Both the position numbers and the translations under genes were made by a program. A DNA stretch of 64,000 nucleotides from Thermodesulfobacteriota bacterium (GTDB taxonomy: Bacteria; Desulfobacterota; Syntrophorhabdia; Syntrophorhabdales; JANXAF01). Below, piece by piece: positions 1 through 64,000 of the stretch. The stretch covers positions 132,765 through 196,764 of the forward strand of contig JANXAF010000002.1 of the NCBI GenBank assembly GCA_025062045.1, read 5' to 3'. The notes under the pieces were generated by a model that saw only the letters and a list, made by a program, of their open reading frames with translations, made no database searches and was not told where the DNA came from. How positions within the stretch are numbered: the first letter of the stretch is position 1; every line of letters starts with the position of its first letter.

Positions 1-517
1 GACCGTTGGGCATCACAATACTACTCGTCCCAACCCCGCCCTTCATAGCCCTTTCCATCTCGAAAATTTTGCCGACCGTAGCACCAACACCAACACCTAC
101 ACTTCCTTCGGAAACCTCATACGAGGAAGACTTGCATGCCTCATAACCCATCTCGGGGGTCGGTTTTGCATAAGCGTCACCGAATGCGAGATCGAATATG
201 ACAGCCGTAGGAACTATTGGGATCTTTCTTACACCTACGTCAAAACCGATTCCTCTTTCCTCCAGGTATGCCATAACGCCCTGAGCTGCCTCAAGTCCAA
301 AAGAACTACCACCGCAAAGTAGAATCGCATGGATATGCTCTACTACATGGCTTACACTTAAAGCATCGATCTGTCTCGTACCTGAGGCACTTCCCCTTAT
401 GTCGATACCGCAAGTAGCACCGTTTTCACAAAGTATGACTGTGCAGCCTGTATAACCTTTAAAGTCCGAAGAGTGTCCGACTTTTATGCCGGGTACATCT
501 GTGATGGCGTTCCTCAT
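1..517 (-). CDS. P1-family (DmpA/S58-type) peptidase, N-terminal part, cut by window edge
   Basis: The N-terminal 172 codons are present and the frame is open to the left edge. The protein starts MRNAITDVPGIKVGH and contains a G-rich CGGSSFGLEAAQGV segment, a PTAVIFDL segment and a VGVGATVGK segment. All are typical of the DmpA/NylC (peptidase family S58) fold, whose precursors cleave themselves before a catalytic serine or threonine. That nucleophile lies beyond the edge. Members are aminopeptidases or amide hydrolases of varied substrate, so the substrate cannot be named. The ATG at 515-517 lacks a clear Shine-Dalgarno sequence. It lies 7 bases after the purE stop, so the two are probably cotranscribed and translation may be coupled. 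Confidence 0.85.
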   Translation of the reverse strand, partial: MRNAITDVPGIKVGHSSDFKGYTGCTVILCENGATCGIDIRGSASGTRQIDALSVSHVVEHIHAILLCGGSSFGLEAAQGVMAYLEERGIGFDVGVRKIPIVPTAVIFDLAFGDAYAKPTPEMGYEACKSSSYEVSEGSVGVGVGATVGKIFEMERAMKGGVGTSSIVMPNG

Positions 518-524
518 GTTTTTC

Positions 525-1004
525 TCAATTACTTTTTAATTCTTCTTTAAACTTTTTGAGTCTCTCAGCTATCTCTTCGTACTTTATTGAAAGTATTTGG
601 CAGGCAAGGATAGCCGCATTTTTTGTCGCATCTATACCGACAGTTGCAACAGGAACGCCGCTTGGCATCTGAACTATTGAGAGAAGAGAGTCTAAACCCT
701 TTATAGCACCGGCGCTCAGAGGAACACCTATAACCGGTAATGTCGTATGGGCTGCAAGAACTCCGGGAAGGTGGGCAGCGAGTCCCGCAGCTGCTATTAT
801 AACTTCAATACCTTTATCCCTTGCAGTCTTCGCATATTCCACTGTTTTTTCCGGATTCCTGTGAGCTGAAGAGACCTCTGCTACAAATTCCACACCCATT
901 TCTCTTAAAAAATTGAAAGCTTCTTCAAGTTTTGGAAGATCGTTTTTGCTTCCAACGAGAATAAGAACTTTTGGTTTTTTGTCCATTGCGGCAGTTTCTA
1001 TCAT
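525..1004 (-). CDS. purE: N5-carboxyaminoimidazole ribonucleotide mutase PurE
   Basis: Class I PurE of 159 residues, the normal family length. It converts N5-CAIR to CAIR in de novo purine synthesis in the cytoplasm. The GSKNDLP loop near the N-terminus and the SAHRNP motif bind the substrate phosphate and carry the catalytic histidine. The AAAGLAAHLPGVLAAHTTLPVIGVP region is also characteristic. The ATG at 1002-1004 follows AGGAGG with seven bases between, which settles the start in favour of this Met over the internal Met at residue 7. The partner purK is not adjacent. The peptidase gene follows after 7 bases. Confidence 0.95.
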   Translation of the reverse strand: MIETAAMDKKPKVLILVGSKNDLPKLEEAFNFLREMGVEFVAEVSSAHRNPEKTVEYAKTARDKGIEVIIAAAGLAAHLPGVLAAHTTLPVIGVPLSAGAIKGLDSLLSIVQMPSGVPVATVGIDATKNAAILACQILSIKYEEIAERLKKFKEELKSN

Positions 1005-1039
1005 ACACGAACCTCCTTTTTGTTTTCAACAGAAATTTC

Positions 1040-2083
1040 TCACTTTTCCTCTGTAAAGCGGAATATTTCAAGGACCGATACAAAAAGGGCCACAATAAGA
1101 GGACCCATTATGATTCCGAGAAGTCCAAAAAGACTTATTCCGCCAAGGATGCTAAAAAAAACAAGTATAAGAGGCATTTTTACCTTTTCTCTAACGATAA
1201 GGGGCCTCACAACGTTATCAATCATGCTTATCACACCAAAACCGAAGGCAAAAAGGATTATAGCTTTGGCGAGAAGACCCTGGTAGAGAAGAAAAAAAAC
1301 GGTTGGTCCCCACACGCCGAATGTGCCAACGATCGGAACGAAGGAGGCAAAGAATATGGCGAATCCTAAAAGGGAAGCCCTGGGAACATCGAGAAGATGA
1401 AATATAAAACCACCTGCGAGACTTTGCAAAAGGGCGACCACCACACCTCCGTATATGGTAGTAACGATTATGTCCCTTATTTGGCGAAAAAGGATCGATT
1501 TTTGTTCTGGAGCAAAGGGCAAATAGTTGCTCACCCTTTCGATGAAATAGGGGCCATCCTTTAAAAAGAAATAGATAGAGATTAGCATTAACAAAAAATC
1601 CATAAAGAATGAAGGGATACTCTCAACTGTTACCCTGAGTTTCTTAAGGAGACTTTTTACCGCATCGGAAAGTGTGTGGATAAGGATCTCGGTGAACCTC
1701 TCCCGATCGATAGAGAGTTTTTCCATGGCCTTTTCGATTCCTTTCTGAAACCTGGGGTCAGCGACTATTTTGTCTACGAACTCCATCCTCTCCCCTTTTA
1801 TGGCCTTTAAAATCTCGTCAATCTCGCGTGCCACAGAGTATGAAAAATAGGCAATGGGTCCTAAGATCATGAGAAGAATGATGATGACGGTAAGGAACGA
1901 AGATAAAGACCTCCATCTAAGGTACTTATTTAAAAAAGCGTAAAAAGGGTAAAAGACTATGGAAAAAACAATTGCCCATGCAATCGGTGATATGAAGGGC
2001 CTTATTATGAGATAGGTTGCGTACCCCAAAGCGAAGATTAAAAAAAAGAGGATAAGATAGTAGAATCTGCTCCTCTTTAGCAT
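1040..2083 (-). CDS. AI-2E family (PerM/YdiK-type) membrane transporter
   Basis: A 347-residue polytopic membrane protein. Two hydrophobic helices lie near the N-terminus, followed by a long charged segment (about residues 75-155) and then five or six further helices. This is the organisation of the AI-2E/PerM superfamily. Members include exporters of the quorum signal AI-2 and Na+/H+ antiporters, so the transported species is unknown. The ATG at 2083 has an AAAGG Shine-Dalgarno sequence. The gene begins one base after the stop of the small membrane protein gene at 2085-2465, so they form an operon. The 35 bases before purE hold only the purE ribosome-binding site. Confidence 0.85.
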   Translation of the reverse strand: MLKRSRFYYLILFFLIFALGYATYLIIRPFISPIAWAIVFSIVFYPFYAFLNKYLRWRSLSSFLTVIIILLMILGPIAYFSYSVAREIDEILKAIKGERMEFVDKIVADPRFQKGIEKAMEKLSIDRERFTEILIHTLSDAVKSLLKKLRVTVESIPSFFMDFLLMLISIYFFLKDGPYFIERVSNYLPFAPEQKSILFRQIRDIIVTTIYGGVVVALLQSLAGGFIFHLLDVPRASLLGFAIFFASFVPIVGTFGVWGPTVFFLLYQGLLAKAIILFAFGFGVISMIDNVVRPLIVREKVKMPLILVFFSILGGISLFGLLGIIMGPLIVALFVSVLEIFRFTEEK

Positions 2084-2084
2084 G

Positions 2085-2465
2085 CTACCTTTCCGTGTCC
2101 TTCTTCCCTTCCCACTTTGAGAAGAATCTTAAAAATAAAGAAGAGATTAGAGTCTTTAACCCCTCTACTACTGATCTTAAACCTTTTGGATCAGGACTTA
2201 CCATCTCGAAAAGAGAAAGGAGTCTATTTGAAACCTTCAATAAGCTCGCAAGCTCTTCCCTTAAGGGAAGGGAATCCTCAAGCAAAGTTTTCAGATTTTT
2301 CAAGATAGTTTTTGAGTCTTCTAGTATAGTTGGCAGATTTTCATCCAGGGTTTTTATAATGGAGTCCACTCTCTCAATCATCATTTTTAAACGAAAAAGG
2401 GTATAGATCAAGGCACCCGCCAAAAGAAGAAGAGTCACACTTAAGATTGTTAGCCAAAATTCCAT
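2085..2465 (-). CDS. Small membrane-anchored coiled-coil protein (DUF948-like)
   Basis: A 126-residue protein with a single N-terminal transmembrane helix (about residues 5-25). Heptad-like helical sequence follows, with many Leu, Lys and Glu residues, and the C-terminus is basic. The organisation resembles DUF948-type proteins, but the assignment is only by shape. It is the first gene of an operon with the AI-2E family transporter and may be its accessory factor (inference). No Shine-Dalgarno sequence precedes the ATG. Instead a promoter-like pair ends 9 bases upstream, so the transcript may be leaderless. Confidence 0.7.
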   Translation of the reverse strand: MEFWLTILSVTLLLLAGALIYTLFRLKMMIERVDSIIKTLDENLPTILEDSKTILKNLKTLLEDSLPLREELASLLKVSNRLLSLFEMVSPDPKGLRSVVEGLKTLISSLFLRFFSKWEGKKDTER

Positions 2466-2474
2466 GCAGATCTA

Positions 2475-2503
2475 ATAGTACAGTAAACTGTCTGGAGCTT
2501 CAA
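2475..2503 (-). promoter_or_regulatory. Putative promoter abutting start of 2085-2465
   Basis: Reading the minus strand, TTGAAG (2498-2503) and TACTAT (2475-2480) are 17 bases apart, with a TG just before the -10 box. The -10 box ends 9 bases before the ATG, leaving about 2-3 bases of leader. Confidence 0.45.
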
Positions 2504-2518
2504 GAGGATTGATTGTTC

Positions 2519-2548
2519 TTGCATAAGGGGCAAGGTTGTGCTTATTAT
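2519..2548 (+). promoter_or_regulatory. Putative promoter for lipoprotein gene
   Basis: TTGCAT (2519-2524) and TATTAT (2543-2548) are 18 bases apart. This gives a leader of about 40 bases with a normal ribosome-binding site before 2597. The site is divergent from the minus-strand promoter at 2475-2503. Confidence 0.45.
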
Positions 2549-2596
2549 ATAACAATCTTTACTGTTCCTCTATAATCTCTTGGGTAGGAGGGCAAG

Positions 2597-3154
2597 ATGA
2601 GAAGGCTGCGCGGGATGACGATTCTATCACTCTTTGTCTCCTTTATTTTTGCCTTTTTGGTCTTTGGTTGTGCAAAACCGCCAAAGCAAGAATTAGAGAC
2701 TGCGGAAAAGGCTCTAAGCGATGCTAAGGCGAAGGAAGCCCATATCTATGCCGAAGAGACTTACAAAAAGGCTGAAGAGGCTCTAAGTAAGGCACAGTCT
2801 CTCGTAAATGAGAAAAAATACAAGGAGGCAAAGAAGTTAGCTCAGGAGGCAGAAAAGCTGGCTAGACAAGCCGAAACTGAAATCGAATCCGGAAAAGCAA
2901 GGATGAAGGAAGAGACGGAAAAACTTCTGAGCGACATAAGAACTTCCATAGAGGAAACGAAAAAGATGATTCCTGAGGTCGTAAAAAAGAAAATCATATC
3001 TAGGGAAGAGGCGAGAACGTTATTAAGTAAATGGGAAAGTGAGCTTTCGTCCGCAAAAGAGAACTTTGACAAGGGTAACTTAAAAGATGCTAGAGATAAG
3101 GCGAAGGCCCTTATGGATGAGATAAATGAAAAAGTCAAAGAGATGAAAAAGTAA
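2597..3154 (+). CDS. DUF4398-like lipoprotein
   Basis: A 185-residue lipoprotein. The basic N-terminus and hydrophobic stretch end in the lipobox FGC, with the lipidated Cys at about residue 25. The mature part is almost wholly helical, built of Ala/Lys/Glu-rich repeats (KAEEALSKAQ, KEAKKLAQEAEKL) like those of DUF4398 lipoproteins of Gram-negative bacteria. The start is fixed by a GGAGGG ribosome-binding site eight bases upstream. The function is unknown; a structural periplasmic role is possible. The benzoyl-CoA-reductase-like genes follow after 11 bases on the same strand and may share its transcript. Confidence 0.8.
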   Translation: MRRLRGMTILSLFVSFIFAFLVFGCAKPPKQELETAEKALSDAKAKEAHIYAEETYKKAEEALSKAQSLVNEKKYKEAKKLAQEAEKLARQAETEIESGKARMKEETEKLLSDIRTSIEETKKMIPEVVKKKIISREEARTLLSKWESELSSAKENFDKGNLKDARDKAKALMDEINEKVKEMKK

Positions 3155-3165
3155 GAGAGGAATTC

Positions 3166-4293
3166 ATGTGGGAAGATATGTCCCTTGAAGATGTTGTCAG
3201 GTGTGCCAGTGATCCTTATCCTTCCATCAGGGAATGGAAGAGAAAGTCCGGCAAAAAGGTCATAGGAACAACCTTTGCTGATGTGCCCGAAGAGGTGATA
3301 CAGGCTTTTGACATCTTGCCTGTCACCCTTATGGGCACAACCAAACCGCTAAAGAGGGCCCAAGCCCTCCTTCCTGATAACGCCTGCTCCCTTGCAAGAA
3401 GTAACCTTGAGCTTGTATTAAGCTACGAGACCGATCTCTTTGACGGGTTCGTACTGCCCCAAGTTTGCGATACGACACAACACATGTCTGACATATGGAG
3501 GATAAACGTAAAAGCTGATTACTTTGAAAGCTTTCTTGCCCCCCGCCAGGTTGACAGACCGAGCGCAAAGTACTGGGTGAGAAAGGAAATAGATAGACTT
3601 ATCGACTCTTTAAAAAACTTTTCCGGAAAAGATCTGGGGCCCACGGATCTTAAAAGATCCGTGGAGATTCATAACGAGAATAAAAGGCTTCTTAAGGAGA
3701 TATACTCGATAAAGAACGAGAATCCTTCGTCTGTTTCCTCGAAGGAATTCTTTTCAATGGTCAAGATCTCTCAGCAGGTGGATAAAGGTGAGTTTAATAG
3801 ATCCTTGAAAAAGATCAAGGATAGCCTAAAACCTGGCAAAAAGGAAGGTTACATTGATGTCATCCTTTGTGGAATCACCTGTGAGCCCATAGAGATATAC
3901 GGACTATTCGACGAGTTAAAGTTGAACGTAATTGCAGACAATCTGCTTATTGGAAGTCGCTACTTAGAAGGGGAAGTGGAAGACGGGGAAGATCTGATTG
4001 ATAAGCTAACTGAAAGGCACTTCAAAAGGGGCTTCTTCTCACCTATTCACGGAAACGTATTTGCAGAATTCGAACAGATAAAGAAACTATACAAAGAGAA
4101 GAACGCAAAGGCTGTAATTTACGTACACATTGAATTCTGCGAGTCCCAGGAGTACGATCTTCCAGACCTTAAAAGGATGATGAAGCAAGAAGGGATACCG
4201 ATGCATGTAATAGAGACTGAATATCAGACAACGTCTCTGTCCCATATAAGGACGAGACTTCAAGCGTTTATCGAATCAATAAAGGGGATCTAG
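3166..4293 (+). CDS. 2-hydroxyacyl-CoA dehydratase/benzoyl-CoA reductase family, BcrC/BadD-like subunit
   Basis: A 375-residue member of the HgdB/HgdC and BcrB/BcrC fold. These catalytic subunits bind a [4Fe-4S] cluster and either reduce aromatic acyl-CoA or dehydrate 2-hydroxyacyl-CoA, in both cases after ATP-driven electron injection. Visible marks are the N-terminal WKRKSGKKVIG and DILPVTLMGTT segments, Cys74 (DNACSLARS), Cys101 (PQVCDTT), GITCEPIEIYGLFDEL, and a C-terminal HIEFCESQEYDLPDLK. Length and gene order (this subunit first) fit BcrC/BadD rather than HgdC. The next gene begins directly after the stop codon. No activator or ATPase subunit (BcrA/BcrD, HgdC) is nearby, so the reaction cannot be fixed. 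Benzoyl-CoA reduction, 2-hydroxyacyl dehydration or another reduction are all possible. Confidence 0.8.
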   Translation: MWEDMSLEDVVRCASDPYPSIREWKRKSGKKVIGTTFADVPEEVIQAFDILPVTLMGTTKPLKRAQALLPDNACSLARSNLELVLSYETDLFDGFVLPQVCDTTQHMSDIWRINVKADYFESFLAPRQVDRPSAKYWVRKEIDRLIDSLKNFSGKDLGPTDLKRSVEIHNENKRLLKEIYSIKNENPSSVSSKEFFSMVKISQQVDKGEFNRSLKKIKDSLKPGKKEGYIDVILCGITCEPIEIYGLFDELKLNVIADNLLIGSRYLEGEVEDGEDLIDKLTERHFKRGFFSPIHGNVFAEFEQIKKLYKEKNAKAVIYVHIEFCESQEYDLPDLKRMMKQEGIPMHVIETEYQTTSLSHIRTRLQAFIESIKGI

Positions 4294-5538
4294 ATGAGCG
4301 AAAAGCAAAAAAAAGAAATGACCAAATCCCAAATCTTATCAAAAGAGATAACGGAAGAGTACCTTGAAGAGGCATTTCGAGCCAAAAAGGAGGGTAGAAT
4401 CGTCTGCTACACGACAGCCATCTCGCCGGTTGAGATCCTCGTTGCCCATGACATAATTCCAATCTACCCTGAAAATCACTCGGTTGCTAATCTAGTGGCA
4501 AAAAAGGGTGCAGAGATGTGTTCATTTGTCGAAGGGTTGGGCTACTCGAGTCACCTTTGCGCATACGCGAGGTGTGACCTTGCCTACAGGGCAACGGGCC
4601 GTACGGTAACAAGGGGGATTCCTGAACCGGACATGTTCCTTGCGTGTAACGCCCAGTGCTTTACACTAACTAAATGGTTCGAGGTATTGTCCAGAAAAGG
4701 AGGCGGACTACCCCTTTTTGTTTTTGATACACCACAGTACATACGGGATAGAAGGGCTAGGGAAGAGATTGTTAAGTACTGTGTGATGCAGCTGAAAGAA
4801 CTCATAGCTTTGATTGAGGATCTAACTAAGAGAAAGTTCGACTACGACAGACTTAGGGAGGTTCTTAAGTATTCGAGGGAGGCAAGTCTACTTTACAGAA
4901 GATTCCTGGATATGGCCCAATACAAACCTTCGCCTATTAGCATCTTCGATGCTCTCATAGGAATGGCAATAACCGTGTACAGAAGGGGTACACCGCAGTG
5001 CGTGGAATACTATAGAACACTTTGCGACGAGATCCAGGAAAAAGTGGAAAAGGGTATAGGTGTCCTTCCAAAAGAAAAGGAAAGGTTCAGGCTTTACTGG
5101 GAGAATCTTCCTATATGGTATAAGTTCAGTGATCATGCGAAACTTTTGAGCTCTTATGGAGCTGTGATTCTAACCTCCCTTTACGTTCATGCCTGGAGCT
5201 TTGAATTTGACCTCGACAAGGACCCACTTTACACTCTCTCTGAGAATTACGTTTCAAGGTTTTCAAACGTGACACTCGAAGAGAGGGTCGATATGGCTTT
5301 AGAGCTTTTTGAAAGGTATTCTTTGAACGGGATGCTCATGTTCATGAATAGGAGCTGTAAGGCCGTCTCCTTCGCTGTACCAACCTTAAAAGAGATCCTC
5401 ACAAAAAGAACGGGTATACCTGCACTTGTCTTTGAAAGCGATATGGGGGACCAAAGGTTTTACTCGGAAACCCAAATAAGAACAAGGATTGAGGCGTACT
5501 TCGAAACTTTGGAAAAGTTAAACCTGGCAAGGGGATGA
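4294..5538 (+). CDS. 2-hydroxyacyl-CoA dehydratase/benzoyl-CoA reductase family, BcrB/BadE-like subunit
   Basis: A 414-residue partner of the preceding protein, resembling BcrB/BadE. The start ATG is the base after the upstream TAG, so translation is coupled. Likely cluster ligands lie in SHLCAYARC (Cys89, Cys93) and ACNAQC (Cys118, Cys122). The C-terminal block with NRSCKAVSF, GIPALVFESDMGDQRF and a TRIEAYFE end is the usual family signature. In Thauera and Rhodopseudomonas the next two genes encode ATP-hydrolysing activator subunits. Here the next gene is the convergent kdsB, whose 3' end overlaps this gene by 21 bases. The activator must be encoded elsewhere or be shared with another dehydratase (inference). 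Confidence 0.8.
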   Translation: MSEKQKKEMTKSQILSKEITEEYLEEAFRAKKEGRIVCYTTAISPVEILVAHDIIPIYPENHSVANLVAKKGAEMCSFVEGLGYSSHLCAYARCDLAYRATGRTVTRGIPEPDMFLACNAQCFTLTKWFEVLSRKGGGLPLFVFDTPQYIRDRRAREEIVKYCVMQLKELIALIEDLTKRKFDYDRLREVLKYSREASLLYRRFLDMAQYKPSPISIFDALIGMAITVYRRGTPQCVEYYRTLCDEIQEKVEKGIGVLPKEKERFRLYWENLPIWYKFSDHAKLLSSYGAVILTSLYVHAWSFEFDLDKDPLYTLSENYVSRFSNVTLEERVDMALELFERYSLNGMLMFMNRSCKAVSFAVPTLKEILTKRTGIPALVFESDMGDQRFYSETQIRTRIEAYFETLEKLNLARG

Positions 5539-6258
5539 CTGTAAGCCTAAAAGCATTCGCTCTGCTCTCTCCAAGTCTTCTTGTGTGTCGATTCCAAAAC
5601 CAGAATATTCTACCAGTAAGACTTTTATTTTAAAGCCGTTCTCTAAAACTCTTAACTGTTCAAGAGATTCTGCCTCTTCAAGTATACCCCTTTCCATTTT
5701 TACAAATTTTTCCAAAAATTCCTTCCTATAGGCATAGATACCAATGTGCTTGTAAATATCGGCTCTTTCTTTTCGGACGAAATAAGGGATTGGTGACCTA
5801 GAAAAATAGAGGGCATAAGCGTACTTATCTAGAACCACCTTCACACATTGGGGATTCTTATATTCGGCATCATCAAATATCTTTGTTGCAAAAGTGGCCA
5901 TGCTTTCTTCCGTCTCTTCCATGTAATCGAAGAGCTTATCGATGAGGGAGGGATCCATGAAGGGCTCGTCACCCTGGAGGTTAATTATGATTTTTGCGTC
6001 AAGATCCTTTGTTGCCTCAAATACACGTTCGGTCCCGCTCGAGATTTCTTTTCCTGTCATTACAACATCACAGCCGAATGACTGGGCAAGATCTCTTATC
6101 CTCTCATCATCCGTGGCTATAATTATCCTATCCTTCTTTTTGGACATAAGCGCCTTTTCGTAGACCCACTTAAGGATCGGTTTACCTCCCAAAAGTCTTA
6201 AAGGTTTTCCAGGTAACCTTTTAGATCCGAACCTTGCGGGTATGGCGATGAGTCTCAT
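5518..6258 (-). CDS. kdsB: 3-deoxy-manno-octulosonate cytidylyltransferase KdsB
   Basis: A 246-residue cytoplasmic enzyme that activates Kdo to CMP-Kdo for lipopolysaccharide inner-core synthesis. It has the N-terminal nucleotide-binding loop [15 protein letters not shown], the NLQGDEPF motif and the ISSGTERV segment, and is full length for the family. It supports an outer membrane with LPS. Its ATG overlaps the uvrA stop by 4 bases, so it is the second gene of a uvrA-kdsB unit. Its 3' end overlaps the convergent BcrB-like gene. Confidence 0.95.
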
Positions 6259-9098
6259 AGGGCAGCCTTACTTTTAGATAAATTGAGAGGTTCTGTCTGA
6301 GCCAAATATTTTTTTAGAAAGATTCCAGTATAGCTTTTTTCACATTCCATGATCTCTTCCGGTGTTCCAACTGCAACAACCTCCCCACCCCTTATGCCTC
6401 CTTCAGGACCGAGGTCTATGATGTAGTCAGCGCATTTTATCACATCCATGTTGTGCTCTATAACTACGACCGTATTTCCCCTTTCTACAAGTTCGTTTAG
6501 CACCTTGATGAGCTTTTCTATATCAGAGAAATGTAGACCAGTTGTTGGCTCATCAAGGATATAAAGGGTTCTTCCAGTTTCCCTTTTTGACAGTTCACGG
6601 GAAAGCTTTATCCTTTGAGCTTCTCCGCCAGAAAGAGTAGTAGCAGGCTGCCCAAGCCTTATGTATCCTAATCCGACATCGTAGAGCACCTTTAGCCTTT
6701 TCTTTATTTGGGGATACGCATCGAAGAAATCCATAGCTTCTGTAACCGTCATTTCGAGGACATCGGCTATACTTTTCCCTTTGTAAAGAATCTCTAAGGT
6801 GTCCCTGTTATACCTTTTGCCTTTACACTGGTCGCAGACTATGTAAACGTCAGGCAGAAATTGCATCTCTATCTTTACGTAACCTTCCCCTTTGCAAGTC
6901 TCACATCTTCCTCCCTTAACGTTGAAACTGAACCTACCCTCTCTGTAACCGCGGATTCTAGACTCTGGTAGCCTGGAAAATATTTCTCTTATGTAAGAAA
7001 AGACACCCGTATAAGTTGCAGGATTAGATCTGGGAGTCCTTCCTATAGGGGACTGATCTATGTCTATGACGTTGTCTATTGCTTCGTATCCGTAAATCCC
7101 TGTTACCTCTCCTGCTTTTTCCTTCGATTTATAAAGCTTCTGCTTGAGAAGAGGATAGAGTGTGTCAACGATAAGGGTACTCTTTCCCGAGCCAGAAACC
7201 CCGGTTACGCAACTAAAGACCCCAAGAGGTATCGATACGTCTATGTTCTTTAAGTTATTAGCCCTCGCACCCTTTATAGTGATAAATCCCTTAGGCTTTC
7301 TTCTAACTTTGGGAGTCTCTATCCTGAGTTTCCCAGAGAGATACCTTCCAGTGAGGGAGTCTTCGCGATTGGCAAGGTCGTGAGGTTTTCCCTGAAAGAC
7401 AAGATAACCCCCGTGTTCTCCTGCTCCGGGCCCAAGGTCGATAACATAATCCGACTGGACTATGGTTTCGTAGTCGTGTTCGACCACAATTACCGTATTA
7501 CCCAGATTTCTAAGACGAATTAAAGTTTTTATGAGTCTTTCGTTGTCCCTCTGGTGGAGCCCTACACTAGGTTCGTCCAAAACGTAAAGGACGCCGGTAA
7601 GACCTGAGCCTATCTGTGTTGCAAGCCTTATCCTTTGAGCCTCTCCTGAGGATAAAGTCGCGGAAGTCCTGTCTAACGTTATATAGTCAAGACCAACGTC
7701 GAGTAAAAACTGCAACCGGGATGTGATCTCTTTAAGTATCATTTTTGAAATTTCCCTCTCTTTCTCGGTAAGGGTCAAGTTTTTGAAGAAACTTAGTGCC
7801 TGCTCCACTGTCATTCGGGAGACTTCGTGTATGTTAAGCCCCCCTATCTTCACCCATAACATCTCCTTTTTCAAACGGGCGCCTCCACAAGTAGGGCACG
7901 GAACGACATTTATGAATCGTTCAAGCCTTTCGCGCTCCCAGGGACTTGCGTTTTCCCATTCCCGTTTCAATTCTGCTATAACCCCCTCGTAGGGTTTTTT
8001 AACGATCTCCCTTTTCGAACCCCTATCGACGTAAAAAGGTATCTCCTTTCCCCGAGTTCCGAAAAGAAGGACGTTCTTTATCTCATCGGGAAGTTCCTTA
8101 AATGGTTTTCTGATGTCTATCTTGTAATAGTCGACGATTGATTCGAGAAAAGAAAAAAGATGGACGGGGTTTTTGTCTGCCCACGGAGCAATGGCTCCTT
8201 CCCTTAAAGAGAGATCTGGGTTGGGTACGATGAGGGCGGGATCGAAGTATTCTTTAACTCCAAGCCCGTAGCAGTCTGGGCAGGCCCCGTAGGGGTTATT
8301 GAAGGAAAACATCCTGGGAGTAATTTCTGGGTAACTTATCCCGCAGTCAGGACAGGCAAAATTTTCGCTAAAAAGATACGTGTCAGAATCGGTCTCAATC
8401 TTTACGAGGCCCTGCGCTTTAGAAAGAGCGAGTTCGATCGATTCGAAAAGTCTTCTCTCTGCTCCATCCCTTAGAACTACCCTGTCAACAAGGAGGTCTA
8501 TTTCGTGTTTTTTGTTCTTGTCCAGATTTATCTCTTCGGAAAGTTCATACATTATACCGTCGATCCTTACCTTTGTGAATCCTTGTCTGCGTAGTTCCTC
8601 GAGCTCTTTTCTGTATTCTCCCTTCCTCCCTCTCACGATTGGGGCGTATACGGAGATCTTAGTCCCGTAACCTAGATCAAGAATGGTATCGACTATCTGA
8701 GGTACGTGCTGGCTTTTTATTTCCTTGCCACAATTGTAGCAGAAGACATGCCCTATCCTTGAAAAGAGAAGCCTTAAGTAGTCGTAAATCTCTGTTACGG
8801 TCCCAACCGTACTCCTCGGATTTTTGCTCAAACTCTTTTGCTCTATGCTTATTGCGGGAGAGAGTCCCTCTATGGAGTCCACGTCGGGTTTATCCATGAG
8901 TTCTAAAAATTGTCTTGCATACGAGGAGAGGGATTCCACGTATCTTCTCTGGCCTTCAGCGTATATAGTATCGAAAGCGAGGCTCGACTTTCCGGAGCCA
9001 CTGGGCCCCGTTACAACAATGAGCTTGTTTTTGGGGATTATGACATCGATATTTTTTAAATTGTGCTGCCTTGCACCTTTTACGATTATTTTATCCAT
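6255..9098 (-). CDS. uvrA: Excinuclease ABC subunit A (UvrA)
   Basis: A 947-residue DNA-damage recognition ATPase of nucleotide excision repair. Two ABC modules are visible. The first has Walker [10 protein letters not shown] near residue 35 and the second GVSGSGKST near 645. The signature motifs are LSSGEAQRI and LSGGEAQRI, and each module has a DEPSVGLH- or DEPTTGLH-type Walker B. Zinc-finger cysteines occur as CYNCG and CPDCG...CPDC in the first half and CETC...CDQC in the second. It is complete and of normal length. The 33 bases between cysE and this gene show no clear Shine-Dalgarno sequence. Confidence 0.97.
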
Positions 9099-9131
9099 GC
9101 TTGGAGACCTAAAATGAAGATGGATAGTAAC

Positions 9132-10085
9132 TTAAGACCTATTTTTCATCATGAGTTCAGGCTTTTTTAAGTAGACCTCCGTATTAGGCGGGACAGATTC
9201 CGTAAGCCAGACATTTCCGCCTATGATTGACCCTCTTCCTATTACTGTGTTACCACCCAAAATAGTTGCATTTGCGTAGATTATAACGTCATCTTCTATA
9301 GTTGGATGTCTCTTTTTATTCCGTAAAGATTCACATTCCTCTTTACTCAAAGATAGGGCTCCTAGCGTTACTCCCTGGTATATCCTCACTCTATTGCCTA
9401 TTTCTGTTGTCTCCCCGATAACAACACCAGTTCCATGATCTATAAAAAAGCTTTCACCGATCTTTGCTCCAGGATGGATGTCGATCCCTGTTCTACTGTG
9501 GGCGTATTCAGTCATAATTCGAGGGATCAAAGGCACACCGTTTACGTGGAGAAAGTGGGCGATCCTATATACGGTGATTGCGAAAAGCCCGGGATAGCAA
9601 AATATAACCTCATCATAGTGTTTGGATGCCGGATCACCCTCGTATGCGGCTTTGACATCCTTTGCGAGGATCTCCTGTAGGTGAGGTATCTCGTCTAAAA
9701 ACTTCAAAGCCACCTCGTACCCGAACTCGTCGCATGGAATGCAGGGTTTACCGTACCTTATACATTCGTGCCTATAGGCAAAGGTTATCTGTTCGGAGAG
9801 TATATTGAAGAGCTCTGTAAATTTTTGGCCGAAGTAGTATCTTATGGAGTTCTCATCGAGCCTCTCGAGAGTGTGGTATCCTGGATATATGAGCTCTATC
9901 GCTCTGTATATAATGTCAATAACTTTGACCCTGGAGGGTATCGGTTCGGGTTCTATGTGTGTAAACCTCCCCCCCTTTTTGTAGTTCTTTAGCATCCTTT
10001 CAACAGAGGCGGCTATGGCTCGACTGTAATTTTTCTTTTGAAGGGGCCTATTGCAGACTTTTTTCTTTTTTTGGGACTTACTCAT
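9132..10085 (-). CDS. cysE: Serine O-acetyltransferase (CysE/EpsC type)
   Basis: A 317-residue enzyme that makes O-acetylserine from serine and acetyl-CoA, the first step of cysteine synthesis. The C-terminal third is a left-handed beta-helix of hexapeptide repeats (from IHPGAKIG to RGSIIGGN). It contains the catalytic [11 protein letters not shown] segment. The helical N-terminal domain is longer than in E. coli CysE and begins with a Lys-rich tail, as in many anaerobe versions. No Shine-Dalgarno sequence precedes the ATG, but a promoter-like element ends 7 bases upstream. uvrA follows 33 bases downstream. Confidence 0.92.
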
Positions 10086-10092
10086 GGGGCTA

Positions 10093-10122
10093 ATTTTACC
10101 TTATTTTGGAAAAAAATGACAA
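10093..10122 (-). promoter_or_regulatory. Putative promoter abutting cysE start
   Basis: On the minus strand TTGTCA (10117-10122) and TAAAAT (10093-10098) are 18 bases apart. The -10 box ends 7 bases before the cysE ATG, so transcription would begin at the start codon. Confidence 0.5.
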
Positions 10123-10160
10123 AACTAAAGGCCAAAATAGCCTATAAGTGATAAGAAGTA

Positions 10161-10190
10161 TTGATAGAAAAAACCCAAAGTAAGTAAAAT
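10161..10190 (+). promoter_or_regulatory. Putative promoter abutting tolC-like start
   Basis: TTGATA (10161-10166) and TAAAAT (10185-10190) are 18 bases apart. The -10 box ends 8 bases before the ATG at 10199 and no Shine-Dalgarno sequence is present. It is divergent from the cysE promoter in the same 113-bp intergenic region. Confidence 0.5.
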
Positions 10191-10198
10191 TTAGATCC

Positions 10199-11479
10199 AT
10201 GGATCGTCTGAAGTTAATCAAGTTGTCAGCCGTCTTTTTACTTCTTGTGATCTGTCCTTCAAATGTCCGAGCTATAACTCTTGAGGAGAGCATAAAAAGG
10301 GGTCTTTCCGTTTCTTATTCAGTAAAAGAGCAGGAAGAGCTTACAAAGAAGGCGAAATTCACTTACCTTTCCACCATAGACCCGTATCTTCCGCGATTCG
10401 ACCTCGAAAGTTCATACTCTAGGGTTTTTTCGCCTGTAAAATCTCTAGATACGGTTAATTTTGATTTTCAAAGGGACACTTATCGATTCGGAGGGGTGAT
10501 TTCTTATCGGATCTTTGATGGCGGGGAAAGGTATGCAAGAAGAAGGGGCGCCTATTTTACTTATGAGAAAAGTATCGAGGAATCGAAAAGGGTACGACAA
10601 GATGTGGCCTTCAACATAAAGAAACATTTTTACGAAGCTCTTGGAAAGAAAGAAATTTTGCAATTGAAAAAGGAATCACTGAATATAGCTCAGAGAATAT
10701 TCGACCTCACAAAGGCAAGATACGAAGTAGGTGTGGCAAGGAAAAGTGATGTGCTTCAGGCAAAATTTAGAATGGAATCCCTAGCGATAGAGTACGAAAA
10801 CGCACAGATGGAGTATAGAAAGGCTCTTTTGGCGTTAAAATCGATTCTCCTAGCGAAGGAGGAAGAAATTTTAGAAGTTGAAGGGACTTTGGAGAAGCCT
10901 GCGATTAAGTTTCAAAAGGAAGAACTCTTAAAAAGGGCTCTCTCCTCTAGACCGGAATTACTGGCACAGGAAAAAGAGCTAAAAAAGTTAGAAATGGTCC
11001 ATAAAGAGAGGAAGGCCGTTTGGTATCCAAAGATCGATGCGGATGTGCAACATTCAAGGCATGATTCAACATTTTTTCCCCAGCGTCGGTCTGATCAATT
11101 CTTCTTATCTTTGAATTTGCCCATATTCGATGGTGTGGGAAGGTATTACACGTTAAAGAGCGTGGAAAAGGAGATTGCCTCCGCTTACGCGAATCTTTTG
11201 GAGAAGCGAAGGTTGGCAGAACTTGAAACGCTCGAGACCCTCTACGATTACGAAATGTCGGTAAAAAATGTGGAACTCCATGAAAAACTGGTTCAGGAAG
11301 CGGCAGCCAGCTTCGAACAATCCTTAGGAGAATACAGGGTTGGCAAAAGCGATATTCTAAGTGTTCTTAATAGCGAAAAAGACTTAACCCACGCAAAGGA
11401 AAAGTATATAATTTCTCTCGTCCAGGCAAATATCGCCCTCTCCCTTTTGGAAAAGGTCGCTTATCTCAAAGAATATTAG
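10199..11479 (+). CDS. TolC-family outer membrane efflux protein
   Basis: A 426-residue outer membrane channel subunit. A signal peptide (about residues 1-25, ending VRA) precedes two repeats of the outer membrane efflux domain. These are long helices with the ARYEVGVARKSDVLQAKF and EYRVGKSDILSVLNSEKDL segments, which are the repeat signatures. It is the first gene of an operon with a periplasmic adaptor, an ABC ATPase and two MacB-type permeases, so it is expected to be the exit duct for that ABC pump (inference). The ATG at 10199 is kept because the signal peptide starts there. Confidence 0.9.
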   Translation: MDRLKLIKLSAVFLLLVICPSNVRAITLEESIKRGLSVSYSVKEQEELTKKAKFTYLSTIDPYLPRFDLESSYSRVFSPVKSLDTVNFDFQRDTYRFGGVISYRIFDGGERYARRRGAYFTYEKSIEESKRVRQDVAFNIKKHFYEALGKKEILQLKKESLNIAQRIFDLTKARYEVGVARKSDVLQAKFRMESLAIEYENAQMEYRKALLALKSILLAKEEEILEVEGTLEKPAIKFQKEELLKRALSSRPELLAQEKELKKLEMVHKERKAVWYPKIDADVQHSRHDSTFFPQRRSDQFFLSLNLPIFDGVGRYYTLKSVEKEIASAYANLLEKRRLAELETLETLYDYEMSVKNVELHEKLVQEAAASFEQSLGEYRVGKSDILSVLNSEKDLTHAKEKYIISLVQANIALSLLEKVAYLKEY

Positions 11480-11489
11480 AGGCTCTTCA

Positions 11490-12632
11490 ATGAAAATAAG
11501 ACTAGTCGTCATACTCCTTTTGGTCCTTGTGGGTGCGGGCCTTACGGCCTATTATACCACAGCGAAGAGGGCTGAAAAATCGAAAAATTTTGAGGAAGAG
11601 GCCCAAATCAGGAGAGGAAAGATCATTCACTTCACTGAACAGACAGGGATCATCAAAGCTCAAGTTGGGGCAATAGTTAAAGTGGGAACAAGGGCTACAG
11701 GAGAGATAGTTGAGCTTCCATTTCAGGTTGGAGATTACGTTCCTAAAGGGGCCTTAATTGCCCGTATAGACGACAGGGAAATCCAGGCAAATAAAAGAGA
11801 GCTTGAGGCTCAAATAGAAGAGCAGAAAAAGGACATAGAGGCAAAACTTGCTAATTATCTATACTGCGAAAAGAACTACGAGAGGGAGCTTGTCCTTCTT
11901 TCCCATGATTTAACAACCAAGGACAGTGTTGACAGGGCAAAAAAAGAGCTTGATATGGCAAAGGCCCAACTAGAACTTTCCAAGGCAAAACTTAAAGGCC
12001 TTGAGGAAAAACTTAAAGCTTTGGAGGTGAGACTTAGTTACTACTCCATATACTCGCCAATCTCCGGTTATGTGGCCGAGATTACAACCCAGAAGGGAGA
12101 GACCGTTGTGACTGGTCTTTCGGCCGTCAATCTGATAACGATCATAGATACGAGAAAGTTAGAAATGTGGATATACGTGGACGAAACAGACATTGGAAGG
12201 ACAAAACCAGGAATGAGGGTTGAATATTGGGTCGATGCCCATAAAGACAAGAAGTTTAGGGGAAAAATTTCAACGATTTACCCCCAACCTCAGGTTATGC
12301 AAAACATAGTCTATTATCTGGCAATAGTTAAAATTGATCCGGAATATGCAAAATTTTTAAGGCCTGAGATGACTACCCACGTAAGGATTATAATAGAAGA
12401 AAAAGAGAACGTAGTTTTGTGCCCAAATGAGGCGATTAGATTTGAGGACGGAAAGTATGTGGTATATGTGAAGAAAATGGGCGGCATTGAAAAAAGACCG
12501 GTAGTATTGGGTATCAGAGACGAAAGGCATACAGAAATTTTATCTGGTCTCGAAGAAGGCGAGATCGTCCTTCTTACGCCCAAAAAGCAGGCCCCTCATT
12601 CTAAGCTAGGCGTAAAAAAACCTGGCCGATGA
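11490..12632 (+). CDS. Periplasmic adaptor (HlyD/MacA-like membrane fusion protein)
   Basis: A 380-residue protein anchored by an N-terminal transmembrane helix (about residues 4-22). The first half of a lipoyl domain, a coiled-coil hairpin (about residues 100-175), the second lipoyl half (YSPISGYVAEI) and beta-barrel domains follow. This is the order in MacA-type adaptors that link an ABC transporter to TolC. It lies 10 bases after the TolC-like gene and overlaps the ATPase gene by 4 bases. The cargo is unknown. Confidence 0.9.
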   Translation: MKIRLVVILLLVLVGAGLTAYYTTAKRAEKSKNFEEEAQIRRGKIIHFTEQTGIIKAQVGAIVKVGTRATGEIVELPFQVGDYVPKGALIARIDDREIQANKRELEAQIEEQKKDIEAKLANYLYCEKNYERELVLLSHDLTTKDSVDRAKKELDMAKAQLELSKAKLKGLEEKLKALEVRLSYYSIYSPISGYVAEITTQKGETVVTGLSAVNLITIIDTRKLEMWIYVDETDIGRTKPGMRVEYWVDAHKDKKFRGKISTIYPQPQVMQNIVYYLAIVKIDPEYAKFLRPEMTTHVRIIIEEKENVVLCPNEAIRFEDGKYVVYVKKMGGIEKRPVVLGIRDERHTEILSGLEEGEIVLLTPKKQAPHSKLGVKKPGR

Positions 12633-13303
12633 TAAAATTAAGGAACGTCAAAAAGAGCTACTTTTTAGGTGATCGGGAGATAACCGTTCTTAAAGGGATC
12701 GATCTTGAGATTGAAAAGGGAGAGTTCGCAATCGTCATGGGTGTCTCCGGTTCCGGAAAGACAACGCTCCTAAACATTATAGGGCTTTTGGACAAAAAAA
12801 CCGATGGTGAATACTATTTTATGGGTGAAAACATAGATGGACTCTCTGACGAAAAACTGGCTCGACTTAGAAATAGACACATAGGTTTCGTATTTCAGCA
12901 GTTCTTCCTTTTACCATACCTCACGGCACTGGAGAATGTACTCATTCCCATAATATACTCGGACAAGAAGATAAAAAACCCTAGAGAAAAAGCAAGGGAG
13001 CTTCTTGAAAAATTTGGCCTCAAAGACAGGATGAATAGTAAGCCTGGCCAACTGTCAGGTGGGGAGCAACAGAGAGTGGCAATTGCGAGAGCTCTTATTA
13101 ATGATCCCGACCTTATCCTCGCGGACGAACCAACTGGCGCCCTCGATTCTAAAACTGGAACGGAGATAATGGAGTTGTTTAAAATGCTAAACAAAGAGGG
13201 AAAGACTGTCATATGTGTGACCCATGACCCGAATGTGAAAAGCTTTGGCAGAAGGGTTTTAAAAATAGCGGATGGAGTTATAACCGAGGATGTTAAAGCT
13301 TAA
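12629..13303 (+). CDS. ABC transporter ATPase (MacB/LolD type)
   Basis: A 224-residue nucleotide-binding subunit with Walker A GVSGSGKTT, Q-loop FVFQQFFLLP, signature LSGGEQQRV, Walker B LILADEPTGALD and the switch histidine in CVTHDP. The LDSKTG segment and the length place it in the LolD/MacB ATPase subgroup. These power mechanotransmission rather than substrate transport through the membrane. It overlaps its neighbours by 4 and 14 bases and so lies within a coupled operon. Confidence 0.93.
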   Translation: MIKLRNVKKSYFLGDREITVLKGIDLEIEKGEFAIVMGVSGSGKTTLLNIIGLLDKKTDGEYYFMGENIDGLSDEKLARLRNRHIGFVFQQFFLLPYLTALENVLIPIIYSDKKIKNPREKARELLEKFGLKDRMNSKPGQLSGGEQQRVAIARALINDPDLILADEPTGALDSKTGTEIMELFKMLNKEGKTVICVTHDPNVKSFGRRVLKIADGVITEDVKA

Positions 13304-14495
13304 AGAGTATCTAAGGGAGACATTTAAGATCCTTTATTTCTATAAACTCAGGGTCCTGTTTTCATTTTCCGGAGTTGCTCTCGGGATACTCTCAATAAGT
13401 ATAATAGTTACGACGATAGAGGGTGCAAATAAAAAGGCTAAAGACATCTTTGAGTCCCTGGGTCCCGATTCGATCATGGTTTTTAGCGGAAGCGAAAGAC
13501 AGAGGCAGGCAAGGATACGGGTCAACACACTTACCCACGATGATGCGGAAGCTATAGGGCGGATAGCTGGTATTTACCACATTGTGAAGGTTCTCGGTGT
13601 TAGAGCTCAGACGGTAAAGCATAAGGACAAAAAATGGCAGACACTTGTAGTTGGAGCCACACCAAACTATTTTTCCTCGTTCTCCTGGAACTTTCGTATG
13701 GGTGGTCCCTTTGACGACGAGGACGAGAAAAAAAGTGAGGCGGTTTGTGTTCTAGGTTGGAAAGTGTATAGAGAGCTCTTTGAGATGGAAGATCCCGTAG
13801 GAAAATGGATTATCATTGGACGGCTACCTGTAAAAGTCATTGGCGTCCTCGAGGAAAGAGGTGGTACGGTGGGTGGTCCCCACATAGACGACAGAATCAT
13901 ACTCCCCTTATCGACCGTAATGGAGAGACTTTCCAATGAGAGAAAGTATCTCTCCTTCATAAGGCTTAAGACTTTGAGAGATCCAGAAGAGACAATGGAA
14001 GATATAAAGAAAGTTTTGAGGAGAAACCATGGTATTCTTGAGGGACAGGAAGACGATTTCACAATAAGGAGCGCTAAGGACATCTATGATTTTGTAAGTG
14101 TCATATCTGGGTCACTCTTTCTTTTTTTAGGCACTGCCTCATGCATAGCATTGATTGTGAGCGGATTTGTTTTGGCAAACCTCTTTTATCTTACTATTGA
14201 CGAGAGGAGAAAGGACATAGGCATACGGAGAACTTATGGTGCCTCAAGAAGAGGTATACTCATTTCTTTTCTCTTCGAGTCCATAACTATAACACTTATC
14301 GGAGGAATTGTAGGGGTCAGTTTAAGCTTTCTTTTAGGTGGCACGTTCGAAAGGTTTTTCAATATTCCTATGGTCTTTACCCATAAAGTGATCCTTTTCG
14401 CGGTCTTATTCAGTTTTTTGACCGGCCTTATCTCAGGGATTAGACCTGCTATGAAAGCAAGTAGAATCGAGCCCATAGAGGCGATAAGATCGTAA
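13290..14495 (+). CDS. MacB/FtsX-type ABC permease (first of two)
   Basis: A 401-residue permease with one N-terminal transmembrane helix, a large periplasmic MacB-PCD domain (about residues 50-255) and three C-terminal helices of the FtsX fold. Family marks are the conserved RRKDIGIRRTYGASRRGI loop and the C-terminal GIRPAMKASRIEPIEAIR. In E. coli MacB the ATPase and permease are fused; here they are separate. The next gene is a paralogue, so the pump is probably a heterodimer. Confidence 0.9.
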   Translation: MLKLKEYLRETFKILYFYKLRVLFSFSGVALGILSISIIVTTIEGANKKAKDIFESLGPDSIMVFSGSERQRQARIRVNTLTHDDAEAIGRIAGIYHIVKVLGVRAQTVKHKDKKWQTLVVGATPNYFSSFSWNFRMGGPFDDEDEKKSEAVCVLGWKVYRELFEMEDPVGKWIIIGRLPVKVIGVLEERGGTVGGPHIDDRIILPLSTVMERLSNERKYLSFIRLKTLRDPEETMEDIKKVLRRNHGILEGQEDDFTIRSAKDIYDFVSVISGSLFLFLGTASCIALIVSGFVLANLFYLTIDERRKDIGIRRTYGASRRGILISFLFESITITLIGGIVGVSLSFLLGGTFERFFNIPMVFTHKVILFAVLFSFLTGLISGIRPAMKASRIEPIEAIRS

Positions 14496-14501
14496 TCTTA
14501 G

Positions 14502-15725
14502 ATGGTGGATCTTTTAATTTTTCACTTAAAGATAGCCCTGAGAAACCTTCTAATTCATAAAAAGAGAATGGTTCTTTCCCTTTTGGGAATCCTTTTTGCT
14601 GTGATGAGCCTAGTAGCTTTTGGAAACATAAGTGAAGGACTTAAAGCAAAGCTTGAGATGGAAATTTCGAGGTTTGGCGAAAATCTCATCATCTTAAGAT
14701 CGGGCATCTTTCATGTGGCTGGGAGGACATCTGCCCAGTTCAGCGAAGCAAGAACTCTAAAAATGAAGGATATAAAAAGCATAAAAGAGTCTTTAGTGGA
14801 AATCGAAGAAGTTGTTCCATTTTTCGATAGTTCGTACCCTTTGCGGTTCGGCGAAAAGAAAGTAACAGCCCTAATTGTTGGTGCAGAAAATGGTGTTTTT
14901 AACCTGAGAAATGTGGAGATCTTTGAGGGAAGGATATTTACAGATAAAGAGGAAGAGGATCTAGAAAGGGTTGCGGTTGTGGGGTTCAAGGTCTACGAGA
15001 ATCTCTTTGCACCTTTCTCCCCGATAGGTAAATACCTTCTCATCTATAGGGTGCCGACTGAAATAATTGGTGTGATGAGCGAGAAAGGTTCTGATCTTTT
15101 CGGGCAGGATCAAGATCTCGTAGTCTATATGCCCCTCAAAACATTTATGCGGAGGTACAGCAATGTGGACTATGTGAAGGGAGCCTATATAAAGGTGAAG
15201 GAAGGGGTTCCACTATCTGACGTAAAACAAAAGATAAGGAGTTTTTTGCGTTCTGTAAGAAAGATGAAGCCTGAGGAAAAGGACGATTTCTCAATATTTA
15301 CAGTGGAAGACATTTTGAAGACAAAAGAAGAGGGAACAAGGCTTGTGTCAATTCTTACCGTCATCTCATCAATCATATCCTTTCTCATAGGTGGGTTAGG
15401 GATATTTGCTATAATGTTACTCTCCGTTACAGAGCGAAGAGTAGAAATTGGAATAAGAAGAGCATTCGGATCGAGTAAGAAAGACACAATTTTTCAGTTT
15501 CTTGGAGAATCGACTGTCGTTTCCCTTATCGGGGGTATAAGTGGTGTACTTTTCGGTTTTGCAGCGACGATCATAGTTGACGCCATAGGGGACTTCCCTT
15601 TCAAAGTTTCGGTAAAGAATTTAATTCTTGCCCTTTCGGTATGTGTTTTTGTGGGAATCATTGCAGGGATCTATCCTGCTATGAGAGCAACCACATATGA
15701 GCCGACAGAGGTCCTCTCCTCTTAG
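14502..15725 (+). CDS. MacB/FtsX-type ABC permease (second of two)
   Basis: A 407-residue paralogue of the preceding permease with the same topology: one helix, a periplasmic domain, three helices. It has the RRVEIGIRRAFGSSKKDT coupling loop and the GIYPAMRATTYEPTEVLSS end. It begins 6 bases after its neighbour and is the last gene of the five-gene efflux operon. Its 3' end overlaps the convergent gene at 15722-16180 by 4 bases, so there is no room for a terminator hairpin. Confidence 0.9.
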   Translation: MVDLLIFHLKIALRNLLIHKKRMVLSLLGILFAVMSLVAFGNISEGLKAKLEMEISRFGENLIILRSGIFHVAGRTSAQFSEARTLKMKDIKSIKESLVEIEEVVPFFDSSYPLRFGEKKVTALIVGAENGVFNLRNVEIFEGRIFTDKEEEDLERVAVVGFKVYENLFAPFSPIGKYLLIYRVPTEIIGVMSEKGSDLFGQDQDLVVYMPLKTFMRRYSNVDYVKGAYIKVKEGVPLSDVKQKIRSFLRSVRKMKPEEKDDFSIFTVEDILKTKEEGTRLVSILTVISSIISFLIGGLGIFAIMLLSVTERRVEIGIRRAFGSSKKDTIFQFLGESTVVSLIGGISGVLFGFAATIIVDAIGDFPFKVSVKNLILALSVCVFVGIIAGIYPAMRATTYEPTEVLSS

Positions 15726-16180
15726 TCTAGCTCTCTTAGCGCTCTTTCTGCGAGGTCTCTAAGGATAGAAGATTGGGAAGACTGACTTATAGCTTCAAGA
15801 TCTTTCTTTGCCTCTTTCTTTTCCTGCCTCATCTCCTTTATCCGAGCGAGGTAAAATCTTGCGATGTCTGATAAAGTCCCCTCTTTTTCTTTAGCGATCT
15901 TTAGAAAGATCTTTTCCGCCTGAGAAAGATAAGACTCATTTCCGGTCAATATTGACTGCCGAAAAAGAACGGCCGCTTTTGAAAGCTCGTACTGTAACTC
16001 GTTCTCCCTTTTTTTTTCGTGCCAGGCGTAAAGGATAAAAAGGCAGATTATTAAAACGACACTAGAAGAAAGGATAATAACAAGCCTTAGGTGTGTTCTT
16101 ATGTAAGTTTGGAACCAATTTACAGCTTTTATGAAAAAGTCAGGTTCCTTTATTTCCTTTTTGATTCTTTTTTTTCGCAC
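15722..16180 (-). CDS. Membrane-anchored TPR-like protein (YfgM-like)
   Basis: A 152-residue protein with a basic cytoplasmic N-terminus, one transmembrane helix (about residues 34-52) and a helical tail. The tail has TPR-like pairs, such as SDIARFYLARIKEMRQEKKEAKKDL, and resembles the YfgM/tetratricopeptide family that works with the periplasmic secretion chaperones. The match is by shape and a few motif residues only. The GTG start lies 7 bases after a promoter-like -10 box and has no Shine-Dalgarno sequence. Confidence 0.65.
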   Translation of the reverse strand: MRKKRIKKEIKEPDFFIKAVNWFQTYIRTHLRLVIILSSSVVLIICLFILYAWHEKKRENELQYELSKAAVLFRQSILTGNESYLSQAEKIFLKIAKEKEGTLSDIARFYLARIKEMRQEKKEAKKDLEAISQSSQSSILRDLAERALRELD

Positions 16181-16187
16181 GGTCTCT

Positions 16188-16217
16188 ATTTGAGCATAAG
16201 TTCGAAGAGACTGTCAA
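16188..16217 (-). promoter_or_regulatory. Putative promoter abutting start of 15722-16180
   Basis: On the minus strand TTGACA (16212-16217, a perfect -35 box) and TCAAAT (16188-16193) are 18 bases apart. The -10 box ends 7 bases before the GTG. Confidence 0.45.
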
Positions 16218-16238
16218 TGGTATTAGGCAGTGAAGAAA

Positions 16239-16685
16239 TCAAAAGAGCGGTTTAGAGATCGTAAAAATCAGCACGTTTCTCGAAGCATCCCTTCTGTACT
16301 CAACGTTCTTTATCAGTTTCTTTATAAGTCTTACCGATTCATCCCTCTTCCTTCCTTCTTCGGCTGGGTATGGTTCGATATCCGAAAGAAGCATGTTGTA
16401 AGGCCTGCCGTAATCTGTTATGATCACAATGAGAAAGCCAGCGTCTGTTACTGAACATTCAACTGATATCTCGCCACCCTTATTTTGATATGCGTTTTCT
16501 GCTATGTTTTTCATTGCCAGATAGCTCGCATTTCTTATCTCTTCTATTCTAGAGTCTTCAAAACCGGCCTCCCAGGCGTGGGCACAGATGAAATCAGTAA
16601 GTGTAAGTAAGGAACCTTCGTCAGTACCTAAAGTGATCTCTCGTCCTGGAATACCTTCGCTCCAAAATGGATTCTTCTTTTCCAT
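16239..16685 (-). CDS. Anti-sigma-factor-like histidine-kinase-type ATPase (SpoIIAB/RsbW family)
   Basis: About 148 residues from the chosen start. The fold is the GHKL ATPase of serine-kinase anti-sigma factors. The N-box is MKNIAENAYQ, the G1-like motif is ITDYGRP and a VRLIKKLI helix follows. The ATG at 16685 is preceded by an AGGGA-type site. The upstream ATG at 16703 is possible, and the frame also opens from 16796, but that would run into selB, which is divergent. The family binds or phosphorylates anti-sigma antagonists. No partner sigma factor or antagonist is adjacent, so its target is unknown. Confidence 0.7.
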   Translation of the reverse strand: MEKKNPFWSEGIPGREITLGTDEGSLLTLTDFICAHAWEAGFEDSRIEEIRNASYLAMKNIAENAYQNKGGEISVECSVTDAGFLIVIITDYGRPYNMLLSDIEPYPAEEGRKRDESVRLIKKLIKNVEYRRDASRNVLIFTISKPLF

Positions 16686-16716
16686 AGTAATTATCCCTAA
16701 CATGGCATAAACGGAT

Positions 16717-16745
16717 TTGCAAATACCTAAGAATCCCTGTAAATT
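16717..16745 (+). promoter_or_regulatory. Putative promoter abutting selB start
   Basis: TTGCAA (16717-16722) and TAAATT (16740-16745) are 17 bases apart. The -10 box ends 9 bases before the GTG at 16755, and no ribosome-binding site lies between. Confidence 0.45.
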
Positions 16746-16754
16746 TATCTTGCC

Positions 16755-18659
16755 GTGAAAAGGATCGTAATCGGTACAGCTGGTCATGTGGATCATGGAA
16801 AGACTGCCCTAATTAAAGCTTTGACAGGAATAGATTGTGATCGGCTTAAGGTCGAAAAGGAAAGAGGAATAACGACCGAACTCGGTTTTGCCTACTATAA
16901 AGGGGGAGAGGATCTCCTTTTAGGAATCGTTGATGTCCCAGGACATGAAAGATTCGTAAGGCACATGGTTTCCGGAGCTTGGGGAATAGATATGGTTCTT
17001 CTCGTTGTTGCAGCCGATGAGGGTGTGATGCCTCAGACGAAAGAACATGTGGATATATGTGAACTTTTAGGGTTAAAAAAGGCTATCGTAGCCGTAACAA
17101 AGATAGACCTCGTAGATGAGGAGATGCTTGAATTAGTGATAGAGGATGTAAAGGATTTTTTGAAGGGAAGACCATTCGAAAAGGCGCCAATAATACCGGT
17201 ATCTTCAGTTACTGGACAGAATATTTCTCTTCTTAAAAGTACTATAATGGAAGTTGCCAAAGACGTGCCTGAAAAGTCTAAAGAAGGCATTTTTCGGCTT
17301 CCCGTTGACAGAGTCTTTTCAGTGAAAGGGCACGGTACTGTTGTAACTGGAACTTGCATTTCCGGAAGCGTAAAAGTGGGGGAGCAAGTAGAGATTTACC
17401 CTATCCATAGATACGCGAAAGTGCGATCGATTCAAGCATACTATGAGGAAAGGCAGAAAGCGTTTGCCGGGGAAAGGGTCGCCTTAAATCTTCAAGGTAT
17501 TGACAAAGAAGAACTGGAAAGGGGTGTGGTAATCGGCGAGCCAGGCCGTCTAATCCCTAGTATAAGAGTGGATGTTTCGCTTAAGTTACTCGACCTTCCG
17601 ATAAAACCGATAAAGAGCGATACGATCTTACGGTTTCACATAGGCACTGCTCAGAGGGAGGCAAGACTTATCATCCTAGAAAAAGACGAGATAAGGCCGG
17701 GTGAAGAGCTTTTCTGCCAGTTCGTTTTTTTGGAACCGATTGTGGCAATGCCTAAAGACAACTTTATCATAAGGGGATCATATTTCCCCTCGCAGACGAT
17801 AGGAGGTGGTGTTATCCTCGATGTAACGGCAAAAAAGCATAAGAGGAAACGCCCAGAGCTAGGCCTGATATACAACGTTTTGAGAAATGGATCCCCGAAA
17901 GACAGGCTCGAATTGTTCGTAAAAGACAGGGATTATGAGGGGTTGTCTCTTGCCGAACTTGAAGCGATCTCCGGACTGAATTCAAAGGAGCTTGAAGAAG
18001 GCATATCAAGCTTGATGGGAGAAGGGAAGGTCCTTGTTATCTCGAGTCATGTGATGCATGAAGAGTTTGTCAGAGCTTATAAGTCAAAACTTATTGAGAT
18101 TCTCCAAGAATTTCACGAACGGAATCCTTTAAAGATAGGGATTTCAAGGGAGGAATTGAAACAGAGATTGCCGAAGGTGAAGGATAGTTTCTTCGTTTTC
18201 GTTTTAGATGCTCTGGTAAAGGAAGGACAGTTAGAGATAGAAAAAGACAGAATAAGACACAAACTCAAAAAGCCTGAAGGAATGGATATCGATTCCCTAG
18301 AAAGGGAGATTATTTCCAGGCTCCACAAATACGACCTCTGTGCCCCTTCCATCTCGGAGTTGAACCAGGAACTTAAGCACCCGGAGAACATGCTGAGAGA
18401 CTTCTTAGAGAGGCTCGTGTATGAGGGAAAGGTTGTAAAGCTAAAAAAAGATATGTACATTCACCCGGAAAGTTTAGAAAGATTTAGAACTGCGGTTGTG
18501 AGCTTTCTTAAGGAGAAAGGAGAAGCCTCGCCATCTGAGATAAAGTCAGTTGTGAACATATCGAGAAAGTATCTCATCCCTCTTCTGGAATATCTGGATG
18601 AAGTGAAGATAACGATCAGAAAAGGGGATAAAAGGGTCTTAAGGGAGATAAGCTTTTGA
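16755..18659 (+). CDS. selB: Selenocysteine-specific elongation factor SelB
   Basis: A 634-residue GTPase that delivers selenocysteyl-tRNA to UGA codons marked by a SECIS hairpin. The N-terminal EF-Tu-like G domain has [19 protein letters not shown] and TKIDL. Beta-barrel domains follow, then a C-terminal array of winged helices from about residue 375, which binds SECIS RNA. Length matches the family (about 610-640). The GTG start at 16755 gives the canonical N-terminus [11 protein letters not shown]. selA, selD and the tRNA-Sec gene are not in the window, but the organism should make selenoproteins. Confidence 0.95.
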
Positions 18660-18734
18660 TGTATAACTTCCAAGGATGGTCATTTTTCCGATCCATGTCT
18701 GGAAACTTAATGGCAAAAGTGTGCCAAAAGAGCT

Positions 18735-19433
18735 ATGACCAAGGACTACTACGAAATTCTTAACGTTTCTAGAAACGCGGACGAGAAAACCATAAAAGAG
18801 GCTTATAGAAAACTCGCCCTTAAATATCATCCTGATAGAAATCAAAACGATCCTAGGGCCTTGGATAAAATGAAAGAGATAAACGAGGCCTACGCTGTCC
18901 TTTCGGACCCGAAAAAGAGAGAAAAGTATGATTTACTGCGGAAAGAGTTTGGAGATCGAGCGTATGACTACTTCAGAAAGGATTATTCGGAGGAGGACAT
19001 ATTTAGAGGCTCGGATATATTCGAGCTTCTAGATGAGATATCGCGTGCTTTTTACGCGGCTGGCTTTAAAAAGAGAGGATTCTTCTATTTCTATACAATT
19101 TTCCAAGTGCCGATTTTTAAGTTTCTTATCCGCAATGTCCCCTGGGGAGATAAATGGTATGACGAGGATTTGAGCGGGACAATCTATATCGATGAGGAAG
19201 ACGCAAGAGTTGGAAACAAAGTCTCCTACTATGACAAAAGGCTCGACAAGCAGTTCATAGTGACGATTCCGCGGAACATAAAAGATGGTCAAGTGATAAG
19301 ATTGAAAGGGGCCTTCGGTGACGGAATATTTTTTCCGAAAAGGGACATATATCTTACAGTCCGGATAAGAAAACCTTTTCTTAAAAGGATCTTCTCAGCC
19401 ATAAAAAAATTCATTAATAAGGTAAGCCCATAG
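18735..19433 (+). CDS. J-domain co-chaperone (short, CbpA/DnaJ-like)
   Basis: A 232-residue protein. The N-terminal J domain (residues about 4-68) includes the HPD motif in [10 protein letters not shown], which stimulates DnaK ATPase. There is no zinc-finger region. A hydrophobic, aromatic-rich middle ([14 protein letters not shown]) and a C-terminal substrate-binding-like beta domain ([29 protein letters not shown]) follow. It is shorter than CbpA because only one C-terminal subdomain is present. It ends one base from the convergent pgsA stop. Confidence 0.85.
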
Positions 19434-19434
19434 G

Positions 19435-20007
19435 TCACGATTTTTTTATCGTGAAAAGATACTCGGCTGCCGAATATAGGCCGAAAAACAAAGCGATGAT
19501 AAGAACTATTAGACCCGGCTCCGGATAAATTCCCTGTTGGAAGATGGGCTCAGGAAAAGAGCGGTTAAAAAGGATCAATGAAATGCCAAGTATTTGCAAT
19601 GCGGTTTTAAATTTTGCTGACCTTCCTGGAAAAATGGTGACCCCCTCACTTGCATAAAGCCCTCTTAAACCGTTGACAAAGAATTCTCTAAGAACGTGAA
19701 GAAGCGTGAGCCAAAGTGGAACTATCCGGTAATATGAGAGAGTTATAAGACAGGATGCAACAAGCATTTTATCAGCGACCGGGTCTATGTAGACACCAAA
19801 CTTCGAATTAATCTTCAGCCTTCTTGCAAAGAAACCGTCCAATCCGTCAGTTATTCCTGCAAAAACAAAGAGAAAAAAAGAGATGAGAAAGAAACGGTTC
19901 TCCTCCAGGGAAATAAGAAAGCAGATGAGAGGAACAGAAAGAATTCTTGCAAAGCTTAAACCTGTTGGCAAAGTCCAAAGGTGGACCTTTTCATCTTGAG
20001 TCTTCAT
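19435..20007 (-). CDS. pgsA: CDP-diacylglycerol-glycerol-3-phosphate 3-phosphatidyltransferase PgsA
   Basis: A 190-residue integral membrane enzyme that makes phosphatidylglycerol phosphate. The CDP-alcohol phosphotransferase motif D-G-x2-A-R-x8-G-x3-D-x3-D is complete (DGFFARR...G...DPVAD). Several hydrophobic helices are present and the length is standard. Its start overlaps the upstream transglycosylase gene by 17 bases. The phosphatase of the next step, pgpA, is elsewhere in the window at 33201. Confidence 0.93.
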   Translation of the reverse strand: MKTQDEKVHLWTLPTGLSFARILSVPLICFLISLEENRFFLISFFLFVFAGITDGLDGFFARRLKINSKFGVYIDPVADKMLVASCLITLSYYRIVPLWLTLLHVLREFFVNGLRGLYASEGVTIFPGRSAKFKTALQILGISLILFNRSFPEPIFQQGIYPEPGLIVLIIALFFGLYSAAEYLFTIKKS

Positions 20008-20608
20008 TCAAGGATTTAAGCTTTCTGTAAAGGTTCTTCACTTTTTTTACGTAGTTAACCGTCTCATCTATGGGAGGGATAGCCATTCTGTTCTCTATTA
20101 TTCTTTTCGGTCCCGCGTTATACGCGGCAAGCACGAGGTCTAGATCTCCCTTAAAGTAGTCTTTAAGTAATCTTAAGTACATAATGCCACCTCTTATATT
20201 CTCCTCTGGATCAAAAACGTTCCTAAGATTCAACATCCTTGCCGTCTCAGGCATTATCTGCATAAGGCCCATGGCACCCTTTTTTGAGACCGCATAGGGA
20301 TCGAAATTAGATTCAGCCATGATCATGGCCACAACGAGAAGAGGATCGATGTTAAATTTTCTTGAGTAATAATAGATTATAGGATCGTATTTTCGATTCC
20401 TTCTTATGCCTGTCTCTTTGATTTCGTAAGGGTTTGTCCCGTATATGACTATCTTGTACTCTTTGTTTCTTGGTTTAACGTTTGTAAAATGGATCACCCC
20501 TTCTTCGTCAACGTATGAGTAAATGGCGCAGTGTGTCCGGGATGGGCCAAAAACGATAAAAAAAAGGGATAAACAGATTAACGTAAGCCTTCTCTTTTCT
20601 AACCCCAT
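19991..20608 (-). CDS. Lytic transglycosylase with DUF4124-like N-terminus
   Basis: A 205-residue secreted murein hydrolase. After a signal peptide (about residues 1-28) comes a short DUF4124-like beta segment (YSYVDEEGVIHFTN), then a C-terminal SLT domain. The SLT domain has the catalytic glutamate in AESNFDP and the motifs GLMQIMPET and AAYNAGP. It cleaves peptidoglycan to anhydro-muropeptides in the periplasm. It lies 6 bases after ligA and overlaps pgsA, so the three probably form one unit. Confidence 0.9.
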   Translation of the reverse strand: MGLEKRRLTLICLSLFFIVFGPSRTHCAIYSYVDEEGVIHFTNVKPRNKEYKIVIYGTNPYEIKETGIRRNRKYDPIIYYYSRKFNIDPLLVVAMIMAESNFDPYAVSKKGAMGLMQIMPETARMLNLRNVFDPEENIRGGIMYLRLLKDYFKGDLDLVLAAYNAGPKRIIENRMAIPPIDETVNYVKKVKNLYRKLKSLNEDSR

Positions 20609-20614
20609 TTTGCC

Positions 20615-22645
<2,031 letters not shown>

Positions 22646-22647
22646 TT

Positions 22648-22656
22648 ATTATAGCA
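22648..22656 (-). promoter_or_regulatory. Extended -10 promoter element abutting ligA start
   Basis: On the minus strand TGCTATAAT, a perfect -10 hexamer with the TGn extension, ends 8 bases before the ligA ATG. There is no good -35 box at 16-18 bases, as expected for an extended -10 promoter. Confidence 0.55.
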
Positions 22657-22688
22657 GATTCTCAATTTTGGGCGTACAAAGAGAAAGC

Positions 22689-23549
22689 TTACCAGAATTT
22701 TGATATTTCATCTGAGAGCCTTTTTTTTATCTCCGGTCTCTCCCTATCTATGTATTCTATTGCTGGTTTTAAGAGTTCAGGTGGATACTGACCGAAAAGA
22801 TACTCCTCTTTTCTTATATGCCAACCGAAACTCTCCCATCTTTCCATTGTTTCCTTCTTAAACTCTTCAACCTCCTCTGGGGTCATCCTTCTTGTTGAGA
22901 AAAAAGGCGACAAGTGAGGCGACGGTTTTCCATAGTAAACCATAAAAAGTTCCCATTCTTTGAAGTCCTGTTTTGAGCTAAGAAATGCACCAAACTTTCT
23001 AATTACTGAAACGTACTGATGGAAGATCCCTATGTACGGAGGAGCTGAAAACTCAGGCTCTTCCTTACTTCCCAAATAGAATTCCACCTTTCCGACAAAA
23101 CCACTGTCCATCTCCTCCTCGATAAATGAGTCAGTCTCAGAAGAACTGAAGCCCTCATCTTCCAGAATCTTTCGTAGGGTCCCGAGATGAAAGAGATAGG
23201 GTTCATATTCGTAGCCACCAACAAAGACATTTCTTATTCTGAGTCTCCCCCCTGGTGCAAGATATACTCCAGAAGAGAGAATACCGCGGACCAAAAACTC
23301 TATCTTTGGTCTATTTATAGCCTTTTCACAGAGTATGAAGAACTTCCGAGAAAATTCTTCATTGGCAGGTGTCCTATCGTAATGGTAAAGGGAACCCTCT
23401 TTGACTACCACTTTTCTCTCGGAGAGTTTCTCCAAAGCCTTTTCTACCCAAAGTGGGTCTTCTCCTGTCATACTTGAGAGTTCCTCAAGGCTAAGTGGCT
23501 TACGACTATCCCTCAGTACTTTTAGTGACTTAATTACAACAGGTTCCAT
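22689..23549 (-). CDS. Uncharacterised protein with N-terminal winged-helix-like region, third gene of AAA+/VWA operon
   Basis: A 286-residue protein not recognised as a named family. Residues about 1-60 look like a winged helix (LSLEELSSMTG, then WVEKALEKLSERKVVVKEG). The rest is mixed alpha/beta with many acidic residues and no transmembrane segment or known catalytic motif. The ATG shares one base with the TGA of the VWA gene, so translation is coupled and the protein probably works with the AAA+/VWA pair. It could be an adaptor or a transcriptional switch of the pair. No function is assigned. Confidence 0.6.
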   Translation of the reverse strand: MEPVVIKSLKVLRDSRKPLSLEELSSMTGEDPLWVEKALEKLSERKVVVKEGSLYHYDRTPANEEFSRKFFILCEKAINRPKIEFLVRGILSSGVYLAPGGRLRIRNVFVGGYEYEPYLFHLGTLRKILEDEGFSSSETDSFIEEEMDSGFVGKVEFYLGSKEEPEFSAPPYIGIFHQYVSVIRKFGAFLSSKQDFKEWELFMVYYGKPSPHLSPFFSTRRMTPEEVEEFKKETMERWESFGWHIRKEEYLFGQYPPELLKPAIEYIDRERPEIKKRLSDEISKFW

Positions 23550-24814
23550 CAGTAGTTTTTAAAAGCTCTTTTTTTCATTTTTAGGTAATCCTCGATGACC
23601 ATCTCGCCAAGTCGCAGAGGGGAAGTGAAAAAAACCCTTCCTAAGTTTTTTCTCGCAAGGATAGATGCAAATTCTTTAAGCTCGTAACTTTCGTCGAGCA
23701 TTATTATGTTAAGGGTAATCCCAGACTGACGATAGTAAAGGGCTTCTTGGATAACGCCACCTATAGCTCTACTGAATCCAACATACTTTCCATCTTCGGT
23801 ATTGGGCTCAGTATCAGTTATGAGGTAGGCCTGTTTGTCACCCTTTTCATTAGCAACAGCCTTTCTGAAAGCTCTCATGGCTGCCCTTATGTCAGTTGAT
23901 CCTCCGGCGAAACTCACATTTAGGATATCGTAGTAAGGGATTTCCCTAACGCAAGTGGAAAAGAGATAAACTTTAAGCAGATCCTTAGGCTCTCTCTTTA
24001 TGAGTTCGGCCAAGGCCAAAGAAGTATCTATTGCCGCATTCATCTTATCACCGCTCATGCTGCCTGACTCATCTATTATGAGCCCGGAAACCATTCTCGT
24101 TTCCTCTATCTCCTCATAAACATAAAAATCTTCCAACTGAAAAGAGAGCCTATTTTTTATACCCTGCCTCTCTAAAGCATTAAGGAGAGTTCTCTCAATA
24201 TCGATTCTCTCATACTCGTCACCTATTTCGTAAGGCCTGGAGGAGAAAGAGAGGTCAATTCCAAAGCCGATCTCGCCAGTTCTGTGGACACCGGCACCTT
24301 TTTCTGTCAGTTTTTCTAAGATCTTTCTTAATACGTTTTGGGCGAGTTTTCTTGCTCCTTTTGGGGTAATTTTTATCGTATCACCGTCCATCTGGATGTC
24401 GCCAAGATCAATGTACTCTTTTAAAGCATCCTCCAAGTCCTTTTGCGTTATATCTTTCGGTTCGTACTTAAGTCTCCTTATTTCCCTTTCCAGCTCCTCT
24501 TTTATCCTGTCTCTTCGTATTCTTTCTGCAATCTTTTCTGCGTCTTCGCCCTCGAAAAGCCAGTCGACAGATTGAAGAGCCAGTTCCTCGTTCCTTTTTT
24601 TCAGTTTCTCCTCGTATTCTGCCTTTTTTCTTTCGATTTCGGTAAGTCTCTTTTCCCTGTAAGCATTAGCCCGCCTGCCAAGCGAAGTGTCCGAATATCT
24701 TATTCGTCTTAAAAGGTCTTCCAAAGAACGATTCCTCATGTAGGAAATCTCTTGTAAGAAATCTCTGTCCTGGAACCTCACTGGAACACATTTACTTCCA
24801 CTGCACTCTTGCAT
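23549..24814 (-). CDS. VWA-domain protein, partner of the adjacent AAA+ ATPase
   Basis: A 421-residue cytoplasmic protein. The N-terminal half is a charged helical region (coiled coil at about 55-115). The C-terminal von Willebrand A domain keeps a complete metal-ion-dependent adhesion site: D248-x-S250-x-S252, Thr307 in GGSTD, and Asp334 in LITDTEP. VWA proteins next to MoxR- or chelatase-type AAA+ ATPases form two-part machines that remodel proteins or insert metals. It lies 3 bases after the ATPase gene. The substrate is unknown. Confidence 0.8.
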   Translation of the reverse strand: MQECSGSKCVPVRFQDRDFLQEISYMRNRSLEDLLRRIRYSDTSLGRRANAYREKRLTEIERKKAEYEEKLKKRNEELALQSVDWLFEGEDAEKIAERIRRDRIKEELEREIRRLKYEPKDITQKDLEDALKEYIDLGDIQMDGDTIKITPKGARKLAQNVLRKILEKLTEKGAGVHRTGEIGFGIDLSFSSRPYEIGDEYERIDIERTLLNALERQGIKNRLSFQLEDFYVYEEIEETRMVSGLIIDESGSMSGDKMNAAIDTSLALAELIKREPKDLLKVYLFSTCVREIPYYDILNVSFAGGSTDIRAAMRAFRKAVANEKGDKQAYLITDTEPNTEDGKYVGFSRAIGGVIQEALYYRQSGITLNIIMLDESYELKEFASILARKNLGRVFFTSPLRLGEMVIEDYLKMKKRAFKNY

Positions 24815-24817
24815 GCG

Positions 24818-26350
24818 TTACCTCTTCTGAAAACTTCCCATTCTCGGAACAAAAAAGCGTTGCTCAATTGAGCGGGAGGCCAAATTCCTATGCCAGGCCA
24901 AATTAGCGACAAGTTCGAGGGCTGAGTAGTTGTACTCGTCAAGAGTTTTCTCATCCACTTTTTCGGGAAAAAGGACAATCTCCTTTTCATTTTTGTTCCA
25001 GTCATCATTTATCTTATCCTTTGCGACCCTTTTAATCTCCTCAACGGCACGCAAAACTTCAGGATAAAATTTAAGTCTTTCGGTTATGTGGGTAAAATCA
25101 TCTTTGAGAATGGAATCTAGCTCCTCTGAAAATCTATCTTTTTCGACTTCAATCCGGTATGGGAAACTCTCTATGCTTTTACATAAGAGATATTCAGACA
25201 ATTCGTCACTCTTTCTCAAACTCTCTTTCGGGTTATCGAAATCGACAAGATCTGCTCTAAGGGCCATTCTCCCTCTTAAGGCTAAACTCAACCCAGTTGC
25301 AGCATCTTTCAGTGAAGCAACCCTCCTTCCGTCCAGTTCAACAGATCCATAAGTATGGTCGAGGGCCCGTATGGTTGCGCGAATGGAAGCTTTCCTCTCG
25401 AGAAGGGGAGAAACCCTGCTCTGCCTTACCGTTTCATTTATGAGTTCCATTATCCACCAGGGAACGATGCTTTTTCTGTCGAGCTCATCAATTGCTGGAT
25501 ACAAAGGTAAACCGTCTTCTTCGGATACTTGAGTTTCAATTTCTATTTTAAACTTTTCCTTAAGCATTATCTCTTCTTCAACTTCCTTGGCAGGCAAATC
25601 CATATATATGAGCTCCAATCTGTCTAGAAGTGGCCTAGGTACCTCGTTCACATGGCTAAACCCCTGAGGGTTACCCGTAGCGATAAGCACAAGGTCTAGA
25701 GGGTGCTCCCAATTGTACTCCTCTAAAATCGCCTTCTTTTCCTCAAGTACGGGATGGAGTATAACCTGCACCTTTGTCCGTATTGCTGGTAGTTCGTCGA
25801 TAAAAAGGATTCCTCTGTTAGCCCTGAATATTCCAGTTCCAGTAAATACTCTTGGATCAGACGGGGACTTGCCCTGTGCTATGGCCTGTATATCCTTCAA
25901 ACCTAGAAGCTTCGCTTCGTTTGTGTACTCGTTTCCCTGAACCCTTGAAAATCTTTTAAATCCTGGTACAATCTCGATCCCAAATTTTTTAACCGGATCC
26001 TTTGTGTTTCTACATCTGGGACATAGTAATCTCGGAGGCCATTTTGGATCATCGTTGTACGGACAACCCCTGATGACAGGAATGGGTAGAAGGAGCTTAG
26101 TTAAGCTTTTAGCGAGTCTAGTCTTTCCAGTTCCTTCCTCCGAAACGAGATACGGATTTGCACCAGAAAGTAACGCTATAAGGACATCCCTTTTTACCGA
26201 TTCCCTGCCCTGAATGTCGGGTAGGGGATCCTCTCCGTTTTTGACCTTATTTAGGATTGAGTACCTAAGTTGGTAAACTACAGGCAAGGGCTGATAATTA
26301 GCTAAATCGAAACCCTTAGCCTTGCCCTTTGCGGTAAAATTAACACCCAT
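24818..26350 (-). CDS. MoxR/Mg-chelatase-like AAA+ ATPase with cysteine-containing insert
   Basis: A 510-residue AAA+ ATPase. Walker A is GTGKT (73-77), Walker B is ILFIDE (181-186), sensor 1 is in LIATGNP, and an arginine-rich C-terminal lid (RATIRALDHTYG) resembles ChlI/BchI and MoxR ATPases. Between Walker A and B is an insert with Cys96, Cys110 and Cys113 (GCPYND, LCPRC), which may bind zinc. Such an insert is not part of the usual RavA or ChlI core as I know it. It is the first gene of a three-gene unit with the VWA and winged-helix proteins. The ATG lacks an obvious ribosome-binding site. Confidence 0.8.
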   Translation of the reverse strand: MGVNFTAKGKAKGFDLANYQPLPVVYQLRYSILNKVKNGEDPLPDIQGRESVKRDVLIALLSGANPYLVSEEGTGKTRLAKSLTKLLLPIPVIRGCPYNDDPKWPPRLLCPRCRNTKDPVKKFGIEIVPGFKRFSRVQGNEYTNEAKLLGLKDIQAIAQGKSPSDPRVFTGTGIFRANRGILFIDELPAIRTKVQVILHPVLEEKKAILEEYNWEHPLDLVLIATGNPQGFSHVNEVPRPLLDRLELIYMDLPAKEVEEEIMLKEKFKIEIETQVSEEDGLPLYPAIDELDRKSIVPWWIMELINETVRQSRVSPLLERKASIRATIRALDHTYGSVELDGRRVASLKDAATGLSLALRGRMALRADLVDFDNPKESLRKSDELSEYLLCKSIESFPYRIEVEKDRFSEELDSILKDDFTHITERLKFYPEVLRAVEEIKRVAKDKINDDWNKNEKEIVLFPEKVDEKTLDEYNYSALELVANLAWHRNLASRSIEQRFFVPRMGSFQKR

Positions 26351-26675
26351 CTCTAGACCACTTGCGAAAACCTTAGATTCACCCTTGAGCCCTTTAGCAG
26401 AATGAATGATCCTAAGGAAGGAAACCTTTTTTGAGACAAGTACGAAAATTTTATAATTAGCTTCATTACGGTTCGATACATAAATAATACACCTTACCGC
26501 CTAAGAAACGCAACGGCCTATTTTGGCTATAGTATTTGTAGAATAAACAAGCCTTGAAAAACGGAAAAAAGGTTAATGCTCAGTTATCAAAATGAGATCC
26601 TAAATTATTAAGGTACGGTTTTACATCATAAATGGAAATCTGCTATAATCGATGAAAGATGCGCGGAGGAGACCA
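26351..26675. other. Divergent intergenic region (325 bp)
   Basis: AT-rich spacer between the AAA+ operon (minus) and the PAC2 gene (plus). It holds a good promoter for the PAC2 gene at 26620-26649. A weaker candidate exists for the minus strand (TTGCGT, 18 bases, TATTAT). No open frame with a ribosome-binding site and no RNA gene was recognised. Confidence 0.5.
26620..26649 (+). promoter_or_regulatory. Putative promoter for PAC2 gene
   Basis: TTTACA (26620-26625) and a perfect TATAAT (26644-26649), the latter preceded by TGC, are 18 bases apart. The predicted start of transcription (about 26656) lies downstream of the ATG at 26652, which rules that ATG out as the start codon. Confidence 0.6.
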
Positions 26676-27560
26676 ATGCGGATAGGAAACTTTGAAGTAG
26701 AAGATCTTGCTGAAACTCCGAAAGATCCCATTGCAATTGCAGCTCTTTGGCCCTGGATAGATGTAAACAACGTCGGAACTGCTGTGCTTAGGGAGATAAG
26801 GAACAGGTACAATGCACGGCTTATTGGAAGATTGGCTACTCCGGGGCTCTTTTACGATTTTACGAGATACAGGCCCCAGATAGAACTGGAAGATGAAATC
26901 AAGGGAATGTCGATTCCTAATACAACGGTTTATCTGGCCAGAAGGGAGGGCAATAAAGACCTGATTCTTATAAGGATGAGAGAGCCCCATTCTCATGCTG
27001 AACTTTTTGTTCGATCCGTCCTTAAGCTTTTGACGGTATTTGGGGTAAAGACGTACATCGTTGTGGGGAGTATGTACGATGCGGTTCCTCATACAAGGCC
27101 TCTGATAGTCAACGGATACGGTATGGGAGAGAGTGCAAAGGAGATAGTGAGAAAAAATGGAGTTTTGTCCATAAGCTATAGGGGACCGTCAAGTATAGTC
27201 AATATGGTCACAAAGAAGGCCTACGAGTCGGGAATAGAAACGATGGTCTTTATAGTTTCTATACCTCAGTATGTAATCCTCGATGAGGACTATGCAGGAA
27301 AATTGCGACTGATTGAACTATTAAGCAGAATAATCGACATTCCGGTAGATCAGGACGACTACATAAAAGTGTTGGAACAAAAGAGCATCATCGGAGAAAA
27401 CGTCGATAGATCTCCGGAGATAAAAGCTATACTTCCCCATCTTGAGAAGATGTACGACACGCGGGTAAAGGTTGCAGGAAGAGAAGGTACCCTGGAACTT
27501 TCTCCGGAGATGGAAGAGCTTCTGTGGAAAACTATGGGTAAGGATGTGGGGAAGGCTTAA
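26676..27560 (+). CDS. PAC2 family protein (proteasome-assembly-chaperone-like)
   Basis: A 294-residue cytoplasmic protein of the PAC2/COG2047-type superfamily. It starts IGNFEVEDLAETPKDPIAI, has a purine-nucleoside-phosphorylase-like alpha/beta core (KTYIVVGSMYDAVPHTRP) and a helical C-terminus. Bacterial members are widespread but their role is not established; archaeal and eukaryotic relatives assist proteasome assembly. The start at 26676 is chosen over the ATG at 26652 because GGAGGAG lies 5-11 bases before it and the upstream ATG precedes the promoter's start point. The 3' end overlaps the next, convergent gene by 29 bases. Confidence 0.82.
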   Translation: MRIGNFEVEDLAETPKDPIAIAALWPWIDVNNVGTAVLREIRNRYNARLIGRLATPGLFYDFTRYRPQIELEDEIKGMSIPNTTVYLARREGNKDLILIRMREPHSHAELFVRSVLKLLTVFGVKTYIVVGSMYDAVPHTRPLIVNGYGMGESAKEIVRKNGVLSISYRGPSSIVNMVTKKAYESGIETMVFIVSIPQYVILDEDYAGKLRLIELLSRIIDIPVDQDDYIKVLEQKSIIGENVDRSPEIKAILPHLEKMYDTRVKVAGREGTLELSPEMEELLWKTMGKDVGKA

Positions 27561-29811
27561 GCGAATGCGAGACGATAAATATAGCGATTCCATAAAGCCC
27601 AATAGAACAGAGAAGGAGAAAGTCTAGCCCAAATGCTAAAGCGATAAGAGAACCGGCTTGAGGGGCAAGAACTGACGCCATTCCGTTTATGTAGTAAGCA
27701 AAAGGTGTTACAGAGGGATCCTCTTGGCACAATACCTTAGTGCCTAAAGGAAAGAAAAAGCCCATAAAGAAACCCAAAGCGAAAAGGTAGACAGTCATCT
27801 CCTTTAAAGGATCGAAAAGATATAAGAGAAAAAGCAGGATCGGAACGATTGGCACAAAAAGAATAATCTTTTTTTCTTTAAGGAAAGAGACAAATAGAGA
27901 TCCAAAGCCGGCAGAAAGGAGGAAGGAAGCCACAACAATCGAAAAAGTATCGACTGGAGATCCGTGGATCTTTAAGAGTCTGTGGATGAATAAGACCTCA
28001 ACAAACATAAAACCAAAACCAATAGAGAGGAAGTAAGGGATTATTCGGCAAGAGCCAGCTGTGAGAACTTTGCCCTTCAAAAAAGCATATGCCAAGGTAA
28101 AAAGAACAAAAAGAGAAAGAATGAAAAATAGAAACGGAAGGGCCATACCCTCCATGATAAAGTACGCGCACCCTTTATTCGTGATACGGTAAATATCTTT
28201 TATGCGCGAAAGCTTAAGGAAATAATTGAAAAAGGGCCTTTGGTCTGTTGTGATCCTTATGTCGAAAGGGTAAGCTTTTATGAACTCGCTTGCGGAGGAG
28301 TCAGAAAGGATGAGAATGAAATCCTTCTCCGGAAGTCCCTCAATCAGATTTTCAGAAAGAAGGTTTGGAGGGAAAACGGGCTCAAACATTCTTTCTTTCA
28401 AAAAATTTCTTACCCTTGAATAGTCTTCATCCCTAAAACCATCCTTTTTAACGAGAAAGCCGATCGTATCCCAACTGGCAAAAACCAAAAGATGTTTTTT
28501 TACAGGCAATAGATTCGAAATGTGTAGAGCGTAAAATAGATTGTTAAAGAGCTTAAGCTCGTATCTCGGTGGAGGAACGCGAAATATCTGAATAAAGAGA
28601 AGGCCCCTCTCCTCTAATGCATATAGATACTCAAGGAAAGCATCTACTGTTGTTTCGTAGTCCTCCTCGAGTCCAAAATTTCCAGAGGGCAAATAGTAAG
28701 TTCTTGAGATCACGATAAGGTCGAATTTTTCCTTAGTTTCTTTTAGAAACTTTCTCGTTGATGTGTGCAAGAGGTTTCTTCCGTAAAACTTTTCCAAGAA
28801 CTTTCGCACTGACGTGTCCCTTTCTGCAACGTAGAGTTTTTCAACTCCCTGAATTTTGGCCGTAATTAGTTCCAGTCCACTGCCTAGACCGACAAAAAAA
28901 ACGGTTTTTGGTCTCTCTTCGATAACATAAGGAAGAAAAGATGGAAGAAAGCGAAGGAACTCCACATTTTGGATCTTACTTTCCTCTAAAAATATCCCAC
29001 TAATCTCAGCATCTTTACAAAGTAAGAGACCGCAGGGAGCCTTCTCGGTAAATTTGAAAGAAAGCCCGGGAGCATACCTTAAGTGGGGGTTCCACACTAT
29101 ATCCAACCTGGAATCTCTTGTGTAGATTGTGTCGATAAGCTCCGAGTGTGGCATTTTTAAAAGGGATGGAAGGCCCTTATATTCAGAAATGCGTATTGGA
29201 AAATAGTTTAAAGCTATAGCCAACGATAAAGGGAGGGGAACAAAAAGATAAAGAAGCGAGAAAATGTCTTTTGTTAGTAGGCGAAAGAGAAAAGAAAAAA
29301 CGGAAACTAAAGAGAATACCAGACCTAAAGCTGTCTCAGGGCTCATTTTGTCGAGCAAATACGGAGCGAGAAAAGCACCACATGCTGCACCCACAAGATC
29401 TGCGGCATAGATTTTTGCGGCAAAACGTGCGTACTCCCTATAGCAGAGACCAATTAGAAGGCCATAGGCCCAAAATGGGCATAAAATTGGGATTATCTTA
29501 AGAATGAGATAGAACAAGTGGGTTTTTTCCCAAAGTAGTTTCACGTGGTCGAACGGTATAAAGTGAGAAACCAAAAAATGGAAAGGAAAGGAAAAAGAGA
29601 GCAAAAAAGAAGCATCTAAAGGCTTTATCTTAATAGTATTCCCTAGCACGTAAACTGTTAGACTGCCAAGGACTATACCGAATATCGATATTGCCAAAAC
29701 GAAGGATGCAAAGTGGTATGACAGGGTTATTGAAAATATCCTTAGGAGGAGAACTTCAAAAAAAAGCACGGAAAAGGAAGAGATAAAAACAATTAGGAAA
29801 ATACTGACCAT
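27532..29811 (-). CDS. Spermidine-synthase-like polytopic membrane protein
   Basis: A 759-residue protein. The N-terminal seven or so hydrophobic helices begin VFISSFSVLFFEVLLLRIF, typical of membrane-fused spermidine synthases. A soluble Rossmann-type methyltransferase-like domain (about residues 295-500; VFFVGLGSGLELITA, LYVAERD, FDLIVISRTYYLPSG) is followed by a second set of helices. The usual spermidine-synthase Asp/Glu gatekeeper motif is not obvious, so it may not make polyamines. Many anaerobes carry such proteins of unknown substrate. It stands alone on its strand. Confidence 0.75.
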   Translation of the reverse strand: MVSIFLIVFISSFSVLFFEVLLLRIFSITLSYHFASFVLAISIFGIVLGSLTVYVLGNTIKIKPLDASFLLSFSFPFHFLVSHFIPFDHVKLLWEKTHLFYLILKIIPILCPFWAYGLLIGLCYREYARFAAKIYAADLVGAACGAFLAPYLLDKMSPETALGLVFSLVSVFSFLFRLLTKDIFSLLYLFVPLPLSLAIALNYFPIRISEYKGLPSLLKMPHSELIDTIYTRDSRLDIVWNPHLRYAPGLSFKFTEKAPCGLLLCKDAEISGIFLEESKIQNVEFLRFLPSFLPYVIEERPKTVFFVGLGSGLELITAKIQGVEKLYVAERDTSVRKFLEKFYGRNLLHTSTRKFLKETKEKFDLIVISRTYYLPSGNFGLEEDYETTVDAFLEYLYALEERGLLFIQIFRVPPPRYELKLFNNLFYALHISNLLPVKKHLLVFASWDTIGFLVKKDGFRDEDYSRVRNFLKERMFEPVFPPNLLSENLIEGLPEKDFILILSDSSASEFIKAYPFDIRITTDQRPFFNYFLKLSRIKDIYRITNKGCAYFIMEGMALPFLFFILSLFVLFTLAYAFLKGKVLTAGSCRIIPYFLSIGFGFMFVEVLFIHRLLKIHGSPVDTFSIVVASFLLSAGFGSLFVSFLKEKKIILFVPIVPILLFLLYLFDPLKEMTVYLFALGFFMGFFFPLGTKVLCQEDPSVTPFAYYINGMASVLAPQAGSLIALAFGLDFLLLCSIGLYGIAIFIVSHSLKPSPHPYP

Positions 29812-29859
29812 CGGTACTTTAGTTATCTATCACGGGTTACTTAATAATGGAAAACTTTC

Positions 29860-29888
29860 TTGAGCTTTGAGAAAAGACCTGTTAAAGT
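29860..29888 (+). promoter_or_regulatory. Putative promoter abutting DUF6765-like gene
   Basis: TTGAGC (29860-29865) and TAAAGT (29883-29888) are 17 bases apart. Only six bases (CTCTTT) separate the -10 box from the ATG at 29895, which leaves no room for a leader. Confidence 0.5.
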
Positions 29889-29894
29889 CTCTTT

Positions 29895-30902
29895 ATGGAT
29901 CGAGAGTTTCACTACTACATCACTTACTTTCTTGCGCTCCGTGCAGGATTTTTGAAAGAGGAAGCCCATATTATCGCCTATTCTAGCCAGTATACGGATG
30001 ACAATACGTTAATCTTTAAAGTGAGTTCTAAGAAGGGGTTATACGTAAATTACGTAAGCCAAACGTTTAATATCTTAAGACCCCAAAAAAAGCTTCTTAG
30101 GATTTATCCAATCTTTCACTTTATGCCAGGATCGAAAGAAGAAGTTCAAAGCTATGGTTTTACGAGAAAGGATGGAAAGGTTCACGTTTTGAATACAATA
30201 CCGGGGAACAAGAATAGCCTCCTTATTTTGGAGGATGCGATAAACTCGAGGAACCTTTTTCGAATAGGAATCGCCTGCCACACTTTTTCAGATACATACG
30301 CTCATCAAAATTTTGTCGGTTTACCCGATCCCTTAAACTCGAAAGCAAACTTTCAAGAAAAACTAATTCCCAACGTTGGACATGCCGACTTTAGGAGAAA
30401 ACCTGACAGACCTTATTTGGTCTGGGAGGATGTGAGGCTTAAAGAGAGCCTGAGAATAGTGAATAACAAAGATAGGGTTTTAAATGCGTCGCGCGAAATT
30501 TATAAAAAACTTTGCAGTATCACTGAAAAAGACCCTTATGGCGAAGACTATGTCATAAATTCGATAAGTAGTGTGATCGGGGATCCATTATGGAAAGAGG
30601 AGAGAGAAGAATCGAGGATCGAAAAATACAAAGATCTCTTGGGTAAAGATTTCATCCCTTACGAAAGAACCCTATGGCTTAAGGAAGCTTTAATCTTTGA
30701 TGCTTTCTCATCTTTTATCCGTGCCATAGACGCCATCTTCGGCAGCTTGGGTCTTATGCCATTTAAAATCCCCGCAAAGGCAAAGGAAGATTTCGAAAAT
30801 TCGAATTGGTTAAAATTTCAGGAAGCAGTAAAGGAACACCAGAGATTAGCACTAGACCTTCTTGGGCCTGTCTTTGGTGAAGTTGAAATCGATAATCTAT
30901 AG
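29895..30902 (+). CDS. DUF6765-like putative metal-dependent hydrolase
   Basis: A 335-residue cytoplasmic protein. The N-terminal DREFHYYITYFLALRAGF, the AYSSQYTDD motif and the central ACHTFSDTYAHQNF motif place it with DUF6765-like proteins, as I recall the family. The spaced His and Asp residues resemble the metal site of phospholipase C/S1 nuclease folds, so a phosphoesterase activity is possible but unproven. There is no signal peptide. The message is probably leaderless. The 3' end overlaps the convergent nikR by 6 bases. Confidence 0.6.
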   Translation: MDREFHYYITYFLALRAGFLKEEAHIIAYSSQYTDDNTLIFKVSSKKGLYVNYVSQTFNILRPQKKLLRIYPIFHFMPGSKEEVQSYGFTRKDGKVHVLNTIPGNKNSLLILEDAINSRNLFRIGIACHTFSDTYAHQNFVGLPDPLNSKANFQEKLIPNVGHADFRRKPDRPYLVWEDVRLKESLRIVNNKDRVLNASREIYKKLCSITEKDPYGEDYVINSISSVIGDPLWKEEREESRIEKYKDLLGKDFIPYERTLWLKEALIFDAFSSFIRAIDAIFGSLGLMPFKIPAKAKEDFENSNWLKFQEAVKEHQRLALDLLGPVFGEVEIDNL

Positions 30903-31310
30903 GTTTTTTCCAGTTGTTGTCATGCTTAGGGTTCCGTGTTTTACCCCTTTTATGGAACGTAACTTATCTGCAAGTTTCTGCACTTGGACGGGATTTCCCC
31001 TCACTGCTATGAGTTCCAAACAGTTGTTGTGATCGAGATGTATATGTTGAGTAGAGATTATTATGCCCTGAAAATCGTGCTGGATATCCGTTATCTTATT
31101 TAAAAGGTCTCTTTTATGATGATCGTAAACGAGGGTTATCGCACCGGCAACCTCATCACCCTCAAGCCATTCCTGCTTTATAAGCTCCTGCCTTATGAGG
31201 TCCCGTATAGCCTCAGATCTATTTGTATAGTTTCTAGACTCAATAAGAGCATCAAACTTTTCTAAAAGATCTTTTTCTAATGAGACCCCAAATCTAACTA
31301 TATTCGACAT
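30897..31310 (-). CDS. nikR: Nickel-responsive transcriptional regulator NikR
   Basis: A 137-residue regulator. An N-terminal ribbon-helix-helix (VRFGVSLEKDLLEKFD...NRSEAIRDLIR) binds DNA. The C-terminal ACT-like domain has nickel ligands His78, His89, His91 and Cys97, in the H-x10-H-x-H-x5-C spacing of E. coli NikR. It represses nickel uptake when nickel is sufficient. The start is set at 31310 rather than the in-frame ATG at 31325, because that ATG lies within the -10 box of a strong promoter. No nickel transporter is adjacent, so its targets lie elsewhere. Confidence 0.92.
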   Translation of the reverse strand: MSNIVRFGVSLEKDLLEKFDALIESRNYTNRSEAIRDLIRQELIKQEWLEGDEVAGAITLVYDHHKRDLLNKITDIQHDFQGIIISTQHIHLDHNNCLELIAVRGNPVQVQKLADKLRSIKGVKHGTLSMTTTGKNL

Positions 31311-31320
31311 AGCTTTTCCA

Positions 31321-31349
31321 ACCATAGCACAAAAACCTTATACTGTCAA
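31321..31349 (-). promoter_or_regulatory. Putative nikR promoter
   Basis: On the minus strand a perfect TTGACA (31344-31349) and TATGGT (31321-31326) are 17 bases apart. Transcription would begin about 31314, some 4 bases before the nikR ATG at 31310. Confidence 0.6.
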
Positions 31350-31357
31350 TTCGAATA

Positions 31358-31374
31358 CTTGGGAAACCTTGGGA
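31358..31374. repeat. Direct repeat CTTGGGA next to nikR promoter
   Basis: CTTGGGA occurs at 31358-31364 and 31368-31374, separated by AAC. The block is flanked by GAAT/ATTC ends (31353-31377). It lies between the nikR -35 box and the tRNA-Val 3' end and could be an operator, though it does not match the known NikR half-site GTATGA. Confidence 0.3.
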
Positions 31375-31388
31375 TTCTTAAGATTTTG

Positions 31389-31460
31389 TAGGCGCGACGG
31401 GTATTGAACCCGTGACCTCTACCGCGTCAAGGTAGCGCTCTCCCACTGAGCTACGCGCCT
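31389..31460 (-). tRNA. tRNA-Val (anticodon GAC)
   Basis: The 72-base cloverleaf is complete. The acceptor stem is AGGCGCG/CGCGCCT and the D arm is GCTC/GAGC. The anticodon stem CTACC/GGTAG encloses TTGACGC, giving anticodon GAC. A 5-base variable region and a T arm ACGGG-TTCAATA-CCCGT follow. The CCA end is not encoded, since CAA follows the discriminator A. Confidence 0.95.
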
Positions 31461-31472
31461 TATAACTCTTTA

Positions 31473-31501
31473 TATCTATCAGCAAAGGATAGAAATGTCA
31501 A
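31473..31501 (-). promoter_or_regulatory. Putative promoter for tRNA-Val
   Basis: On the minus strand a perfect TTGACA (31496-31501) and a weak TAGATA (31473-31478) are 17 bases apart. They end 12 bases before the tRNA 5' end. Confidence 0.4.
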
Positions 31502-31531
31502 TAAGTGGTTCCCTTTCGGGTCTTATTTCTA

Positions 31532-31537
31532 TATAAT
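31532..31537 (+). promoter_or_regulatory. -10 box for the hisA-recA operon
   Basis: A perfect TATAAT lies 15 bases before the ATG at 31553. The -35 region is poor (TTCCCT at 17 bases). It excludes the in-frame ATG at 31505 as the start of the first gene. Confidence 0.45.
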
Positions 31538-31552
31538 AATGCACAAGGCACA

Positions 31553-32095
31553 ATGGCGAAAAGAAAGAATCTCATAATTATTCTTTGCGCAACGTTCATC
31601 TTTTTTAGCGCTACTCTTTTTGCGGAAGACAAAAGGGTAGGAATCTTAGTTGAGAAAGCCCCTGAGCGGGAAGTTTTTACGTGCAAGTACTGTGGTGTAC
31701 CACTCAGTGCTGGAAAGATACACACCGAGGCAAACCATATCATAGAGAATCAGATAAGGAATCGACTCTTTTATTTGGGAATTACTCCGAACGAATGTAA
31801 TGAAAGTGTGGAAAGATGTATCTACGTTTTGATCTACCGGTTCCAAGAAAGGATAGGAGGACCGTATTCGGTAGATAAGCCGGCAAGTGTGGGATTCCAT
31901 ATGCACCTTTTGGAGGAGATGCGCCCTATTCGGTCTTACACTTTTGATGAGGAACAGAAACCACTCTTTAGCAACTTATTTAAGTTACTGAAGTTTCTAA
32001 AAAGGAAAGGCAGATGGGTTGATGCTTCTACCCTTTCTGAAGAGGGAGTAATCGATGGGATTAAGAAAATAATTTTAGAGGGTGAGTCAAAATGA
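31553..32095 (+). CDS. Secreted protein of unknown function with paired cysteines
   Basis: A 180-residue protein not recognised as a named family. The N-terminus MAKRKNLIIILCATFIFFSATLFA is a signal peptide. The mature part has a CKYC pair (about residue 45) and two further cysteines in NECNESVERC, which may form disulphides or bind metal. A VGFHMHLLEEMRP segment and a basic C-terminus follow. The start at 31553 is supported by an AAGG site and by the promoter position; the in-frame ATG at 31505 would add a non-signal-like extension. It overlaps hisA by 4 bases and heads a long operon. Confidence 0.65.
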   Translation: MAKRKNLIIILCATFIFFSATLFAEDKRVGILVEKAPEREVFTCKYCGVPLSAGKIHTEANHIIENQIRNRLFYLGITPNECNESVERCIYVLIYRFQERIGGPYSVDKPASVGFHMHLLEEMRPIRSYTFDEEQKPLFSNLFKLLKFLKRKGRWVDASTLSEEGVIDGIKKIILEGESK

Positions 32096-32805
32096 GAGTC
32101 CTTTTTGCTATGGATCTTTTGGATGGGAAGTGTGTGAGGCTTACAAGAGGAGACTACAGTCAAGCGAAAGTTTATGGTGAAGATCCCATTCTCATGATCG
32201 AGCAGATGGTCAACAAAGGAGCAAGAGACTTCCACATAGTAGATCTAAATGGCGCAAAAGAAGGTAGACCTAGGCATTTGGAAATAATAAAAGCTATAAG
32301 GGAGAGGGTTCCCGGTTACATGGAAGTGGGGGGCGGTGTAAGGACTAAAGAAATCGTAGAGATTTACAAAGACCTTGGTGTCGACGGCGTTGTAATAGGT
32401 ACCAAAGCCTTAATAGACCCAGAGTTTCTTCCTTCCGTAAAAGGGATCGGAGACATCACACTGAGCCTTGACATCCTTAATGGAAAGCCTATGATTATGG
32501 GCTGGAAAAAAGAGTCAGGAAAAGACCTTGAAGAGATCATAAAATTTGCCGAGGAATGTGAAGTTAACTATCTTCTTGTGACCGCGATAGAGAGGGATGG
32601 TACCTTGTCAGGTCCAGATTTTGAAGTGTTATCAAGGGTCATTGGTAGTACCCGTATCCCGGTGATTGGAAGCGGCGGGGTAAGGACCCTTGAAGATGTG
32701 AAACTTTTACTAGATATGGGCGCATATGGTGTCGTTGTGGGAAAGGCTATCTACGAGGGTAAGATTAGAATAGAAGAAGTAACAAGGTTTTTCTCGGAGA
32801 ACTGA
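32092..32805 (+). CDS. hisA: Phosphoribosylformimino-AICAR ribotide isomerase HisA
   Basis: A 237-residue TIM-barrel enzyme of histidine synthesis that converts ProFAR to PRFAR. The first catalytic Asp is in AMDLLDGKCVRLTRGDY and the second in the VTAIERDGTLSGPD segment. The two phosphate-binding loops are GGGVRT and GSGGVRT. It is full length. hisI follows without any gap. hisF and hisH, which usually surround hisA, are absent here. Confidence 0.95.
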   Translation: MRVLFAMDLLDGKCVRLTRGDYSQAKVYGEDPILMIEQMVNKGARDFHIVDLNGAKEGRPRHLEIIKAIRERVPGYMEVGGGVRTKEIVEIYKDLGVDGVVIGTKALIDPEFLPSVKGIGDITLSLDILNGKPMIMGWKKESGKDLEEIIKFAEECEVNYLLVTAIERDGTLSGPDFEVLSRVIGSTRIPVIGSGGVRTLEDVKLLLDMGAYGVVVGKAIYEGKIRIEEVTRFFSEN

Positions 32806-33204
32806 ATGGAGGAAGAGATTAAACAATTGATAAGCCTCATCAAGTGGGACAGAGACGGACTTGTTCCTTGTGTGGTCCAGGATTTCGAAACGAAAGAGGT
32901 TCTCATGCTGGCATACATGAACGAAGATGCGCTATTGAGAACAATAGAGACGAAAAAGGCCCATTACTATTCAAGATCGAGAAAAAGACTTTGGCTCAAA
33001 GGAGAAGAGTCAGGACATACCCAAGAGGTAAAAGGGCTTTTCATTGATTGCGACAACGACGCAATCCTCCTTCTTGTGGAGCAGAAGATCGCAGCCTGCC
33101 ACACTGGCTACTATTCCTGCTTTTACAGAACGTTTGAGGGGGGGTTGAAGGTTGTTGGCAGAAAAGTTTTCGAGGAGGAAAAAGTTTACGGAAAATCGAA
33201 ATGA
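32806..33204 (+). CDS. hisI: Phosphoribosyl-AMP cyclohydrolase HisI
   Basis: A 132-residue single-domain HisI without a HisE part. It opens the adenine ring of PR-AMP in histidine synthesis. Conserved blocks are VQDFETKEVLMLAYMN, HYYSRSRKRLW, the DCDND metal-binding motif and the zinc cysteines in AACHTGYYSCF. The ATG is the base after the hisA stop. The 3' end overlaps pgpA by 4 bases. Confidence 0.95.
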   Translation: MEEEIKQLISLIKWDRDGLVPCVVQDFETKEVLMLAYMNEDALLRTIETKKAHYYSRSRKRLWLKGEESGHTQEVKGLFIDCDNDAILLLVEQKIAACHTGYYSCFYRTFEGGLKVVGRKVFEEEKVYGKSK

Positions 33205-33656
33205 AAAGGCTCGCAAAGGACTTTTTAAGTCTTGGTCCTTTGGGGTACTTTCCGTACTTTCCGGGCACCCTCGCTTCTTTACTTATCTGTCTTTTGTTAT
33301 TCTTTTTACGTTCCGATAGTCCTTTAATTTTTGAGATTTCTGTTCTATTTGTCCTTTCTTCCCTTACAGTCGTTTCTGTTCTTACTAGTGACCTAAAAGA
33401 GAAGGATCCACGCTTCGTAGTCATGGACGAAGTTATAGGTATGTATCTTACAGTATTAAATCACACCCCTTGCGCGTTCAATCTCTTTGTGGGATTCATT
33501 CTTTTTAGGTTTTTTGATATAATGAAACCGTACCCACTAAAGAAGATTGAAAAGTTACCGGGGGCTTTAGGCATACTCGCCGATGATATACTTGCTGGTC
33601 TTTACGCTAATCTATCCCTCTGTTTGATAGAACGTCTTTCGAGGAATGTCCTGTGA
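33201..33656 (+). CDS. pgpA: Phosphatidylglycerophosphatase A
   Basis: A 151-residue inner membrane phosphatase that completes phosphatidylglycerol synthesis. The N-terminal GYFPYFPGTLASL, the central MDEVIGMY acidic motif, and RFFDIMKPYPLKKIEKLPG followed by ILADDILAG are family hallmarks. Three hydrophobic segments are visible. It overlaps hisI and pncC by 4 bases each. Confidence 0.93.
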   Translation: MKRLAKDFLSLGPLGYFPYFPGTLASLLICLLLFFLRSDSPLIFEISVLFVLSSLTVVSVLTSDLKEKDPRFVVMDEVIGMYLTVLNHTPCAFNLFVGFILFRFFDIMKPYPLKKIEKLPGALGILADDILAGLYANLSLCLIERLSRNVL

Positions 33657-34132
33657 AGTTAGAGGAGAGGATCGGAAAGATTCTGACTGAGAAAGGATTA
33701 AAGATTGCAATTTCAGAGTCGTGTACGGGCGGACTTGTCGGGCACCTTATCACTAATGTGAGTGGGTCCTCCAACTACTTCGAGGCTTCGCTTGTAACGT
33801 ACAGCAATGAGTCGAAATGGAAATTTCTAAATGTGGACAAAGAGGTCCTCGATGAGAAGGGTGCCGTAAGCGAAGAAGTGGCTGTTCTTATGGCTAAAGG
33901 TGTACGAAAAGCAACGGGGGTGGACATCGGTCTTTCTGTTACAGGAATTGCAGGGCCTACTGGAGGTACAAAAGATAAGCCTGTAGGATTGGTCTACATT
34001 GGGCTTTCTGTCAAGGAGGGAGACCTAGTAAGGAAGTTTCTTTTTTCGGGTGAGAGGATGGAAATAAAAGAAAAAGCTGCCTACGAGACACTCAACTTAC
34101 TTCTGGACTATTTGGAAGGAAGGTTATTTTGA
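33653..34132 (+). CDS. pncC: CinA C-terminal family nicotinamide-nucleotide amidohydrolase (PncC)
   Basis: A 159-residue stand-alone CinA C-terminal domain that deamidates NMN to nicotinate mononucleotide. Conserved motifs are ISESCTGGLVGHLIT, ASLVTYSNESK, and VTGIAGPTGGT. The N-terminal MoaB-like half of full CinA is missing, as in many PncC proteins. The start is GTG and overlaps pgpA. cinA/pncC beside thpR and recA is a common arrangement. Confidence 0.9.
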   Translation: MKLEERIGKILTEKGLKIAISESCTGGLVGHLITNVSGSSNYFEASLVTYSNESKWKFLNVDKEVLDEKGAVSEEVAVLMAKGVRKATGVDIGLSVTGIAGPTGGTKDKPVGLVYIGLSVKEGDLVRKFLFSGERMEIKEKAAYETLNLLLDYLEGRLF

Positions 34133-34692
34133 GAGCTTTTATAGCCCTCGATCTACCGGACCGAGTAAAAACGTACCTTCAAACTGTTATACGGACGCTA
34201 TCCGAAAAAGAGGAGGAAACTAGGTGGGTAAAAAGCGGAAACCAGCATTTGACTCTTAAGTTTCTCGGGGAGATAGAGGAGGGTTTGAAAGAAAAGATAA
34301 TAGCGGTATTAAAAAGTTCTACTCAAGGTTTTCCTTCCGTGAGAGTGCGTTTAAATAGGATTGAGGGATTTCCGGACAGTAAAAAGGCGAGAGTCGTTGT
34401 TATCACCTTAGCTTACGGAGTCGATGAACTAAAAAAACTGTTTGAGATTTTAGAAGAAGGACTCTCCAAGATCGGTTTTGAGAAGGAACGTAGAGAGTTT
34501 GTTCCCCATATAACGTTAGGAAGGAGAAAGATTGCAAAAGCGTTACCTGGCAATATTCGTATTGAACCGATCGAGTTCGTATTGGAAGATCTCGTCTTCT
34601 ATAAAAGCACTCTCACACAGAATGGACCTATCTACGAACCTATATGGAAGGTAAAACTGACAGAAAGGGGTGGTGAAAATGCCGAAAGATGA
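34129..34692 (+). CDS. thpR: RNA 2',3'-cyclic phosphodiesterase ThpR
   Basis: A 187-residue 2H phosphoesterase (LigT family) that opens 2',3'-cyclic phosphates at RNA ends. The two catalytic tetrapeptides are HLTL (in QHLTLKFLG) and HITL (in PHITLGRR). The start codon is TTG at 34129, giving the family N-terminus [10 protein letters not shown], and overlaps pncC. The 3' end overlaps recA by 14 bases. Confidence 0.92.
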
Positions 34693-35692
34693 GCAGACGA
34701 ACAAAATCAAGGCACTTGAGATGGCGGTTACGCAGATAGAACGACTCTTTGGGAAAGGTTCGATAATGAAGCTCGGTGAAAGGGCAAGCGTCGATGTGCC
34801 AGTCGTTTCAACAGGCTCACTGGCCCTCGATATCGCTTTGGGGATAGGAGGCCTACCTAGAGGGAGAGTAACCGAAATATTCGGACCTGAAGCGTCGGGA
34901 AAGACGACTTTGGCTCTTCAGGTTCTAAGCGAAATTCAAAAGAAAGGCGGGATAGCCGCATTTATCGATGCTGAACATGCACTCGATGTGAAGTACGCAA
35001 AAAAGATAGGAGTGAACACAGACGAACTTCTTATCTCTCAGCCAGACACTGGGGAACAGGCTTTAGAGATCGCTGAGATCCTTGTGAGAAGCGGTGCGGT
35101 TGAAGGTCTTGTGATAGATTCAGTGGCTGCCCTCGTGCCAAGAGCTGAGATTGAAGGGGACATGGGGGATGCGCATATGGGATTACAGGCTAGACTCATG
35201 TCTCAGGCACTCCGCAAGCTGACTGCAACTATAAGTAAGTCTATGACCACGGTAATATTCATAAATCAGATGAGGCAGAGAATAGGCGTTCAGTTCGGGA
35301 ACCCTGAAACAACGACCGGAGGAAATGCACTGAAATTCTATTCTTCAATAAGACTCGAAATAAGAAGAGTGTCGGCCATAAAGGATGGACAGGAAGTGAT
35401 AGGTGCGAGAACCCGGGTAAAGATAGTCAAGAATAAACTTGCGCCGCCCTTCAAAGAAGCTGAATTCGATATGATTTTTGGGGAAGGAATATCGAGGGAA
35501 GGAGATATAGTAGATCTGGGTGTGGAGCTTGGACTGATAGAGAGGACTGGAACCTGGTACTCCTATGGAGAAACGAGACTCGGGCAGGGAAGAGATAACG
35601 CAAAAGAGTTCTTGAAAAGGCACCCTGAAGTGGCGAGGGAGATCGAAAACAAGATCCTTGCTCATTACGGGCTTTTAAGGAGCGAGGCGTGA
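34679..35692 (+). CDS. recA: Recombinase RecA
   Basis: A 337-residue recombinase for strand exchange and SOS signalling. Walker A is GPEASGKTT (residues 70-78). The [24 protein letters not shown] and [11 protein letters not shown] blocks form the L1 region, and NALKFYSS follows L2. The ATG at 34679 is chosen, eight bases after AAGGGG; GTG codons at 34670 and 34673 would give slightly longer proteins. It has no promoter or LexA box of its own, as its start lies within thpR. recX is absent and alaS follows with a 4-base overlap. Confidence 0.97.
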
Positions 35693-38319
35693 CATCGAAA
35701 GAGATAAGATCGAAATTTCTTAGGTATTTTGAATCTAATGGCCATACCATCTGCGAAAGTTCTTCCCTTGTGCCCTATGATGATCCAAGTCTGCTATTTG
35801 TTAATGCAGGCATGGTTCAGTTTAAAGGGGTCTTTTTGGGAATTGAGACAAGACCTTACTTAAGAGCTGTTTCGTGTCAAAAATGTGTAAGAGCAGGTGG
35901 AAAACATAATGACCTTGAAAACGTTGGAAAGACCTTAAGACATCACACATTCTTTGAAATGTTAGGGAACTTCTCTTTCGGAGACTATTTCAAGAAGGAG
36001 GCCATCGCCTACGCGTGGGAGTTTGTAACTAAAGAGCTGGATCTGGAAAAAGAAAGGATCTGCATCACGGTCTTCAAAGAGGATGAAGAGGCTGAAATTA
36101 TTTGGAAGGGGATGGGTATCCCTAGCGACAGAATATTTAAACTTGGGGAAAAAGACAATTTTTGGTCAATGGGAGACGAGGGTCCATGTGGCCCGTGTTC
36201 AGAGATCCACTACGATATGGGAAAGAACGTCGGTTGTAGAAGGCCCAATTGTGGGGTCACCTGTGACTGCGACAGATTTCTGGAGGTGTGGAATCTGGTT
36301 TTTATGCAGTGGGAGAGAAAGAAAAACGGTGAAATAAAACCCCTGCCGAAACCGTCGATTGATACGGGTATGGGACTTGAGAGGATTTCGGCCATCATGC
36401 AGGGAAAGATTGGAAACTATGATACGGATCTTTTTTCCCCAATCATTGCAAAAGTAGAAGAAATCTCTGGAAGAAGATACGGTCAAGACGAAGAGACTGA
36501 CATCGCAATAAGGGTTATTGCAGACCACATAAGAGGGGCAACATTTATAATCGGAGATGGGATTTTACCGGAGAGGGAAGGAAGAGGCTACGTGCTGAGA
36601 AGGATAATAAGGAGAGCTATGAGGTACGCAAGAAAGATCGGAATAGATGGAAACTTTCTCTATAGCCTTTCAGGAGTTGTTGTAGATCTTATGGGGGATA
36701 TCTATCCTGAGATAAAGCAGAACCATCCACACATAGCTATGGTGATAAAAGCGGAAGAAGATAGGTTTAGAGAAACATTAACATTCGGGACTAAACTTTA
36801 TGAGGAGGTTTCTGAGAGCATAAAGAAGACAGGCGGAAAGATCATCCCGGGCGACATAGTTTACAAACTTTACGACACTTATGGTTTTCCTTTGGATTTG
36901 ACGATGGAGATGGCAAAAGAGGATGGTCTTGAGTTGGATCTTGAGGGTTTCAATAGGTCGCTCTTCGAGCAGAAAGAAAGATCAAAAGAGATAGCAAAAG
37001 CAAAAAAGGAGACGATCTATAGGTACGATTACTCTGGGATAAAAGAACCAACAGTATTTGTCGGCTACGATCGGCTAGAGTGTCCTGCAAAGATTCTCAT
37101 GGTTTTAAAAGATTCGATCCCGTGTGAGGAGCTCAAGGAAAAAGAGGAAGGGGAGATAATACTCGATGGGACCCCCTTTTACGCAGAAGGAGGCGGGCAG
37201 GTTCACGATGAGGGGACTTTAAAAACGGAAAATGGCATAGTGAAAGTTACCCATGTTAAAAGGATCTTTCAAGACGTCATAGTCCATAGGGTAAGAGTTG
37301 AGCGGGGCTTTGTTAGGAAGGGTGAAATAGTTAGTGCAGCCGTGGACCCTTTAAGAAGAAGGGATGTTTCAAGGAACCATACCGCCACCCATCTTCTCCA
37401 CTACGCTTTAAGAACGGTTTTAGGCGATCACGTGCGCCAGAAAGGCTCTCTTGTCGAAAAAGAAAGGCTGCGATTCGATTTCGCCCATTATAAAGCTATC
37501 GATCCCCATGAATTGTGGAAGGTAGAAGAAATAGTGAATGAGAAAATCATGGAGTGTGAGGACGTAAAGATAGAGATTAAGCCAAAGGAAGAAGCTATCC
37601 GCAGCGGTGCTATTGCTCTATTTGAAGAAAAGTACGGTCAGATCGTTAGAGTGGTGAAGATAGGGGATTTCAGCGCGGAGCTTTGCGGAGGGACCCATGT
37701 GAAAAATACAGGAGAGATAGGATCATTTATGATTTTGAGTGAGAGTGCTCTCGCATCCGGAGTTAGAAGAATTGAAGCTACAACTGGAAGATACGCGCTT
37801 TATCACTCAAGAAAAGACAGAGAGACGATGAGAGAGATCTCATCCATCCTGGGCGTGGAAAAACAGAAGCTTATGGAAAGGATTCAGGAACTCACAACGG
37901 CCCTAAAGGAGAAAGAAAAACAGATTGAAACTTTAAAAGAGGCAATTGTTTCTCAGAGAGTGGATGAGGCAATAAAGGAAGGATACGAGATTGACGGAGC
38001 TAAGGTTGTATCCGTTTTCGTAGAAGATGGAGAAGTAGAATTTTTGAGGAAAGTATCGGATATGATAAGGGAGAGGAGTAAAAATGCTATAGCCATCGTT
38101 GGAACCCGCAAAGAGGATAGAGGAATAATCGTTGTTGCAGTAAGCAGAGGCCTTGAAAATAGGTATAATGCAGGTGAGATCGTAAAAAAGATTGCTGAAA
38201 AGTACGGAGGAAGGGGAGGAGGAAGCCCGAATCTGGCCCAAGGAGGAATTCCTGGCGATAGAGTGAAAAACGCTATAAAAGATAAGACCCTTTTGGAAAG
38301 TATTCAGATGAGAAACTGA
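35689..38319 (+). CDS. alaS: Alanyl-tRNA synthetase
   Basis: An 876-residue class II synthetase. It has the aminoacylation core ([40 protein letters not shown]). The editing domain has zinc ligands in NHTATHLLH and CGGTHV. A coiled coil and a C-terminal DHHA1 domain ([14 protein letters not shown]) follow. It is complete. The start is GTG, overlapping recA by 4 bases. The last base of the stop is the first base of the next gene's ATG. Confidence 0.96.
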
Positions 38320-38978
38320 TGGAGGATTACCTAAAAAAAGTACCCATTTTTTCATCTCTTAGGGAAACGGAACTCAAAGAGATCACAAAAGTCGTAAAAA
38401 GAAAAAGGTCGGGCAAGGGAGAGATTGTGTGCCAAGAAGGGACAGCCGGGGACTCAATGTACGTTGTACTGTCTGGGAAGGTAAAAGTGTCGCTTTTTCA
38501 CGAAGGGAAAGAGTACATCCTTTCGATCATCGAAAAAGGTGGATTTTTCGGAGAGCTCTCTCTGATAGATGGACTACCGAGATCGGCAAGCGTTGAAACA
38601 TTAGAAGATTCTGAATTTCTCGTATTGAAGAGGGATGAGTTCTTACGCCTCCTAAAGACATATCCTGAGATCTCAATAGAGATAATGAAAACCATGGCTA
38701 CTAGACTGAGGAACACTGACGAAAAACTGAAAAACCTCGCATTCTTTCCGGTAGAGAACCGCATATTGAATTATCTTATCGAACTTGCAAAAAAAGAAGG
38801 TATTCGTATTAAAAACTACGTGATCCTTAAAAAGCGTCCTTCCAACACAGAGATAGCAAATTTCTGCAACTGCGCGAGGGAGACTGTCTCAAGGGCGATA
38901 AAAGCATTAAAGGAGAAAGGAATTATCATGGAAAATAATCGTCAGTGCATAATCTTTCCTCCCGAAGATCTAGCTTAA
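38319..38978 (+). CDS. Crp/Fnr family transcriptional regulator
   Basis: A 219-residue regulator. The N-terminal cyclic-nucleotide-binding-like beta-roll (residues about 8-115, with GGFFGELSLIDGLPRSASV) is followed by a dimer helix and a C-terminal winged helix (recognition region NTEIANFCNCARETVSRAI). There is no N-terminal four-cysteine cluster, so it is not an oxygen sensor of the FNR kind. The FGELSLIDG..RSASV segment resembles a CRP ligand pocket, but the effector is unknown. It is the last gene of the operon, 2 bases from the convergent neighbour. Confidence 0.9.
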   Translation: MEDYLKKVPIFSSLRETELKEITKVVKRKRSGKGEIVCQEGTAGDSMYVVLSGKVKVSLFHEGKEYILSIIEKGGFFGELSLIDGLPRSASVETLEDSEFLVLKRDEFLRLLKTYPEISIEIMKTMATRLRNTDEKLKNLAFFPVENRILNYLIELAKKEGIRIKNYVILKKRPSNTEIANFCNCARETVSRAIKALKEKGIIMENNRQCIIFPPEDLA

Positions 38979-38980
38979 TA

Positions 38981-39529
38981 TTACGCTTCTATGATCTTCG
39001 TTTCCCAATAAGCTCTTTTGTACGCATTGATGTTTTTCTGGGCCACATTTTTGAACCTTTCTTTTACAGGCTCATCTAAAGCGTCTATGGGAAAGAGATT
39101 GGAAGCTTTGATTAAGGCTCCGAGCATTGTTGTATTCGTTATGGTTACCCCCATTTCCTCCCTTGCTATTTTCAATGCGTCGACGTATGCTATCCTAAAA
39201 CCGGGAAAAAGTTTTCTTAGAGACTCTTCGTCGAGATTCGTGCTTATTACTACCATACCACCGGGCTTTAATCCTTCCGCAATATTTCCTGTGTTGACGA
39301 GACTTGAGTCGAGAATAACTATAAAATCAGGTCTATAGATCTTCGATCTCAACCTCACGGGTCTATCTGAAACCCTAAGAAAAGCTTGAACAGGTGCCCC
39401 TCTCCTTTCTGGACCAAAGCTCGGAAAAGCCTGGGCATAAAGTCCTACAGATATAGCGGCCTGGGCGGCAAGCTCAGCTGAGGTTACAGCTCCCTGACCT
39501 CCTCTTCCATGAAACCTGATTTCCTTCAT
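38981..39529 (-). CDS. 2-oxoacid:ferredoxin oxidoreductase gamma subunit (orphan)
   Basis: A 182-residue gamma subunit of the pyruvate/2-oxoglutarate/2-oxoisovalerate:ferredoxin oxidoreductase family. It has the N-terminal FHGRGGQGAVTSAELAAQA and the FGPERRGAPV motif that contacts the CoA site. The alpha, beta and delta subunits are not adjacent. An AGGAGA ribosome-binding site precedes the ATG. The 2-oxoacid specificity cannot be told from this subunit alone, so no symbol is given. Confidence 0.88.
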   Translation of the reverse strand: MKEIRFHGRGGQGAVTSAELAAQAAISVGLYAQAFPSFGPERRGAPVQAFLRVSDRPVRLRSKIYRPDFIVILDSSLVNTGNIAEGLKPGGMVVISTNLDEESLRKLFPGFRIAYVDALKIAREEMGVTITNTTMLGALIKASNLFPIDALDEPVKERFKNVAQKNINAYKRAYWETKIIEA

Positions 39530-39555
39530 AGCGCTCTCCTTTCATGAAAATTTTT

Positions 39556-40989
39556 TTATCGTATTCTCCATATGGTTCCTTCTTTTGTGTCTTGAAGGAC
39601 TATACCTTTCTCCAAAAGCTCCTTCCTTATTCTATCCGCCTTCTCGTAATCTCTCATGGTTCTGGCCTCTGCCCTTTCTTTGATCTTTTTTTCAACGTAT
39701 TCCAGTTCCAATCCGATACGCTCAAGGTGTCTCTTTTTTTCATCAAACTCGAAAGTGTAAGGATCTTTGGCGAGTAAACCCATAATACTTGAAAGCCTTA
39801 TGAGCGTTTCTCTGGCGTTTAAAATGTAGGGGTAAGCACTTTCATCCTTTTCGTCGATAAGTCTATTGAGCAATCTTGAAAGTTCAAAGAGTTGGGAAAG
39901 GGCGTAAGGTGTATTAAAATCGTCTTCCATAGCCTCGTAAAATCTTCTTTCTTTGAGTAAAACCTCATCGTGGGGTTTCTCGTACGTTATTTTGTCGGCA
40001 TCTAGTTCTTTAGCCCTCATGAGAGTGTAGTATAGCCTTCTCAAGGCTTGATAGGCGTCCTCTATTGCCTTTTCTGTGTATTCGATGGGACTTTTATAGT
40101 GGGTGGAAAGGAAAAAAATTCTTAATGCTTCTGGTTCGTATTCCTTGAGAAACTCTTTTATTAGAAGGATGTTTCCTAAGGATTTAGACATCTTTTCCTT
40201 GCCCATATTTACAAAACCATGGTGAACCCAGTACTTGACGAAATCTTTGCCGAAGGCGGCTTCAGACTGAGCCTTTTCGTTTTCATGGTGGGGAAATATA
40301 AGATCCTGCCCACCGCCGTGTATATCTATGGGTATTCCCAGATACTTCACACTCATGGCCGAGCATTCGATATGCCAGCCGGGCCTTCCTTTCCCGAAAG
40401 GAGAATCCCAGAAAGGCTCACCTTCCTTGGAGGCTTTCCATAATGCGAAGTCCAGAGGGTTTCTTTTTTTTTCATCGATTTCGACTCGAGCCCCATGGAG
40501 CATCTCACTCAGATTTCTTTTAGAGAGCTCCCCGTATTTGGGAAAGCTTTCGACTGAGAAGTAGACATCGCCGTTCACAATATAGGCATTCTTTTTCTTA
40601 ACGAGAATTTCGACGAGATTTATCATGTCTTCGATGTGCTCTGTTGCGCGAGGTTCGTACGTCGGTTTTAAAATATTGAGCATTTTCATGTCTTCATAGT
40701 ATGAACCAATGTACTTTTCTGCGATCTCGTGCCAAGGGATACGTTCTTCTTTCGCTCTTTTTATGATCTTGTCGTCTATGTCCGTGAAATTCTTCACAAA
40801 TAATACGTTTAGGTTCTTTGAAAGGAAGAAACGGTAAATGGTATCAAAAATTATGGCGTTTCGAGCATGACCTATATGGCAGTGATCGTAAACGGTAACC
40901 CCACATACGTAAATCTTTACTTTGCCATCTTCGCTTTGTATAAACTCTTCTTTTTTTCCGCTTAAGGTATTGAAGATCCTTTGCGGCAT
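39556..40989 (-). CDS. cysS: Cysteinyl-tRNA synthetase
   Basis: A 477-residue class I synthetase with HIGHARN (HIGH motif) and KMSKSLGN (KMSKS motif). Zinc ligands are Cys30 in CGVTVYDHCH and the later ECSAMS and HHENEKAQSE segments. The length is standard. It lies 26 bases before the gamma-subunit gene on the same strand. Confidence 0.97.
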   Translation of the reverse strand: MPQRIFNTLSGKKEEFIQSEDGKVKIYVCGVTVYDHCHIGHARNAIIFDTIYRFFLSKNLNVLFVKNFTDIDDKIIKRAKEERIPWHEIAEKYIGSYYEDMKMLNILKPTYEPRATEHIEDMINLVEILVKKKNAYIVNGDVYFSVESFPKYGELSKRNLSEMLHGARVEIDEKKRNPLDFALWKASKEGEPFWDSPFGKGRPGWHIECSAMSVKYLGIPIDIHGGGQDLIFPHHENEKAQSEAAFGKDFVKYWVHHGFVNMGKEKMSKSLGNILLIKEFLKEYEPEALRIFFLSTHYKSPIEYTEKAIEDAYQALRRLYYTLMRAKELDADKITYEKPHDEVLLKERRFYEAMEDDFNTPYALSQLFELSRLLNRLIDEKDESAYPYILNARETLIRLSSIMGLLAKDPYTFEFDEKKRHLERIGLELEYVEKKIKERAEARTMRDYEKADRIRKELLEKGIVLQDTKEGTIWRIR

Positions 40990-41013
40990 AGGGACGAATA
41001 TTTACCACGACGC

Positions 41014-42024
41014 TTATTGTTTGTCAAAGATCTCAGAGAGGATTTTTGGGACGTTTGCAAGGAGGGCCATAGCTTTTTTAGCATCTTCGCTGCTTAAATT
41101 TCCGAGTCCGCAGCTAGGCGTAATAAGGATATTGAGCTCCTTTTCAAAAGGTTTGATTTTCGAAAACTCGTCAAGAAACCGGCAAAGAATCTCCTTTATC
41201 TTTTCTTGTGTAATCTCTTTTATGTCATCTGTGGAAGGGACTATGCCTGGAGAAATTGTGCCTTTTCTTTCAAGGAACCTTTCGAGATCTTCCCTAAAAA
41301 GGAAGATATTCTCCAAGAAGTTATAGGCGTCGTAGTTTATTATATCGGCATTGGATCTTAGAACTAATGACCAGTCCGTATTGCCGCAGCAGTGTATCCC
41401 GATTTTTGCATCAATCTGATAAAATGCCTCATTAAGAGCAGAGATTAGCTGATCTTGCGGCAGTGACAAGTAGGAAGACCCGTATGCCACAAGGTAAGGC
41501 TCATCAAAAAATAAAATCACCTCTTTACTGGGAAGCCGGTTTTTAATTTCAAAAACCATCCATCTTGCCTTCATGTTGATAGTTTTTTTTAGGATGCCAA
41601 AGAAAAAATCGTCGTATATTATGGGTAATCCTCTTTTATCTTTTATACCCATAGCCATGCTTATTGGGCCTGTTATCTGAGTCTTTACGGCCTTTACGGA
41701 GCTTTCGATCTCTTCGATCCTTTCTAAGAGCCTGTAAAATCCTGGAATAAGTTCTTTTCGGATAGCAAAGCTTTGGACTTTCTCCTCTGTAAGATGTATT
41801 AAAAATTCTTCCCAGTCCTCTCCATCATCCACGCGGGGATAGACATTGCCTATATCATCGATATAGAAGAAAGGGACACCGTCTAAAAAAGGTACGTACA
41901 TATTTTCCAGTTTGGATCTGCGAGGAAGCTGGGGCCAAAAGGGAATTTCAGGACATTTGTTAAATATTAAATCGATAGCTTCGTCTACGTCTGTAAAAGG
42001 GAGACTGCCTATACCGGTTATCAA
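41014..42024 (-). CDS. Cobalamin-independent methionine synthase C-terminal-like protein (core-MetE type)
   Basis: A 336-residue protein of the MetE C-terminal/UroD-like TIM-barrel superfamily. Zinc ligands are visible as His and Cys in GIHCCGN and the last Cys in TPSCGLG. The N-terminal half of full MetE is absent, as in core-MetE enzymes of some anaerobes, which take the methyl group from a corrinoid protein. Another methyltransferase role is also possible. The start is placed at TTG 42024, because CGGAGG lies six bases upstream and the protein then begins ITGIGSLPF like its relatives. A longer frame opens from a TTG at 42063. Confidence 0.72.
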   Translation of the reverse strand: MITGIGSLPFTDVDEAIDLIFNKCPEIPFWPQLPRRSKLENMYVPFLDGVPFFYIDDIGNVYPRVDDGEDWEEFLIHLTEEKVQSFAIRKELIPGFYRLLERIEEIESSVKAVKTQITGPISMAMGIKDKRGLPIIYDDFFFGILKKTINMKARWMVFEIKNRLPSKEVILFFDEPYLVAYGSSYLSLPQDQLISALNEAFYQIDAKIGIHCCGNTDWSLVLRSNADIINYDAYNFLENIFLFREDLERFLERKGTISPGIVPSTDDIKEITQEKIKEILCRFLDEFSKIKPFEKELNILITPSCGLGNLSSEDAKKAMALLANVPKILSEIFDKQ

Positions 42025-42102
42025 GGAAAACCTCCGGAAAAATTTTAGTAAAATTTTTGGCAAAAAACACTAAATTTGATTTATTTCGGCCCAAAAGACT
42101 GG

Positions 42103-42108
42103 TATAAT
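42103..42108 (+). promoter_or_regulatory. -10 box for FKBP gene
   Basis: A perfect TATAAT lies 77 bases before the ATG. No good -35 box is seen at the usual distance; TTGATT is 21 bases upstream. Confidence 0.4.
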
Positions 42109-42185
42109 TTTCGCAAAAGCCCCTTCTTAAACGTCCGGCCAAGCCCACGTTTAATAAAGGGTTAGAAAAGGTAGAAGGAGGTAAC

Positions 42186-42617
42186 ATGGAAGAGGCAAAG
42201 TTGAATGACACCGTGAGGGTACATTACAGGGTTTCTCTAGAAGATGGCTCAATCTTCGACTCCACAGGCGAAAAAGAACCGTTCGAGTTCACGATAGGTA
42301 AAGGGATGGTCATAAGTGGGTTCGAAAAGGGAATTATTGGAATGAAAAAAGGGGAAACCAAAATATTTTCCGTTTCTCCTAGCGAAGCTTACGGAGAGTA
42401 TGATGAGAATCTTGTGTTTTCAATTGAGAGAGACTACATACCACCGCACATAAAACCTGAAGTTGGAATGGTTCTTAGGGTTCACTCACCTTATGGATTC
42501 TCAAGCCTTGTTACGGTAAAAGAGATTGACGATGAAACTGTGATACTCGATGCCAACCATCCACTGGCTGGCAAAACACTTATATTCGAGGTAAGACTCG
42601 TAGAGATTCTCAAATGA
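42186..42617 (+). CDS. FKBP-type peptidyl-prolyl isomerase (SlyD-like)
   Basis: A 143-residue cytoplasmic prolyl isomerase and chaperone. The FKBP core has VRVHYRVSLEDGSIFDST, the GFEKGIIGMKKGETK segment and an inserted flap domain (about residues 70-120) as in SlyD. It lacks the His-rich metal-binding tail of E. coli SlyD. An AGAAGGAGGT ribosome-binding site precedes the ATG. A strong hairpin terminator follows, so the gene is probably monocistronic. Confidence 0.9.
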   Translation: MEEAKLNDTVRVHYRVSLEDGSIFDSTGEKEPFEFTIGKGMVISGFEKGIIGMKKGETKIFSVSPSEAYGEYDENLVFSIERDYIPPHIKPEVGMVLRVHSPYGFSSLVTVKEIDDETVILDANHPLAGKTLIFEVRLVEILK

Positions 42618-42627
42618 TCGGATTGTT

Positions 42628-42670
42628 AGGAGAGAAAAAGGCCTCTACCTGGCAAGGCCCTTTCTCTCCT
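42628..42670 (+). terminator. Intrinsic terminator after the FKBP gene
   Basis: A long hairpin: AGGAGAGAAA (42628-42637) pairs with TTTCTCTCCT (42661-42670) and GGCCT (42640-42644) with AGGCC (42655-42659), with a small internal loop. T-rich sequence follows. Confidence 0.75.
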
Positions 42671-43216
42671 ATTTCTTTCCGTTTTTCTATCCCATTGCGC
42701 GCATACCGTTGTCGAGTTTGGTCTAAATGTAAACCCATCTTCCAAATCTGAAAGTGGGTCGATCTTTTTTTATTCTAGCCATATCCTCACAATTTTGGAG
42801 GCTAGACTTCCCACTTTTTACCTATCTTACGTTGATTACGATGTTTGAGATCCTTGTGTGTCTTTTTTTCTCAGCCAAAATTACACCTTTCTGAGTTTTA
42901 TACCTGCTTACGCTCCTTTTTCGCTACAGGTCTTTTCGTTTAATCTATAAGATTTTCTAAAATTGGCATTTTTGATTTTCCCAATCTTTGAGCTTTTTGC
43001 GATGGCCTAAAATCTTAGGTGGGAAAAAGCTATTTTCTAGCTTAAATCCTAGACGTTTGCGGCCGGAAAATTGACGTTCCCGGATAAAATAATTCTTTGC
43101 CCCGGGTAATGGGCCTTGGCAAAGACTTCTTTCTCTTGGGGAGATGAAAAACCACGCATTAAAAGGGTTTTTTTTATTTCTTCTTTTAGAGACTTAATTG
43201 GAGCTAGTTATGTTTT
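42671..43216. other. Non-coding region rich in hairpins, possibly decayed gene or structured RNA
   Basis: No intact gene was recognised in 546 bases. Perfect stems are AAAGTGGG/CCCACTTT (42751-42758/42810-42817) enclosing TCTAGCC/GGCTAGA (42774-42780/42800-42806). Others are CCTAA/TTAGG (43006-43019), AAGCTA/TAGCTT (43027-43043) and TCTTTGCC/GGCAAAGA (43094-43101/43118-43125). The minus strand is purine-rich like coding DNA here. It has two short open segments in one frame (42822-42878, 42723-42782). It does not match RNase P, tmRNA, SRP RNA or a riboswitch that I know. Confidence 0.5.
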
Positions 43217-43348
43217 TTATTCATCCTTTGGAAGATGTATAGGGAATGGCGGGGTCGAATTCCTTGACATCATCTTTTTTCTCTTTTTGCCCATATTACT
43301 CCTTCTCAATCTCCTTCTGATTCTTGTCTTTTTTGTAAGCGATGCCAT
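43217..43348 (-). CDS. Small Arg/Lys-rich protein (43 residues)
   Basis: A 43-codon frame starting MASLTKKTRIRRRLRR and ending HLPKDE. Fifteen of 43 residues are Arg or Lys, in two blocks (residues 6-16 and 21-29), and the tail is proline-rich. The ATG at 43346-43348 is preceded by AGGAGG with the ideal 5-base spacing, and a promoter-like pair lies upstream, so it is very likely expressed. The composition suggests RNA, ribosome or DNA binding, but no family is assigned. It is divergent from the deacetylase-family gene and precedes the hairpin-rich region. Confidence 0.7.
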   Translation of the reverse strand: MASLTKKTRIRRRLRRSNMGKKRKKMMSRNSTPPFPIHLPKDE

Positions 43349-43368
43349 AGGATCCTCCTTTCTAATGG

Positions 43369-43397
43369 AGGATACCATAGTTGTCTTCCAATTGCAA
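43369..43397 (-). promoter_or_regulatory. Putative promoter for small basic protein
   Basis: On the minus strand TTGCAA (43392-43397) and TATCCT (43369-43374) are 17 bases apart. They give a short leader containing the AGGAGG site. Confidence 0.4.
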
Positions 43398-43404
43398 TTT
43401 TTGC

Positions 43405-43433
43405 TTGATGTAAGGGTCTTATGGTGTTATGAA
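43405..43433 (+). promoter_or_regulatory. Putative promoter abutting deacetylase-family gene
   Basis: TTGATG (43405-43410) and TATGAA (43428-43433) are 17 bases apart. The -10 box ends 10 bases before the ATG at 43444, and there is no Shine-Dalgarno sequence. Confidence 0.4.
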
Positions 43434-43443
43434 TATTGCGTAA

Positions 43444-44469
43444 ATGGTAGGACTGGTAAAAGACGAGCTCTTTCTGGAACATAAGCCCGAGGCGTATCAT
43501 CCGGAAAATCCGAAGAGGTTGGAATACATTTACAAGATGTTACCGGAAATTGACCAGGATGGCATATTTTATATAAGTGCCAGAGATGCGGATCCTTCCG
43601 AGATTACATACGTACATGATCCGTCTTACGTGAACTTTGTTGCCGCCACCTCAGGTTTTTGGAGAAGGCTAGATCCGGACACGTATGTGTCTCCTAGATC
43701 TTATGAAGTGGCTTTAAGAGCAGTTGGCGCCACAATATCGTTGATAGATGCGGTAATGGAAGGAAAAATAAGGTGTGGTTTCGCTCTGATTCGTCCTCCC
43801 GGACATCATGCGGAAAAGAAAAAAGCCATGGGTTTCTGTCTTTTCAATAATGTTGCTATAGCCGCAAGGCACCTACAGAGGCTTTATGGACTTAACCGGA
43901 CCGCGATAATCGATTTTGATCTCCATCACGGAAACGGGACACAGAACTGCTTTTACAGAGAGAATTCTGTACTATACATTTCCACCCATCAGTACCCCTA
44001 CTACCCCGGGACTGGTTGGCTTGATGAAATTGGTGAGGAAGAGGGTAGAGGCTATACTGTGAATGTCCCCTTACCGTATGGGATGGGTGATGAGGATTAT
44101 GTCTTCGTTTTTCGTGATCTCATCTCGCCCTTACTTAGACAGTACAAACCTGAATTTATCTTGGTCTCGGCAGGGTTCGACGCGTACCATAGAGATCCTC
44201 TTGGGGGTATGTCGTTAACTGAGGATGGATATGGAGCATTGACAAGGATTTTAAATGATATAGCGAGGGATGTTTGCAAAGGGAGACTGGTTTTTGTCCT
44301 CGAAGGCGGATACGATCTACAAGGGCTTTGTAGTTCGGTAAAAAGAGTAATTGAGGAGCTGAAAATCTCTAGGCCCTTTGGCTCGGATACCGAACTTAAA
44401 CCGTCTAAAAGAGTCATAGAAATTGTGGCCGAAATTAAAGAGAAGCTCTCGCTCTACTGGCGACTTTAA
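43444..44469 (+). CDS. Histone-deacetylase superfamily protein (AcuC/acetylpolyamine amidohydrolase-like)
   Basis: A 341-residue zinc-dependent deacetylase of the arginase/HDAC fold. It has RPPGHHAEKKKAMGFCLFNN with the catalytic His pair, the zinc motif IDFDLHHGNGTQ, STHQYPYYPGTG, and AGFDAYHRDPLGG with the second zinc Asp. Bacterial members remove acetyl groups from acetyl-CoA synthetase lysines or polyamines; the substrate here is unknown. It starts in register with the family. The 3' end overlaps the convergent HU-type gene by 4 bases. Confidence 0.92.
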   Translation: MVGLVKDELFLEHKPEAYHPENPKRLEYIYKMLPEIDQDGIFYISARDADPSEITYVHDPSYVNFVAATSGFWRRLDPDTYVSPRSYEVALRAVGATISLIDAVMEGKIRCGFALIRPPGHHAEKKKAMGFCLFNNVAIAARHLQRLYGLNRTAIIDFDLHHGNGTQNCFYRENSVLYISTHQYPYYPGTGWLDEIGEEEGRGYTVNVPLPYGMGDEDYVFVFRDLISPLLRQYKPEFILVSAGFDAYHRDPLGGMSLTEDGYGALTRILNDIARDVCKGRLVFVLEGGYDLQGLCSSVKRVIEELKISRPFGSDTELKPSKRVIEIVAEIKEKLSLYWRL

Positions 44470-44753
44470 TCGGTTTTTCTTTCCATAATCATCTCCTTAA
44501 GCTCTTTTCCGACCTTGAAGTAGGGTAATCTTTTTGGTTTGACATTCACTTTTTCACCGGTTTTGGGATTTCTTCCTATGTAGGCTCCATACTGTCTTGA
44601 AGAGAAGCTTCCGAAACCTCTTATCTCAACTCTTTCCCCGTTTACAATAGCTCTCTTTATGCTCTCGATGATGGTATCGACTGCGATTTTGGCTATCTTT
44701 AAATTAAGTCCCTTTCTTTCTGCAAGTTTCGCTATTAGATCGGCTTTATTCAT
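44466..44753 (-). CDS. HU/IHF family DNA-binding protein
   Basis: A 95-residue histone-like protein. It has the dimerising helices (MNKADLIAKLAERKGL), the RVEIRGFGSF strand, and the DNA-binding arm with GRNPKTGEKV, whose proline intercalates into the minor groove. The VEIRGFGSFSSRQYGAYIGRNP pattern is closest to IHF-beta-type proteins. A strong AAGGAGG ribosome-binding site precedes the ATG. It follows purQ by 11 bases on the same strand, so it may be the last gene of the cytochrome-purQ unit. Confidence 0.93.
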   Translation of the reverse strand: MNKADLIAKLAERKGLNLKIAKIAVDTIIESIKRAIVNGERVEIRGFGSFSSRQYGAYIGRNPKTGEKVNVKPKRLPYFKVGKELKEMIMERKTD

Positions 44754-44764
44754 GAATTTCCTCC

Positions 44765-45586
44765 TTATAAGTTTTGAGCACAGTAAGCATAAGCATTTTT
44801 AAATATACATAAACCGTCGGGTAAAGAGGGTAGTTTTTCTCTCATCCATCTTGGATGTTGAAATCTATCGACATAGGCTTCAGGGTGTGGCATAAGACCA
44901 AAAATCCTGCCTGTTCTATCGCATATACCCGCTATGGCCTCCTGTGATCCATTAGGATTCCACGGGTATAGGTGCGTAACATAGCCTTCTCTGTCTGTAT
45001 ACTGAAGTCCTATATGGTTTTCTTCCTTAATTCTTTTTAGAACCTCCTCGTCTTTTGCCACGAACTTTCCTTCTCCGTGCCTTACAGGAAGGTATAAATG
45101 ATCGAGGCCTAAAAGAAAGATACAAGGTGAACCCTTATTAACCTTAAGGTAAACCCATCTGTCTTCAAATTTGCCCGAATCGTTAAAGGTAAGCGTTGCA
45201 GTCTGCTCCTTGTACGAGCCGCCCAAGCCTGGTAGGAGTCCCGTCTTTACAAGAAGCTGGAATCCATTACATATTCCTAAAATGCACTTGCCGTCGTTAA
45301 CAAACTTTATGAGTTCATCTATAAAATAGCCTTGTCTTCCCTTCAAAGGTTGGTACTTCCATTTAACAGCCTGTGCCTTGGCTGAACCGAGGTCATCTCC
45401 ATCGAGAAAGCCTCCAGGAAGTGTAATAAACGCGTATCTGTGGATTATATGGGGCCTTTCCAAAAGTTCGTAGATGTGGATAAGGTCCGGCGAAAACCCC
45501 GCAAGCTCATGAGCAAAAAAGGTTTCCCTCTCACAGTTAATGCCGTTTCCAAAAAGAACTAGGCTTTTTGGCCTTTTCTTTCTCAT
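44765..45586 (-). CDS. purQ: Phosphoribosylformylglycinamidine synthase glutaminase subunit PurQ
   Basis: A 273-residue class I glutamine amidotransferase that supplies ammonia to PurL in purine synthesis. The nucleophile is in GICNGFQLLVKTGLLPG and the catalytic His/Glu pair in GLMPHPEAYVD. The N-terminus SLVLFGNGINCERE and GGFLDGDDLGSAKAQA are conserved. It is the longer PurQ type (about 270 residues), found with stand-alone PurL proteins. It overlaps ccsA by 4 bases; this is unexpected company for a purine gene. Confidence 0.92.
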   Translation of the reverse strand: MRKKRPKSLVLFGNGINCERETFFAHELAGFSPDLIHIYELLERPHIIHRYAFITLPGGFLDGDDLGSAKAQAVKWKYQPLKGRQGYFIDELIKFVNDGKCILGICNGFQLLVKTGLLPGLGGSYKEQTATLTFNDSGKFEDRWVYLKVNKGSPCIFLLGLDHLYLPVRHGEGKFVAKDEEVLKRIKEENHIGLQYTDREGYVTHLYPWNPNGSQEAIAGICDRTGRIFGLMPHPEAYVDRFQHPRWMREKLPSLPDGLCIFKNAYAYCAQNL

Positions 45587-46383
45587 GTGGCGTAACTGTG
45601 GAGGCCAGATAGGAGAAAATTAACACCGAAGTATGTAAAGAGCACACTTAAAAAGCCAATTATAGAAAGAAGAGCAAGCCTTTTTTCAGTCCATCCGCGC
45701 ACGAATCTTCCGTGTAGTAAAACTGCATAGATGATCCAAGTGATGAGTGACCAAGTCTCTTTAGGGTCCCAGCTCCAGTACGATCCCCAAGCGTAGTGTG
45801 CCCAGACAGACCCTGAAAGAATCCCAAGCGTCAAAAAAATGAATCCTATCGAAGCGCTAGTGTAATTTATCCTATCCAGGACCAAAAGATTGGGTATCGG
45901 CCCTTTTGAATGGAAGAAGAAAAGGACACCGCAAATGAAAGAGAGAAAAAAAGAGGCGTAAGCGATAAAACACGTAAGAACGTGAATATGTAGCCAGTTA
46001 CTCTGTAGTGCTGGAAGGAGAGGTCTTATCTCTCGATCGATTGTTGGTGAAAGATTAGCATAGGCCATGATAAGGAAACTTCCGCCTATGGCGAGAAGGT
46101 ATATAATATTGCTAATAAGCTTCTTCCTTAGAATTAGGGCGATACCGGTTATGCACCAGGAGAAGATAACTAAAGACTCGTAGTAGTTTGAAAGCGGAGC
46201 ATGTCCGAACCCGATTTTGTATGACTCGATCCAGCGCACAATCAAAGCAAAAGTGTGGACGGAGAAGACAATCATGGTCGCAGGAAAAAGGAATCTTTGT
46301 CTAAACGGAGTCATTATCAAAGAAAGGAAAAGCAAAAGCAAATAAAGAGAAGTGGCAAAAAGAAAAACAGTCTCATTCCACAT
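45583..46383 (-). CDS. ccsA: System II cytochrome c biogenesis protein CcsA (ResC)
   Basis: A 266-residue membrane protein with about eight helices. The WWD-type haem-handling motif is WGSYWSWDPKETWSL, and flanking histidines are in the transmembrane helices. With ResB it moves haem to the outside and attaches it to apocytochrome c. Its start overlaps resB by 11 bases. It is the third gene of the cytochrome operon. Confidence 0.92.
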   Translation of the reverse strand: MWNETVFLFATSLYLLLLFLSLIMTPFRQRFLFPATMIVFSVHTFALIVRWIESYKIGFGHAPLSNYYESLVIFSWCITGIALILRKKLISNIIYLLAIGGSFLIMAYANLSPTIDREIRPLLPALQSNWLHIHVLTCFIAYASFFLSFICGVLFFFHSKGPIPNLLVLDRINYTSASIGFIFLTLGILSGSVWAHYAWGSYWSWDPKETWSLITWIIYAVLLHGRFVRGWTEKRLALLSIIGFLSVLFTYFGVNFLLSGLHSYAT

Positions 46384-47647
46384 GGAATTTTCCCTTTATT
46401 CTTTCAATTTCTTTAATTGCACTCTCTTTGGTCCTTCTCGAACGTACCAATACCCAAAGCCCCTCTGTGTCTTTTCGCAAATAGATCCTTTTGGGGGTAA
46501 CAAAGAAGTTTAAAAAAAGACCAAAAATGAGAAAAGAAAAGCCAGACCAAACCACATATATCCCAGGATCTTTTGATACCTCAAGAACGGTGTAGATATC
46601 CTCTTTTATGTCTTTTAGCGTTACTGTCCTCCCCGCTATTCTTTTTGTTTTCATTCTTTGGACGTCCCTCAAAAACCAAACGGTCTGAGGACGGTCCCCT
46701 TCTAAGTAGCCGACAAGGATCCCTGGGCCAAAATTGTGAATAGAACTTTCGTACCTTACAACCCTCATTATGAGATCGCCTTCCCTTAGTATCTCAAATT
46801 CCTTAAGCACCCTTTCGTTTCCGTCTACGTCGAAGTAAAAAATACCCTCCTTTCCATAGCTTGACTGATAGAAGTATATACCGGCGTATTTAAGTGGACG
46901 GTTTACCTCTATCTGGCTTTCTAGAACCTTTGTACCGTTCTTTATAATTTCCAATTCGGTTATGTATTCCTTAGGGGTTGAGCCATCAGGGTAATATTCA
47001 ATACGGAAGTCCCTGCATTTTAAAGAAAAATCAAGCTTTATATTTTCTGAATTCCTACCCCTTTTTGTTACGTAATCGATCTCCTCCCCCTCTCTTAGGA
47101 CTATAAAACCCCGAAAACCGAAAAGTAGTCCTATAAGACTCCCAAGGAGGATAAGGATTATACTTCCGTGGACTAGATGAATGCCAAATTTAGAAAGTCT
47201 TCCCTTCTCTAACAAAGCTCCTTCCGCAGTCCATTGAACAAGTCTATAATCATTCTTTAGACTCTCAACCGCAGATTCAAGAGTTTTGCCCTGAACATAC
47301 AAAGAGTCTTTAGAGCTTTTAAACGTTTCGAGAAGTGGTATTTCTTGATCAGGGAAAGAAAAATCTTTTTTGAGTCTTTTGAGACTGCAGAAAAAGAGAT
47401 TTACAGTGAAAAGAAAAAGCAATGAAATGAACCACCAGGTGTGAAAAAGGTCATCGAGGCCTAAAAGGAATATTATCTTATAAGTCGTCTCTGAGTATAA
47501 CTCAAGGTATTCCTGTGGACTCGCCCGTTGCTTGATAAGAGTCCCGAGGATACAACTTATCGCTATGATGGTGAGGAGAATTACTGCAAATCTTACTGAA
47601 CTTAGAAATTCAAGTATCCGCTTCCCATACCTTACTTCTTGTGACAT
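46373..47647 (-). CDS. resB: System II cytochrome c biogenesis protein ResB
   Basis: A 424-residue partner of CcsA. Four transmembrane helices (two near the N-terminus, one near residue 155, one near residue 375) surround a large periplasmic domain. Conserved features are LEFLSSVRFAVILLTIIAISCILGT, HLVHGSIILILLGSLIG, and the GIYFYQSSYG segment. The ATG at 47647 is preferred to the GTG at 47656. It overlaps the cytochrome gene by 16 bases, so the maturation proteins are coexpressed with a substrate. Confidence 0.9.
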   Translation of the reverse strand: MSQEVRYGKRILEFLSSVRFAVILLTIIAISCILGTLIKQRASPQEYLELYSETTYKIIFLLGLDDLFHTWWFISLLFLFTVNLFFCSLKRLKKDFSFPDQEIPLLETFKSSKDSLYVQGKTLESAVESLKNDYRLVQWTAEGALLEKGRLSKFGIHLVHGSIILILLGSLIGLLFGFRGFIVLREGEEIDYVTKRGRNSENIKLDFSLKCRDFRIEYYPDGSTPKEYITELEIIKNGTKVLESQIEVNRPLKYAGIYFYQSSYGKEGIFYFDVDGNERVLKEFEILREGDLIMRVVRYESSIHNFGPGILVGYLEGDRPQTVWFLRDVQRMKTKRIAGRTVTLKDIKEDIYTVLEVSKDPGIYVVWSGFSFLIFGLFLNFFVTPKRIYLRKDTEGLWVLVRSRRTKESAIKEIERIKGKFHVE

Positions 47648-48009
47648 TCTGTACACTTTGTTGGTGCCTTGATACCCTTAGCAACGACTTCTTTGTGACA
47701 ATCTATACACATTTTGTGGTATGCGTCTTTAAGGAGAGTTACACCTGGTTTACCATCTTTTGCAGGGTGGCATTTGATGCAAAGGTCTGGTTGCTGAGGA
47801 TCCTGATCTTTGTGGTGGCACTTGTCACAGGCAATCTTGTGCTTGTCAGTATGGAGAGGATGGTTGAAAACTACAGGGGCTAGCCTTCCCCCTTCCATCT
47901 TAAGAGTTATTACCTCTGGTATTTTTTTCTGGGCTGTACTTCCAGTTGCAAGAATGAGGATGGATAAAAAAGTAACGATTACTCCGAAAACGAAAGACCT
48001 AATAACCAT
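47632..48009 (-). CDS. Periplasmic tetrahaem cytochrome c (c3 family)
   Basis: A 125-residue secreted cytochrome. After a signal peptide (about residues 1-26) there are four CxxCH haem sites at 61-65, 77-81, 101-105 and 119-123. Further His residues (in FNHPLH and CHHK, and a histidine before haem 3) can serve as distal ligands. The VVFNHPLH...CDKCHH opening is that of class III cytochromes c3, which shuttle electrons between hydrogenases or formate dehydrogenases and membrane complexes. The start at 48009 is fixed by GGGAGGGG; the frame is open further upstream to 48093 but lacks a signal. Confidence 0.9.
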   Translation of the reverse strand: MVIRSFVFGVIVTFLSILILATGSTAQKKIPEVITLKMEGGRLAPVVFNHPLHTDKHKIACDKCHHKDQDPQQPDLCIKCHPAKDGKPGVTLLKDAYHKMCIDCHKEVVAKGIKAPTKCTECHKK

Positions 48010-48036
48010 TCTACCCCTCCCGTTTAGATTTGCCAA

Positions 48037-48066
48037 TTTATAAATCAAAAGCTCTAGCCAAGTCAA
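48037..48066 (-). promoter_or_regulatory. Putative promoter for cytochrome-resB-ccsA operon
   Basis: On the minus strand TTGACT (48061-48066) and TATAAA (48037-48042) are 18 bases apart, about 27 bases upstream of the ATG. Confidence 0.55.
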
Positions 48067-48093
48067 GAAAAAGAAAAAGTTCGCAATTTCCAC

Positions 48094-48122
48094 TTGACAA
48101 GGAGTCGAATTTCTTCTACTTT
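48094..48122 (+). promoter_or_regulatory. Putative promoter for desulfoferrodoxin-rubrerythrin operon
   Basis: A perfect TTGACA (48094-48099) and TACTTT (48117-48122) are 17 bases apart, divergent from the cytochrome promoter. No convincing PerR palindrome was seen. Confidence 0.5.
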
Positions 48123-48157
48123 TACTTTAAAACGATTTTAACCTAGGAGGAACGATC

Positions 48158-48535
48158 ATGGCGAAAAGGTATGAGATTTACAAATGTAATGTCTGTGGTA
48201 ATATTGTGGAAATACTCCACGCAGGGAAAGGACAGCTCGTCTGTTGTAACCAGCCTATGAATCTCCTTGTAGAAAACACAGTGGAGGCCTCCTATGAAAA
48301 ACACATTCCTGTCATTTCTAAAGAGGGGGAGAAAATAGAGGTAAAAGTTGGATCGGTTCCCCATCCAATGGAAGAGACCCACTACATCGAGTGGATTGAG
48401 ATTCTGACTGACGGCCGGGTACTTAGGCAGTTTTTAAGTCCAAAAGAGGAACCGAAAGCCCTCTTTTATGAGGGAAGCACAGAGATCACAGCCAGAGAAT
48501 ACTGCAATTTGCACGGCCTATGGAAATCAAAGTAA
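48158..48535 (+). CDS. dfx: Desulfoferrodoxin (2Fe superoxide reductase)
   Basis: A 125-residue superoxide reductase. The N-terminal desulforedoxin centre has Cys10, Cys13, Cys29 and Cys30. The catalytic iron ligands are His49, His69, His75, His119 and Cys116, with Glu47 and Lys48 in the EKHIP motif. These are the same positions as in Desulfovibrio enzymes. It reduces superoxide to peroxide without releasing oxygen. AGGAGG precedes the ATG. The rubrerythrin gene, which removes the peroxide, follows after 13 bases. Confidence 0.96.
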   Translation: MAKRYEIYKCNVCGNIVEILHAGKGQLVCCNQPMNLLVENTVEASYEKHIPVISKEGEKIEVKVGSVPHPMEETHYIEWIEILTDGRVLRQFLSPKEEPKALFYEGSTEITAREYCNLHGLWKSK

Positions 48536-48548
48536 AGGGAGGTGCATT

Positions 48549-49124
48549 ATGAAGAGTATAAAAGGTACAAAAACAGAAAAGAACCTACTTGCGCTATTTG
48601 CTGGTGAATCTCAGGCGAGGAATAGGTACACATTTTTTGCATCGGAGGCAAAGAAAGAGGGCTACGAACAGATTGCCTGGGTATTTCTTGACACAGCGGA
48701 TAACGAAAAGGAGCACGCAAAGAGACTCTTTAAGTTCCTAGAAGGTGGGGAAGTGGAGATAACCGCAAGCTATCCGGCGGGAAAGATATCCAACACGCTT
48801 GAAAATCTGAAGGCAGCTGCGGAAGGTGAAAATTTGGAATGGACTAAACTTTACCCTGAGGCCGCAAAAGTAGCTGAAGAGGAGGGTTTCCCGGAGATAG
48901 CGAAGGTCTTTTTGGAAATCGCAAAGGCCGAAACTGAACATGAAAAAAGATACAGAGCTTTCATAAAAAATATCGAAGAAGGCAGGGTGTTCAAACGGGA
49001 AGTGCCGGTAAAATGGAGATGCAGGAACTGCGGATACGTTTACTTCGGAGAGGAGGCTCCGGAGAGATGTCCGGCGTGTGACCACGAAAGGGGATACTAC
49101 GAGCTATACGTGGAAAACTACTGA
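48549..49124 (+). CDS. rbr: Rubrerythrin
   Basis: A 191-residue peroxide reductase. The N-terminal four-helix di-iron domain has the Glu/His ligands in GESQARNRY, DNEKEHAKR and AETEHEKRY. The C-terminal rubredoxin domain has CRNC and CPAC. The start at 48549 follows GGGAGG; the open frame extends to 48468, but that part overlaps desulfoferrodoxin and is not rubrerythrin-like. It acts with desulfoferrodoxin in oxygen defence. Confidence 0.95.
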   Translation: MKSIKGTKTEKNLLALFAGESQARNRYTFFASEAKKEGYEQIAWVFLDTADNEKEHAKRLFKFLEGGEVEITASYPAGKISNTLENLKAAAEGENLEWTKLYPEAAKVAEEEGFPEIAKVFLEIAKAETEHEKRYRAFIKNIEEGRVFKREVPVKWRCRNCGYVYFGEEAPERCPACDHERGYYELYVENY

Positions 49125-49131
49125 CAGGTAA

Positions 49132-49149
49132 GGCCGGGTTTTCCCGGCC
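49132..49149 (+). terminator. GC-rich hairpin after rubrerythrin gene
   Basis: A perfect 7-bp stem GGCCGGG/CCCGGCC with a TTTT loop lies 7 bases after the stop. No T run follows, so it may be a weak terminator or an mRNA-stabilising hairpin. Confidence 0.5.
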
Positions 49150-49169
49150 AATTCCTCATCCTTCCCAAA

Positions 49170-49198
49170 TTGACTGTCCTTACGGCAGGTGGTAGACT
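49170..49198 (+). promoter_or_regulatory. Putative promoter abutting lptF start
   Basis: TTGACT (49170-49175) and TAGACT (49193-49198) are 17 bases apart. Six bases separate the -10 box from the GTG at 49205. Confidence 0.5.
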
Positions 49199-49204
49199 AC
49201 TTGA

Positions 49205-50428
49205 GTGGCAAGCGGTTTTAAGGTGCCCAAAAGATTCTACTTTTACGTTTGCAAAGAGATCCTATACGTTTTTTTAGTTTCTATCTTTTTACTCACCTTT
49301 GTTCTTATACTTGGCAGAATAAGAAAGCTTACGGACCTCATAATAAACAAGGGGGTTGAGGTTCAAGACATACTACTTGTCCTTTTATACACAGCGCCGT
49401 CCTCTCTCATGTTTACGCTCCCTATGGCTTTCATTTTAGCTACAATTGTAGTCCTCGGGAGGCAATCTGCAGAAAATGAGCTATTAACCCTGAAAGCCTC
49501 GGGAATAAGCCTTAAGTGCCTCTTTGTTCCTGTTTTTTTTTACGGTATTGCTATAGCCATTTTGGGACTAGCAAACACTCTTGTCTTTATTCCTAAAAGC
49601 GGAGAGCTTTTAAGAGAGACTGTTGTAAACATTATAAAAAAGGGAATCACAGTAGAAGATAGGGAAGGTGTATTTAACGACTCCATTCCTGGCATTGTGA
49701 TTTACATTGATAAAGTACAGATGAGGGACGGGTATTTTTCTGGCATCCTTGTCTCAGATGAAAGAGAAAAGGATGTAAGACAGATTGTGACTGCGAAAAA
49801 AGGTATTATAAGCTTCGATCCTTCGAGTATGAACTTAACATTCGTACTGAAGGATGGAGTTTTACATAGATGGGAAAGGGAGAAGGATATTTACAGGAAT
49901 CTGGCCTTTAAGGATTACAACTTCACAATAGATCTGAATACTATCCTGCCCAAAGGGAGACCACTGAGAAAGAAGCCTTATGAGATGGATATGGGAGAGC
50001 TTAAAGACCGAATAAAAATGGAACAGAATCCTTCACGAAAGTACGAGCTTCTCCTGGAACTTTACAGAAAAATCTTTCTTCCCCTTTCATCTTTATCCTT
50101 CAGTCTCCTTGCGGTACCTTTAGGTGTAAGAAGGAGGACTGAGGGGAAATTTGCAGGAGTAACTTATGGCCTTTTTCTTTTCGTTGTGTACTACCTTTTG
50201 ATTGCCTTCTCGGATTATGCCGGAAAAACGTTACAGATTCCAGCGGCACTTGCAGCCTCTTTGCCTAATCTCTGCGTGGGAATTATTGGTCTTTATCTTG
50301 CCTTTCGTCTCAACCACGAGGAGTACGTAAATTTTTATCACAGAATGAGATTTTTTAGCGAAAAACTCCATGAAAAGGTTAGACAAGTACTTAATAGGGA
50401 CGACGATAAAAGTTCTCCTTATATGTGA
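49205..50428 (+). CDS. lptF: LPS export permease LptF
   Basis: A 407-residue YjgP/YjgQ permease of the LptB2FG complex that extracts lipopolysaccharide from the inner membrane. There are three helices near the N-terminus (TAPSSLMFTLPMAFILATIV), a periplasmic beta-jellyroll domain (about residues 125-270) and three C-terminal helices. The GTG at 49205 fits a leaderless transcript; a GTG at 49223 is also in frame. The gene overlaps lptG by 59 bases. The ATPase LptB is not in the window. Confidence 0.88.
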   Translation: MASGFKVPKRFYFYVCKEILYVFLVSIFLLTFVLILGRIRKLTDLIINKGVEVQDILLVLLYTAPSSLMFTLPMAFILATIVVLGRQSAENELLTLKASGISLKCLFVPVFFYGIAIAILGLANTLVFIPKSGELLRETVVNIIKKGITVEDREGVFNDSIPGIVIYIDKVQMRDGYFSGILVSDEREKDVRQIVTAKKGIISFDPSSMNLTFVLKDGVLHRWEREKDIYRNLAFKDYNFTIDLNTILPKGRPLRKKPYEMDMGELKDRIKMEQNPSRKYELLLELYRKIFLPLSSLSFSLLAVPLGVRRRTEGKFAGVTYGLFLFVVYYLLIAFSDYAGKTLQIPAALAASLPNLCVGIIGLYLAFRLNHEEYVNFYHRMRFFSEKLHEKVRQVLNRDDDKSSPYM

Positions 50429-51449
50429 AGCAGCAGGTCTCTGTGTTTTCACGACGATTGACTTTTTCGAAAACATAGACCTTTTTGCCTCATCCTGGCA
50501 GAACTTTGCGCTTTCCTTGGTCTATTTGGCCTTTCGGATGCCCCACTTTGCTAATTTGGTACTACCACTTGCTTTTCTCATCTCAATGCTTGTCACTTTC
50601 ACCATCATGATAAGAAACAACGAAATGATAGCCATAAGGAGTTCTGGTATCAGCACATTATTTTTTGTACGTCCCCTCCTGTATCTCGCACTGATTCTTA
50701 CTTTTGTAAATTTTTTCGTATCTGAGTTCGTATCTGCAGAGGGACTCAAAGTTTCGGAGCATATCTTCAGGGCAAGGATAAAGAAGGAGGAAGCTTTTAT
50801 CTCTTACAAGAACGATGGGATATGGATTAAAAAAGGGAACGTGATAAGTAAGATAGACTTATTTGATGGAAGGGATGACACCGTAAAGGGTGTTACAGTC
50901 ATAGAGCTTTCCGATGGGTATAGAATAAAGAGGAGATTTGACGCAAAAGAAGGTTTCTTTTCTGGGGAAAAATGGATACTCAAAGATGTGATAGAAAGGA
51001 ACTTCGACGAAAGTGGGGTTCTCTCCAAGAAGGTCCATACATCGCTAAGCGGACTTATACATGAACCTCCTCAGGCTTTCAAAAATGTCCAGAGAAATCC
51101 CGATGAGATGAGCATAAAGGAGTTATTAGCGTATATAAAGAGGCTTAAAGAAAATGGGTACAGTGTCAAAAGATACATGGTGGATATTCATAATAAAGTA
51201 TCCTTTCCTTTTGTGAACGTTGTTATGGTAACACTCGCTTGTTCGATCGGGTTTAGGTATTCCAAATCTAAACAAATATCTTATGGAATCTTTCTAGGTC
51301 TCGTAATTGGAGCGTCCTACTGGCTTATCCACTCTCTTTCCCTTTCTCTTGGTTATTCGGAGATTTTTCCTCCGATCTTTTCTGCATGGCTTACAAACCT
51401 CCTCTTTTTCTCATCTGGAATCATAGGCGTTCTTACTCTGCGGACATGA
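50370..51449 (+). CDS. lptG: LPS export permease LptG
   Basis: A 359-residue partner of LptF with the same topology. The start DKYLIGTTIKVLLICEA and the MPHFANLVLPLAFLISMLVTF segment are typical. The ATG at 50370 lies 59 bases inside lptF in another frame, a larger overlap than usual, and gives a full first helix. The next gene's ATG overlaps its stop (ATGA). Confidence 0.88.
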   Translation: MKRLDKYLIGTTIKVLLICEAAGLCVFTTIDFFENIDLFASSWQNFALSLVYLAFRMPHFANLVLPLAFLISMLVTFTIMIRNNEMIAIRSSGISTLFFVRPLLYLALILTFVNFFVSEFVSAEGLKVSEHIFRARIKKEEAFISYKNDGIWIKKGNVISKIDLFDGRDDTVKGVTVIELSDGYRIKRRFDAKEGFFSGEKWILKDVIERNFDESGVLSKKVHTSLSGLIHEPPQAFKNVQRNPDEMSIKELLAYIKRLKENGYSVKRYMVDIHNKVSFPFVNVVMVTLACSIGFRYSKSKQISYGIFLGLVIGASYWLIHSLSLSLGYSEIFPPIFSAWLTNLLFFSSGIIGVLTLRT

Positions 51450-51997
51450 TAGATTACAGATCGATGTTCTTAGCTCTCCAAAAGAGAAGAAAAATTTATT
51501 TGGATGTAGAGACAGACTTTTTAGGAAGGATATGTGTCATAGGGATAGCGAAAGAGAATAGGGATTTCATCCAGTTTTACGGAGAAGAAGTTCTTTTTAT
51601 CAACGTTGAAAAACCTCTATGCACTGCAGATATTATTGTGACTTTTAACGGAGACAGGTTCGATTTACCACTCATCAAAAAACAGCTAAGGATTGATCTT
51701 TGGGAGTCGCACCTATCATTGGATCTTTGTAAAGTAAAAAAAAGTATGGGAATCAAAGGAGGCCTCAAAGAGGTGGAAGAATTTCTAGGAATACCAAGAA
51801 AAACTAAAGGGCTGAGAGGATATGAAATTCCAAGGCTTTGGGATCGCTACTTACGTTATGGAGACAAATATGCACTAGATCTCATCCTCGACTACAATAG
51901 AGAAGATGTACTAAATCTAATCGAAGTCGAAAAAAGACTCCGGTATCTTTTGGAGGTAAAAGATGGAAAAACTTTTCGAGATAGAATCGACCTATAA
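51446..51997 (+). CDS. RNase H-like exonuclease (YprB family)
   Basis: A 183-residue protein with the YprB ribonuclease-H-like DEDD fold. The first acidic pair is in YLDVETD, the second Asp in VTFNGDRFDLPLI, and the last in DYNREDVLNLIEV. The N-terminus is at the ATG at 51446, which overlaps the lptG stop; the frame is open upstream inside lptG. It probably trims RNA or DNA 3' ends (family inference). It overlaps the hydrolase gene by 35 bases. Confidence 0.78.
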   Translation: MIDYRSMFLALQKRRKIYLDVETDFLGRICVIGIAKENRDFIQFYGEEVLFINVEKPLCTADIIVTFNGDRFDLPLIKKQLRIDLWESHLSLDLCKVKKSMGIKGGLKEVEEFLGIPRKTKGLRGYEIPRLWDRYLRYGDKYALDLILDYNREDVLNLIEVEKRLRYLLEVKDGKTFRDRIDL

Positions 51998-52670
51998 CCG
52001 GATAAGAGGGATTATCACATATCCTCATCAAGATGAAGGGGTTTTCCCATGTGTAATACTTTCCCACGGTCTTTTAAGTTCTAAGAACAGCATAAAATAC
52101 GTGGAAGCTTCAGAGAGATTGAAAGATTACGGGCTAATAAGCGTAAGGTTCGATTACCATGGATGTGGTGAGTCTGGGGGTAAAATAGAAGAGACAAGTC
52201 TCACAAAGAGGATCGAAAATTTAAAAAAAGTGCTGGACTTCGCAGTATCTGATCCGAAAGTGGATAAAAAGCGGATTGGCATACTCGGGAGTAGTTTCGG
52301 AGGAACTACAGCTCTCGTTTTAGCATCGAAAGATAAAAGAATAAAGGTCCTTGCTTTGCTTGCCACTCCTTATAAGCTTGGAGAAAAGACTAGCGAGGTT
52401 TCAAAAGTCCAGTTTCACGATTCTTTTTTTCAAGATTTTTCAAAGTACGACATACTTTCATCCGCAGGGTCAGTTTCGTTCTGTCTTTTAGTGCACGGGC
52501 AAAAGGATGAAACGGTGCCCGTTGAGCAAGCAGAAACGATATTTGAAAGGTTACGCCCACCTAAGAAACTGGAAATAATAGAAGGTGCAGATCATACCTT
52601 TTCTGACCCAAACCATAGGAAAATGGTCATAGATCTAACTTGTCAGTGGTTTCAAGAGCATCTACTTTAA
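51963..52670 (+). CDS. Alpha/beta hydrolase (esterase/dienelactone-hydrolase-like)
   Basis: A 235-residue cytoplasmic hydrolase. The nucleophile elbow is LGSSFGG, the acid is in VHGQKDETVP, and the His is in GADHTF. The oxyanion segment is LSHGLLSSK. The substrate is unknown. GGAGG precedes the ATG inside the preceding gene. The 3' end overlaps the convergent channel gene by 9 bases. Confidence 0.85.
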   Translation: MEKLFEIESTYNRIRGIITYPHQDEGVFPCVILSHGLLSSKNSIKYVEASERLKDYGLISVRFDYHGCGESGGKIEETSLTKRIENLKKVLDFAVSDPKVDKKRIGILGSSFGGTTALVLASKDKRIKVLALLATPYKLGEKTSEVSKVQFHDSFFQDFSKYDILSSAGSVSFCLLVHGQKDETVPVEQAETIFERLRPPKKLEIIEGADHTFSDPNHRKMVIDLTCQWFQEHLL

Positions 52671-53345
52671 AATTTCTTTTTTTTCGTTTCTCGTTCTTAG
52701 ATGATCCTTTATAAAGTCGCCAATTACGTGGCTTAACCCGATCCCCAAAGCGAGAGAGAGGGCCATAATTACTCCTCCAAAGACTATAAGGAAGCTAACA
52801 GTGATGATCGTATTGCCGATCCCTATGTACTCGAAAACTATCCCAAAAGTTATTATTATTAGAAATATCCGCACAGCCTTCGCAATGATGTCCCCGTACT
52901 TTATGTTTGCGTTTTCGCAGGTCATGAAGATGAGCCTGCCCATGAAATTGCTAAATATGATCCCGATTATGATGATAACAACGCTTGCGACTACAACGGG
53001 TAAGGCGTTTGAAATCCTTAATGCGTACTCCGAAAATTGCGTGACGCCTATGAAATTAAGCCCGAAGGAAAGGAAGGATATTATGAAGATCCAATACACG
53101 ATTTTGCTTAAAATTATAGAAGGACTTGACTTAACTCCACCCTTTTCCAAAAAATTGGCAACTCCGGCATCCTGAGCCCATCTATCGAACCTTAAGACCA
53201 TGAGCACTTTTTCGAGAAGCTTTCTTATAAGCCAGCTTACAACAATACCCCCGAGCATTACAATGACGAGAACAAGAATGTTTAAAAAAATTTCTGTGAA
53301 ATTCTCGTAAAGATCTATGAATAAATCCTTGAGAAATTCCTCCAT
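52662..53345 (-). CDS. MscS-related membrane protein (conserved TM-helix repeat type)
   Basis: A 227-residue membrane protein with four or five helices. It has a Gly/Ala-rich pore-like helix (ALSLALGIGLSHVIGDF) of the kind seen in the conserved TM-helix repeat proteins annotated with mechanosensitive channels. The soluble beta domain of true MscS is absent, so channel activity is uncertain. It stands 30 bases after the molybdenum hydroxylase operon head-to-tail partner at 53376 but is upstream in coordinate and downstream in transcription, so it could be cotranscribed. Confidence 0.7.
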   Translation of the reverse strand: MEEFLKDLFIDLYENFTEIFLNILVLVIVMLGGIVVSWLIRKLLEKVLMVLRFDRWAQDAGVANFLEKGGVKSSPSIILSKIVYWIFIISFLSFGLNFIGVTQFSEYALRISNALPVVVASVVIIIIGIIFSNFMGRLIFMTCENANIKYGDIIAKAVRIFLIIITFGIVFEYIGIGNTIITVSFLIVFGGVIMALSLALGIGLSHVIGDFIKDHLRTRNEKKEILK

Positions 53346-53375
53346 ACCAAGAAAATATTATTTAGAAACGGATAA

Positions 53376-53852
53376 CTATGTCAAATTGGTCATCTTTGTT
53401 GCCTCTTCGACAGCCTCTATTATTTTTTTATAGCCAGTACACCTACAAAGATTCGATGATATTGTCTCCACTATTTGGACTCTGTCTGGTTTAGGGTTCC
53501 TCTCAAGAAGGGCTTTGGCCACCATTATCATCCCAGACGTACAGAATCCACACTGGACTGCCCCTTTTTCAATGAAGGCAGACTGTAGAGGGTGCAACTT
53601 ACCCCCCTTCTTTAAGCCTTCAACAGTTTCAACACTCGAACCATTTAATTCAACTGTGAGGACAAGGCAAGACCTAACGGGTTTACCATCGACGATAACA
53701 GTACATGCACCACATGTGCCAAGACCACAGGCCTCTTTTGCACCGGTAAGTGAAAGCCTTTCACGAAGTGTCTCTAAAAGGGTCTCGTATGGTTTTACTT
53801 CTATGGCAGTCTCTTCCCCATTTAAAATAAGTGATACTTTGTGGAATTGCAT
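53376..53852 (-). CDS. hcrC: Molybdenum hydroxylase [2Fe-2S] subunit (4-hydroxybenzoyl-CoA reductase gamma type)
   Basis: A 158-residue iron-sulphur subunit of the xanthine oxidase family. The plant-ferredoxin-like cluster is bound by Cys42, Cys47, Cys50 and Cys62, and the second cluster by Cys101, Cys104, Cys136 and Cys138. It passes electrons between the FAD subunit and the molybdenum cofactor. It lies 1 base after the FAD subunit gene. The specific name rests on the FAD subunit's extra cluster; the general family is certain. Confidence 0.82.
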   Translation of the reverse strand: MQFHKVSLILNGEETAIEVKPYETLLETLRERLSLTGAKEACGLGTCGACTVIVDGKPVRSCLVLTVELNGSSVETVEGLKKGGKLHPLQSAFIEKGAVQCGFCTSGMIMVAKALLERNPKPDRVQIVETISSNLCRCTGYKKIIEAVEEATKMTNLT

Positions 53853-53853
53853 A

Positions 53854-54795
53854 TCAGTCCCCCGTTTTTAAACTATTTAGTAGCCTTTTTGCGATAACCC
53901 TTCCCATCTTCTTTATGTACAGAGCAGAAACGACTGTGTTATTTACAGGTTTTAAATCCCTATAGACATTTTCGAGAATCTCAGGGGCTTCAATAAGGTT
54001 CGAAGTGGATATTTCGTAGACGAGGGGACGAGGCCCAACTGCTCCTATGACTAGCCTTTTTCTTTCAAAATCTCCTGATATGGCACCGTTTATCAACGGA
54101 TAATCAATCGATCCCCTAATTCTTATCTTTTCAAACATGCCTTCTTTTTTCTCGTTTTTTATAAGTATCTCTTTAAGGATCTCTCCATCTTTAAGGTTGA
54201 AAGGAACTCTAGAATCTCCGGAGAATAACTCGGAAATAGGAAAGGTTCTTTTGCCATTTTTTCCGACACTCACAAGATAAGCGTCTAAAGAGAGTAAAGC
54301 GGGCGCAAGGTCGCTTGCGTAATTTGCGTAACAGACATTCCTTCCGCCTGTTGCATGGCAGATGTCCGCGCCCATCTTGTAACAAAAACCTTTTGCCCTC
54401 CTCCACTCAAGGGATTTGTTATAGAAAAGACACCTCGTATCCTGAAGGATATTCCCCCCAACCGTTCCTCTCATCTGGAGGGTTTCACATGATGTAAGGG
54501 TACAGGCCAAGTACAAAGGGGGATAATTTTTGAGGATAACGTCATTCTCCTTCAAATCGAATATGGTAGTATTTGCTCCTATTGATATGAATCCATCAGC
54601 AATCTTTATCTGAGAAAGCTCTTTGATTCCTTTTAAATCGATAACTACTTTGGGGGTTTTGAGTCTTAGCTTTAAGCGAGGGATGAGATCTGTGCCTCCT
54701 GCGAGGAATACCGCTTCACCTCCGTACATTTCATATATCTCTAGGGCTTCGTCCAACTCCCTTGGCCTTCTATAGTCGAACTTCGGCAGAATCAT
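53854..54795 (-). CDS. hcrB: Molybdenum hydroxylase FAD subunit with extra [4Fe-4S] motif (4-hydroxybenzoyl-CoA reductase beta type)
   Basis: A 313-residue FAD-binding subunit. The FAD motifs are LAGGTDLIP (31-39) and the TVGGNI segment (111-116). The special feature is four cysteines at 122, 138, 146 and 155 (C-x15-C-x7-C-x8-C). They lie in a loop followed by YANYASDLAPAL. This spacing, and as I recall even the numbering, is that of the [4Fe-4S] cluster unique to the beta subunit of Thauera 4-hydroxybenzoyl-CoA reductase. It is absent from xanthine dehydrogenase and CO dehydrogenase. That enzyme reductively removes the phenolic hydroxyl to give benzoyl-CoA. The gene overlaps the large subunit gene by 4 bases. 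Confidence 0.85.
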   Translation of the reverse strand: MILPKFDYRRPRELDEALEIYEMYGGEAVFLAGGTDLIPRLKLRLKTPKVVIDLKGIKELSQIKIADGFISIGANTTIFDLKENDVILKNYPPLYLACTLTSCETLQMRGTVGGNILQDTRCLFYNKSLEWRRAKGFCYKMGADICHATGGRNVCYANYASDLAPALLSLDAYLVSVGKNGKRTFPISELFSGDSRVPFNLKDGEILKEILIKNEKKEGMFEKIRIRGSIDYPLINGAISGDFERKRLVIGAVGPRPLVYEISTSNLIEAPEILENVYRDLKPVNNTVVSALYIKKMGRVIAKRLLNSLKTGD

Positions 54796-57065
54796 TCTGC
54801 CACCCCTTCCTCTATGATCTCTAGAACCTTGTCTGGGGTCAGGGGAAGCTCAATAAAAAGTTTTCCAGTGGCGTTATAAAAAGCGCTAGCTACGGCACTA
54901 TGGGCACTCATTCTTATTGTTAATCCCCCTTCCTTTGCCCCAAAAGGGCCTTCAGGGTCTATGGTAGTGACTATTAAACTTTCTATTTCCGGCATATCCT
55001 TCGCAGTGGGAATCTTGTATTCAAGAAGATCAGGGTTTAGAAGGAAACCATGGTGCCACATATTACCTTCCATTATAGCGGCAACACCCGCTTGCATTAC
55101 TGCTCCTTCGAGCTGACCTTCCACAGCCATTGGGTTTATGGCTCTGCCACAGTCATGGACCGCTATAAACTTAGGGATCGAGATTTTTCCGGTTTCCCTG
55201 TCAATTACTATCTCGGCGACGGAGGTTCCGTAACTGAAGGTCCCGGCCATTTGTCCGTAAGGCCTCGCTACCCATTCCCTTTTGAGGTCTATGTTTGGAA
55301 AGTAAGATCCCTTTCCCATAATAGGCTTTCCCTTAAGAAAAGCCTCTCTCACGATCCAAGAAATCGGTATCTTATTTTCGGGATTATTCTTCGAGTAAAC
55401 CATTCTATCTCGTAGAACGATGTTGCTACCGTCTCCACCGAGCTTCTCTTTGGCGATTTCGATTATCTGGCTTCTAGCATCCTCGCAGGCTCTCTTTACC
55501 GCGTTCACACCCACAAAAGCTGCAGCCTGTGAATAGGCACCAGGATCCAAATTTGTAATTTCTGTATCCGCATTCACTATGTTTATGTCCTCCATGGGTA
55601 TGCCTAGAATCTCTGAGGCCACTTGGATGACCATAGATTCGTTTCCTTGACCATTGTCAACAATGGCTGTAATAATTGTGGCCTGACCGTCATCGTTAAA
55701 TTTTACAAAGCAGGTGGAGCCTGACCTAAAACCCATGGGGAATCCACACATGATAGCTACGCAGCCCATCCCGATGCCTTTATATTTTTCGCCTCTTTTC
55801 CATTTCATTCTGAAATTCGATCTCCTTTCAGCTTCCTCAATAGTCTCTTTTAGACCGCAGCTTATGATTTTCGATCCCGTCGCTGTGACATCGCCAGTTG
55901 AAAGCCCATTTTTAAGCCTCATCTCAACTGGATCGATCCCGAGCTCCTTTGCAATAAGGTCCAACTGGGCTTCACATCCGGCAAGAAAAGCCCTTCCGTG
56001 ACAACCGTACATACCCCTTATCCCTTTGTTTGTGTAAACCCTGTAACCGTTGTATCTTACATTTTGCATTCTGTAACATTCTTCATAAACATAAAATGGA
56101 ACTGAGGCAGCAATTGGACCTGTGCTACTATATGCGCCGCCATCGTATATAACTTCGTAATCCCTTGCGATTATCGTGCCGTCCTTTTTTACGCCCGTTT
56201 TGATTTTTGCAATAATATCGTGGACCTGTCTTGAAGCTATAGCATTTTCCTCCCTTGAAAGTACAAGCTTTACCGGCCTTTCTGTCTTGATGGAGAGTAG
56301 CGAGGCTATAAAGTCCGCGGGAGCAACCTCTGACCTTCCACCGAATGCACCACCTATAAAGACATGCCTGACCCTTATTCTATTTAGGGGAATCTTTAGG
56401 AGGTTTGAGAGTGCCTTAGCCCTCACGTGGGGTCCTGCATTTGGCATCCAAAGATCGAGATATCCATTCTTGTAGTATGCAACGCAAGCATAAGGTTCTA
56501 GCATTGCGTAAGATTCACCTTTTGCCCTAAACTTATCCTCCCTCACGTAATACGCTTCCTTAAAAGCCTTATCCACATCGCCAACTTCTATGTGTACATG
56601 GATGTTTATATTTCTTGGGTAGTTTTCATGGATGAGCGGAGCCCCCTCCTTTATAGCTTCTTCCGGATCGAAAACCGGTTCTAAAGGTTCATATTCGACC
56701 TTTATTTGATCTATCGCTTCGAGCGCTGTCTCCTCGTCTATTGCAGCAACTGCCGCCACGTCTTCACCTACGTACCTAACTTTATCGACAGGAAGCATAG
56801 CATGGTCCTGCGTGTACTTAAAGACGCCCCATTTAACTCCGTATCCGTCCTTTCCTGTAACAACTGCTTTTACCCCAACTACTTTCTCCGCCCTTGATGT
56901 GTCGATATGGAGTATCTTGGCATGCGGATAAGGACTCCTCAAAACCTTTGCAATTAGCATATTTGGGAGTTTTATATCAGCGGTGTATTCAGCCGACCCT
57001 GTTACTTTGTGAATGGAATCGGTCCTGGGTACCCTTCTACCCACGACGTAAAATTCTTGTTCCAT
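54792..57065 (-). CDS. hcrA: Molybdenum hydroxylase large subunit (4-hydroxybenzoyl-CoA reductase alpha type)
   Basis: A 757-residue molybdopterin-binding subunit of the xanthine oxidase family. It has the N-terminal VTGSAEYTADIKLPNML, the GGAFGGRSEV molybdopterin loop, GIRGMYGCHGRAFLAGCEAQLD, and the C-terminal GAKEGGL with the catalytic Glu region. Length matches HcrA (about 770). The GGTGGGGG site precedes the ATG. A promoter-like pair and a 12-bp palindrome lie upstream, after dctM. CoA-ester reduction of a hydroxyaromatic acid is inferred from the FAD subunit; hydroxylation of an N-heterocycle cannot be excluded. Confidence 0.82.
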   Translation of the reverse strand: MEQEFYVVGRRVPRTDSIHKVTGSAEYTADIKLPNMLIAKVLRSPYPHAKILHIDTSRAEKVVGVKAVVTGKDGYGVKWGVFKYTQDHAMLPVDKVRYVGEDVAAVAAIDEETALEAIDQIKVEYEPLEPVFDPEEAIKEGAPLIHENYPRNINIHVHIEVGDVDKAFKEAYYVREDKFRAKGESYAMLEPYACVAYYKNGYLDLWMPNAGPHVRAKALSNLLKIPLNRIRVRHVFIGGAFGGRSEVAPADFIASLLSIKTERPVKLVLSREENAIASRQVHDIIAKIKTGVKKDGTIIARDYEVIYDGGAYSSTGPIAASVPFYVYEECYRMQNVRYNGYRVYTNKGIRGMYGCHGRAFLAGCEAQLDLIAKELGIDPVEMRLKNGLSTGDVTATGSKIISCGLKETIEEAERRSNFRMKWKRGEKYKGIGMGCVAIMCGFPMGFRSGSTCFVKFNDDGQATIITAIVDNGQGNESMVIQVASEILGIPMEDINIVNADTEITNLDPGAYSQAAAFVGVNAVKRACEDARSQIIEIAKEKLGGDGSNIVLRDRMVYSKNNPENKIPISWIVREAFLKGKPIMGKGSYFPNIDLKREWVARPYGQMAGTFSYGTSVAEIVIDRETGKISIPKFIAVHDCGRAINPMAVEGQLEGAVMQAGVAAIMEGNMWHHGFLLNPDLLEYKIPTAKDMPEIESLIVTTIDPEGPFGAKEGGLTIRMSAHSAVASAFYNATGKLFIELPLTPDKVLEIIEEGVAE

Positions 57066-57096
57066 GCTACCCCCACCTTGGGAAAAGTCTACGGAT

Positions 57097-57125
57097 AAAA
57101 TAAAGGATTTTTAAACTCAATGCAA
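57097..57125 (-). promoter_or_regulatory. Putative promoter for hcrABC-like operon
   Basis: On the minus strand TTGCAT (57120-57125) and TATTTT (57097-57102) are 17 bases apart, about 30 bases before the large-subunit ATG. Confidence 0.4.
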
Positions 57126-57131
57126 GGAAAA

Positions 57132-57143
57132 TTTGTATACAAA
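57132..57143. promoter_or_regulatory. 12-bp palindrome TTTGTATACAAA, putative operator
   Basis: A perfect inverted repeat in the dctM-hcrA spacer, 6 bases upstream of the putative -35 box. It fits the TnGT-n-ACnA form of GntR/FadR-type operators. Its place suggests control of the molybdenum hydroxylase genes by an aromatic-acid or acyl-CoA-responsive regulator. Confidence 0.45.
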
Positions 57144-57163
57144 GTTTCTCCGGGCGAGTAGCC

Positions 57164-58471
57164 CTATTTCATGAGGCCTGGAAGAAAGGTTGCTATTTCT
57201 GGGAATATGGTAAGGAGCAAGGCGAGAACAATTTTTGCTATCCAGAAAGGTACCGCACCCCGAAAGATTGTGGAAAGCGGTACATCTTTTGCGACACCTG
57301 CCGTAACGTAAACGCAGATACCAACAGGAGGGGTGAGTGTGCCGATACTTACCATAACTATAAGCACTATACCGAACCAGACAGGATCAAATCCAAGTTT
57401 TATTATGAGCGGGTGCATGATTGGAACTGTAAGTGCTATTATGGCAAGTCCATCAATAAAGCATCCGAGAAGGATATAAAAAACGTATATGCCAAGCATA
57501 ATAACGTAAGGAGAAACAGGCAATCCCAAAACAAATTCTGAAAGCTTTGTGGGAATGTTGGTAACAGTGATAAAACGGCCAAACATTGTAGCCCCAATCA
57601 GTATTAGAAAGACCATCCCCGTTACTGTGGCGGCCTCATTTAAGGCGTTCCTGAAACTCTCCTTTGTCATCTTTTTTGTCACCAAAGAATAGACAAGCGA
57701 GGCAAATGCTCCGACAGCAGCTGCCTCAGTGGGTGTGAAAACCCCTGTGTATATTCCTCCCATAGACAGAATGAAGATACCAAGTACCGGGTAGATCTTT
57801 GAGGAAACTTTTATTTTTTCAACAAAGCTTGCAGGTCTTAGTTGGGTCGAAGGAGCCACACTAGGATCGATCCTTATCCATATTGCAATCACGAACGTGT
57901 AAAGAATTATTAGAACAATCCCAGGAAGTATTCCGGCTATGAGAAGCTTTCCTATTGACTCGTATGTCAATAGTCCGTAAAGAACAAGAGCAGTACTTGG
58001 CGGTATAAGAATGTCGATTCCACCGCCCGCAGCTATACAACCGGTACTGAAAGAGTCTTTATACCCATATCTTCTCATTTCAGGGAGTGCAACTGCCGTG
58101 AACGTGGCCACCGTTGCAATTATCGAACCGGATAGGGCACCAAATACACCGCAAGCCCCAACCGTTGCCATAGCGAGTCCCCCTCTAAATTTTCCGATCC
58201 AAACGTTCAGGGCCTCGTATATTTCTCTTCCCAGTCCAGCATGAAGAAGGAATAAACCCATAAGTACGAAAAGGGGTATTACACTTAGGGCATGAACACT
58301 CGCACTTGCAAAGACATCCATACCAAGCTTAGCAAGAGTAGCCTTAACGTTCGTAAGATAAGCAAATCCGCAAAGTCCTACGAGTAACATTGAGAGCCCA
58401 ATGGGAAGCCTTGTAGCCATAATGAGGAGGAACCCGATTATACCGAGAATTCCGACGAGTTCGGGGCTCAC
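57164..58471 (-). CDS. dctM: TRAP transporter large permease DctM
   Basis: A 435-residue integral membrane subunit with about twelve helices. Typical DctM segments include GIIGFLLIMATRLPIGLSML, GACGVFGALSGSIIATVATF, the PPSTALVLYGLLT block and FIDGLAIIALTVPIMHPL. It carries the substrate across the inner membrane, driven by a Na+ or H+ gradient. It overlaps dctQ by 4 bases and is followed, 98 bases on, by the hydroxylase operon on the same strand. Confidence 0.95.
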   Translation of the reverse strand: MSPELVGILGIIGFLLIMATRLPIGLSMLLVGLCGFAYLTNVKATLAKLGMDVFASASVHALSVIPLFVLMGLFLLHAGLGREIYEALNVWIGKFRGGLAMATVGACGVFGALSGSIIATVATFTAVALPEMRRYGYKDSFSTGCIAAGGGIDILIPPSTALVLYGLLTYESIGKLLIAGILPGIVLIILYTFVIAIWIRIDPSVAPSTQLRPASFVEKIKVSSKIYPVLGIFILSMGGIYTGVFTPTEAAAVGAFASLVYSLVTKKMTKESFRNALNEAATVTGMVFLILIGATMFGRFITVTNIPTKLSEFVLGLPVSPYVIMLGIYVFYILLGCFIDGLAIIALTVPIMHPLIIKLGFDPVWFGIVLIVMVSIGTLTPPVGICVYVTAGVAKDVPLSTIFRGAVPFWIAKIVLALLLTIFPEIATFLPGLMK

Positions 58472-58947
58472 CTGTCTACCCTCTTGAAAGACTCGACAAG
58501 ATCTAGAAAGAGGGCTAAAAAGAATATGAACGTACCAAAAGCTGCAAGGATAAAAAAAGGATAGATGGGAATGTGTAAGACTCCCGTAACCGTTTTACCG
58601 AGATAGAGCCTTTTTGCATGCATAAGAAGCTGCCAAGTCATGATGAGAGTCAATCCAATGCTTATTAGGTAAACTATGCGGTCAAGGCAGATTCTTGCCT
58701 TCAAAGGGAGTTTTGTATAGGCAGCTTCAATCGCTATGTGGCCTTTTTTTAACTGGGTATAACCGATTGAGAAAAAGACGAAAGTTGCAAGCATCAACTC
58801 CGTTACTTCATAGGAGCCGGTTACGGGAGCCTGGAGGAACTTGCGGCCAAAGACATCGATTATGGTCAGAAACATCATGGCCATAAGAATTACAAGACCC
58901 ACATCCTTAGTCCTCTGAACGAGGGCGACAATTATCCTTCTTCCCAC
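58468..58947 (-). CDS. dctQ: TRAP transporter small permease DctQ
   Basis: A 159-residue membrane protein with four helices, the usual DctQ topology, and the FGRKFLQAPVTGSYEVTELMLATFVFFSIG core. It stabilises DctM in the permease complex. It shares one base with the dctP stop and overlaps dctM by 4 bases. Confidence 0.92.
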   Translation of the reverse strand: MGRRIIVALVQRTKDVGLVILMAMMFLTIIDVFGRKFLQAPVTGSYEVTELMLATFVFFSIGYTQLKKGHIAIEAAYTKLPLKARICLDRIVYLISIGLTLIMTWQLLMHAKRLYLGKTVTGVLHIPIYPFFILAAFGTFIFFLALFLDLVESFKRVDR

Positions 58948-59960
58948 TACTTCTCGAACTCCCTGCTAAGTTTCATCATTTCGTCAAAGAAACGTTTTCC
59001 GGGTAGTCCTTTACCCTCCATCTTTGCTATCCAGGCGTTATAAACGGGAGCCACGGCACTACGCCACTTTTCGAATTCCTCCCGTGTCAACTCGTGGATT
59101 TGAACATTTGCTTTTCTGTGGATTTCTATAGATTTCTTCGCTATATCGTCGTATATTGCGGCCCCTTTAAAAGCTATCTTTCTTCCTGTTGTATCCTCGA
59201 GCACTTTTCTGTCTCTAGGAGAAAGTTTTTCGTAAGCCTGTTTATTCATGGCAACTATCATTACAGGCACATACGCATTAAGCACTGTTGCATATGAAGT
59301 CACTTCGTAGAGGCGAAAATGCATGCTGGCTGACCACGGTGTGAAAACCCCATCTATGACCCCTCTCTTTAGCATCTCGTACTGTTCACCGACAGGAGCC
59401 GTGATAGGAGACGCACCAAGAGCTGATGCAAGTTCTTTAGTAGAAGGACCATGAACCCTAATCTTTAAACCTTTAAGGTCTAAGATACTCCTTATCGGCT
59501 TTTTGGTGAAAAGTTGTCCGGGATCACCAGCCCAAATCCAAAGAATGTGAGTATCCGCATACTCTTTTCTAAATTCCAATATTCTATCCCAGATTCCATA
59601 TATCGTCTTTGTCACATGCTGAGCCGAATTAAATATGAAGGGTAATTCAAAACCTTCCGTTAAAGGGAATTTACCTGCGGTATAAGAGGGAAGCGTATAA
59701 ATTATTTCCGCAACTCCTGTCACAACGGAGTCGTAAAGGTCAGCGGGCTTAGCAAGAGTGGCATTAGGATATATAGTTATCTTTACCCTACCTTCCGTTA
59801 GCCTTTCGACTTCTTTGGCCCAGGGCTCAATGAGCTCAGCGTGCATCGCATGAGAAGTTGGAACAAAATGGGCAAGTTTAAGTTCAACTCCCGAGCTAGT
59901 GTTGATAAAGAGTAAAAAGCACAATAAAAGAACAAAAAGCACGGCAAACGATCTTTTCAT
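58947..59960 (-). CDS. dctP: TRAP transporter periplasmic solute-binding protein DctP
   Basis: A 337-residue secreted binding protein with a signal peptide (about residues 1-24). The DctP fold is clear, with ELKLAHFVPTSHAMH, the conserved carboxylate-binding Arg in DLKGLKIRVHGPST, and GVFTPWSASMHFRLYEVT. These proteins bind organic acids, including aromatic carboxylates in several soil and anaerobic bacteria. Here it is paired with a hydroxybenzoyl-CoA-reductase-like enzyme, so a hydroxylated aromatic acid is a reasonable guess. An AGGGGG site precedes the ATG. Confidence 0.93.
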   Translation of the reverse strand: MKRSFAVLFVLLLCFLLFINTSSGVELKLAHFVPTSHAMHAELIEPWAKEVERLTEGRVKITIYPNATLAKPADLYDSVVTGVAEIIYTLPSYTAGKFPLTEGFELPFIFNSAQHVTKTIYGIWDRILEFRKEYADTHILWIWAGDPGQLFTKKPIRSILDLKGLKIRVHGPSTKELASALGASPITAPVGEQYEMLKRGVIDGVFTPWSASMHFRLYEVTSYATVLNAYVPVMIVAMNKQAYEKLSPRDRKVLEDTTGRKIAFKGAAIYDDIAKKSIEIHRKANVQIHELTREEFEKWRSAVAPVYNAWIAKMEGKGLPGKRFFDEMMKLSREFEK

Positions 59961-59989
59961 CGGATATACCCCCTCTCTTTTTTTGTGAT

Positions 59990-60019
59990 ATTCTAATTAC
60001 CGTTTGGCTAAGCTGTCAA
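59990..60019 (-). promoter_or_regulatory. Putative promoter for dctPQM
   Basis: On the minus strand a perfect TTGACA (60014-60019) and TAGAAT (59990-59995) are 18 bases apart, giving a leader of about 25 bases with a strong ribosome-binding site. Confidence 0.6.
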
Positions 60020-60078
60020 CTCTTCCTATCGGAGAAGAACTGAGGCACGACTAAAAAATGCTCGATTTAAAAAGTTTG

Positions 60079-60216
60079 CTAATCTCCTTCTTTTTCAAAT
60101 GCACTTTTTGGAGCATTACATACTGGACATCTCCAGTCTTCGGATAGTTCCTCAAAGGGAACCTTCTCTACCTTTTCATCGTATCTATATCCGCATATGG
60201 TGCATGTCCAAACCAT
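60079..60216 (-). CDS. Rubredoxin (short form, 45 residues)
   Basis: A 45-residue rubredoxin. CTICGY (Cys5, Cys8) and [15 protein letters not shown] (Cys30, Cys33) form the FeS4 site. The loop between the knuckles is about eight residues shorter than in classical rubredoxins, as in rubredoxin-like (Rdl) proteins and rubrerythrin tails. GGGAGGAACT precedes the ATG. It lies 10 bases after the perR stop and is probably cotranscribed. It likely passes electrons to rubrerythrin or superoxide reductase. Confidence 0.9.
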
Positions 60217-60226
60217 AGTTCCTCCC

Positions 60227-60625
60227 TTATTTACATGATTGACAGATTCCGTAAAGATCTATTTGAACTCTTTCTACTTGAAACCCTTCTGGAAGTGTAC
60301 TTGGAAGACTAAAGGATATTTCCGTAGTTATGTCAAAAACCTTTCCGCATTTTGTGCATACAGCGTGGGAGTGGGGCGTCGTTGAGGGATCGAAGCGCTT
60401 TCTTTGAGGGTCTACGGTAAGTTCATGTAAGAGCCCTCGTTTTTTGAGCATCTCCAATGTGTTATAGACTGTAGCAAACGAAATGGTTGGAAACTTCATT
60501 GAGACGGCCCTAAAGACATCGAGGGCGGAAGGATGTTCTTTGTTGTCTTTAAGGTATTCGAGTATTGCCATCCTCTGCGGAGTCATCTTAAAATCATAGG
60601 GCTTCTTTTTGTCTTTTGGCACCAC
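60227..60625 (-). CDS. perR: Peroxide-responsive regulator PerR (Fur family)
   Basis: A 132-residue Fur-family repressor. The winged helix is followed by a dimerisation domain with structural zinc cysteines Cys90, Cys93, Cys128 and Cys131. The regulatory metal ligands match Bacillus PerR with an offset of six: His31, Asp79, His85, His87 and Asp98. The Asp at the last place is typical of PerR rather than Fur. Iron-catalysed oxidation of His31 or His85 would release DNA. The GTG at 60625 coincides with the predicted transcription start, so the mRNA is probably leaderless; a second GTG follows directly. Confidence 0.88.
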
Positions 60626-60631
60626 GGTGAT

Positions 60632-60660
60632 ATGTTAAAATTTGAAAAAATTACTGTCAA
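60632..60660 (-). promoter_or_regulatory. Putative perR promoter
   Basis: On the minus strand a perfect TTGACA (60655-60660) and TAACAT (60632-60637) are 17 bases apart. The -10 box ends 6 bases before the GTG, so transcription would start at the initiation codon. Confidence 0.6.
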
Positions 60661-60703
60661 GTCATTTTTTTCAATTATGATTTATATGAATGCGGGAGGG
60701 AAC

Positions 60704-62380
60704 ATGAGATCTGACAAGATGAAAAAGGGCTTAGAAAGAGCACCTCATAGATCCCTATTTTATGCTTTGGGATACGAACCTGAGGAGATCGAAGGGCCTA
60801 TAATAGGGATTGCGAATTCGGCAAACGAACTGATTCCTGGGCACATGCACTTAGATAGGATATCGAAGGCAGTAAAAGAGGGAGTCAGGATGGCTGGCGG
60901 GACACCCATGGAATTTTTTACGATTGGACTCTGTGATGGGATAGCCATGGGGCATGAGGGAATGAAATACTCTTTATGCTCGCGAGAACTTATCTGCGAT
61001 TCAATTGAGGTCATGGCAAAAGCTTACCCCTTCGACGGACTTGTCCTTATACCGAACTGCGACAAAATTGTTCCTGGAATGATGATGGCAGCCATGAGAC
61101 TAAACATCCCTACAGTAATTATAAGTGGTGGACCTATGCTTAAGGGATACTTCAGAAAAAGACCGATCGATCTTATATCTGTGTTTGAAGCAGTTGGGAA
61201 AGTGACAAAAGGAGAAATGAACGAGGAAGAACTAAAAGCGCTTGAAGAGAACGCCTGTCCCGGACCAGGTTCCTGTAGCGGTATGTTTACCGCCAATTCG
61301 ATGAACTGTATCTGTGAGGCTTTGGGCATTGCACTTCCTGGAAACGGTACTATACCGGCCGTATACTCCCAAAGGATTAGGCTCGCTAAACTTGCAGGGA
61401 AAAAGATCGTAAGCCTCGTAAAAAAAGGGATATGTCCTAGGGACGTTATGACTTTGGAGGCATTTAAAAATGCTATAGCGGTTGACATGGCTTTCGGGGG
61501 ATCCACGAACACGGTACTCCATCTTATAGCAACTGCGCGCGAAGGCGGTATCAGTCTGGATCTTTCCGTTTTCGACGAGATCTCCGAAAAGACGCCCCAC
61601 ATATGCAACATGAGACCTTCTGGACCTCACCATCTGGAAGACCTTTATCACGCGGGTGGTGTCTTTGCAATAATGAAAAGGTTAGCCGAGAAAGCACTGA
61701 TAAATTTAGACTGTTTGACAGTTTCAGAAAAGCGGATTGGCGAGATCATAAAGGAGACAGAGATACTTGATGATGAAGTCGTAAGACCCCTTGAGCGTGC
61801 TTACGATGAAAAAGGGGGTATCACGGTCTTAAAAGGGAATTTGGCCCCAGAAGGCGCAATTGTGAAAAAGAGCGGTGTAGAGAAAAGTATATGGAGATTT
61901 GAGGGAAAGGCAAAGGTGTTTAACAGTGAAGAGGAGGCGGTAGAAGCTCTAAAAGCAAAAAAACTGAGACCGAAGGATGCGTGTATCATAAGATACGAGG
62001 GCCCAAAAGGTGGCCCAGGGATGAGAGAGATGCTTGCCCCGACAAGCCTCCTTGTCGGTTTAGGCTTAGACAAGGACTGCGCATTGATAACGGATGGCAG
62101 ATTTTCTGGGGGAACGAGAGGGCTTTGTATTGGACATGTCTCCCCTGAGGCCCAAAGTGGAGGACCGATTGCTTTCGTTGAAGACGGTGACGGAATCGTA
62201 ATAGACATAGGCAAAAAACTCATTGAAGTTCTGGTACCAGAAGGAGAGATAGAGCGAAGGAAAAGAAACTGGAGACCTCCTGAGCCAAAAATAAAAGAAG
62301 GCTACCTTGCGCGGTACTCGTACTTTGTTAGTTCGGGATCCTATGGAGCAGTGCTCTCTTTTTCGCCTTCTGGCGGTTGA
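60704..62380 (+). CDS. ilvD: Dihydroxy-acid dehydratase IlvD
   Basis: A 558-residue iron-sulphur dehydratase of branched-chain amino acid synthesis. It begins [19 protein letters not shown], then has [13 protein letters not shown], cluster cysteines in PNCDKIVPG and [16 protein letters not shown], and the C-terminal [17 protein letters not shown]. The ATG at 60704 follows GGGAGGG and gives the family N-terminus; the frame is open back to 60533, but that part is antisense to perR. It is complete. ileS follows 57 bases downstream. Confidence 0.96.
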
Positions 62381-62437
62381 ACTGGCCCAAGCTTTGTGCT
62401 AACCTTAGAAACCGAAGCTTTTTAAAGGGACTTCTTT

Positions 62438-64000
62438 ATGGATTACAAAGACACACTCAACCTCCCGAAGACAGAGTTTCCAATGAAGGCGAACCTTCCG
62501 CAGAAAGAGAAGGAGATACTGGAGTACTGGAGTAAGATAGACGTTTATGGAACCCTTCTCAAAAAGTTTGAAAATAGTGAAAGTTTTGTGCTACACGACG
62601 GTCCTCCGTACGCTAATGGCCATATTCATTTGGGAACGGCTCTAAACAAAATCCTCAAAGACATTATAGTAAAGTCGAGGTTCATGTTCGGTTACCGAGC
62701 AGACTTTGTTCCCGGTTGGGACTGCCATGGCCTTCCAATAGAGCATCAGATAGAGAAGGAGCTCAAAGAGAAGAATTTAAATCCGTCTAAACTCGAGATG
62801 AGAAAGCTCTGCAGAGCTTATGCAGAAAAGTATATAAACATCCAGAGGGAAGAGTTTAAAAGGCTGGGCTGTTTTGGGGACTGGGAAAGACCCTACATAA
62901 CGATGGATTATGACTATCAGGCCTCAATCATCGAAGAAATGATGAAGTTCTTTTTAAGGGGTGAGGTTTATAGGAAGAAAAAACCGGTCTACTGGTGCAT
63001 AAACTGTGTTACGGCCCTTGCTGAGGCAGAAATAGAGTACGAGATGGAAAAGACCATATCTATTTACGTTAAATTTCCTCTGAAAGAGGAGTATCGAACG
63101 AAGCTTTGCGGTCTTTCTCATAAGCCAGTCTTTATCCTCTGTTGGACAACGACCCCATGGACGTTGCCTGCGAATCTTGCTCTCGCCATAAATCCCGAGT
63201 ATGAGTATGTTACGGTGGAGACGCAAAATGAAATTTACATCGCCGTTCGGGAGCTCATGGAAGACCTTATGAAAAAGGGTGGCTACGTAGAGTATGAAAT
63301 CTCTGGTACTTTGAGAAATGATGTCCTAAAGGATCTGAAATTCAGACACCCCTTTTACGAACGTGATTCTATAGTGGTATTCGCCCAATATGTTGCAAAA
63401 GATGTGGGTACGGGAGTTGTCCACATAGCACCTGGCCATGGGGAGGAGGATTACGAAACCGGTCTCGAGTATGGACTCGAATGTTATTCACCCGTCGACG
63501 AGCGGGGAAGATTCACAGAAGATGTTGAAGAATTTAAAGGTTTAAATGTGTTTGAGGCAAACAGATTCATAATCGAGAAACTGAAAGAGAGGAAGATGCT
63601 CTTTTATAGCGAAGAGACGGAACATTCCTACCCTCACTGCTGGAGGTGCAAAAAACCGGTAATCTTTAGGGCAACAGAGCAGTGGTTCATCTCTCTCGAC
63701 AAAAAGGACCTAAGAACTAGGGCTCTTCGGGAAATCGATAAGGTAAAATGGGTTCCAAAATGGGGTAGGGAAAGAATATACAATATGCTTCTTGCAAGGC
63801 CCGACTGGTGTATATCGAGGCAGAGGAGCTGGGGAATCCCCATAACCATTTTTTACTGTTTGAAGTGTGGCGATCCATACTGGTCGGAGGAGAGTTTCAG
63901 AAAGGTCATAGAGGAAGTAAAAAAACGAGGTGCGGATGTTTGGTTTGAGGAGAATGCCTCGTATTTCCTCCCTGGAGATGCACGCTGCGGTAATTGTGGT
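62438..64000 (+). CDS. ileS: Isoleucyl-tRNA synthetase, N-terminal part, cut by window edge
   Basis: The first 521 codons of IleS are present and the frame is open to the right edge. It starts MDYKDTLNLPKTEFPMKANLP and has the HIGH-type motif in PPYANGHIHLG, the GWDCHGLPIE segment and the editing (CP1) domain with WTTTPWTLPANLA. Further on is PDWCISRQRSWGIPI. The KMSKS motif lies beyond the window. No T-box leader is recognisable in the 57-base spacer after ilvD. Pairing with ilvD is a plausible branched-chain amino acid unit. Confidence 0.95.
   Translation, partial: MDYKDTLNLPKTEFPMKANLPQKEKEILEYWSKIDVYGTLLKKFENSESFVLHDGPPYANGHIHLGTALNKILKDIIVKSRFMFGYRADFVPGWDCHGLPIEHQIEKELKEKNLNPSKLEMRKLCRAYAEKYINIQREEFKRLGCFGDWERPYITMDYDYQASIIEEMMKFFLRGEVYRKKKPVYWCINCVTALAEAEIEYEMEKTISIYVKFPLKEEYRTKLCGLSHKPVFILCWTTTPWTLPANLALAINPEYEYVTVETQNEIYIAVRELMEDLMKKGGYVEYEISGTLRNDVLKDLKFRHPFYERDSIVVFAQYVAKDVGTGVVHIAPGHGEEDYETGLEYGLECYSPVDERGRFTEDVEEFKGLNVFEANRFIIEKLKERKMLFYSEETEHSYPHCWRCKKPVIFRATEQWFISLDKKDLRTRALREIDKVKWVPKWGRERIYNMLLARPDWCISRQRSWGIPITIFYCLKCGDPYWSEESFRKVIEEVKKRGADVWFEENASYFLPGDARCGNCG

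Follow-up and report, generated by a model that had tools for sequence, protein, structure and literature searches.

What is done by a run of three closely spaced genes that encode a chelatase-like AAA+ ATPase, a VWA-domain protein and a winged-helix-like protein outside the curated families? AAA+/VWA pairs are ATP-driven devices that finish difficult metal sites, and to our knowledge few of their clients have been identified. The run lies in a 64,000-nucleotide stretch of a Thermodesulfobacteriota genome (GCA_025062045.1, contig JANXAF010000002.1), hereafter the window (Table 1). All three reading frames are found where the preliminary description of this DNA had placed them, on the same strand, with a 3-bp gap between the ATPase and VWA genes and a 1-bp overlap of the VWA stop and the start of the third gene (TGATG). 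We put the probability that they form a dedicated enzyme-maturation machine at about 0.5; on the best reading, the ATPase/VWA pair would work like NorQD, CoxDE or BssEF and remodel an oxygen-sensitive enzyme for the installation of a cofactor or radical.

Table 1. Coordinates of the three-gene run and the divergent neighbouring gene in the window.
Feature	Length (aa)	Position	Strand	Remarks
Chelatase-I-like AAA+ ATPase (P0001)	510	24818..26350	-	C96...C110xxC113 between Walker A and Walker B; long C-terminal extension
VWA-domain protein (P0002)	421	23549..24814	-	Intact MIDAS motif; N-terminal Cys4/Cys9
Third protein (P0003)	286	22689..23549	-	MarR-like N-terminal winged helix (about 1-80); C-terminal half of unrecognised fold
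PAC2-family gene		26652..27560	+	Divergent from the three-gene run

The ATPase, the VWA protein and the third protein are a set that recurs in anaerobic microbes. ATPase homologues with 48-67% identity were found in uncultured anaerobes (Dehalococcoidia, delta-proteobacterial MAGs and Bathyarchaeota), and the VWA gene adjoins the ATPase gene in 23 of the 24 other loci (22 plus a fragment at L052); at the exception, L061, the sequence stops right after the ATPase. The third gene adjoins the pair in 11 of the 24, divergently in 9 of those. Because the ATPase-VWA order is kept in 23 and the third gene is present in 11 of these loci, the association exceeds chance, and the conserved neighbourhood supports the view that the third gene belongs with the pair. 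A constant three-gene system is not what was observed: no third gene was found in the DNA of 13 of the 24 other loci (some contigs end early), a profile search of whole genomes, in which the hits in G297 (winged helix only) and G306 (26 residues) were discarded, gave no match in 9 of 19, and an ATPase clade of seven rows (100/100) is without it. The pair itself is rare and patchy, with 3 further genomes among the 297 searched. Pairwise distances co-vary between the VWA and third proteins (r 0.87, 10 loci; 0 of 5000 shuffles), between the ATPase and VWA protein (r 0.78, 22 loci; 0 of 5000 shuffles) and between the ATPase and third protein (r 0.49, 11 loci; 93 of 5000 shuffles).

By profile comparison the ATPase, with Walker A EGTGKT (72-77), Walker B ILFIDE (181-186) and a sensor-1-like TGNP, is nearer to magnesium-chelatase subunit I than to MoxR. 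It scored 40.8 bits against Pfam Mg_chelatase (PF01078; cut-off 20.3) and 15.8 bits against AAA_3 (PF07726; cut-off 27), so of the initial label "chelatase- or MoxR-like" the first part stands, and MoxR membership is ruled out by the AAA_3 score. Among solved-structure chains, the ATPase profile found ChlI (E 9.3e-11) and BchI; the BchI/ChlI subunit I equivalog TIGR02030 gave 45.2 bits and its cut-off of 466.95 was not reached. In an alignment of 25 ATPase rows, which contains the window, counts L061 in two pieces and omits the duplicates L038 and L040, Cys96 and Cys110 were each present in 23 of 24 ungapped rows and Cys113 in all 24, and these cysteines are thus conserved. Their insert had also been thought foreign to known pairs, which was not borne out: C...CxxC occurs at the same place in 27 of the 28 wider relatives examined (16 without the second Cys of a CxxxC form, like the window, and 11 with it), so that Cys96, Cys110 and Cys113 are not special to this ATPase and the insert is ruled out as a novel feature. 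A fourth Cys column is filled in 24 of 25 rows, the sole exception being the window, with Ser314.

The VWA protein carries the DxSxS metal site, and its MIDAS residues are invariant in ungapped rows (D248, S250, S252, T307 and D308 each 21/21; D334 20/20), in agreement with the intact site first described. This MIDAS-intact VWA protein beside a chelatase-like ATPase, as in AAA+/VWA maturation pairs, was seen in the window and 23 of the 24 other loci and gives the pair the metallo-enzyme-maturation look already attributed to it. P0002 scores below the Pfam VWA cut-offs (24.1 vs 27), and Pfam VWA_CoxE was matched by 2 of the 21 VWA members. When the predicted model (pLDDT 84.6) was searched with Foldseek, the best four matches by E-value were the Rea1 MIDAS domain and the NorD VWA domain of NorQ-NorD complexes; the TM-scores were modest (0.32-0.39, by query), and the matches that came next included many unrelated VWA domains. 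A helix-hairpin-helix at 124-171 of this model may be a winged helix. An N-terminal cysteine pair is also conserved (C4 18/19, C9 21/21).

For the third protein, structural matches are confined to about residues 1-80. Residues 2-79 match Rv2887 (Z 11.1, rmsd 2.4, 74 aligned), tied with the top match, the pNOB8 AspA centromere-binding protein (Z 11.4), and Foldseek gave nothing at E 0.001 (best 3.2e-3); the winged helix is therefore MarR-like in shape, which does not prove family membership. Its profile matched winged-helix proteins only among solved structures (best E 0.0013). P0003 matched no curated family, Pfam included, and the 12 third-protein members gave weak Pfam matches only, e.g., TrmB (3), IclR (2) and MarR_2 (1). 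The C-terminal half contains a conserved EEDYLxGxYPPEL-like motif. Using the profile, which is more sensitive than a single sequence, full-length matches were obtained in 3 of 156 genomes and among 331 genomes only in the centre genome G299 (nine Chloroflexota genomes with E 3e-4 to 1e-3 were left out as winged-helix-only), every one beside the pair; in these searches the protein is not one that mostly occurs apart from the pair, a case raised at the outset. The single-sequence query gave 24 pattern matches among genome contigs, none of them confirmed, and a broken 30% match in G057, the sole one besides the window among 297 phylum genomes, was taken as chance.

Several known systems can be compared with this locus. 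NorQD inserts FeB, with Walker B and MIDAS residues being required (PMC9976466, PMC13036017). The present pair resembles NorQ-NorD in that an AAA+ ATPase and a VWA/MIDAS protein are encoded together and the NorD VWA domain is among the first structural matches; in contrast, NorQ is MoxR-class and about 30 kDa and NorD about 70 kDa, and neither a winged-helix third gene nor a CxxC insert is mentioned in the accessible parts of the NorQ-NorD descriptions. CoxD, CoxE and CoxF, which build the CuSMo site, likewise comprise a BchI-like AAA+ protein, a VWA protein and a third gene, with CoxF at about 29 kDa (PMC3471820); unlike the Cox system, no CO dehydrogenase genes were recognised next to the pair. 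The AAA+/VWA genes bssE/bssF belong to a toluene glycyl-radical operon, their function being given as uncertain (PMC7285207), and BssE is named a chaperone for a glycyl-radical enzyme in another report (PMC12583861). In Thermomicrobium roseum, too, a VWA gene comes straight after the gene of a chelatase-I-like ATPase (TRD_RS11480/TRD_RS11485), the ATPase being 27% identical over 62% of the length and the annotated neighbours lacking a comparable third gene. When 27 loci of wider relatives, with short flanks, were scanned with strict motifs, one showed a VWA frame. Judged from sequence, the pair appears to be a variant of known maturation machines, and the third protein beside it lies outside the curated families.

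Candidate clients were sought among the neighbours and in whole genomes. The ATPase clade without the third gene has, in 5 of its 7 loci, genes for a glycyl-radical enzyme and an activase next to the pair, a likeness to BssE-BssF by gene content. This likeness does not extend to the window: its genome gave no match to PF02901 and thus no PFL-like glycyl-radical enzyme, and no client gene adjoins the pair in the window. That genome encodes five aldehyde:ferredoxin oxidoreductases. Mo/W-related genes occur near the pair in 7 of 17 other loci inspected (a raw count without a background rate; L083 of G693, with unannotated neighbours, is not among them), and aldehyde:ferredoxin oxidoreductase genes in only 3 of the 17 (L045, L053 and L054, one without the third gene). 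At the genome level, five pair-bearing genomes hold 4, 8, 24, 29 and 32 of these oxidoreductases by first-look counts, compared with 151 others of the order (median 3), which were screened by the third gene alone (p 0.001, or 0.002 when counted per Mb and 0.006 when the others are limited to genomes with at least one), and six glycyl-radical-clade genomes hold 0-3 compared with 0-33 in fifteen others (first-look counts, p 0.003); the genomes in both tests are mutually related. None was seen in G301, a 1.0 Mb bin with all three genes (L047), and G298 and G302 have only 2 each. These oxidoreductases are thus often abundant in pair-bearing genomes outside the glycyl-radical clade, and the likeliest clients in the window's lineage would be Mo/W-pterin enzymes such as these. 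A less probable reading is that the machine has changed clients: together with the winged-helix protein it would mature Mo/W-pterin enzymes such as aldehyde:ferredoxin oxidoreductases, one clade would have lost the partner and then been recruited to glycyl-radical enzymes, and the third protein would be a client- or cofactor-sensing subunit. Our literature search found no paper in which any three of aldehyde ferredoxin oxidoreductase, tungsten, MoxR and von Willebrand occurred together.

In the proposed mechanism, the ATPase would form a hexameric ring, on which the VWA protein would dock and grip the client via the MIDAS metal. ATP hydrolysis would pull the client, allowing a metal cofactor to be installed; for the glycyl-radical clade, it is the radical that would be installed. 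The ATPase cysteines would probably serve either as a redox switch or as ligands of a metal that gives the ring insert its shape. The third protein is most likely a transcription regulator of the pair, and its second half would sense the state of a cofactor, a metal or the client; the alternative role is that of a client adaptor.

Other explanations of the pair deserve consideration. A true metal chelatase, with the ATPase and VWA protein as I and D motor subunits powering the insertion of metal into a tetrapyrrole by a CobN/ChlH-type subunit whose gene lies elsewhere, would account for matches of the ATPase to BchI/ChlI and putative cobaltochelatase profiles (E about 1e-12) and for what we take, by eye, to be cobalamin genes beside the pair in L044. 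The ATPase, however, reaches about 45 bits where the family cut-offs are 467 and 779, and no CobN/ChlH-type gene was recognised by eye among the neighbour ORF beginnings, making a chelatase improbable. Slightly less so, but still unlikely, is a RavA-ViaA-type chaperone for general stress or protein quality, with no dedicated cofactor client: the housekeeping-like context of the window, with J-domain and PAC2 genes nearby, fits it, whereas the rare, patchy spread and the glycyl-radical genes linked to one clade argue against it. An anti-phage or conflict system is hardly credible; a conflict-systems paper (PMC7159879) has 134 occurrences of "vwa" and 78 of "moxr", but PADLOC returned only RtcR-type AAA+ stretches (E 1e-3) for the ATPase and none for the other two proteins, viral contigs gave no confirmed relative, there was one partial phage match at 28%, and 13 plasmid records gave distant matches only, on which grounds a mobile or defence origin was rejected.

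Compatible with the maturation reading, and evenly balanced in our estimate, is the possibility that the third gene is a mere local autoregulator and the machine two-component. Its MarR-like winged helix, its divergent, head-to-head position with the ATPase gene in 9 of the 12 loci that carry it (the window being one of the 12) and the failure to find it in 13 of the 24 other loci favour this. However, it comes last in the run, on the same strand, both in the window, where it overlaps the VWA gene, and in one other locus, L041, where 2 bp separate the two; in several of the divergent loci the gap measures only about 25-57 bp, and its distances track those of the VWA protein best.

The ATPase/VWA genes constitute a coherent subfamily with a glycyl-radical link in one clade and, among uncultured anaerobes, a link by abundance to tungsten-type oxidoreductases. 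For a formerly unknown AAA+/VWA pair, a client assignment is now open to testing, and the partner gene outside curated families adds to the interest of the subfamily. As for the surroundings, promoter and terminator scans showed no excess (8 vs 6.4 and 5 vs 4.5), and Rfam gave one tRNA. In L046, a PAC2 homologue 35% identical to that of the window lies directly 3' of the VWA gene, and the PAC2 gene is a possible, unproven associate of the pair.

The three genes form a real, conserved and uncharacterised system, in which the ATPase/VWA pair is of a known kind and the third gene is a partner of the pair without a curated family. The gene boundaries in the preliminary description were reproduced exactly. 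On the minus strand, the ATPase and VWA genes are separated by 3 bp, and the start of the third gene overlaps the VWA stop by one base. A divergent PAC2-family gene lies 301 bp upstream of the run, and the downstream gene, recognised from sequence, is presumably an NAD-dependent DNA ligase.

Positions of the features discussed in the window and at homologous loci (L numbers)
Locus	Position	Strand	Feature
Window	24818-26350	-	ATPase, 510 aa
Window	23549-24814	-	VWA protein, 421 aa
Window	22689-23549	-	Third protein, 286 aa
Window	53376-57065	-	Three-gene molybdenum hydroxylase
Window	3166-5538	+	2-Hydroxyacyl-CoA dehydratase/benzoyl-CoA reductase-like subunit pair
Window	16755-18659	+	SelB selenocysteine elongation factor
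Window	18735-19433	+	Short J-domain protein
L047	4120-4953	-	Short J-domain protein, 37% identity
L048	6634-7221		Small conserved protein
L050	3354-3878		Small conserved protein
L052	3818-4342		Small conserved protein
L039	18122-18382		Small conserved protein
L039	16011-17141		Radical SAM/SPASM protein
L043	8821-9987		Radical SAM/SPASM protein

The ATPase had been called chelatase- or MoxR-like, and by profile only the former holds: its Pfam matches were AAA_5 at 45 bits and Mg_chelatase at 40.8 bits (cut-off 20.3), and it fell under the cut-off of the MoxR model AAA_3. NCBIfam chelatase models gave E values of about 1e-12 with scores far under their cut-offs, and a profile of 21 homologues retrieved ChlI and BchI structures. 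The cysteine insert, thought unusual at first, did not prove so, as C...CxxC occurs at the equivalent place in 27 of 28 wider matches (11 carry the second Cys of the CxxxC form, and 16 resemble the window in lacking it); judged by sequence, the motif belongs to the wider ATPase family and is ordinary there. Among the aligned homologues, C96 and C110 are each kept in 23/24 rows and C113 in 24/24, and a fourth Cys is found in 24/25 rows, where the window has Ser314.

Of 297 genomes searched in the window's phylum, 3 besides the window's own contain a close ATPase homologue (L042 and L048 are contigs of two of them), and so do 22 named contigs, all MAG records (48-67% identity in the best segment). 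More distant ChlI-like matches are common (175/297 phylum genomes, E up to 0.001). The hosts include Dehalococcoidia and other Chloroflexota, delta-proteobacterial bins and Bathyarchaeota, together with single bins labelled Nitrospinota, Euryarchaeota, Aenigmatarchaeota and Proteobacteria, labels which may be wrong. The locus set comprises 24 loci besides the window, including L039 (genome G182) and L083 (genome G693), and L050 and L052 come from the same genome. In loci L011 and L012 (genomes G137 and G164) the ChlI-like ATPase is shorter (349 aa) and precedes a larger open frame of 744 aa with its own Cys-containing AAA+ part; this is a separate tandem system.

In the VWA protein, the MIDAS residues are invariant in the alignment. 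VWA_2 was matched by all 21 scanned members (E 0.01 or better) and VWA_CoxE by two, and P0002, the window's own protein, was below the Pfam VWA cut-off. The first matches of its model (pLDDT 84.6) by E-value were the Rea1 MIDAS domain and the NorD VWA of NorQ-NorD complexes; TM-scores were modest, and many further VWA domains ranked below these.

A regulatory role is the simplest reading of the third protein, since its model (pLDDT 78, from a 12-sequence alignment) has a MarR-like winged helix at about residues 1-80, followed by a C-terminal half of no assigned fold, and its gene often stands head-to-head with the ATPase gene. It adjoins the pair in 11/24 other loci, nine of them divergent, one downstream (L041) and one upstream on the same strand (L061); in L053 it is duplicated in tandem. 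By profile search it turned up in 3 of 156 genomes from one Chloroflexota order; one of the three, G693, is new and also has it divergent to the ATPase. Among 331 Chloroflexota genomes a full-length match occurred in the centre genome only. It was absent from the six genomes of the glycyl-radical clade described below and from genomes G305, G307 and G308. It may instead be an adaptor, given that its distances co-vary with those of the VWA protein (10 loci, r 0.87) and that the two genes overlap start to stop in the window.

In the 28-row ATPase tree, seven rows form one clade (support 100/100), and in 5/7 of these loci a glycyl-radical enzyme and an activating enzyme lie near the pair. Of the other two, L042 has no glycyl-radical enzyme in 13.5 kb, and L055 is a contig of just 3.4 kb. 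The window ATPase is placed beside this clade with moderate support (86/79) and keeps the third gene; its genome (97% complete) has no PFL-like enzyme and five aldehyde:ferredoxin oxidoreductases. A small conserved protein (86-195 aa) also lies near the pair in glycyl-radical loci, and the L050 copy had no Pfam or NCBIfam match. L039 and L043 each encode a radical SAM/SPASM protein close to the glycyl-radical genes. In L043 its gene immediately precedes the ATPase gene, and the protein of L039 comes closest to AhbD/NirJ-type models, with scores under their cut-offs.

Outside the clade, Mo/W-related genes were seen in the DNA around the pair in 7/17 loci as a raw count, over the loci with inspected neighbours (window included, L083 excluded). 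These are aldehyde:ferredoxin oxidoreductases (L045, L053 and, by clustering only, L054), Mo oxidoreductases (L051, L054), MobA-like with MoeA (L058), MobA-like (L044) and FdhD (L046). Whole-genome counts of aldehyde:ferredoxin oxidoreductases run from 0 to 3 in the six clade genomes and from 0 to 33 in fifteen others, among them the window's (Mann-Whitney p 0.003, kinship uncorrected). Within one order, the five genomes known to bear the pair have 4, 8, 24, 29 and 32, and the other 151, whose screening covered the third gene alone, have a median of 3 (p 0.001, or 0.002 per Mb and 0.006 when the comparison is limited to genomes with at least one; kinship uncorrected). The molybdenum hydroxylase in the window is a possible Mo client; the larger two of its subunits are similar to the alpha and beta chains of 4-hydroxybenzoyl-CoA reductase, with scores below the equivalog cut-offs, and the preceding genes on the same strand look by eye TRAP-transporter-like.

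By analogy with known pairs, the ATPase and VWA proteins may remodel an oxygen-sensitive enzyme so that a cofactor or radical is installed. FeB insertion by NorQD requires Walker B and MIDAS residues, with a twisting model proposed (PMC9976466, PMC13036017), and the CuSMo site is built by CoxD/E/F (PMC3471820). A glycyl-radical operon encodes the AAA+ and VWA proteins BssE/F, whose function is uncertain (PMC7285207).

Elsewhere in the window, the SelB match scored 381 bits (cut-off 242), so the organism probably uses selenocysteine. A dehydratase/reductase-like subunit pair was also seen, and the J-domain protein recurs in L047, the locus whose third protein is nearest the window's.

Follow-up and report, generated by a model that had tools for sequence, protein, structure and literature searches.

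Reductive members of the xanthine oxidase family form a short and growing list, which includes 4-hydroxybenzoyl-CoA reductase (HCR), urolithin dehydroxylase, and a C-S cleaving enzyme (PMC12771579). In Desulfatiglans anilini, HCR-like genes are induced by aniline and 4-aminobenzoate, and reductive deamination of 4-aminobenzoyl-CoA has been proposed for the encoded enzyme (PMC7500099). Aromatic C-N cleavage by a xanthine-oxidase-type enzyme has been suggested earlier, without a gene being assigned with certainty. An oxygen-sensitive 2-aminobenzoyl-CoA reductase (deaminating) that required a low-potential reductant was reportedly described by Lochmeyer, Koch and Fuchs in 1992. To our knowledge, no gene has been assigned to this activity, and a search of the literature for such a gene found none.

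This study considers a three-gene locus within a 64-kb stretch of DNA (hereafter the window). Our preferred reading, held tentatively and with somewhat less than even confidence, is that the locus encodes a low-potential reductase of the indoleacetate pathway, which most likely converts 2-aminobenzoyl-CoA to benzoyl-CoA.

The three subunits and the four-cysteine insert

The three enzyme genes lie on the minus strand of the window, and their coordinates confirm the order large, FAD, FeS given in the first-pass annotation. All Pfam domains score above their gathering scores, placing the enzyme in the xanthine oxidase family, three-subunit Mo-FAD-FeS type. The genes of a TRAP transporter follow upstream on the same strand, beginning 98 bp from the large-subunit gene with DctM; in 11 of 80 loci the homologue likewise has such genes nearby, and DctP is the probable importer of the pathway substrate. 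The features are as follows:

53376..53852, minus strand: FeS subunit, 158 aa, two [2Fe-2S] domains, Fer2 and Fer2_2 (Pfam)
53854..54795, minus strand: FAD subunit, 313 aa, FAD_binding_5 with an HcrB-type insert (HcrB alignment)
54316..54444, minus strand: insert, residues 118-160 of the FAD subunit, predicted [4Fe-4S] binding
54331..54333, minus strand: Cys155 codon, invariant in 40 FAD subunits
54358..54360, minus strand: Cys146 codon, invariant in the same 40
54382..54384, minus strand: Cys138 codon, invariant in the same 40
54430..54432, minus strand: Cys122 codon, invariant in the same 40
54792..57065, minus strand: large (molybdenum) subunit, 757 aa, Ald_Xan_dh_C, MoCoBD_1 and MoCoBD_2 (Pfam); best PDB match HcrA (1rm6_A, E = 1e-124), own clade sister to HcrA
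54930..54932, minus strand: Glu712 of the GAKE motif, invariant in the family alignment, which we take to be the catalytic glutamate position of the xanthine oxidase family
55986..56018, minus strand: active-site loop R350-G-M-Y-G-C355-H356-G-R-A-F360 (family alignment)
57164..58471, minus strand: DctM, TRAP transporter large permease (TIGR00786 above cut-off; PF06808)
58468..58947, minus strand: DctQ, TRAP transporter small permease (PF04290)
58947..59960, minus strand: DctP, TRAP solute-binding protein (NF037995 above cut-off)

The translated FAD subunit contains the four cysteines by which the enzyme had been marked, namely C122, C138, C146, and C155 (C-x15-C-x7-C-x8-C), and these align one-to-one with those of HcrB (phmmer, 1rm6_B, E = 4.6e-45). 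When 40 partner FAD subunits with 32-62% identity to that of the window were aligned, only 17 columns were invariant; since all four insert cysteines are among them, their presence is not due to chance. Among solved structures, 1rm6_B is the best match to the FAD subunit as modelled by AlphaFold (mean pLDDT 90; Foldseek, TM 0.93, E = 6e-32), the next one following at E ~1e-22. A third cluster, as had been claimed, is very probably present in view of the four invariant, HcrB-matching cysteines, and homology suggests that the insert would bind iron as [4Fe-4S].

The first-pass annotation had also taken the cluster to imply reduction of a hydroxyaromatic CoA ester, and this step is undercut by two observations. 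The aldehyde oxidase FAD subunit PaoB also carries four cysteines in this insert, with one column shifted, and the insert is absent from the FAD subunits encoded beside above-cut-off HCR-family proteins of the phylum (five of six readable, all five without it). An HcrB-type insert is therefore not diagnostic of HCR; as a side lesson, it is neither necessary nor sufficient for an HCR call, and HCR annotations of such insert-bearing proteins are to be treated with care. PaoB is moreover the second-best PDB match of the window FAD subunit, but it is very improbable that the window enzyme is a PaoABC-like aldehyde oxidoreductase with such an insert: the two FAD subunits have only three of the four cysteine columns in common, the window large subunit lies much nearer to HcrA than to PaoC (E = 3e-48), and no aldehyde-related genes are located nearby.

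Relation of the large subunit to HCR

In the large-subunit tree, the window protein groups with HcrA (46-row group, support 99/97) and not with CO dehydrogenase or hydroxylases; the comparators outside this group are the pathway hydroxylase, CoxL, Qor, and 6HPO dehydrogenase. The grouping with HcrA has a support of 86/94 in a reduced tree. The window family forms its own clade (support 100/100), sister to the clade that contains HcrA, and the large subunit is not nested with HcrA in these trees. All three subunits miss the HCR equivalog cut-offs (TIGR03193/03194/03195), scoring 629 bits against 994.6 (large), 212 against 404.6 (FAD), and 165 against 257.8 (FeS). Of the designation as a 4-hydroxybenzoyl-CoA-reductase-type enzyme, the position on the HcrA side of the tree stands, but the sister clade and the low scores do not fit HCR proper. 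Judged from its sequence, the window enzyme is closely allied to HCR but belongs to a separate family.

The catalytic loop points the same way, reading xHGRAF in the window family versus RGHG in HCR. Its His sits at the position of HcrA His360 (RGHG), which is occupied by Tyr in the pathway hydroxylases (RGYGNPQ). Where HcrA and most family members carry an Arg in this loop, the window clade has Gly, with a Cys adjacent, and both features are peculiar to this clade. The YGC-HGR loop occurs in 26 of 80 homologues. The structure model of the large subunit has HcrA as its best fold match and is, at a pLDDT of 74, too weak around the active site for a reading of the pocket. Cys355 (GMYGCHGR) lines up with the region of CoxL that holds the Cu-binding Cys (YxCSFR loop); CO dehydrogenase (CoxL form I) was ruled out by the tree, by the missing SFR, and by the Cys not being kept across the family, as more than half of the 80 members have none at this position.

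It is improbable that the enzyme is a true HCR that dehydroxylates 4-hydroxybenzoyl-CoA. HcrA and HcrB are the best PDB matches of the large and FAD subunits, the insert is common to the window FAD subunit and HcrB, and a BamB benzoyl-CoA reductase is encoded in the window genome. However, assignment to HCR by best match was rejected: an insert-free pathway hydroxylase (L045) outscores the window large subunit on the same HCR model (654 vs 629 bits), so that a best match to HCR is weak evidence and, by itself, uninformative. Besides the separate clade and scores far under all three cut-offs, the window genome holds a better HCR candidate at another locus (on contig C5, 740 bits), and the neighbour genes of window-family enzymes are those of an indoleacetate-type pathway.

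Genomic context and co-occurrence with indoleacetate-type genes

In relatives, a predicted operon for anaerobic indoleacetate breakdown ends with the window-family enzyme. The co-directional operon of genome G224 encodes, in order, a CoA transferase, GntR, MeaB, an IaaF-type dehydrogenase (GGG), MCM-S, MCM-L, HyuA, HyuB, PaaK, a hydroxylase (three genes), and the window-family large, FAD, and FeS subunits. The motif GGG instead of YEG is the signature of IaaF and is found only in iaa operons (PMC8360864). The iaa gene set, which forms one operon in G224, is dispersed in the window genome, where enzyme and pathway genes lie on different contigs and only the TRAP transporter adjoins the enzyme; this genome was covered by targeted searches and by individual stretches of sequence. 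Contig C4 carries the CoA transferase, GntR, MeaB, both mutase subunits, HyuAB, PaaK, and the hydroxylase, and contig C1 the GGG dehydrogenase with EtfBA. Homology suggests that indoleacetate is the substrate of the operon, the Aromatoleum iaa proteins being known here by their published description. Two homologues of BamB are encoded in the same genome, scoring 1011 and 777 bits against 4z3w. A 2-hydroxyacyl-CoA-dehydratase-like pair in the window was rejected as a class I benzoyl-CoA reductase, being below all curated cut-offs; BamB (class II) is clear.

Among 297 genomes, of which 45 carry the window family, the iaa-type mutase is present in 40 of the 45 carriers versus 18 of the 252 non-carriers (p = 6e-30, genome kinship ignored), and the link of the window enzyme to an indoleacetate-type pathway is well supported. 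Four carriers lack both mutase and hydroxylase. The hydroxylase accompanies the mutase in 54 of 58 genomes, and the window family is found in only 39 of these 54, a pattern that fits a downstream, replaceable step and not the obligatory oxidation.

These counts bear on a possible oxidative role in the same pathway, e.g., as an indoleacetyl-CoA 2-hydroxylase whose [4Fe-4S] cluster merely passes electrons to ferredoxin. The pathway needs a molybdenum hydroxylase, the genes of the enzyme directly follow those of the pathway, and PaoABC illustrates that an oxidative enzyme can have a comparable cysteine insert. Such a role is nevertheless unlikely, because the same operons contain a second, insert-free xanthine-oxidase-type enzyme with the hydroxylase-type RGYGNPQ loop, the window family is missing from 15 of the 54 genomes in which this second enzyme accompanies the mutase, and the window large subunit falls on the HcrA side of the tree.

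Rather unlikely, too, is a role as reductase in a related, distinct pathway that degrades another N-heterocycle and in which a saccharopine-dehydrogenase-like protein and a class III aminotransferase would handle the released amine. Of 80 loci, 34 encode one or both of these near the enzyme, frequently alongside an epimerase-like VOC protein, and VOC, saccharopine-dehydrogenase-like, and aminotransferase genes occur together on contig C9 of the window genome. However, a close pair is missing from four carriers (G024, G097, G245, and G184) in which both the enzyme and the pathway genes are present, the saccharopine dehydrogenase relatives in G097 reaching only 28-30%, and a pathway centred on this pair was dropped as the core. 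The GGG dehydrogenase and the lactamase/mutase set, in turn, match the published indoleacetate scheme (PMC8360864).

Proposed reaction and comparison with known systems

In the reading preferred here, an HCR-type Mo-flavin-FeS enzyme, a heterotrimer or a dimer of heterotrimers, would constitute a distinct family that serves the pathway by which Desulfobacterota and certain other anaerobes break down indoleacetate (auxin) without oxygen. The aromatic acid would be imported by the TRAP transporter encoded upstream and processed by pathway enzymes encoded elsewhere in the window genome, namely, a PaaK-type CoA ligase, the second Mo hydroxylase making the 2-oxo lactam, the ATP-dependent lactamase HyuAB followed by a CoA transferase, the B12-dependent mutase with MeaB, and the decarboxylating dehydrogenase with its own ETF. 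According to the published scheme, these would convert indoleacetate to 2-aminocinnamoyl-CoA, from which beta-oxidation would yield 2-aminobenzoyl-CoA; given the indoleacetate context, the group that leaves is likely to be an amino group. Low-potential electrons (ferredoxin) may enter the window enzyme at the [4Fe-4S] cluster and pass via FAD and the two [2Fe-2S] clusters to molybdenum, where the ring amino group would be removed (2-aminobenzoyl-CoA + 2 e- + 2 H+ -> benzoyl-CoA + NH3), and benzoyl-CoA would be handed on to a BamB-type benzoyl-CoA reductase. Pathway logic and gene context point to this step.

Some points count against deamination. HCR acts on a para substituent, and 2-aminobenzoyl-CoA is ortho-substituted. 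One BamB paralogue could reduce 2-aminobenzoyl-CoA directly, which would make deamination unnecessary, and the saccharopine-dehydrogenase-like and aminotransferase genes near the enzyme are unexplained by the scheme. Also to be weighed against the preferred reading are the separate contigs of enzyme and pathway genes in the window genome, the 15 genomes that have mutase and hydroxylase but not the window family, the four carriers that have neither, and the Gly in place of the loop Arg. With a shade less confidence still, it is possible that the window enzyme represents an undescribed xanthine-oxidase-type Mo family for the reductive deamination of 2-aminobenzoyl-CoA, supplying the missing gene and the link from indoleacetate to benzoyl-CoA in strict anaerobes. 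The operon, the conserved cluster, and the active-site loop make the family a concrete gene candidate for an activity measured decades ago, and, if true, this would complete the anaerobic degradation of auxin and tryptophan-derived indoleacetate in sulfate reducers and syntrophs.

Among known systems, PaoABC of E. coli (aldehyde oxidase, PDB 5g5g) resembles the window enzyme in the four cysteines of the FAD-subunit insert, but one cysteine column is shifted, the enzyme is oxidative and periplasmic, and its large subunit is distant. Ucdh, the urolithin C dehydroxylase of Enterocloster bolteae, is likewise a xanthine-oxidase-family enzyme that acts reductively on an aromatic ring and has HCR as its closest characterised relative, whereas its substrate is not a CoA ester, its donor is NADH, and only FAD and two [2Fe-2S] clusters are described for it (PMC12771579). 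The putative aminobenzoyl-CoA reductase of D. anilini, compared by its description, is similar in being an HCR-like Mo enzyme of a sulfate reducer with a proposed deamination, but differs in its para-amino substrate and aniline cluster (PMC7500099). HcrCAB of Thauera aromatica (PDB 1rm6/1sb3) shares the three subunits, the domains, the four cysteine columns, the side of the large-subunit tree, and the His in the active-site loop; in contrast to its RGHGTVD loop, the window family has xHGRAF, and it forms a separate 100/100 clade with sub-cut-off scores and an indoleacetate-type operon.

The window enzyme and its four-cysteine insert

The large, FAD, and FeS subunit genes of the window enzyme overlap or abut, and a 98 bp gap separates the large-subunit gene from dctM of the TRAP transporter encoded directly upstream:

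53376-53852, minus strand: FeS subunit
53854-54795, minus strand: FAD subunit
54792-57065, minus strand: large subunit, xanthine oxidase family
57164-59960, minus strand: TRAP transporter dctPQM

Next to dctP, on its upstream side and also on the minus strand, lies a Fur/PerR-family regulator gene (60227-60625).

Cys122, 138, 146, and 155 of the FAD subunit, which the first-pass annotation had singled out, all coincide with cysteines of HcrB, the FAD subunit of 4-hydroxybenzoyl-CoA reductase (HCR), in an alignment to 1rm6_B, which is also the best match of the predicted FAD-subunit structure (TM 0.93). Only 17 columns are invariant in an alignment of 40 partner FAD subunits, and the four cysteines are among them (40 of 40). 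The cysteine set is thus upheld, and, judged from sequence, the window enzyme almost certainly carries a [4Fe-4S] cluster. The further step from this cluster to a hydroxyaromatic CoA ester as substrate fails. The corresponding insert of PaoB, an aldehyde oxidase FAD subunit, also contains four cysteines, of which three align in shared columns, and it reportedly binds a [4Fe-4S] cluster in 5g5g. Six HCR-family large subunits of the phylum score above cut-off (loci L127-L132), and the five readable FAD subunits adjoining them (L127, L128, L130, L131, and L132) contain no insert. Since the insert is present in PaoB and missing from these subunits, the HCR reaction neither follows from it nor requires it.

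Relationship to 4-hydroxybenzoyl-CoA reductase

Identification of the window enzyme as HCR itself is contradicted by the curated equivalog models, as all three subunits score below cut-off, i.e., 629 bits against 994.6 (large), 212 against 404.6 (FAD), and 165 against 257.8 (FeS). An insert-less hydroxylase-type paralogue encoded nearby scores higher on the same large-subunit model (654 bits), so that the large subunit HcrA as best match is uninformative alone. The window family emerges as a 100/100 clade on a long stem (0.55) in a maximum-likelihood tree of 60 rows. Its sister clade contains HcrA and the proteins that exceed the HCR cut-off, and the joint group of both clades has 99/97 support; a tree of 41 rows, from which the longest branches were left out, agrees with this at 86/94. 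These values describe a split, irrespective of rooting. CoxL, Qor, 6-hydroxypseudooxynicotine dehydrogenase, and the pathway hydroxylases, i.e., the second, insert-less xanthine-oxidase-type enzymes of operons resembling those for anaerobic indoleacetate degradation (iaa), fall outside the joint group, and the large subunit thus sides with neither CO dehydrogenase nor hydroxylases.

The active-site loop is R358-G-H360-G in HcrA, RGYGNPQ in the pathway hydroxylases, and RGM-x-(R/G)-x-HGRAF, with invariant His, in the window family; in the window clade, Gly replaces the loop Arg and is followed by Cys355. Among 80 sequences, YGC-HGR occurs in 26 and YRC in 10, and most others have Thr, Val, Ile, or Met. 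The His common to HcrA and the window family is a correlation that fits a reductase-type site, and the window enzyme probably belongs on the reductase side and works in the reductive direction. The enzyme class is known; the window family, its loop, and the indoleacetate link appear to be new. For anaerobes, Schuhle et al. (2016) reportedly described predicted iaa operons, and the extra Mo enzyme may have been mentioned there already.

The window genome (1.76 Mb, 29 contigs) encodes further enzymes of this type. On contig C5, a second TRAP-linked cluster (L125:3609-13781, minus strand) combines TRAP PQM, acyl-CoA dehydrogenase, and AMP-forming CoA ligase genes with those of a xanthine-oxidase enzyme that lacks the insert. 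The loop of this enzyme reads RGHG, and with 740 bits on the HCR model it is a better HCR candidate than the window enzyme. In a 796-aa FAD subunit encoded on contig C7 (L126:8487-10874, minus strand), FAD_binding_5 is interrupted by Fer4_20 and Pyr_redox_2, roughly where HcrB has its insert. The inserted unit is a GltD-like NAD(P)H module that appears to serve as an integral entry point for electrons from NAD(P)H, and the associated large subunit has a very long branch in the 60-row tree.

Probable association with an indoleacetate-type pathway

Across 80 named loci from Thermodesulfobacteriota, Chloroflexota, Methylomirabilota, and one archaeon, recurrent neighbours are catabolic (PaaK-type CoA ligase, the ATP-dependent lactamase HyuA/HyuB, a methylmalonyl-CoA mutase (MCM)-like pair, family III CoA transferase, and acyl-CoA dehydrogenases), Mo-related (the insert-less second xanthine-oxidase enzyme and molybdenum-cofactor proteins), or other, namely VOC epimerase, GntR, TRAP genes, and a saccharopine-dehydrogenase-like protein plus class III aminotransferase. 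VOC, saccharopine-dehydrogenase-like, and GSA-type class III aminotransferase genes form a recurrent module adjoining the [4Fe-4S] enzyme, e.g., at L046:3815-6667, L107:15886-18300, and L124:7239-10114. The clearest case is genome G224, where a single co-directional run comprises CoA transferase, GntR, the mutase partner MeaB, acyl-CoA dehydrogenase, MCM-S, MCM-L, HyuA, HyuB, PaaK, the hydroxylase (FAD-FeS-large), and then the window-family large, FAD, and FeS subunits. Its acyl-CoA dehydrogenase has GGG where a YEG motif is expected, the IaaF signature reported only from indoleacetate operons; iaa operons with an ETF have been predicted in strict anaerobes (PMC8360864).

In the window genome, one run on contig C4 encodes CoA transferase, GntR, MeaB, MCM-S, MCM-L, HyuA, HyuB, PaaK, and the hydroxylase; on C1, a GGG dehydrogenase gene adjoins EtfB and EtfA; and C9 carries VOC, saccharopine-dehydrogenase-like, and aminotransferase genes. 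The window enzyme is encoded apart from the C4 and C1 genes, beside a transporter. Two paralogues of the class II benzoyl-CoA reductase BamB, encoded on C1 and C2 (L166:3023-4984 and L167:4515-6476), match the structure of Geobacter BamB at 1011 and 777 bits, and each has ferredoxin and HdrD-like genes beside it. With the pathway genes and BamB homologues in place, this organism could plausibly run the full route, from indoleacetate to ring reduction of benzoyl-CoA. The window also encodes two HGD-D proteins (3166-5538, plus strand) of the 2-hydroxyacyl-CoA dehydratase/class I benzoyl-CoA reductase type, which score below all curated cut-offs.

Among 297 genomes of the phylum, 45 have the window family, 58 an iaa-type mutase (called at ≥59% identity, with a clear gap down to ≤49%), and 40 both (Fisher p = 6e-30, in a test that ignores phylogeny). 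Of the 58 genomes with the mutase, 54 also have the pathway hydroxylase, but the window family is found in 39 of those 54, which argues that the hydroxylase performs the obligatory oxidation and the window enzyme a later step that some organisms accomplish otherwise. Among the 15 genomes that have hydroxylase and mutase but no window-family member, at least three (G081, G258, and G035) carry other insert-bearing HcrA-side enzymes (L156/L182, L184, and L147). Two further such enzymes, with longer spacing in the cysteine insert, are encoded in G132, a genome of the phylum (L181 and L183). We infer indoleacetate as the probable pathway substrate from homology. This leaves unexplained the saccharopine-dehydrogenase/aminotransferase pair, one or both of which lie near the window-family enzyme at 34 of the 80 loci, and four carriers of the family are without both mutase and hydroxylase. 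The window enzyme is likely to belong to an indoleacetate-type pathway.

Proposed role

In the published scheme, indoleacetate is converted to (2-aminobenzyl)malonyl-CoA and 2-aminocinnamoyl-CoA (PMC8360864). Beta-oxidation of the latter would yield 2-aminobenzoyl-CoA. Strict anaerobes that have a BamB-type reductase would then require benzoyl-CoA, which the HCR-like window enzyme could provide by reductive loss of the amino group. 2-Aminobenzoyl-CoA is a tentative choice of substrate, somewhat less probable than not: its amino group sits in the ortho position, not in the para position on which HCR acts, and a second BamB could instead act on 2-aminobenzoyl-CoA directly. For deamination by the window enzyme there are precedents. 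A deaminating 2-aminobenzoyl-CoA reductase was reportedly measured in 1992, without a gene. In D. anilini, an HCR-like enzyme has been proposed for 4-aminobenzoyl-CoA on the basis of induction (PMC7500099). The deamination proposed here would be the same chemistry as that of HCR, with ammonia as leaving group in place of water.
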